Program-made: the position numbers and the translations under genes
The notes under the pieces: model-generated
What the model saw: only the letters and a program-made list of their open reading frames with translations
Database searches by the model: none
What the model was told of the DNA's origin: nothing
DNA from: a virus
Strand: one strand, 5' to 3'
Length of the DNA stretch: 25,407 nucleotides
Virus record (IMG/VR): IMGVR_UViG_3300048587_000139
Coordinates: 1 to 25,407 of that record
Shown here: in pieces, positions 1-25,407 of the stretch
Layout of the letters: every line of letters starts with the position of its first letter
Position numbering within the stretch: the first letter of the stretch is position 1

Positions 1-72
1 TTTTATTGCCTGTAAAGTTTCTTTAAGACTCTTTGTTATAAGTCTTTTCTCTTCTTTTGTTAATTTGTTCAT
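1..72 (-). CDS. Hypothetical protein, N-terminal fragment cut by the window edge
   Basis: Reading leftward from an ATG at 72-70 there are 24 open codons up to the window edge. The fragment starts MNKLTKEEKRLITKSL and is lysine-rich and probably helical. It lies in the same orientation as the genes at 248-571 and 598-810 and has a similar A/T-rich leader containing TACTAT. The product is unknown and the gene continues outside the window. Confidence 0.6.
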   Translation of the reverse strand, partial: MNKLTKEEKRLITKSLKETLQAIK

Positions 73-247
73 AGGGTTAATATTTATTGGTTAAACGTTT
101 ATATAGTATTTGTCTGTAATAGACTATACTGATTATGTAGATAATTGGTTATAACAACTACGCCACGTGTAGGCTTATCTATGTAGTCATTTTAGGCATA
201 TAGCCTAGGCATTTCAACCTTAATATTATATTCTTTAATAGTCTGGT
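73..247. other. Short intergenic spacer with a small hairpin
   Basis: No coding potential is visible. A 5-bp inverted repeat, TAGGC-ATATA-GCCTA, lies at 193-207. It sits downstream of the leftward gene ending at 248 and could be a weak transcript end, but no T-run follows it. The leader of the gene starting at 72 lies at roughly 73-115. Confidence 0.3.
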
Positions 248-571
248 TTAGACTTGTTCTTGAGTAATATTACCTCTTATATCTTCCTCCATAAGAGATT
301 TTGATGATTTTGAAGTAAGTCCTTTTAATAAGTCTCCTACATCAGTGGTATCTCCACCGGTATATAAGATTTCTTCTGCTATTTTTCTAACTATAGCTTT
401 AAGAGCTAGTATGTTATTGGTCTCTTCTTCTCCTTCTACCTCATCTTTAGACAGGTTTAGTAATGTTCTAGCATCGGCTGTACTGAAGTATACTGTTCCG
501 CCTTCTATTACATTAGAGGATTTGAATCTGGTTTGTATTTTAATGTTTGGTGTTAGAGTATCTGTTTTCAT
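248..571 (-). CDS. Hypothetical protein, 107 aa
   Basis: The open frame runs from ATG at 571-569 to TAA at 250-248. The protein is soluble, with no membrane segment. Its N-terminal third looks beta-rich and the middle contains an acidic stretch (DEVEGEEE) followed by a helix. I do not recognise a family. It belongs to the leftward cluster, and its leader carries the ATAGTATNATRGTTTA element seen twice upstream of the neighbouring gene. The opposite-strand frame at 345-608 is treated as a shadow because it lacks support from spacing and the leftward series is consistent. Confidence 0.65.
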   Translation of the reverse strand: MKTDTLTPNIKIQTRFKSSNVIEGGTVYFSTADARTLLNLSKDEVEGEEETNNILALKAIVRKIAEEILYTGGDTTDVGDLLKGLTSKSSKSLMEEDIRGNITQEQV

Positions 572-591
572 TGGTTTAAGTTTAAAGGTTA

Positions 592-607
592 ATAGTATTA
601 TAGTTTA
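592..607 (-). promoter_or_regulatory. Repeated leader motif, copy 1 (TAAACTATAATACTAT)
   Basis: Read on the - strand, TAAACTATAATACTAT lies about 20 nt upstream of the ATG at 571 and overlaps the end of the preceding gene. Near-identical copies at 834-849 and 857-872 precede the gene starting at 810. Its placement upstream of leftward genes suggests a promoter or other transcription signal. It does not match the Bacteroides TAnnTTTG promoter box. Confidence 0.4.
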
Positions 608-810
608 GAATTGTTCTTTTCTATAGTCTTTTCTACTTGAGTTAATGCCCAGTCTAGTTTATCATCAGGCATATTATCAACTATAGTATCTATTGGTAGA
701 GTAGTATCTGTGGAATACATACGTTTGAATAGATGTTGTTGAGGTTCTGTACATTTGGATAGATTATCTTTTAGTAGCTGTCTTGTATTGTTTGATATTG
801 TTTTGTTCAT
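598..810 (-). CDS. Small hypothetical protein, 70 aa
   Basis: The frame runs from ATG at 810-808 to TAA at 600-598. The protein is hydrophilic and probably all-helical. Its C-terminal half reads DTIVDNMPDDKLDWALTQVE, an amphipathic helix pattern I associate with small uncharacterised Bacteroidota phage proteins, though I cannot name the family. It sits between the gene at 248-571 and a long noncoding leader that carries two copies of the repeated leader motif. Confidence 0.65.
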   Translation of the reverse strand: MNKTISNNTRQLLKDNLSKCTEPQQHLFKRMYSTDTTLPIDTIVDNMPDDKLDWALTQVEKTIEKNNSKL

Positions 811-1282
811 TGATATAGTATTAATAGGTTAAAATAGTATGATGGTTTACAGTTGAATAGTATAATAGTTTACAGTAATATTGTCTATGACTGTATATGT
901 GGTTATATGTGGTAGAATGACGCTAATATAGGCGATATGAGCATACTTAATTGAATATGAGGGTATAATATGGAATATTAGTAAAGTCTTGATATGGATT
1001 TGCTGTTGAGGTCATATAAGGGGATTGGATGCCAAAATTGGATATGCTGTTGATTAGTATATATTAAGGAGTAGATGTAGAAGGAATAGAGGTGTTATAT
1101 GTCTATTTGAGTATTTAAAATCTAGGATATGATAGTAGTATATCATTCTAGCCGTCTTACCCTGCCACTGTGGCGACATACATTACATTAGCCACTAAAA
1201 CCACCTCAACCTCAATATCTCACTTACCCTGTATCGCAAATTTTTAACGAAGTTCAACCATAACTATATTCAACACATACAT
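811..1282. other. Long noncoding region with abrupt G/C skew change
   Basis: No convincing gene was found on either strand. By hand count, positions 841-1140 of the + strand contain about 75 G but only about 17 C, whereas 1141-1260 contain about 38 C and 12 G. Small hairpins near the switch include a 6-bp ATGATA/TATCAT stem around 1130-1147 and GCCAC/GTGGC pairs around 1164-1194. The region may be the 3' part of a leftward transcript, a long leader, or a replication-related site; the sequence alone does not decide. Confidence 0.4.
834..877 (-). repeat. Direct repeat in the leader of the leftward gene (two 21-nt units)
   Basis: Units at 834-854 and 857-877 share ATAGTATNATRGTTTACAGT on the + strand, with a 2-nt spacer. 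The first 16 nt also match the element at 592-607. On the - strand the core reads TAAACYATNATACTAT, and the nearest copy ends 24 nt before the ATG of the gene starting at 810. A duplicated promoter or regulator site is the likely reading. Confidence 0.5.
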
Positions 1283-1320
1283 AAAAGGAGGAACTGCCCT
1301 AGCTTTGAACAGTTCCTTTT
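1283..1320 (-). terminator. Intrinsic terminator-like hairpin, possibly bidirectional
   Basis: GGAACTG at 1290-1296 pairs with CAGTTCC at 1310-1316, with flanking A-tract and T-tract pairing extending the stem. On the - strand the stem is followed by TCCTTTTATG, placing a stop at the 3' end of the structured RNA candidate. On the + strand it is followed by TTTTAT, so it could also stop rightward transcripts. Confidence 0.55.
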
Positions 1321-1693
1321 ATCCCTTTAAGCCTACCTACTCTCTCCTACCCTATCGAGAGCCAATTATATATCTAATACGCCAACCTAGATAGAAACCC
1401 AATTAGGTATATGGAGTTGACATACTGTTTCCCTCTCCGGCGAACCCTAGTCAACGGGCAGCGGCATTAAGACCATACTACCGGAAACAAAATAGCATAG
1501 AATTGGGTATTAAGGGAAGACAAGCACACTAACTGTTGGTAATCAGTTACTGGGGAGAATATAACAGGAAAAGCTATGAACTAAAAAAACCTATTATACG
1601 GTGTACTTGTCTAATATTAATAAGGCAGGCGAGGAATGGACATACTTACAATATATCCTATTAACCCCAAATCGTTAACCTCGACCTGCCTTA
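1283..1693 (-). ncRNA. Candidate large structured noncoding RNA (about 410 nt)
   Basis: Reading leftward, four units follow each other. Module A (1693-1621): a 14-bp stem with one bulge (1621-1634 with 1679-1693) enclosing hairpins 1661-1678 and 1638-1658. Module B (1612-1518): a 12-bp stem (1518-1529 with 1601-1612) enclosing a 9-bp hairpin (1560-1568 with 1590-1598) and a 6-bp hairpin (1530-1549). Module C: an 8-bp stem (1397-1404 with 1501-1508) enclosing a 7-bp helix (1426-1432 with 1483-1489), plus a pseudoknot of 1416-1421 with 1450-1455. A 6-bp helix (1322-1327 with 1512-1517) brackets module C. A terminator hairpin ends the unit. Three helices (1641/1655, 1525/1605, 1565/1593) have a U.G pair on the - strand that would be C-A on the + strand, which fixes the strand. 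It is not a tRNA, tmRNA or RNase P RNA by any motif I can see. Confidence 0.6.
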
Positions 1694-1723
1694 AATCAGT
1701 CCACATAGAACTGCTTGCACTTC

Positions 1724-2068
1724 TTATATAATATCATAATGAGATACAGTATCGGGAGTAAAATTTCTCTCAATATACTGTTCTACACACTCTTTCTTAG
1801 ATAGAAATGGTTTAGATATGATAGTATGTTTAGTACATATTCCATTAGCTCTGTTAATTAGGATATGTATGTAATGTTGTTTATAATGTTTGTACCATTT
1901 AAGGTATAGTTTCCAACTGGTTATGATACAGTATAAGCCTATTACCCTCATTGTAAAGAATATTAGGACATAGAATGAAACTGGTTGAACGTCAATCTCT
2001 CCAAATAGGAGGAACAAGGATATGATAGCCAAAATAATGCTTGGTAGAAGTCTGAGTAATTGAGCCAT
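1724..2068 (-). CDS. Small membrane protein with two predicted transmembrane helices, 114 aa
   Basis: The frame runs from ATG at 2068-2066 to TAA at 1726-1724. Residues about 4-22 (LLRLLPSIILAIISLFLLF) and about 31-52 (FYVLIFFTMRVIGLYCIITS) are strongly hydrophobic. A basic, aromatic-rich segment (KLYLKWYKHYKQHY) and a soluble C-terminus of about 50 residues follow. It is probably an inner-membrane protein. It lies between the 192-aa gene and the structured RNA candidate, and the stop codon is only about 31 nt from the start of RNA module A, so the two may share a transcript. No family recognised. Confidence 0.65.
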   Translation of the reverse strand: MAQLLRLLPSIILAIISLFLLFGEIDVQPVSFYVLIFFTMRVIGLYCIITSWKLYLKWYKHYKQHYIHILINRANGICTKHTIISKPFLSKKECVEQYIERNFTPDTVSHYDII

Positions 2069-2165
2069 AAGTAAATCTATTAGTTATTAGAAATCTGAGT
2101 AATAAGCCACTATAAATAGGAACAGCGGGCATACCGAAGTGTGCCCACTGTAACTACTGAAGCTA

Positions 2166-2744
2166 TTACTTCTTCTTCTTGCCTTTGGCTGTTGTGCCGA
2201 GGACTTCTTCTTCCAACTCTTCATCGACGTCTTGGTCGACTACTTCAAGTTGTGGCGTTTGGTTGCCGGACATTCCTGCAAGGCTACTTCCAAAGATACT
2301 AGCGAAAGTTTCTGCGATACCGCTTGCTACTTCCGTCATCATAGCATTTTGTTGGCTGTATTCCAAGTTCAGGAAGCCTTCTACCCAAGCACCGTCTGAT
2401 GATGCAGTAAGTTCATCTCCTACTTTAACTTTGCCGAACATTTCGTGCGACTTGTCGGTCAATGCAGGATGTCCTTCTTGCACTTCATATTTGTCTCCTG
2501 CTTTGAAGAATTTAATATCTCCACTAACAGTACCTCCAATACATTTGCGCAGAGCATTATCGACTCTTGGGTCATTAATGTCTGTTACATTTGTTGGAAG
2601 GCGCAAGCTATTTTGCAGGTCTAATATTACCTGCTTAGGTGTTCTTGCAATACCTTTAGATTTACCTTCTACGTCAAACACAACGATTGGTTTGTCAATG
2701 TTGGTAATCTTTCTTACACGTACAATTCTAAATTGCTTGTTCAT
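2166..2744 (-). CDS. Hypothetical, probably abundant protein with acidic then lysine-rich tail, 192 aa
   Basis: The frame runs from ATG at 2744 to TAA at 2168-2166. The first 110 residues look like mixed beta structure, residues about 115-160 are Ala/Gly/Ser-rich and helical, and the C-terminus has an acidic stretch (DQDVDEELEEEV) followed by KGKKKK. Codon use is visibly richer in G and C than most neighbours and resembles the capsid gene, which suggests high expression. A hammerhead ribozyme lies in its leader, with predicted cleavage 39 nt before the ATG. An acidic tail is compatible with a single-strand DNA-binding or capsid-associated protein, but I do not recognise the family. The antisense frame at 2179-2754 is a shadow. 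Confidence 0.75.
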   Translation of the reverse strand: MNKQFRIVRVRKITNIDKPIVVFDVEGKSKGIARTPKQVILDLQNSLRLPTNVTDINDPRVDNALRKCIGGTVSGDIKFFKAGDKYEVQEGHPALTDKSHEMFGKVKVGDELTASSDGAWVEGFLNLEYSQQNAMMTEVASGIAETFASIFGSSLAGMSGNQTPQLEVVDQDVDEELEEEVLGTTAKGKKKK

Positions 2745-2775
2745 AATTAAATAGTTTTATGGCTCTCGCCGTTAT

Positions 2776-2839
2776 TAAAGTTTGACAGTATGCTGTTACA
2801 TACTGTTTCGTCCTACCATTGGACTCGTCAGAAACTTCA
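2776..2839 (-). ncRNA. Hammerhead ribozyme, type I
   Basis: Read on the - strand, all hammerhead parts appear in order. Stem I 5' strand AAGUUU is at 2837-2832, extendable by UG. Core CUGACGA is at 2831-2825. Stem II is GUCC/GGAC (2824-2821, 2813-2810) with a 7-nt loop. GAA is at 2809-2807. Stem III is ACAGUAUG/CAUACUGU (2806-2799, 2792-2785) with a 6-nt loop. Cleavage nucleotide C17 is at 2784 in a GUC triplet, and stem I 3' strand AAACUU is at 2783-2778, extendable by UA. The required G10.1-C11.1 and A15.1-U16.1 pairs are present. Stem I is the open stem, so it is type I. Cleavage between 2784 and 2783 would leave a 5'-hydroxyl mRNA starting 39 nt upstream of the 192-aa gene. Confidence 0.9.
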
Positions 2840-2938
2840 GGTTACTATTATTTCTCGATATACAGTTATACTTATTATGGTTAATAACCACATAGATAGT
2901 ATTATCAATATTACTTTGTCGGTTGTTTTTGTTTTCAT
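2837..2938 (-). CDS. Small single-pass membrane peptide, 33 aa
   Basis: ATG at 2938-2936 opens a 33-codon frame ending at TGA 2839-2837. The peptide has a charged N-terminus (MKTKTTDK), then a continuous hydrophobic segment (VILIILSMWLLTIISITVY), then REIIVT, giving a plausible single transmembrane helix. The start is preceded by an A-rich stretch like other starts here. The stop codon overlaps the outer part of hammerhead stem I, so ribosomes finishing this frame would disturb the ribozyme fold. It could be a small holin-like or regulatory membrane peptide; function unknown. Small size keeps confidence moderate. Confidence 0.45.
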   Translation of the reverse strand: MKTKTTDKVILIILSMWLLTIISITVYREIIVT

Positions 2939-2956
2939 TGTTATATGTATTTGGGA

Positions 2957-3058
2957 TTAATATTCAAAGTGGTTATGCAAGTGGTTATGCTTGCAACTAA
3001 GGCAATCAACGACTGCCCAAAGAATATTTGCCAATAACCTTTTTTGGCTATATGGCAT
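2957..3058 (-). CDS. Possible small Cys/His-rich peptide, 33 aa
   Basis: An ATG at 3058-3056 opens 33 codons to TAA at 2959-2957. The C-terminal half reads DCLSCKHNHLHNHFEY: a CxxC followed by alternating histidines, produced by the perfect 12-bp tandem repeat at 2967-2990. That pattern could bind a metal ion. Against it: the histidines are a direct product of a DNA repeat, and there is no good ribosome signal (a GGAGG lies about 15 nt upstream, too far). Treat as tentative. Confidence 0.25.
   Translation of the reverse strand: MPYSQKRLLANILWAVVDCLSCKHNHLHNHFEY
2967..2990. repeat. Perfect tandem 12-bp repeat
   Basis: AAGTGGTTATGC occurs twice back to back (2967-2978 and 2979-2990) in the divergent intergenic region. 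It may be a protein-binding iteron-like site or part of a small reading frame. Confidence 0.7.
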
Positions 3059-3072
3059 AATGCTTTGCGAAA

Positions 3073-3123
3073 ACCTCCACGATTTAGGTGGGGGTGCTTC
3101 ACTCGGCGGAACTTAGTGGGGGT
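3073..3123 (+). promoter_or_regulatory. G-rich hairpin with duplicated pairing strand
   Basis: ACCTCCAC at 3073-3080 pairs with GTGGGGGT at 3088-3095 around a 7-nt loop. The same GTGGGGGT occurs again at 3116-3123, so one strand has two possible partners. One pair is U.G on the + strand and would be A-C on the - strand, so a + strand RNA is favoured. It lies in the divergent control region upstream of the rightward operon. Confidence 0.4.
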
Positions 3124-3163
3124 TCAATATGAGGGTGGGTTAACAAACGTGTATCTTTTATTA

Positions 3164-3171
3164 TATTTTTG
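3164..3171 (+). promoter_or_regulatory. Candidate Bacteroides-type -7 promoter box for the rightward operon
   Basis: TATTTTTG fits the Bacteroidota sigma-ABfr -7 consensus TAnnTTTG and lies about 108 nt before the first rightward start codon. No clear TTTG -33 box is visible at the right distance, so this is weak on its own. Confidence 0.3.
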
Positions 3172-3241
3172 CATCTATTACTTGTATATATCTATATTTA
3201 TTGCTACATTCGCCATAAGATAGATACATACAATATTAACC

Positions 3242-3264
3242 TGTTACTACCATACATAGTAACA
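3242..3264 (+). promoter_or_regulatory. Hairpin in the leader of the rightward operon
   Basis: TGTTACTA (3242-3249) and TAGTAACA (3257-3264) form a perfect 8-bp inverted repeat with a 7-nt loop, ending 14 nt before the ATG at 3279. It could act as an operator or as an mRNA hairpin controlling translation or stability of the first gene. Confidence 0.45.
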
Positions 3265-3278
3265 TAAAGAAACAGAAT

Positions 3279-3803
3279 ATGCAACAAGATAATCCACTAG
3301 ATGACTTAAAAGGCAAAGACCCTAATGAACTTTTCAATAAAGCCTTTAAACCTGATACAGATAAACCTACAACTTCTGTAAGACTAGACATACTAGATAT
3401 GTCTAAAAACAAATCTTCTATAAAGAAAGGAAAGTCATTATCAGACCTATTATCTAATACACCTAATAAAGCAGATAATACACCTGATAAAGAATATGAA
3501 TGGCCTATTAAAGACAGTAAAGCAGACCAAGACAGAAAAAACTGGGAACAACTAAAGAAACCTCAACCTTGGAGAGACAGTCAAATAGAAGAGACAGCTG
3601 ACAAAAGAAAACAGTATATGTCTGAATATCCAATAACTCCACAAGAAGCTTATCCTCCTGTAAAACATCCAACTTGGTATAACAAGCAAGACTATATAGC
3701 AGTACGTATAGATAGACCTGTATCAGCAGAAACTTTTACAAACTATGGCTACATAAGTAGAGAAGAATTAGAAAGAATAGTAACTGAAATAATGAAACAA
3801 TGA
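3279..3803 (+). CDS. Hypothetical protein, 174 aa, first gene of the rightward operon
   Basis: ATG at 3279 to TGA at 3801-3803. The protein is hydrophilic, rich in Lys, Asp, Pro and Asn, and the first 120 residues look disordered (for example KKGKSLSDLLSNTPNKADNT). The last 50 residues look folded, ending in a short helix (ISREELERIVTEIMKQ). No recognised domain, no membrane segment. The stop overlaps the next start as ATGA, so translation is coupled. Being first in the operon that leads to the packaging and head genes, it may be a small virion or assembly protein, but that is inference. Confidence 0.7.
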   Translation: MQQDNPLDDLKGKDPNELFNKAFKPDTDKPTTSVRLDILDMSKNKSSIKKGKSLSDLLSNTPNKADNTPDKEYEWPIKDSKADQDRKNWEQLKKPQPWRDSQIEETADKRKQYMSEYPITPQEAYPPVKHPTWYNKQDYIAVRIDRPVSAETFTNYGYISREELERIVTEIMKQ

Positions 3804-4315
3804 AAAAGCATCTAGCCTTAATACAATTAGAGGATATGACTGCTCTCATATTAAACTCTATGAATATGTCTGCCAAAGAGCAGAATATACCTTTTACATA
3901 TCATACTGAATGGAAAAAAGGAGAGAAGGCAATAGAGAATAATATTGGTAATGCTACTAAGAATTACTATGCCTTTAGATTCTATATGAATGTTCTTACT
4001 AAGAAGGAGGTAGATAAGGAAGTTATTACAGGAGAAGGAGAATTTGCTATTAAGAAAATAGTAAAAGTAAAAGAAAATGCAGAGGAAAGAATAGATTTAT
4101 ACGGAGCCTTTTATCCATTAACAATAAAAGACCAATTAAATATTAATCAGTTACTGGAAAGAGCATATAAAGAATTTATGCTGAAAGGTATAGCTTCATT
4201 AGCTAGTATAAGCTATGGGTTCTATATGCAAGGAGAGGAAAGGATTAAAGACATACAAAAAGTAGTAGCTGAAAAGAAAGAACAGGAAATAGCTAACAAA
4301 ACAAAATTAAGCTAA
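3800..4315 (+). CDS. Hypothetical protein, 171 aa
   Basis: ATG at 3800 overlaps the preceding stop (ATGA), and the TAA at 4313-4315 overlaps the next ATG. The protein is mostly helical with a central charged beta segment (GEGEFAIKKIVKVKENAEERIDLYGAF in two parts) and a helical Lys/Glu-rich C-terminus. No signal peptide. Family not recognised. Context: part of a four-gene coupled block between the divergent promoter region and the nuclease gene. Confidence 0.7.
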   Translation: MKKHLALIQLEDMTALILNSMNMSAKEQNIPFTYHTEWKKGEKAIENNIGNATKNYYAFRFYMNVLTKKEVDKEVITGEGEFAIKKIVKVKENAEERIDLYGAFYPLTIKDQLNINQLLERAYKEFMLKGIASLASISYGFYMQGEERIKDIQKVVAEKKEQEIANKTKLS

Positions 4316-4749
4316 TGGTCATAGATGATACAGTAAAAAGGATATTCAAGCAGGTACAATCCAAGCTACTTAAAAAGAAAGGCTATGAGTTAAGTCTTAC
4401 TGAAATCCAATATATGGTACAATCACAATTTACTACTGCTCTTATAGCTATTAATAAAAAGATAGATATAAGACTTATAAGTATAGGTACCTTTATAGAT
4501 ATGGATAGACATAAACGAAAGACCCAAGAAATACACGACAGCATATACTTGGAAGAATTGGCTAAGCTAGAAGGAGAATATGCTGCTGCTCAAGAACACC
4601 TAAGAATAAAGATAGCTGTAAAAGAGAGTCTAAAAGGAAAAAAGACACAAGCTAGGACTACTATAGAAGAGTTCTTAGCTAAAGAAGATTTTGACGGCAT
4701 ATCTAATCATATATACAATACTTTAAACCCTAAGATAAAAGATGAGTAA
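4315..4749 (+). CDS. Hypothetical protein, possibly HU/IHF-like, 144 aa
   Basis: ATG at 4315 shares its A with the preceding TAA. Residues about 5-60 resemble the helical core of HU/IHF proteins: two helices, then SQFTTALIAINKKIDIRLISIGTF, similar to the conserved pattern ending in G-x-F at the start of the beta arms. HU/IHF-type genes are known from crAss-like genomes. The remaining 80 residues are a charged, probably coiled-coil helix (EELAKLEGEYAAAQEHLRI), which is not typical of HU. If HU-like, it would bend or organise phage DNA; otherwise a structural accessory protein. A profile comparison would decide. Confidence 0.65.
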   Translation: MVIDDTVKRIFKQVQSKLLKKKGYELSLTEIQYMVQSQFTTALIAINKKIDIRLISIGTFIDMDRHKRKTQEIHDSIYLEELAKLEGEYAAAQEHLRIKIAVKESLKGKKTQARTTIEEFLAKEDFDGISNHIYNTLNPKIKDE

Positions 4750-5419
4750 GTTTAATACTTTATTCCTGGTAAAGAATGGTATATTAGAAATTAATAAACC
4801 GGAAGCAAGGGAGATACCCGAATATAAAGCTTTGATAGTAAGAGATAAAGGAACTGAAGGAGATAGTGAGGGAAGAAAGAAACAGGGAGCAATGAGAGAA
4901 CTTCTATACATATATTTGATACTAGACCCTAGAAGTATGTATTATAATTTATCGAAGGAAGAGAGAAAGGAGTTGGCTAAGGCTCATTGCAAGTTCCCCG
5001 ATAACTGGAAACCTGATGAGTTAATGCAAGATGCTGCTAAGAGATACAAAAAGGATATGGTACTTACAGGAACAGGAAAGGCTTATGTAGCAGCTGAACA
5101 AGCACTATTTTCAGTATCTTCTGATGCGGAGTTCTTTCAGGAACAAATAGACCAATACAAGCATATGTTAGCCAAGCGCAACAAGTTAGTTTTAGGGGGA
5201 AATCTGGGAGAGACAGAAAAGACAGCAACTATGGCAGAGATAAGCGCGCTTATGCAAGATATGATAAACTTGCAGGATAAGTTGCTTAAGAATATAGATA
5301 AGATACCAAAGTTACAAGAAACAGTAACTACATTACTTAATAAGTATATGGAAGAAGAAGGCGGTAAAAAAGCCGTATATGGAGGAGGAAGTTTAGGAAA
5401 CCGTGAAACTGTATCATAA
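4742..5419 (+). CDS. Hypothetical protein, helical, 225 aa
   Basis: ATG at 4742 overlaps the preceding gene by 8 nt, and the stop at 5417-5419 overlaps the next ATG. The N-terminal 60 residues carry short beta-like segments and a helix. Residues about 65-200 are mainly helical, with a heptad-like region (EISALMQDMINLQDKLLKN) and a Gly-rich C-terminus (GGKKAVYGGGSLGN). No catalytic motif seen. Placement in the coupled late cluster suggests a virion or assembly role, but the family is not recognised. Confidence 0.7.
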   Translation: MSKFNTLFLVKNGILEINKPEAREIPEYKALIVRDKGTEGDSEGRKKQGAMRELLYIYLILDPRSMYYNLSKEERKELAKAHCKFPDNWKPDELMQDAAKRYKKDMVLTGTGKAYVAAEQALFSVSSDAEFFQEQIDQYKHMLAKRNKLVLGGNLGETEKTATMAEISALMQDMINLQDKLLKNIDKIPKLQETVTTLLNKYMEEEGGKKAVYGGGSLGNRETVS

Positions 5420-5709
5420 TGATTATGTTATTATTACCTGTAGTAGAAATAGATAAGTTAACAGGCAAGGAAAGCCATGTAACTTTATCTATGGTAAATA
5501 TCAATTTAAATCATATAATGGATATAAAGAAGATAGGAGATAGGACGTTGATAGAATATTATTCAGGATATGATATAAAGATAGATATGATATTTGAAAG
5601 ATTGTTTAAATTACTATATCAAAAAGGGCTTGTACTAGGAGATTTTGTAGAAGAAGCTAAACAATTTGATACTCAATTTAGAGATTATGCAACAAGAAAC
5701 GAACTATAA
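5419..5709 (+). CDS. Small hypothetical protein, 96 aa
   Basis: ATG at 5419 overlaps the preceding TAA. The N-terminal 55 residues suggest a small beta-sheet (LLLPVVEIDKL, HVTLSMVNIN, RTLIEYYSGYDIKI), followed by a helix (IDMIFERLFKLLYQKGLVL) and a charged tail. It overlaps the next gene by 23 nt. Family not recognised. Consistent reading-frame coupling on both sides supports it as real. Confidence 0.65.
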   Translation: MIMLLLPVVEIDKLTGKESHVTLSMVNINLNHIMDIKKIGDRTLIEYYSGYDIKIDMIFERLFKLLYQKGLVLGDFVEEAKQFDTQFRDYATRNEL

Positions 5710-6634
5710 GGAGATAGGCTTTGATGAAATAGCCCATAGATACTTCAATGAGGTAGGAGAAACATATATATCCTGCACTCAAATTATAGAACGTTATAAA
5801 AAGAAGTATGATAGAGAGTTTTGGTGTATGTACACAGGACTTAAAGATAATCATATTTTAAGTAAACCTTTTCCAGAAGAACGTAAAATAGGTATTAGAG
5901 GTAGAAAGTATACTATTAAACAGTTGAGAAAGGATGCTATATATAGGCATTATTATGAAATGACTGATGCTAAGTGGAAAGCTTTAAATGCAGAAGCCTG
6001 CTTTAGAGGAAATCAAAAACACGACTATTTAGAAGATAGTATAAACCTCAGTAAAGGAGATTCGGATGGTACTACTAATATACATATACGTCCACAAGGT
6101 TATAAAAAACCGTTAGAAACCCAACACGATTTAGATCAAACAGACCTTAAAGAAAAACACCCTTTTATATATAATCGACTATTAGGATATATACAAAGGG
6201 GTTGTTCTATTTATGCAGAAAAAAGATTGCATTTAGACGACTATAAAGTAGCAGGTATGATTGATGTACCTATTATTAAAGGTAGAAAGTTTTGTATATT
6301 AGATTGGAAAACTAATAAGGACGAATTAAAAAAAGAAGCTGGATACTATAAAAAACGTAAGATAGGAGATAAATGGGTTAAGACGGATATGTTTATAGAT
6401 ACAGGAGAAACTTTCTTATATCCTTTATCTCATTTAGCAGCATCTAAATTTAATCTATATGCCCTACAATTAAGTCTATATGCTTATATGATGGAAGCAT
6501 TTGGATATGAACTAGCTAATAATGGTTTAGAGATTATTCATATGAGACCAGGATATGATGATAAGCTAATAAAAATACCTTATTTAAAGAATGAAATTCA
6601 ATTAATGTTAAACCACTATGCAAGCGTTGCATAG
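5687..6634 (+). CDS. PD-(D/E)XK nuclease, RecB/Cas4-like, 315 aa
   Basis: I place the start at ATG 5687; a TTG 21 nt upstream is in frame but unlikely. RecB-family motifs are visible in order: GNQKH (G108, H112), EKR with E178, GMIDV (D193), ILDWKTNK (D206, K208) and QLSLY (Q261, Y265). D193, D206 and K208 would be the metal-binding and catalytic set, so the enzyme should cut DNA. Such nucleases occur in phage genomes near replication or packaging genes. It lies three genes upstream of TerL. It ends in TAG, and the next gene starts 15 nt later in the same frame, so read-through would fuse the two. Confidence 0.8.
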   Translation: MQQETNYKEIGFDEIAHRYFNEVGETYISCTQIIERYKKKYDREFWCMYTGLKDNHILSKPFPEERKIGIRGRKYTIKQLRKDAIYRHYYEMTDAKWKALNAEACFRGNQKHDYLEDSINLSKGDSDGTTNIHIRPQGYKKPLETQHDLDQTDLKEKHPFIYNRLLGYIQRGCSIYAEKRLHLDDYKVAGMIDVPIIKGRKFCILDWKTNKDELKKEAGYYKKRKIGDKWVKTDMFIDTGETFLYPLSHLAASKFNLYALQLSLYAYMMEAFGYELANNGLEIIHMRPGYDDKLIKIPYLKNEIQLMLNHYASVA

Positions 6635-6649
6635 ATAATACTAAAACAA

Positions 6650-7210
6650 ATGAGTAAAGAAAATGAAAATATGGATTTGGGTAATGAGACAAAAGACCAA
6701 AATCAAGACCAAGTATTACAAGAGACTGTGGAAGAAAATACTTCTAAAAGCAAGAAAGAAGAAGCGATAGAAAATATTAGAGAGGTACGAAGAAGAATGG
6801 ATAGAGTACTTACTGTAATGAATGAAGAAAATAATAAGAGTCGTTCAAGAGAATTATCTTTAGCTTGTACATCGTTCCAACTATCAAGAATGTGGTTTGG
6901 AAAAGCTTTAATAACTTTAGGAGAAGCTGGCTATAAAAATGATGGAAAACGTAAAGATGTTAAAGACATTGAACCACCTTCTGATAAAGCAAAAGAGTTT
7001 AATGGAGAACTTCCTAGTAATCGTGTAGAATTTTTAGACTATTTAAGAGAGACTATAAGAGATATAACTAGTAATATCAAAGAAATATCTAAAAGTATAG
7101 CTTTTGGTCCATATGTATTAGACAATACAGTAGAAAACTTAACAGAAGCTGTTATGTGGCTAGGCGCAGACCTAGGAAGATTATACGAAGAGAACAAGCA
7201 GAAAAAATAA
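6650..7210 (+). CDS. Acb2/Tad1-hairpin-like protein, candidate anti-CBASS sponge, 186 aa
   Basis: The start is ATG 6650 after an A-rich stretch. Residues 1-40 are acidic and probably disordered. Residues about 40-92 form a helical hairpin with RELSLACTSFQLSRMWFGKA (67-86), which resembles the conserved ELALAxTxLQxARMWLGKAL signature of Acb2 (T4 Vs.4-type) proteins. Acb2 binds cyclic di- and trinucleotides and blocks CBASS immunity; that is known of the family, not shown here. A second helical segment (about 130-182) extends well beyond the compact Acb2 proteins. The stop overlaps the next ATG (TAATG). An alternative is a structural protein that merely shares the hairpin. Confidence 0.65.
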   Translation: MSKENENMDLGNETKDQNQDQVLQETVEENTSKSKKEEAIENIREVRRRMDRVLTVMNEENNKSRSRELSLACTSFQLSRMWFGKALITLGEAGYKNDGKRKDVKDIEPPSDKAKEFNGELPSNRVEFLDYLRETIRDITSNIKEISKSIAFGPYVLDNTVENLTEAVMWLGADLGRLYEENKQKK

Positions 7211-7680
7211 TGCAAAGAGCAATATTCATAAACTTAGATAATACCCTAATCACTACAGTAAGTGGTAGGGTATTTTCTTTGCATAGTGATGATTGGAGAA
7301 TTAATACTAACTTATTAGACTTTCTATTAAAATATTTACCTGACTATGATAGATTAATAATAGTATCCAATCAAGATGCCATAGCTTTAGGAGAGCAAAC
7401 TATGTATGGATTTAATAGAATGTTAGAAAATATCTGTAGGCTATTAGAAAATAACCTAAAGATAGCCTCTAATTCTATTGCATATACCTACTGTATAAAC
7501 AAAGGAGACTTTAGATATATGCCTAATCCGGGTATGGCTTATGAAATGGCATTAGAATATGAAATAGATTTATCTCAATCTATTATGATAGGTAGTTCTT
7601 TAATACACGAACAATTCAGTAAAAAAGCTAATATAAAACAATATATATATTTAACTAATATAGGCTTAGTAAAACTATGA
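7210..7680 (+). CDS. HAD/PNK-phosphatase-like protein with degenerate active site, 156 aa
   Basis: Start chosen at ATG 7210, overlapping the previous TAA; an upstream in-frame GTG would overlap more. The fold follows the polynucleotide kinase 3'-phosphatase/HisB-N type of HAD protein: motif I FINLDNTLI, motif II LIIVSNQD, then YCINKGDFRYMPNPGMAYEM and SIMIGSS. Key residues are replaced. The nucleophile Asp is N8, the usual Lys before PxPGM is M104, and the motif IV acids are S129 and H133; only D10 and S53 remain. It is therefore probably inactive as a phosphatase, perhaps kept for nucleic-acid binding or as a structural partner. Its stop overlaps the TerL start (ATGA). Confidence 0.75.
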   Translation: MQRAIFINLDNTLITTVSGRVFSLHSDDWRINTNLLDFLLKYLPDYDRLIIVSNQDAIALGEQTMYGFNRMLENICRLLENNLKIASNSIAYTYCINKGDFRYMPNPGMAYEMALEYEIDLSQSIMIGSSLIHEQFSKKANIKQYIYLTNIGLVKL

Positions 7681-9998
7681 AAACCATACACTCTACATCT
7701 TTTGATTTAGTACAAGGACTAGACCCTAATAAAATAGCAGGACTTGCTGTAGATAACAGGTTAGGTGTACTTGAATCTCCTTATAAAGAGATACCTTTAG
7801 ATACTTTATCAGAAGCTAATATAGAGGGTATGAAGATGTATACTCCTGAAGATATAGCTTTTGTTAATACAGCAGCATTTAGGAAGACAGGAGATTACTT
7901 TATAAAGCATGGAGTATATACACACGCACATCCTATATATGATAAAGCTGAATTTGATGCTTTTTGGGATGAAGAAGAGAGAAGATGTAAAGAAGGAATG
8001 ACTTTACCAGGACGTCTAATAAAAGATGAGAATGGTATATATAAAATGCAAAAAGTTCATATAACCGGAGAACACTATGGTTATTTAAACTTTGCAGAAA
8101 TTAAAAGGTCTAAAGAATTTAATATACAAAAAGGTGTATTAGTAAACAAACATGGAGAAAAGCTATCCAAGACTCAAGGAGGTACAGCTAAGACCTTTTC
8201 TCTACCTGATTTTTGGGATGGAGACTATTACTACTTTAAAGCCCTAGAACTATGTAGGATTATCGGGAAACACCTAGTAATAGGTAAAGCACGACGTAAA
8301 GGATATTCTTATAAGAATGGTTGGGTAGCTGCTAACAGAGCCAATTTATATCCTAGAAGTACAACTGTTGTAGGAGCTTATGATGAAGATTCTTTAACAG
8401 ATGATGGAACAATGACTAAAGTACAAAATTTCTTAGACCACGTAAACAAACATACGGATTGGAATAAGAGAAGGTTACACAATACTTTACGTCATATAGA
8501 AATTGGATATAGGTATGTAGGACAGCAAGAAAAACAAGGTTTCCTAAGTAATATATATACAGCAGTATTTAAAACTGACCCTGGAGCAGCACGTGGTAAA
8601 GATGCTGATTTAATATTTATAGAAGAAGCTGGTAAATGTGTTAACTTAGCAGAAGTATTAACTCCTACATTAAAGACTTTATCTGATGGTATCTTAACTA
8701 CAGGTTTAATGGTAGTCTTTGGAACAGGTGGTGGAGATGATAAATACTGGCAAGCATTTGAAGACTTATTCTATGAAACTTGGGCACAGAAGTTTATTAC
8801 TTTTGAAAATATATGGGATGATGATATGGAAGGAACAGGATGTGGTTTCTTTCATAGTGCATTGATGAACAAACCCGGTCTAATAGATAAACACGGTAAT
8901 AGTAATATTAGAGGAGCCTACGAGTTTGAGAAGAAGGAAAGATTAACAAAACAACACGACCCTGTTAAACTAAATGACCATTGTATGGAAGAGCCTTTTT
9001 CTCCATCAGAAGCATTTAGTAGAGCCGCCAATAATATACTGCCTGCAAAAGAATTAGATGCTCAATTAAGAGCTGTATTAAGAGATCCGGATTACCAAGG
9101 AATTGGACGAGAAGGGTTATTTGTTCAAGAACCTAAAGGTATTACATTCTTAGATAGGAAATTAGCAGATACATTTCAGAAAGATTTAATTCCTCCACAG
9201 GTAACAGATTATCCAATAAAGGCTACAACAGATGTTAGAGGATGTTGGGTTATATGGGAACCTCCGTACAGAGATAGAGTAACTGGACAAATACCTAAAG
9301 GTTTATATAGAGTATGGAATGACCCTTTTGGTATTAGTAAAGATTCAGAAAACTTTTCTGTAAAAGACTCTTTAGGTTCTACATTTATATATGAAGTTCC
9401 TAATAACTTAACTCATACTAAGGGAGATAGGCTCGTAGCAGCTTTTCATGGTAGGAGAGAGAATACGGAAGATTACGATGACCAATTATTCTTAGGTACT
9501 TTATATTATGATGCTATGTTATTATATGAAAATGACCGAGGAGACGTATATACTAATGCTAAGAAAAGGGGGTTACTTGATATATTAGTAGATGAACCTG
9601 AATTTATGTTTCAAAAGGACTTACAAAAAGGAGGTAAAGGACGTAAGAAGGGTATATCTATTGCAGGAAACTCAAATAGGAAATTAAATGGTGTTATATA
9701 CTACAAGAAATGGTTGTTGGAAAAGCGAGGAATACAAAAAAATGGTAAGGATTTACTAAATATTCATTATATTTACGACATTGGACTACTAAGAGAGAGT
9801 TTAAAATACACAGGGAAAAGAAATACAGATAGACTTTCGTGTATGATAGTAGGAATGTTCGATATAAGAGAACAAATCTACAAGGAAATAGTAGTAGAAC
9901 AACCCAGTAGAATATCAGACGATGATTTCTTTGGAGAATGGAGACATTCAGAAGAGGACTTTAAAATAACAGACGGTATAAACGAATTAGAAATATAA
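7677..9998 (+). CDS. terL: Terminase large subunit (DNA packaging motor), 773 aa
   Basis: TerL pumps DNA into the prohead with an N-terminal ATPase and cuts concatemers with a C-terminal RNase H-fold nuclease. Visible features are an N-terminal extension of about 180 residues with HITGEHYGYLNF, a Walker A-like GKARRKGYS (203-211), Walker B LIFIEE (312-317) and a coupling-type FGTGGG (349-353). The nuclease region starts around RVWNDPFG (D549), with YENDRG (about 617-622) and a later Asp near the C-terminus. At 773 residues it is long for TerL but in the range of crAss-like and related Bacteroidota phages. It overlaps the HAD-like gene by 4 nt, and the portal follows after 11 nt. Confidence 0.88.
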   Translation: MKTIHSTSFDLVQGLDPNKIAGLAVDNRLGVLESPYKEIPLDTLSEANIEGMKMYTPEDIAFVNTAAFRKTGDYFIKHGVYTHAHPIYDKAEFDAFWDEEERRCKEGMTLPGRLIKDENGIYKMQKVHITGEHYGYLNFAEIKRSKEFNIQKGVLVNKHGEKLSKTQGGTAKTFSLPDFWDGDYYYFKALELCRIIGKHLVIGKARRKGYSYKNGWVAANRANLYPRSTTVVGAYDEDSLTDDGTMTKVQNFLDHVNKHTDWNKRRLHNTLRHIEIGYRYVGQQEKQGFLSNIYTAVFKTDPGAARGKDADLIFIEEAGKCVNLAEVLTPTLKTLSDGILTTGLMVVFGTGGGDDKYWQAFEDLFYETWAQKFITFENIWDDDMEGTGCGFFHSALMNKPGLIDKHGNSNIRGAYEFEKKERLTKQHDPVKLNDHCMEEPFSPSEAFSRAANNILPAKELDAQLRAVLRDPDYQGIGREGLFVQEPKGITFLDRKLADTFQKDLIPPQVTDYPIKATTDVRGCWVIWEPPYRDRVTGQIPKGLYRVWNDPFGISKDSENFSVKDSLGSTFIYEVPNNLTHTKGDRLVAAFHGRRENTEDYDDQLFLGTLYYDAMLLYENDRGDVYTNAKKRGLLDILVDEPEFMFQKDLQKGGKGRKKGISIAGNSNRKLNGVIYYKKWLLEKRGIQKNGKDLLNIHYIYDIGLLRESLKYTGKRNTDRLSCMIVGMFDIREQIYKEIVVEQPSRISDDDFFGEWRHSEEDFKITDGINELEI

Positions 9999-10009
9999 CT
10001 TAATCAAAT

Positions 10010-12325
10010 ATGTTACCCAAACAAAGAATTACTTTAAAAGAAAAGTTAGCCGAGGACGAAATCACCGGCAAAACTTGGGCACATAAAACAATGGATTATT
10101 ATAAGGAGCAATTTCATAGAGATGGAGCATTTGTAGAAATGACCAAAATATATGAAGCTTTAGAAGGTATCATAGATGAAAGAGATTATGCTCATTTAAT
10201 AAACCCTCTTAATATTTCAAATAAGTCTAATCTTAACTATACAGCAACATTAAAAAATTATAATATACTATTAGGAATTGCTAGACTACTAGCAGGAGAG
10301 TTTGGAAGACGTACACACGAATATACAGTAACTGACTTTAATCCTAATGACGAAAGTATATATAAAGAACGATTACTAGAACAGACTAAGGCTTATTATG
10401 CTCAAACAGCAGTTAATCAATTAAATGAAGCAGGCTTTCCTACAGGTAAAGCTAGCAAAGAACTTCCAGACTACGAAACCTTTGTAGCAAACTTTAAAAA
10501 CACTTTCGACCAAAATAGAGTAATATCAGGACAAGAAGCAATAGATTATATTAGATACGAACAGGATGTAGATGATAAGATAATCGAGATGTATTGGGAC
10601 TGGATTACAGTAGGAAGATGTTTCAGCTTTAAGGATGTTAACTTTGATGATGTAGATTATGAGTGGGTTCCGGCAAGAGAATTACACGTACCACTAGAAA
10701 AACATTCAAAATACGTAGAAGATACTTCTTATCAAGTAAGACGTAGGATAATATCGGTCAACGCCCTCATTGATTTACTAAGGGGAGAAATATCAGAAGA
10801 AGAAATAGACAAGTTATCAGATGATGTTTCAAATAATATTAGCAGTATGATAAGTGCTAGTACTCAAACAGCAGTAGGAGGTTTTATACAACTTCCCACT
10901 TTAGGTATTAATGGACAAAGTGGAGAAGGAAGTTATTTCACAGACGCCGAAATGACTGGAGGAGTAGAACTATTTCATATAGTATGGCAATGTCAAAAAA
11001 GAGTAGGGACTTTATATTATAGAGATGAATTAGGTATAGAAAGGATAATGGACGTAGACGAAAATTATACTTTAAATACAGAAGCAGGAGATATAAGAAT
11101 AGAGTGGGAATGGATAAATGATACGTGGCAAGGTTATACAGCTAAAGACTTTTATTGGAAAGTAGGAGCAGTAGAATGGAACAGAAGTGAAGTAAATAAT
11201 GATAGTGTTCAAAAGTCTCTATATAATGGTATCATCAATAGAACTAATACAGGACAAATTATAAGCCTTATAAAGCAAGGATTGCCTTATCAAGCCTTAG
11301 TAAATGGCTTACACTATCAAGTAGAAAAAATTATCAATAAGAATAAAGACAAATTAACTGTAATGCCTTATGGACTTGTTCCACGTAAAAAAGGTATTAC
11401 AACTAAGCAACAAATGTATTATGCAGATGCTACTTCTATTTTATGGGTAGATGAAACTGCACCTAATGCACAATATGCTGCTCAAATGATTAAAGTATTA
11501 GATATGTCTCTTGGTACTTATATTAAGGACACTATAGAAATTATCAAATATATTAAACAGGAGTATTGGGATGAGATTGGTATGAACCAACAAAGATATT
11601 CTGATATTGCACAAGGAGCAGGAAAAGGAGTTACCGAACAAGCTATTATAAGAAGTTCTATTATTACTTATGATTTAAATAGACAAATGGATAAGTTAAT
11701 AGAAAAAGATTATCAAGGTTTATTAGACCTTAGTAAGTTTGCTTGGATAAATGGAAAGAAAAGAAAATATGTTAGAAGTGATGGAAGTGAGGCTTTTATT
11801 TCTTTATCTCCTGATGATGCTAGACAGCATTTAGAAACAGACTATGGAATATTCGTTAAGAATAGTCAAGATATGTCGGAAGCTATACAACAATATAGAG
11901 GACTAGCTTTAACTTTTGCTCAAAATGGAGGAGGAATGGGAGGTATGGCAGAATTGTTTACTAATAACAATATGGAAAGATTAAAGAATATAGTACAACG
12001 TATTGAAGATAACAATAAGAAGCATGAAGAAATAGTAGCCGATAATGAACATAAACGAAGAATGGCTGAATTAGAAAAAGCCGAAAATACTGCTAAATTA
12101 GATAGAGAAAATAAAGTAGAAGTAGCAGAAATACAAAAAGAGGCACAGATTGAATCTGCAAGAGTAAGGAGCAACGCAGGAAGTAGAGCAAATCAACCTA
12201 AGCCGGAAAATCCAACAGAACGAATGTTAGCCGACCATAAAGTATTAAAGGAAAATAAAGAGTTGGCACTTAAAGAAAAGGATATAAATATTAAACAAAA
12301 ACAAAAACAAAGTAAAAATGACTAA
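10010..12325 (+). CDS. Portal protein, 771 aa
   Basis: The portal forms the dodecameric ring at one capsid vertex, docks TerL and later the tail. Identification rests on its place directly after TerL and before the scaffold and capsid genes, its length, and its composition: a mixed N-terminal domain, a central region with long helices (about 490-590) and a C-terminal coiled coil of about 80 residues (from HEEIVADNEHKRRMAELEKA on), followed by a Lys/Glu-rich tail. C-terminal helices are typical of large portals that form a barrel. It overlaps the next gene by 8 nt. Confidence 0.8.
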   Translation: MLPKQRITLKEKLAEDEITGKTWAHKTMDYYKEQFHRDGAFVEMTKIYEALEGIIDERDYAHLINPLNISNKSNLNYTATLKNYNILLGIARLLAGEFGRRTHEYTVTDFNPNDESIYKERLLEQTKAYYAQTAVNQLNEAGFPTGKASKELPDYETFVANFKNTFDQNRVISGQEAIDYIRYEQDVDDKIIEMYWDWITVGRCFSFKDVNFDDVDYEWVPARELHVPLEKHSKYVEDTSYQVRRRIISVNALIDLLRGEISEEEIDKLSDDVSNNISSMISASTQTAVGGFIQLPTLGINGQSGEGSYFTDAEMTGGVELFHIVWQCQKRVGTLYYRDELGIERIMDVDENYTLNTEAGDIRIEWEWINDTWQGYTAKDFYWKVGAVEWNRSEVNNDSVQKSLYNGIINRTNTGQIISLIKQGLPYQALVNGLHYQVEKIINKNKDKLTVMPYGLVPRKKGITTKQQMYYADATSILWVDETAPNAQYAAQMIKVLDMSLGTYIKDTIEIIKYIKQEYWDEIGMNQQRYSDIAQGAGKGVTEQAIIRSSIITYDLNRQMDKLIEKDYQGLLDLSKFAWINGKKRKYVRSDGSEAFISLSPDDARQHLETDYGIFVKNSQDMSEAIQQYRGLALTFAQNGGGMGGMAELFTNNNMERLKNIVQRIEDNNKKHEEIVADNEHKRRMAELEKAENTAKLDRENKVEVAEIQKEAQIESARVRSNAGSRANQPKPENPTERMLADHKVLKENKELALKEKDINIKQKQKQSKND

Positions 12326-13718
12326 TACGGAAGAAAACAAAGGCGGGCAACAAGCCCAAGAGCCAAAAGTTGACCTTAGCTCTGTCATATTCGGTAATGA
12401 AGTTACAAACCCTATGACTCCATTAAACCCTTCTCCCCCTAAGAATGAAGGTGATGATGGTGGAAAAGGAGGAAACGCAGACCCTAATAAGACATCCATT
12501 CAACAACCAAACAAACCGGAATTACAGCAATCTCAACAACCAGAACATCAATATACAGAAGATGAGCAAGCTGATATGGTAGTAGGGATGTTAACTTCTA
12601 CTACAGAAGATAACATGTCTGATGAAGATAAGAACCTAAGACAACAAGTATATGATACTTTTAAGGCTAAGGGTGTTGATGCTAATGGTAATCTTATTAA
12701 TGAAAAAGGAGAAATAGTACTAAGTAAAGAAGCTTTAAAAGAATATGTTATTACGGAGACTCCTCCTATGGATGAAGACGGTAACTATATTAATGCTTTA
12801 GGGGAAATTATTAAAGATAAAGAAACTATCGAAAATGAAAACTCCGTAGTATATAGTTTAATCAATCCTATTCAAGAGGCTTTAGGTATTCAATTAGTAG
12901 ACGATAATGGGCAACCAATTCAATACGAAGATACTGAAGCTGGAGTAATAAAATTAGTACAGGATTCAATACAAAAAGCTAGTGTAGGTTCAGTACAACA
13001 ATTTTTAAACAATCAACCAGTACTAAAGGATGTATTCCAACATTTAGCTTTAGGGGGAACTATGGAAAATTATAGAAGTAATACAGTAGATTACACTTCT
13101 ATAGATTTAAAAACTTTAGATAAGCAAGGTAAAGTAGACCTTATTAGAAAATCTTTTATTGCACAAGGTGTACGTAATCCTAACAATATGTTAGAATTAA
13201 TACAAAATGCAGGAGATGAAAGAATTAATGCAGAAGCAGCTAATGCAGTACTAACTCTAGATGAAATTCAAAAGCAAACTATTAAAAGTAGAGAGATTGC
13301 TTTACAACAACAATATATTGAAAAGCAACAAGCTAATGATAGATATTGGAAAAATGTAAAAGCTATTGTAGATAAAGGACAATTAGGAAGTATTAATATT
13401 CCTGACTATGAGAAAGCTACTTTCTTTGAATTTCTATCTAAACCAATAGATAAAGAAGGACGAAGTGCAGATATGGTATCAGAAGATAATCAATCAGATG
13501 ATTTTAATCTTATGGTATCATACTTACGATATAAAAACTTTGACATTAGCAAATTAGCTACATTAATAAGTAAAGAAGAAAAAGCTAAAACGCTAAGACA
13601 AAAATGGGATAAATCTAGCCAAAAAGTAAAAAGTGCTAATACACAAAATGCGGGCGGAGGTAAAGAGGGAATAGTCCAATTCCCAACATTAAGTAAATTT
13701 CTTGGACACAAGCAGTAA
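12318..13718 (+). CDS. Probable scaffold or head-assembly protein, 466 aa
   Basis: ATG at 12318 lies in the last codons of the portal gene. The first 100 residues are Gln/Pro/Asn/Asp-rich and disordered. Residues about 115-170 carry DxNGNxINxxGE repeats (VDANGNLINEKGEI, DEDGNYINALGEI). The rest is mostly helical and Gln-rich, with a basic C-terminus. A hydrophilic, disordered-plus-helical protein between portal and capsid is the usual position of a scaffold; this is inference from context. The two NG repeats look like short beta-hairpin repeats. It ends before a palindrome and the capsid gene. Confidence 0.65.
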   Translation: MTNTEENKGGQQAQEPKVDLSSVIFGNEVTNPMTPLNPSPPKNEGDDGGKGGNADPNKTSIQQPNKPELQQSQQPEHQYTEDEQADMVVGMLTSTTEDNMSDEDKNLRQQVYDTFKAKGVDANGNLINEKGEIVLSKEALKEYVITETPPMDEDGNYINALGEIIKDKETIENENSVVYSLINPIQEALGIQLVDDNGQPIQYEDTEAGVIKLVQDSIQKASVGSVQQFLNNQPVLKDVFQHLALGGTMENYRSNTVDYTSIDLKTLDKQGKVDLIRKSFIAQGVRNPNNMLELIQNAGDERINAEAANAVLTLDEIQKQTIKSREIALQQQYIEKQQANDRYWKNVKAIVDKGQLGSINIPDYEKATFFEFLSKPIDKEGRSADMVSEDNQSDDFNLMVSYLRYKNFDISKLATLISKEEKAKTLRQKWDKSSQKVKSANTQNAGGGKEGIVQFPTLSKFLGHKQ

Positions 13719-13720
13719 AC

Positions 13721-13736
13721 TAATTATTAATAATTA
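13721..13736. promoter_or_regulatory. 16-bp perfect palindrome upstream of the capsid gene
   Basis: TAATTATTAATAATTA reads the same on both strands and occupies most of the 29-nt gap before the capsid ATG. In an A/T-rich genome such palindromes can arise by chance, but the position fits an operator or promoter element for the capsid gene. Confidence 0.35.
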
Positions 13737-13747
13737 AAACAAGTAAA

Positions 13748-15256
13748 ATGATAGGAAATCCAAATACCTCTTTCCAAAATCAGAACAACAATTATTACAG
13801 AGTTCTACACGGCGAGAGTTTTGACGACAAAGGGTACACAAACAATATATCCTTAACACAGGCAAGGATGACAAATCCTGATAGCCTAAACCCTGTAATT
13901 ACTCACTTAATGGGTAAAGAAAGTAAGAAGTTTCCACTATTGTTCTTAACAGAAGGACAGCTAGGAGGAGTTCAATACAAAGAAATAGAAGATGTAGAAT
14001 ACGATTGGCCTGTATTTGGTAGATTGCGTACTACAGACCAAGTAGTAAAGCATAACTACCAAACTGGAGATAAACCCGGTTATGGAGGTGTACCAGTAAT
14101 AGTTACTTTTAAAACTCAATGGTTTAAGAACCAACACAACGTTACCTCTCCTAATGGAGTTGTTTGTCGAGTATTATCTAAGACTAAAGTATCAGAAGGA
14201 TTTGAATATAGCTTAGATATTGTTCGTAGAAATAACGAAGCCTATGTACCATTAAGTGAACTAACAGCAGGTACAGCTTGGTCAATGTCAGGTGGAGCAA
14301 ACGTAGCTGAAAGTTACTCATTCGGAAACGAAAGTAACAAACAAATGCCAGGTAAGCTAAAGAACCAAATTGGTATTCTTCGTAAATCATATGAAATAGG
14401 TGGTAACGTATCTAATAGAACAGTTACTTTCCAATTCAGTGAAGGAGGAAAAACTACCAATTACTACTTACCATTTGAAGAGTGGCAACACGAAATCCAA
14501 TTCAAACAAGCGATAGAAGAGAGCCTTTGGGATAGCCAATACAACCGTAATGAGAACGGACAAATTATGAACTTTGACCCGGACACTCAATTACCAATTC
14601 CTTACGGTGCTGGACTAATCCAACAAATACCAAATGTTGATACATATGGTATCCTTACTACTAACAAACTGCAACAAGTAATAGGAGATATTATGTTCGG
14701 TGCTACCGATACAGATAATATGAATATTACCTTGTTCACAGGTACTGGTGGTAAGAGAGAGTTCTCTAATACCCTGTTGAAGGATGCTGCATCTTGGTCA
14801 GTATATGATGGTTCATTAAATAAAACCATTACAGGTTCTCCAACTAATCTAGTATATGGAGCATACTTTACTCAATTCCGTCACGTAGACGGTCATATGA
14901 TTACCATAAAAGACCTACCAATTCTAGACCACGGAGGTAGAGCACAAAACGCCCCAAGACACCCTATTACTGGGTTGCCTATGACTAGTTACGAAATGCA
15001 CTTCGTAGATATGACTAACTACGAAGGACAAAACAACGTACAACTAGTAAGTCAAAAAGGACGTTCTCTTATTCGAGGTATCGAACAAGGTATGACTCTT
15101 ATTAAAGGTTTGAACTATGGTGACTACAAAGGAAACTCAATGGATATTAAACTATCCACTTCTCAAGATAAGTCAGCTATTCACTACCTTAAGACTTGTG
15201 GTGTAGCATTACGAAGAAATACTCACTGTTTCTCATTCTATTGTAATCTATCTTAA
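13748..15256 (+). CDS. Major capsid protein (HK97 fold, crAss-like type), 502 aa
   Basis: It forms the icosahedral shell. Length of about 500 aa, position after portal and scaffold, and sequence character (N-terminal arm, beta-rich body with KFPLLFLTEGQ, long spine-helix-like stretch around EEWQHEIQFKQAIEESLW) fit crAss-like capsid proteins. Codon use is richer in C-ending codons (AAC, TAC, TTC) than neighbours, as expected of the most abundant virion protein. It is bounded by a palindrome upstream and an intrinsic terminator downstream, so it may be transcribed separately. No protease or delta domain is obvious. Confidence 0.82.
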   Translation: MIGNPNTSFQNQNNNYYRVLHGESFDDKGYTNNISLTQARMTNPDSLNPVITHLMGKESKKFPLLFLTEGQLGGVQYKEIEDVEYDWPVFGRLRTTDQVVKHNYQTGDKPGYGGVPVIVTFKTQWFKNQHNVTSPNGVVCRVLSKTKVSEGFEYSLDIVRRNNEAYVPLSELTAGTAWSMSGGANVAESYSFGNESNKQMPGKLKNQIGILRKSYEIGGNVSNRTVTFQFSEGGKTTNYYLPFEEWQHEIQFKQAIEESLWDSQYNRNENGQIMNFDPDTQLPIPYGAGLIQQIPNVDTYGILTTNKLQQVIGDIMFGATDTDNMNITLFTGTGGKREFSNTLLKDAASWSVYDGSLNKTITGSPTNLVYGAYFTQFRHVDGHMITIKDLPILDHGGRAQNAPRHPITGLPMTSYEMHFVDMTNYEGQNNVQLVSQKGRSLIRGIEQGMTLIKGLNYGDYKGNSMDIKLSTSQDKSAIHYLKTCGVALRRNTHCFSFYCNLS

Positions 15257-15270
15257 TTAATTAGTGAGTT

Positions 15271-15299
15271 AATAGGGAGGCTCTAGAAGTCTCCCTATT
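15271..15299 (+). terminator. Intrinsic terminator-like hairpin after the capsid gene
   Basis: AATAGGGAG (15271-15279) and CTCCCTATT (15291-15299) form a 9-bp stem with an 11-nt loop, followed by ATATTTAATTT. It lies 15 nt after the capsid stop. It could end or attenuate transcription between capsid and downstream genes. Confidence 0.65.
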
Positions 15300-15346
15300 A
15301 TATTTAATTTGAAAACAAACAAAAACATATATTTAATATCATTATT

Positions 15347-16567
15347 ATGTCTGAGCAAACACAAACACAAAAAGATACTTCAAAAGAAGAAACTAAAAGT
15401 GGAATTGAGCAAAACACAAAAACTACGGCTAAAACTATTCCACAAGAAGATGCGAAAAACACTCCTTCCGAAGCGGTGAAACAAGCAGTAGACCAAGCTA
15501 ATCAGCTTAATCAAGGGGTTGTAAACGAAGAAGCTAAAAGGTTAGCAGAAGCTAGAATACAAGCGATAGCCGAGGAAAATAAAAGTAAAAGAGAGGAAGA
15601 CTCTACTACTAAGTATATAGTAAAGATAGAATGTTCTATTAGGAGAAAGCCAGGATTAACAGGATTACCCGGAGCCGATATAAAAGACAGACTTCTAAAA
15701 CTCGGTGCATCTTTAGATACAGTAACAAGAGGAGCACTTAAAGGAGTTACAGGAGAATTAGAAAAGCTTATAATGCCTGATATAGTAGGCGTAAGTGCAA
15801 ATGATTATGGCTTTAAAGAAGCTACAGAACAATACTGGTCTAATATAGGGGTAAATATTCCTTCGGACGAGGACTTCCAAAAAGAACAAGAAAAAGGAAG
15901 ACTTATAAATATTACTCTTATAGTAAAAGGCAGTCTATTAAAAGAAAAGATAGATACTACTTTAGCAATTAAAGAAAAAATGGCAATAGTAGAAGAAGGA
16001 GCTAAATCAGGTAAAATAGAAATAGACAACTCTAGCTTTTCAGACTTCTTATTATTAGCCTTTGCTTTAAAACATTCTAGAGTAGCTGCAACACCCGAAT
16101 TAGTAGGTAACTCTCCTAAAATACAGTTTTATATCTTTAACAAAGCCACTGCTGTAAAAGCTGGAATTAATAGTATTCAACTACGTAATAAAGCCATTAA
16201 GTTATTTGATGCTATGCAACACGATACAGACTTATTAGATGCAGTACTTATTCTATTTAAAGAAGAACCTACTTCATTTGACACTATTGCAGAAAAAGTA
16301 ATAGCTGTTGATGAACATTATATGAAGACACCGGAGAATATGAACAAATTTATAAACTTTGTTACAGATGATAACTGGAGAACTAAAACTTTAATTAAAG
16401 TAGCAGTAAACAAAGGTAAATTAAGTAATCCTGCTAATACAGATACTTATTACTATAACTCTGTTCTATTAGGTAAAACTTTAGATGAAACTGTATTATT
16501 TTTGAATAGTGGTACATCAGACGCTAATAATATTAAACAAACTTTGAAACAAGAAATAAACATTTGA
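15347..16567 (+). CDS. Probable virion structural protein, 406 aa
   Basis: ATG at 15347 to TGA at 16565-16567. The first 90 residues are Lys/Glu/Gln/Thr-rich and disordered or coiled-coil (for example EEAKRLAEARIQAIAEENKS). A mixed alpha/beta body follows from about TTKYIVKIECSI onward, with helical segments in the C-terminal half. No enzyme motif or membrane segment. It starts after the capsid terminator, so it may have its own promoter. Its neighbours suggest a head or connector component; the family is not recognised. Confidence 0.65.
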   Translation: MSEQTQTQKDTSKEETKSGIEQNTKTTAKTIPQEDAKNTPSEAVKQAVDQANQLNQGVVNEEAKRLAEARIQAIAEENKSKREEDSTTKYIVKIECSIRRKPGLTGLPGADIKDRLLKLGASLDTVTRGALKGVTGELEKLIMPDIVGVSANDYGFKEATEQYWSNIGVNIPSDEDFQKEQEKGRLINITLIVKGSLLKEKIDTTLAIKEKMAIVEEGAKSGKIEIDNSSFSDFLLLAFALKHSRVAATPELVGNSPKIQFYIFNKATAVKAGINSIQLRNKAIKLFDAMQHDTDLLDAVLILFKEEPTSFDTIAEKVIAVDEHYMKTPENMNKFINFVTDDNWRTKTLIKVAVNKGKLSNPANTDTYYYNSVLLGKTLDETVLFLNSGTSDANNIKQTLKQEINI

Positions 16568-16568
16568 T

Positions 16569-17624
16569 ATGCTAACTCAAGAACTTCATATAGAGGTAGA
16601 CCTACTTGTACAGAAGTTAGATAGCAATTGGAACAAAGACTTTCAACCACAGGAAGTAGATTGGATACTTAATAATGAAATATTAAAGTTCTTTAAACAA
16701 AGATTAGTAAGACCATCTAATTCAAAAGGTTTAGCAGTTTTCGATACTATCAAAAGGACAGTAGATTTAAGTCCTCTATTAAAAACTAAAAAGTTAGACG
16801 TTCAGTATAATAATAAAGGGGAAGCGGTAGTTAAGCTTCCCCTTAACTATTTAATGTATGTAAGCAGTAATAGTTCTATATGCTGTTCGTGTAACTTAGA
16901 AGAAGCAGTAGGAAAAAAGTATTACACATCAACTTTTCCTCCACTTAAAAAGGGATTAACATCATTTACATCTACAGGAACATTAACTTCCTATACTATA
17001 GACATATTGATAGGGAATACTGCAATAAATCTATTTAGATTGTCAGAAGTACCTGTAGGATATTTACCTTCTGATAACGGAACGGTAAAGAATAGATTTT
17101 TATTAAGAAATGCTATACTAGCTCAATTAAAGCAAAAGACTCCCGCAGGTGTAGATGCAGATTATGATGATAGTAGTAATTCTTTCATTATCAATACCCC
17201 TTATCCGCACTCCATCAAATTCGTTGTTAACGGGGGAGCATCTACATTCGTTGCAAAAGAAGTAAATTATAAATATAACTTCAAATCTAAAAAAGATTTA
17301 AGAAGTGATATACGAATAATAGACGAAGAGTTCAGTAATGAAATAAAACGTTCTTATTTAAGTGGTGCTAAGGACGAAAGTAATATAGGAGAACTAAGGG
17401 AAAAGGAAATATTATTAACGTCTAAAAAAGGTGTTATATTCCAAGACCTATACTTAACGTACTTTTGTAAGCCAACTAAAATAGACTTATATTTAGATAT
17501 ACATTCTGAACTACCTGATGTAGTACTAAAAGAAGTAGTTAATAATGCAGGTGCTACAATACTAGGAATAATAAGTAGTGATACTTATGAAAAGTATAAA
17601 GCAGAAAATATCTTAATAGAGTAA
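16569..17624 (+). CDS. Probable head-tail connector or ring protein, 351 aa
   Basis: The start lies 1 nt after the preceding stop. The N-terminus is helical (HIEVDLLVQKLDSNW), the middle is beta-rich with a Cys cluster (ICCSCN, about 98-103), and the C-terminus reads KIDLYLDIHSELPDVVLKEV then a helix VVNNAGATILGIISSDTY. That C-terminal pattern, an ELPxxxxxEVV helix after a beta strand, is one I associate with connector-type proteins of Bacteroidota phages. Together with its place two genes after the capsid, a ring or connector role is the best guess. Not confirmed by any catalytic or binding motif. Confidence 0.55.
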   Translation: MLTQELHIEVDLLVQKLDSNWNKDFQPQEVDWILNNEILKFFKQRLVRPSNSKGLAVFDTIKRTVDLSPLLKTKKLDVQYNNKGEAVVKLPLNYLMYVSSNSSICCSCNLEEAVGKKYYTSTFPPLKKGLTSFTSTGTLTSYTIDILIGNTAINLFRLSEVPVGYLPSDNGTVKNRFLLRNAILAQLKQKTPAGVDADYDDSSNSFIINTPYPHSIKFVVNGGASTFVAKEVNYKYNFKSKKDLRSDIRIIDEEFSNEIKRSYLSGAKDESNIGELREKEILLTSKKGVIFQDLYLTYFCKPTKIDLYLDIHSELPDVVLKEVVNNAGATILGIISSDTYEKYKAENILIE

Positions 17625-17652
17625 CATAATTAATTAATTTAAACATATAACA

Positions 17653-18849
17653 ATGAATAAAATTATCGTATTAAAAGACGAAGCCTATTTGGCAAAACAA
17701 GGCGGTGGTAGTGTTACTATGAAAACACTAGCCCAATTAAAAAGAGGAGCATTAGCTATTGTAGTAGATGGAGAATTATACAATGGACAAGCAATATCTA
17801 ATAAATCCCAAGTGACCTTTGTAGTAGGTATTGCTCCTACTGCTTCTAGTACATATAATGTAAAGTCAGTCGGACCTATTACACGAAGAGATGTAAAGAA
17901 ACTGAATTTCGTAGCCGGTACAGTAGGACAACCTATGGTATTAGGAATAGGAACAGATGTAGACACTCCTACAGGATTTGAAACTCTTTTGACTGATAAT
18001 ACAGAAGGTACTATGGATATTACCATTAAGAATTTATCTTATAATCATAATATCTCAGCCGGTACTTTTAGTACAAGTGTAACTAAGAAAGCAGGACAAA
18101 CTCCTTCTGACTTTGCAGCCAAAGTATTAGACGCTTTAACTAATGTATCTAATGGCATACCAAAATATGCAACAAAACCGGATTTCTTTGTAGCAGCTTT
18201 AGAAGCTAACGGTGGTGACCCTTATATCACTATTACAGGAGCAAATGAATCTGTAGACTTAAGTATTCATATTCAAGGACTATTAGAAGGAGAAGTGAAA
18301 ATTATAGATGAAGTAATTTATAGCTTAGGTGCTGGAACAGATGTATTACGTACAGAGAAGGATTACTCCGGTAATGAAGGTAATGGCGGTTATGTGGAAA
18401 ATACAGATTTATGGTATAATCAAACTTTTGAAGCTGACCCTGCTCAAACATATAATATTACTAATTTATACTATCAAGCTAAGCATAGCTTCCCTCAAAA
18501 TACAGGAAACTCTGCTTTAATACATATTGAATTTGCTACAATTCCAGAATCAGTAATAGGAGACGTTTTAGTAACATTGTTACAGGAATTGTTTGGAGAA
18601 GCTTATGACGCTGGTAATGGAGAAGTAGTAAGTAAAGGTTTCTATTTAGGTAACTTATCAACATTTGTAGCAGCGGGATACACATTTACATCTGTATTCT
18701 TACCAGCAGTTATAGTATATTTCAATAGCTTAACTGGCTCTACTTTACCATTAAATACAATACAAGCAGATGTAGTTGATGGTATTGCCTCTTTGAACGA
18801 AACTAAATTAGCCAAATTAGTAGAGGAATTTGGCGCAAATCCTGTATAA
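17653..18849 (+). CDS. Probable beta-rich virion protein, 398 aa
   Basis: ATG at 17653 follows a TAATTAATTAATTT-containing gap of 28 nt. The protein is Thr/Val/Gly/Asn-rich and predominantly beta, with few charged clusters and no cysteines, typical of tube, ring or decoration subunits. A C-terminal helix ends the protein (SLNETKLAKLVEEFG). The next gene begins directly after its stop. I do not recognise a family; a tail-tube-like or auxiliary capsid role are both possible. Confidence 0.6.
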   Translation: MNKIIVLKDEAYLAKQGGGSVTMKTLAQLKRGALAIVVDGELYNGQAISNKSQVTFVVGIAPTASSTYNVKSVGPITRRDVKKLNFVAGTVGQPMVLGIGTDVDTPTGFETLLTDNTEGTMDITIKNLSYNHNISAGTFSTSVTKKAGQTPSDFAAKVLDALTNVSNGIPKYATKPDFFVAALEANGGDPYITITGANESVDLSIHIQGLLEGEVKIIDEVIYSLGAGTDVLRTEKDYSGNEGNGGYVENTDLWYNQTFEADPAQTYNITNLYYQAKHSFPQNTGNSALIHIEFATIPESVIGDVLVTLLQELFGEAYDAGNGEVVSKGFYLGNLSTFVAAGYTFTSVFLPAVIVYFNSLTGSTLPLNTIQADVVDGIASLNETKLAKLVEEFGANPV

Positions 18850-18850
18850 G

Positions 18851-21208
18851 ATGTTTGACCTTTCAAGATATACAGAAAGGTTACTTATAAGGCGAGAAGA
18901 TAATGAGGACGATGGAGGAGGGGGCGGTAGTGCCCCTTCTTCTTTTCCTTTCTTTTCTATTAATACTATCAGTGGAGAAAGTACAAAAGTTATTACAAGC
19001 ATTTTTAAGATAGTAAGATATAAAGATGCCTATATAGTAACTAATCTTTCAAATACAACTATAGAATATTATATTACTACTTATTCTTGTACAGAAGAAG
19101 TAGATATAGTAGTATTATCAGGATTATTAGAAGAAGGAAAAATTATTACTATTAATTTGCCTTATGATGGTAACTTTAGATTTAGTATATTATCCGGTAT
19201 TAGTATTGGACAAAGTGTTTGTATATCTCACTATCCTAAATTAATTAAAAAGATAGTAAGAGGTACAAAAGCTATTGTATGTAATAATTGTGATAATATT
19301 CCCTGTAAAGGATGTAAGTCAAAAGAAGAAAAACAATGTCTTATAGCACAAGATACTATTAATTCAATGATAGTACTTAATACATTTCTATCTCCGTTAG
19401 TATCAGGAGGATGTATAGATGTAACAATAGTTAATAGATTTGTAGATGCTGCAATATCAAATTTTAAATGTAGAATACAAAGAGATATTTGTAATGCTAA
19501 TCTTATTACATCAGTAACAGGAGAAGCTAATCCTACTAATATGTGGAGCAAATACTTTATTGCTTTCTATTACTTAGGGTTTTTCTATAGAGAAGCAGAT
19601 TTAGCTTCAGATGCAGAAGAATTAGCTTATATAAAAGATAAGTATGAATATAGTAAAATAAAGAATTGTATATCTGATTTAGGTATATGTCTTGATACGC
19701 TAAAAGATTTATTTGAGGGCTTAGAAGTAGTAATAAAAGAAGATAATAATATAGCTCCTGTAGTAACGGATAAACGAAAAAGCTTGTTACCAGACTTAAG
19801 TGGACCTACTCCAGTATATAATTATCAATTTACTGTAGCAGACTTTATTAACGGCTTTTATGATGCTAATGGAGATAATCCTAGTGAATTATGGATTACA
19901 AGTATTCCAAATGGAGTAACTTTATATAAAAATAACGTAGAAGTTTCAAATTCTACTTTAATAATACCTTACAATCAAGCAAATCAATTAAGAATAGTTA
20001 TTCCTTCTAATGCTGGAAATACTTTTGCACCTATTTTAACTTATAAAGTATCAGATGATAATTCTAATCCTTTATTCAGTAATCAAGGCAAAATATCCTT
20101 TAATTTAGTAGTAACAGGTAATCTTCCTCCTAGTTGTGTAGAGACTATTATTAATACTATTAAAGTAGGACAGACTATAACGTTGACAGCAGCTATGTTT
20201 GAAGGGGCTTTTACAGACCCTGAAGGCGATGATATAGAATATGTTAAAATAGCTACTTCTTCATATGAAGGCTCTATAACTATTAAATTAAATGGAGTAC
20301 CTATAACAAGTAATCAATTAATAGCATTTTCTGATATAGAAGCTGGACTTTTAAAAGCTACTTGTTTGGGAACTGCTGTAGTAGGAAGTTCTTTTAGTTT
20401 TAATTATAGTATGAGTGATACAGGTTCTCACTTATTTACTAATACTTGTAGTAATAACGATACTTCTATTATAGCTAAACTTAGATTTAATATTACAGCC
20501 GCTATAAAAGATGTAGAAGTAAGTATAGAAGCAGAAGAAAGCTATCCTGCTAATACTACTGGTATATCTTTATCAGGAGTTACTAATTTATTAGATGAAG
20601 AAATAGCTTCTATTATTTGGGAATATATATCAGTATTGCCTGATGAAGACTTATATATAGAAAGTCCTACTTCTCTTGATACTAATATAACAGGATTAAC
20701 TAACGGCACAAATTATACCTTTAAGTTAACTGTTGTTTCTAACTTAGGACAAGTAGGTACTACAACTGTTTCTTTTAATGTAGATAATGCAGTAGTTATT
20801 ATAGTTGAAGCAGGAGAAACTACTATAAATTATAACAGTTATTCCGAGATACCACAAACTTTTAAAATAGCAGTACCGGAATATATAACTGCTTATACAC
20901 ATAGTACAGGACTTGCAGCTATGGAAGTTAAGATTACAGGACTTCCTACAACAGGAGGATTATCAATAAATAATGTACCTGTAGAAATAGGAGATACATT
21001 TACTATAGAAAGTTTACTTCTTGATGATACAGCCTTAGTATTTGATACTAAAGCAGCTTCAGAAGAAATATCTGGAAATTACGAAGACTCTTTTAGCTTT
21101 AAAGTATTAGATATAAATGGAGTAGAAAGTAATGAAGTTACGCAGCTTATCCACGTATTTGATATAGATGGCATCTTCGATGACGAATTTGACGATGAAT
21201 TTGAATAA
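18851..21208 (+). CDS. Large tail or fibre protein with Cys cluster and beta-sandwich repeats, 785 aa
   Basis: I start it at ATG 18851, 1 nt after the preceding stop, rather than an in-frame TTG 21 nt upstream. Residues about 15-30 are acidic and glycine-rich. A CxxC-x4-CxxC cluster (C144, C147, C152, C155) could bind zinc. Residues about 165-290 are helical. From about 310 a series of immunoglobulin-like domains (PKD, cadherin or FN3 type) follows, with phrases such as FTDPEGDD and GLTNGTNYTFKLTVVSN, the latter very like FN3. The end is acidic (DDEFDDEFE). Such domains on tailed phages usually bind cell-surface sugars. It precedes two further receptor-type genes. Confidence 0.7.
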   Translation: MFDLSRYTERLLIRREDNEDDGGGGGSAPSSFPFFSINTISGESTKVITSIFKIVRYKDAYIVTNLSNTTIEYYITTYSCTEEVDIVVLSGLLEEGKIITINLPYDGNFRFSILSGISIGQSVCISHYPKLIKKIVRGTKAIVCNNCDNIPCKGCKSKEEKQCLIAQDTINSMIVLNTFLSPLVSGGCIDVTIVNRFVDAAISNFKCRIQRDICNANLITSVTGEANPTNMWSKYFIAFYYLGFFYREADLASDAEELAYIKDKYEYSKIKNCISDLGICLDTLKDLFEGLEVVIKEDNNIAPVVTDKRKSLLPDLSGPTPVYNYQFTVADFINGFYDANGDNPSELWITSIPNGVTLYKNNVEVSNSTLIIPYNQANQLRIVIPSNAGNTFAPILTYKVSDDNSNPLFSNQGKISFNLVVTGNLPPSCVETIINTIKVGQTITLTAAMFEGAFTDPEGDDIEYVKIATSSYEGSITIKLNGVPITSNQLIAFSDIEAGLLKATCLGTAVVGSSFSFNYSMSDTGSHLFTNTCSNNDTSIIAKLRFNITAAIKDVEVSIEAEESYPANTTGISLSGVTNLLDEEIASIIWEYISVLPDEDLYIESPTSLDTNITGLTNGTNYTFKLTVVSNLGQVGTTTVSFNVDNAVVIIVEAGETTINYNSYSEIPQTFKIAVPEYITAYTHSTGLAAMEVKITGLPTTGGLSINNVPVEIGDTFTIESLLLDDTALVFDTKAASEEISGNYEDSFSFKVLDINGVESNEVTQLIHVFDIDGIFDDEFDDEFE

Positions 21209-21225
21209 CCTTTAAAACCTTAATT

Positions 21226-22545
21226 ATGGCATCAGAAATAACAAAAGAAGAACTTATAAATAAGATACTTCAAAAAATAGAAGAAAAAACAGACCCAAAA
21301 AGTATTAAAAAGTTAGCAGTAGGAGAAATACTTAGAGACATAGTAAACTTAATTAATTTCAATATAAAAGATAACTTTTTAATAGATGGAACAAATTTAG
21401 TATCTTTTAAAAAAGATATAATAATTCCAACAGGAGTAGTAACTATTAAAGAACAGGCTTTAGATAGTATAGATGTTGTAGACCTAGAATTTTCCTCTTC
21501 TGTTACCACTTTAGAAAAAGAATGTTTTGCACACAATTCTATAGAAACCTTGAACTTACCTAACACTATTCTTATTATAGGAGAAGCCGCATTTAAAAAT
21601 AATAGAATAGCAACCCTTTCTTTAGGAGAGGGAGTAACTGAAATAGGAGTAGAAGCTTTTGCAAATAATAAAATTGTAGATTTAGTACTTCCTAATAGCT
21701 TAACGACTTTAGGAACATCAGTTTTTGCATTTAACTTAATAGAAACTATTACTTTCGGCACAGGTATAACTTCTTTACCTATTGGTTGCTTTAAAAATAA
21801 TAAACTAACAGGAATAGAAATACCTGAAACTATTACACAATTAGGAAGTGATTGTTTTTCTGCTAATTTACTTACAGCAGTAATACTTCCTTCTACATTA
21901 ACAACAATGGGAACAGGAGTATTTTCTAGCAATCAAATAGAAGAAATAGTTATACCAAGTTCATTACATACTATTTCTACTTCAGCTTTTGCTAATAATC
22001 AATTAACTTCAATAACTATAGAAGAAGGAGTAGTAATAATAGGACCTATGGCATTTTCTAATAATCCTGTTACTTCTATAACTATTCCTGATAGTGTGGA
22101 AGAAATACAAGCTAATGCCTTTTATACAGGTTTCTTAACAACAGTAACATTAGGAGAAGGATTAACTTCTATAGGTTATCGTGCCTTTGCATCAAATCCT
22201 ATAAGTTCTATTACTCTTCCTGCTTCTTTAGAGACTTTAGGACAATACGCATTTGATGGATGTAATTTGACAGAAGTAATAATTCCTGATGGAATAACTT
22301 CCTTAGACACAGGAATTTTTATGGATAATGCTCTTACTTCTGTTACTTTACCTTCTTCTTTAGTAGAGATAGCTGACTACACATTTAACAATAATGCGTT
22401 AACAACAATAACTATACCAAGTACTGTAACTTTTATAGGACGAAAAGCATTTCAAGATAATAATATTACTACAGTAGATGTTCCTATTGGATGTTCAGTG
22501 CATAGTGAAGCTTTTGACCCGGGAGTAACAATAAATTATGTTTAA
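21226..22545 (+). CDS. BspA-like leucine-rich-repeat protein, probable receptor-binding fibre, 439 aa
   Basis: After a helical N-terminus of about 50 residues (EELINKILQKIEEKT, then VGEILRDIVNLINF) the protein consists of about 17 consecutive repeats of about 23 residues, of the Treponema/BspA type: LTSITIPxSLxxIGxxAFxxN, with the AF or CF and following N as markers. This family is common in Bacteroidota and protist surface proteins that bind host or matrix ligands; here it lies between a fibre and a tailspike, so the likely role is host attachment, with the helical part anchoring to the virion. The antisense frame at 21270-21932 is a shadow of the repeats. Confidence 0.85.
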   Translation: MASEITKEELINKILQKIEEKTDPKSIKKLAVGEILRDIVNLINFNIKDNFLIDGTNLVSFKKDIIIPTGVVTIKEQALDSIDVVDLEFSSSVTTLEKECFAHNSIETLNLPNTILIIGEAAFKNNRIATLSLGEGVTEIGVEAFANNKIVDLVLPNSLTTLGTSVFAFNLIETITFGTGITSLPIGCFKNNKLTGIEIPETITQLGSDCFSANLLTAVILPSTLTTMGTGVFSSNQIEEIVIPSSLHTISTSAFANNQLTSITIEEGVVIIGPMAFSNNPVTSITIPDSVEEIQANAFYTGFLTTVTLGEGLTSIGYRAFASNPISSITLPASLETLGQYAFDGCNLTEVIIPDGITSLDTGIFMDNALTSVTLPSSLVEIADYTFNNNALTTITIPSTVTFIGRKAFQDNNITTVDVPIGCSVHSEAFDPGVTINYV

Positions 22546-22561
22546 TTTTAATTAAAAGACG

Positions 22562-24214
22562 ATGTCAGAACTAAAAGAAAAATTATTAAAAGACTTATAT
22601 AATTTAGAGACTAAGAGAAGCTCTAAACAAGAAAAGTTTAAAAGTTTGACAAGACTATTAAAAGAAGTTATTAATAATATTGATAGTAAGGAGAACAGTG
22701 TTACATTACCTGCAAATGACGTAAGAAGTTTTGGAGCAGTAGGAGATGGTGTAACAGATGATACAGCAGCTATACAAAATGCCTTAAACTCAACGCATAA
22801 AGAATTAATATTTCCAGCAGGTTTTACTTTTTTAGTAAACGGAGGAGTAAAAGACGATGTTGGATTTAGAACTATCCATGCTCACGGCAGTATAATTAAA
22901 TTAAAAAATAGTGCCTCTGTTAATAAAGTAATACTTAGAATAAATGCAGACTTTACAACAGTACTTGGTGGAACTTGGGATGGTAATAAAACTAATGGTA
23001 ATGCTACTGGAGATACTTATAGTAATTCAGGTATTTCTTTATATGCTGATAATTGTATAGTAAGAGACGCTTGGTTAAAAGACTCTTCTGATATAGGTAT
23101 TAAAGGAAATGGTAATTATAATGAATGTATTAATAATAGAATAACAGGAACTACTCATTATGGTATTTTCTTTGATGCAGACGACTCAACTATTTATGTA
23201 GGTAATAAAGCTTTATCTAATAAAATAGATATGTCTTCTGCTACAGGAGAAGGACAAGGAATACTATTTACTTCTTCTGAATCAACAGGAGGAGACCAAC
23301 AAGATTGGGAAATTTCTTATAATTATGTGATTGGAGATAATAGTGCAGGAGTAGCAAATCAAGCTATTAATCTTAATTGTAGAGGAACTAATGGTAAAGT
23401 TATTGGTAATAATACTAAATACGGTTCTATGGGATGGTCAGAAGGTGGAGATGGCACTTTAATACAAGGTAATAATTTCCATGATTTAGCATCTACAGGA
23501 ATAGGATATGGTATCGAACCATCAGGAAAACAGATTATAATTGGTAATTCTATTACAGGTGCTAAAACAGGTATTATTATATCTGATTACTACTTTGATA
23601 AAGGTATTATATCTAATAATGTAATTCAAAGTACAGTAGCGGGAATTGAAATAGCCCCATCCGTAGGTAAATCTGCTAATTACGCAATAATAATAGGAAA
23701 TACAATTACATCCTATGACCCAATAGTACTTATTAGAGAAACAATAGGAATGGCTATTAAAGGTAACACTTTAATGGGAACAAATAGTTCAAGAAGTGGT
23801 ATTACTGCTGATAGTATAACACAGCCTTGTTATCTAAACGTAGTAGGTAATACTTTCTATAATTTGCATGCTCCTGTTAGATTATATGCTGGTTCAGCAT
23901 TAGCTTATCAAAATGTATATGTAAGCAATACTACCACAATAGGAATGAACTTAGATAGAGCTACAAGATTTTATTTAGATGGTTCAGCTACATTAGGAAC
24001 TAACTGTAAAATAGTAGGACATTCTGAAAGAGAAGTTAATGTATATGATGCAGCAAATAAAGTTGCAGATTATGTCGTAGGCTTTTGGTCATCTCCTGAA
24101 GGAAACTTAGCTGCTGGTGTTGGCTCTACTTATAGAGATACTAATGCAGGTATAGGAATGTGGTTTAAAGCAACAGGAACAGGTAACACAGGATGGGTAA
24201 AACTAAATCCTTAG
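22562..24214 (+). CDS. Tailspike with right-handed beta-helix (pectate-lyase-3/GH28-like), 550 aa
   Basis: Residues 1-45 are helical and charged. The signature VRSFGAVGDGVTDDTAAIQN (about 57-76) opens the beta-helix domain, as in phage depolymerases and GH28-like proteins. Repeated N-G/N-N-x-I turns (GNSITGAKTGIIIS, GNTITSYDPIVLIRE) continue to about residue 460. The last 50 residues, WSSPEGNLAAGVGSTYRDT and GTGNTGWVKL, match a C-terminal motif common on tailspikes. It probably cleaves or binds capsular or cell-wall polysaccharide. The active-site acids cannot be picked with certainty from sequence alone. Ends in TAG. Confidence 0.88.
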   Translation: MSELKEKLLKDLYNLETKRSSKQEKFKSLTRLLKEVINNIDSKENSVTLPANDVRSFGAVGDGVTDDTAAIQNALNSTHKELIFPAGFTFLVNGGVKDDVGFRTIHAHGSIIKLKNSASVNKVILRINADFTTVLGGTWDGNKTNGNATGDTYSNSGISLYADNCIVRDAWLKDSSDIGIKGNGNYNECINNRITGTTHYGIFFDADDSTIYVGNKALSNKIDMSSATGEGQGILFTSSESTGGDQQDWEISYNYVIGDNSAGVANQAINLNCRGTNGKVIGNNTKYGSMGWSEGGDGTLIQGNNFHDLASTGIGYGIEPSGKQIIIGNSITGAKTGIIISDYYFDKGIISNNVIQSTVAGIEIAPSVGKSANYAIIIGNTITSYDPIVLIRETIGMAIKGNTLMGTNSSRSGITADSITQPCYLNVVGNTFYNLHAPVRLYAGSALAYQNVYVSNTTTIGMNLDRATRFYLDGSATLGTNCKIVGHSEREVNVYDAANKVADYVVGFWSSPEGNLAAGVGSTYRDTNAGIGMWFKATGTGNTGWVKLNP

Positions 24215-24256
24215 TATTAATAGAACTTAAATTACTTGATTAAAGACACAAAAATT

Positions 24257-24898
24257 ATGAAAGAGTTACCATACATAAGATACATATTATATGGAATACT
24301 GTTCTTATTACTTTGGATAATAGGATGGTTCCTATATCCATTCATATATCCTTTTAGGCTAAAAATAAGACATAAAAAGATTAAGCCCTTTTGGTATATG
24401 ATTAATAGTGATGAACCAGACGATATAAGTAATGATTATGGAGACCAAGGTTGGAGAGATAAAAATGCTATTGTTTTATCTGATATGAATTGTTTTCAAA
24501 AATTTATAGTTTCATATCGTTGGGCAGCAATAAGAAATCCCCATTATAATCTTAAATTAACATTAGCACCAAAGAAAGGAGAAAAAGAAAATGTAAAAAT
24601 ATATGAAATACAAGGAACAGCAAGTCCTTATATACTAAGAGATTGGTTTATATGGGGAAAGCAAAGTATTTCATATACTGTAAAAGGATATAGATATTTT
24701 AGATATTCTTACACTCGTTATATATTATGGGGAAAGATAATAACTATTAGAAAATATCTTATATTCGGTAAAGTACTAAAACAAGGAAAACTAGCACAAA
24801 ATGTACAATTAGGTGCTAATGATTGGAGATATCTATTTAAGCATAAATTAAGAATAATTAATAAAGATTACATTTTAGAAGATAGAATTATTATGTAA
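24257..24898 (+). CDS. Membrane-anchored phage protein (DUF7338-like), 213 aa
   Basis: I start at ATG 24257; a TTG at 24236 is in frame but less likely. Residues about 7-32 form a transmembrane segment (ILYGILFLLLWIIGWFLYPF), followed by a basic stop. The motif DISNDYGDQGW and RWAAIRNPHYNLKL resemble conserved phrases of a phage family I believe is DUF7338 (DGDYGDxxW, RWWxRNPxxN). Its role is unknown; it often sits near lysis or lipoprotein genes. The C-terminus is basic and beta-rich. Position after the tailspike and before another membrane protein fits a lysis or superinfection module. Confidence 0.65.
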   Translation: MKELPYIRYILYGILFLLLWIIGWFLYPFIYPFRLKIRHKKIKPFWYMINSDEPDDISNDYGDQGWRDKNAIVLSDMNCFQKFIVSYRWAAIRNPHYNLKLTLAPKKGEKENVKIYEIQGTASPYILRDWFIWGKQSISYTVKGYRYFRYSYTRYILWGKIITIRKYLIFGKVLKQGKLAQNVQLGANDWRYLFKHKLRIINKDYILEDRIIM

Positions 24899-24925
24899 TT
24901 AAATTATTAAATAATCCCCAAATAA

Positions 24926-25407
24926 ATGGAACGTATACTTATAGCTGTAATAGGAGCTTTAGCAATAATAATTCCAGCCCTTCTTCTACATTACAGAGAA
25001 ATAAAAAAAAATAAGCTGAAAGTAAAAGAGTTAGAGGCTTTGTTAGAACAGAAAGAAAAAACTATTGAACAGCTAGGAAGGATAAAAAATGATTATGAAA
25101 TAAAAGAAACCTATTTGGACAAAATCTTAGGACTAACATCTTATAACGCTATCAAAGAAGTAATAGACATAATATTTGAAAAGACTAAAGCCGATAGGTT
25201 TCTTATACTTATAGCTATAAATGGTAAAGAAGCATTTAATGTAGTTTCTGTAGTATTTGAACAACATAAGACCAAAGAACATAAAATAAATGCTATAGCT
25301 ACTTATAGAAACATTCAAATAGATAACTATTATAGAGAATTATTAAAAGAAGCAGAAAGAATAGAAGCAGTAAACATAGCAGTAAAACAGTTACCTAATT
25401 GTTTATT
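24926..25407 (+). CDS. Membrane-anchored coiled-coil protein, C-terminus cut by window edge
   Basis: ATG at 24926 opens 160 codons to the edge with no stop. Residues about 3-22 are a transmembrane helix (ILIAVIGALAIIIPALLLHY), residues about 24-65 a charged coiled coil (KNKLKVKELEALLEQKEKT), and the remainder an alpha/beta domain with a hydrophobic strand (FLILIAINGKEAF) and later Y-x-N-I-x-I-D-x-Y, which looks GAF-like. The N-terminal anchor plus coiled coil is also the layout of an inner-membrane spanin, but the folded domain argues against it. The - strand frame at 25133-25318 is a shadow. Confidence 0.65.
   Translation, partial: MERILIAVIGALAIIIPALLLHYREIKKNKLKVKELEALLEQKEKTIEQLGRIKNDYEIKETYLDKILGLTSYNAIKEVIDIIFEKTKADRFLILIAINGKEAFNVVSVVFEQHKTKEHKINAIATYRNIQIDNYYRELLKEAERIEAVNIAVKQLPNCL

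Follow-up and report, generated by a model that had tools for sequence, protein, structure and literature searches.

The 25,407-base record analysed here (hereafter the window) is part of the genome of a divergent crAss-like phage. We base this assignment on the crAss-type terminase (PHROG 6681), portal and major capsid protein that it encodes, and on tblastn matches to crAss-like phages at ~30% identity. Its minus strand carries a divergent unit that consists, in this order, of a 33-aa ORF, a hammerhead ribozyme (HHR), a 192-aa ORF (P0001), a terminator-like hairpin and a 114-aa ORF (Table 1). The ribozyme lies between genes and on the same strand as the 33-aa ORF and P0001, as is the case for intercistronic hammerheads of phages.

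The 33-aa ORF was not conserved in the relatives examined. Homologues of P0001 were identified in L002 (45% identity over the blast match), in L028 (37%) and in L007/L014 (28%), and those of L002 and L007/L014 likewise lie upstream of the terminase in divergent orientation. The homologue in L028 was reached through an alignment of P0001 homologues; as a single-sequence query, P0001 found no relative among viral contigs and none among named phages. It has no Pfam, PHROG or PDB relative either, and its AlphaFold model has a pLDDT of 70. Likenesses to OB-fold proteins (RPA and others) and to unnamed crAss proteins were weak as fold matches, and we claim no function from them. The first-pass annotation, made from the sequence, had called the 192-aa protein probably abundant, for which we found no support. 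Searches with the leader DNA against phage records gave no match, or matches at chance level.

Table 1. Coordinates in the window of the hammerhead ribozyme, its parts and the neighbouring minus-strand features.
Feature	Positions	Strand	Basis
Type I HHR, stem I open	2776-2839	-	sequence; covariance model R1; fold z -3.4
Stem I, 6-8 bp: UGAAGUUU / AAACUUUA	2839-2832 / 2783-2776	-	sequence
Catalytic core CUGACGA (C3-A9)	2825-2831	-	sequence
Stem II, GUCC (2824-2821) / GGAC (2813-2810), 7-nt loop AAUGGUA, G10.1-C11.1	2810-2824	-	pair probability 0.98-0.99
Core GAA (G12 A13 A14)	2807-2809	-	sequence
Stem III, 8-9 bp: ACAGUAUG (2806-2799) / CAUACUGU (2792-2785), loop UAACAG	2785-2806	-	pair probability 0.64-1.0
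Predicted cleavage site 3' of C17 (GUC/A), 2784/2783	2783-2784	-	consensus position
Competing hairpin over the stem I 5' strand and part of the core	2825-2858	-	prediction only
33-aa ORF with hydrophobic segment; UGA stop (2839-2837) at the base of stem I	2837-2938	-	stop-to-HHR offset -3
39-nt leader of the downstream mRNA after predicted cleavage	2745-2783	-	ATG position
P0001, 192-aa protein conserved in related crAss-like phages	2166-2744	-	homologues in L002, L028, L007/L014
Conserved DNA element CCCACC..GAACCCCCAC upstream of the P0001 gene, possible promoter	3100-3139	-	comparison with relatives

Reading the minus strand from 2839 to 2776, we found a complete type I HHR with every required position in place, in agreement with the first-pass annotation. 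The core pairs are U-A at 2832/2783 (1.1-2.1), G10.1-C11.1 and A15.1-U16.1 (A2806-U2785), and C17 is position 2784, within a GUC triplet. Stems II and III are closed by loops while stem I is open, which is the type I topology. A tertiary contact between stems I and II is needed for fast cleavage, and around this ribozyme we found only 3-4 nt matches: loop II (AAUGGUA) matches ACC in the 5' flank over 3 nt (GGU/ACC) and the 3' flank over 4 nt (AUGG/CCAU), both short enough to be due to chance. The competing hairpin at 2858-2825 is predicted to be nearly isoenergetic with the hammerhead fold, and because of it the predicted probability of stem I drops from ~0.9 to ~0.2-0.45 in longer sequence contexts.

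The HHR pattern occurs once in the window and in none of 100 shuffles. With a structural descriptor that spanned all three HHR topologies, dinucleotide shuffling of the window (21,336 shuffles) gave an equally strong match in 4 cases, and the minimal isolated RNA folds as a hammerhead with z = -3.4. At gathering thresholds, Rfam gave no match anywhere in the window. When the surrounding 701 bases were searched at a permissive threshold, the best match was RAGATH-1-hammerhead (RF03152), with model positions 1-77 aligned in full (E 0.097 over 4227 families); its 24.7 bits are below the gathering score of 56.3, so that by Rfam's rule the ribozyme is not a member of this family. Hammerhead_1 (RF00163), also at a permissive threshold, gave 16.9 bits against a gathering score of 34. 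The window HHR has in common with RF00163 the topology, the core, G10.1-C11.1, A15.1-U16.1 and GUC; stem III of the model is shorter and was misaligned on the longer stem III of the window. The clear type I HHRs from the phage contigs L016, L017 and L019-L021 likewise all miss Rfam gathering, showing that the threshold is insensitive for these sequences.

Given this poor sensitivity, we built our own covariance model (R1) from an alignment (A5) of 16 type I HHRs of other phage contigs, leaving out the ribozyme of the window. A core pattern derived from the window had served to fetch most of the source contigs, and stem II of R1 is therefore somewhat biased. In the training alignment 12 of the 15 pairs change on both sides, and there is covariation in all stems across these 16 non-orthologous HHRs, a set that had been chosen by structure. 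R1 identified the window HHR (2777-2839; 36.3 bits, E 1.8e-9) as its sole match in the window, and in 1.3 Mb of related genomes it gave one further strong match, which was itself a row of the training alignment. The covariance-model check proposed in the first-pass annotation was thus positive with the phage-trained model, and negative at the gathering thresholds of Rfam. Overall, sequence, structure and an independent covariance model confirm the feature as a type I hammerhead, with cleavage as its predicted activity.

From the predicted cut (2784/2783) to the ATG of P0001 at 2744 there are 39 nt, so that the spacing of the expected 5'-OH end and the placement of the ribozyme directly upstream of the 192-aa gene were given correctly in the first-pass annotation. 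It had also placed the ribozyme in an untranslated leader. The HHR does lie between ORFs, but the leader is not wholly untranslated, since stem I includes the UGA with which the 33-aa ORF ends. This overlap had been missed, as had the fact that the layout is general. The ribozyme thus occupies the space between the two cistrons, with the upstream stop in stem I and the downstream ATG 39 nt after the cut.

The same arrangement was found across phage HHRs. Our survey used viral contigs collected by a core pattern that is blind to genes, with earlier contigs added to reach 91 type I HHRs. The stop of an upstream ORF lies within -12 to +10 nt of stem I in 68 of these (8.6% at random positions), a start codon follows 15-50 nt after the cut in 74 (32% at random positions), and both are in place in 59 (3.1%). 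A stricter set was restricted to the 76 type I HHRs found by pattern only, on 51 contigs, and was compared with 340 equal windows taken from the same contigs, each in a short gap that separates two ORFs of the same direction. In this comparison the stop was at -3 to +10 in 46/76 HHRs (61%) and in 67/340 controls (20%). In 33/76 the 5' strand of stem I contains the stop or abuts it, and in 15/76 the stop coincides with U4-G5-A6 of the catalytic core. Because the ORFs were called mechanically, individual cases may be in error; the excess of stop-adjacent HHRs is still large. The general layout rule of phage HHRs is that the upstream stop lies in stem I or the core, and that the cut falls ~20-45 nt before the next start. 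The occurrence of HHRs at the same position in many other phages suggests that phages employ them to cut long transcripts into separate messages. As a separate observation, three of the contigs (L019, L020 and L021) carry arrays of 3-5 type I HHRs each, nearly every one at a gene junction with a stop codon in or touching the ribozyme.

The reading that we favour, and consider likely, is that of an intercistronic mRNA-processing ribozyme: a type I hammerhead that cleaves itself in cis and so cuts a crAss-like phage transcript between two of its cistrons. This reading builds on the sequence, fold, context and layout described above, from which we infer transcription, cleavage and an effect on expression. 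The RNA would start upstream, probably near the conserved element at ~3139-3100, and would carry the 33-aa ORF, the ribozyme and the 192-aa ORF. Once folded, the ribozyme would cut after C2784, and the two halves would have separate fates. The upstream message would retain stems II and III at its 3' end, with a terminal 2',3'-cyclic phosphate, and the 192-aa gene would be left on a separate mRNA that begins with a 5'-OH and has 39 nt of leader. The new RNA ends would probably set the stability and relative dosage of both products. Against this reading stand the nearest relatives without a ribozyme (L002 and L028, see below), the missed Rfam gathering scores, the competition for stem I, the shortness of the candidate tertiary contacts and the 33-aa ORF, which is not conserved.

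The overlap with the stop codon may instead point to a ribozyme gated by translation. A ribosome terminating at the stop in stem I would cover stem I and the core, and cleavage would proceed only with upstream translation absent or finished; the competing hairpin, which extends over the end of the 33-aa ORF, would act as a second gate. The near-equal predicted energies of the hairpin and the hammerhead fold are in line with this idea, as are the stop codons embedded in stem I or in the core across the stricter survey set. However, tight gene packing yields the same overlap of stop and stem I, any ORF reading into CUGA meets UGA in one of the three frames, and an AU-rich strand of 6 bp will often find other partners by chance. 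As compact phage genomes account for the overlap just as well, we regard gating as unlikely for the window. The corresponding generalization is equally doubtful; it would make phage hammerheads a stop-codon-embedded class, of which the window HHR would be one example, with the passage and termination of the upstream ribosome gating self-cleavage, and thus the separation and life of the downstream mRNA.

We searched for HHRs in relatives and other crAss-like phages. A search of the nearest relatives for this ribozyme found none in G001, nor in most of the other records fetched in full. L002 and L028, the nearest relatives with the P0001 gene, lack a hammerhead at that site, so that genes of this family can be expressed without the ribozyme. 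In L007/L014, a type II HHR (RF02276, 53.3 bits) begins 1-2 nt past the stop of the P0001 homologue. Like the window HHR, that of L014 is at a junction of the same gene family and directly after a stop codon, but it sits on the other side of the P0001 homologue. The L028/L052 contig has a type II HHR that scores over the cut-off (39.3 bits), abuts the stop of a 60-aa ORF and has the next ATG at +28 nt. The type II HHRs of L007/L014 and L052 are circularly permuted (stem II open), unlike the type I ribozyme of the window, and are not orthologous to it. The L015 genome (L302) contains a type I HHR 29 nt before an ATG, as well as a type III HHR over the Rfam cut-off, and the L012 genome (L303) contains a type III HHR homologous to the latter (37.1 bits). 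The location of crAss-like HHRs at gene junctions in L007/L014, L028/L052 and L015 supports the processing of transcripts at such junctions.

Among named phages, RefSeq CrAssphage cr273_1 (Crassvirales, Suoliviridae; NC_055904.1 30487-30543, plus strand) has a type I-like HHR with an extra core A (CUGAAUGA); a core insertion of this kind has been reported to lower hammerhead activity (PMC3088659). The cultured Flavobacterium phage elemoF_6-3D (L319; MT497071.1 17865-17921, minus strand) has a type III HHR of 36.3 bits, below the cut-off, that lies in the leader of a 71-aa gene and ends ~14 nt ahead of the start codon. No hammerhead was found in the remaining crAss-like records that we searched. 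A sub-threshold type I match in G034 was discarded, as no hammerhead core could be read in it; several descriptor matches with long AT-rich loops inside genes were attributed to chance, and the reversed-sequence control gives one such match. The terminase family of the window (PHROG 6681), which includes Flavobacterium and Cellulophaga phages, was present on 13 of the 50 hammerhead-bearing contigs fetched by core pattern. Hammerheads are patchy yet recurrent in this broad phage group, and their types differ by junction.

This distribution may also be read as that of a selfish or neutral insertion, in which the 33-aa ORF and the HHR would be passengers at a gene junction, with the ribozyme cleaving to no benefit or decaying. 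The stretch with both is a gap in the leader alignment with L002, as expected of an insertion, and different HHR types are found at different junctions in relatives. The intact core and stems of the window HHR argue against this reading, and the stop-ribozyme-start layout is far above controls in unrelated phages; we consider an insertion improbable, slightly more so than gating. An inactive, hammerhead-like fold arising by chance would be consistent with the missed Rfam gathering score, and L002 and L028 provide no orthologue in which covariation could be seen; it is nevertheless very improbable given the R1 E-value, the rarity of equally strong matches in shuffles and the position at a gene junction. 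Least probable of all is an origin in a circular-RNA or satellite-like element, such as retrozymes, in which two hammerheads flank the monomer: type I hammerheads do occur in such elements (PMC7761336, PMC3088659), but the 25.4 kb contain a single one, placed between phage genes and with no matching second copy.

Processing at gene junctions is also what has been proposed for hammerheads of other phages. These have been known since 2011 (Perreault et al. 2011, PMC3088659). Those that occur in clusters flank genes and were shown to cleave in vitro, and it was proposed that long transcripts are cut in this way into mRNAs of single-gene or operon length (PMC3088659). The window HHR belongs to the same ribozyme class and has the same gene-junction site (PMC3088659). 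It differs from the 2011 set in being from a crAss-like phage, in a single copy in 25 kb, with AU-rich stems and with stem I over the stop codon; the words "stop codon" are absent from that report (PMC3088659). The hammerhead variant of the haloviruses HF1/HF2 (HHphage) is 13 nt upstream of the helicase start, and its activity in vivo was inferred from transcript-end data (PMC3088659). Like the window HHR, with 39 nt from cut to ATG, it lies just upstream of a start codon, and both are expected to define an mRNA 5' end; HHphage has a variant core and belongs to a virus of an archaeal host, whereas the core in the window is canonical (PMC3088659, PMC7230728). We found no report of hammerheads in crAss-like phages in the literature searched, which lay mostly outside subscription journals. 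The hammerhead in Crassvirales is apparently new to the literature, the ribozyme class being already known in phages. The role of hammerheads in phages has been an open question since their discovery there in 2011, and the quantified layout rule, from the window HHR and the survey together, makes it directly testable. With its type III HHR, the cultured elemoF_6-3D is a phage in which 5'-OH ends could be mapped during infection in the laboratory; the region that follows this HHR (AAAACUAUU, then an AAUUAUG start) resembles the start region of the window.

Several other features were observed in these genomes. The type III HHRs of L302 and L303 are both followed, within a non-coding stretch, by a common motif (CAAGTTGTGCGTAAGATAAACTNAAACGCTCAA), and may lead a non-coding RNA of crAss-like phages. 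The terminase genes of L010 (1724-3628) and L012 (10001-11908) have in-frame stop codons, making TAG-type recoding likely; unlike these relatives, the window needs no such recoding. The element CCCACC..AACCCCC upstream of the P0001 gene, a possible promoter or leader element, was found once per genome in L108 (10241, minus strand), L117 (6312, minus strand) and L122 (17735, plus strand), and a diverged copy in L028 was spotted by eye. Also on the minus strand of the window, a 441-nt stretch without a long ORF (1284-1724) folds with z -4.7, equalled by 0 of 100 shuffles, and ends in a terminator-like hairpin; it matches nothing in Rfam, has no nucleotide relative in the crAss loci compared, and is a candidate large structured RNA. 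Finally, a HAD protein of the PNK3P type (polynucleotide kinase 3'-phosphatase; 7156-7680, plus strand) adjoins the terminase and is kept in relatives, including some in which no hammerhead was detected. It could act on the ends made by the ribozyme; its motif is NLDNT in the window and DLDNT or DLDHT in some of the others.
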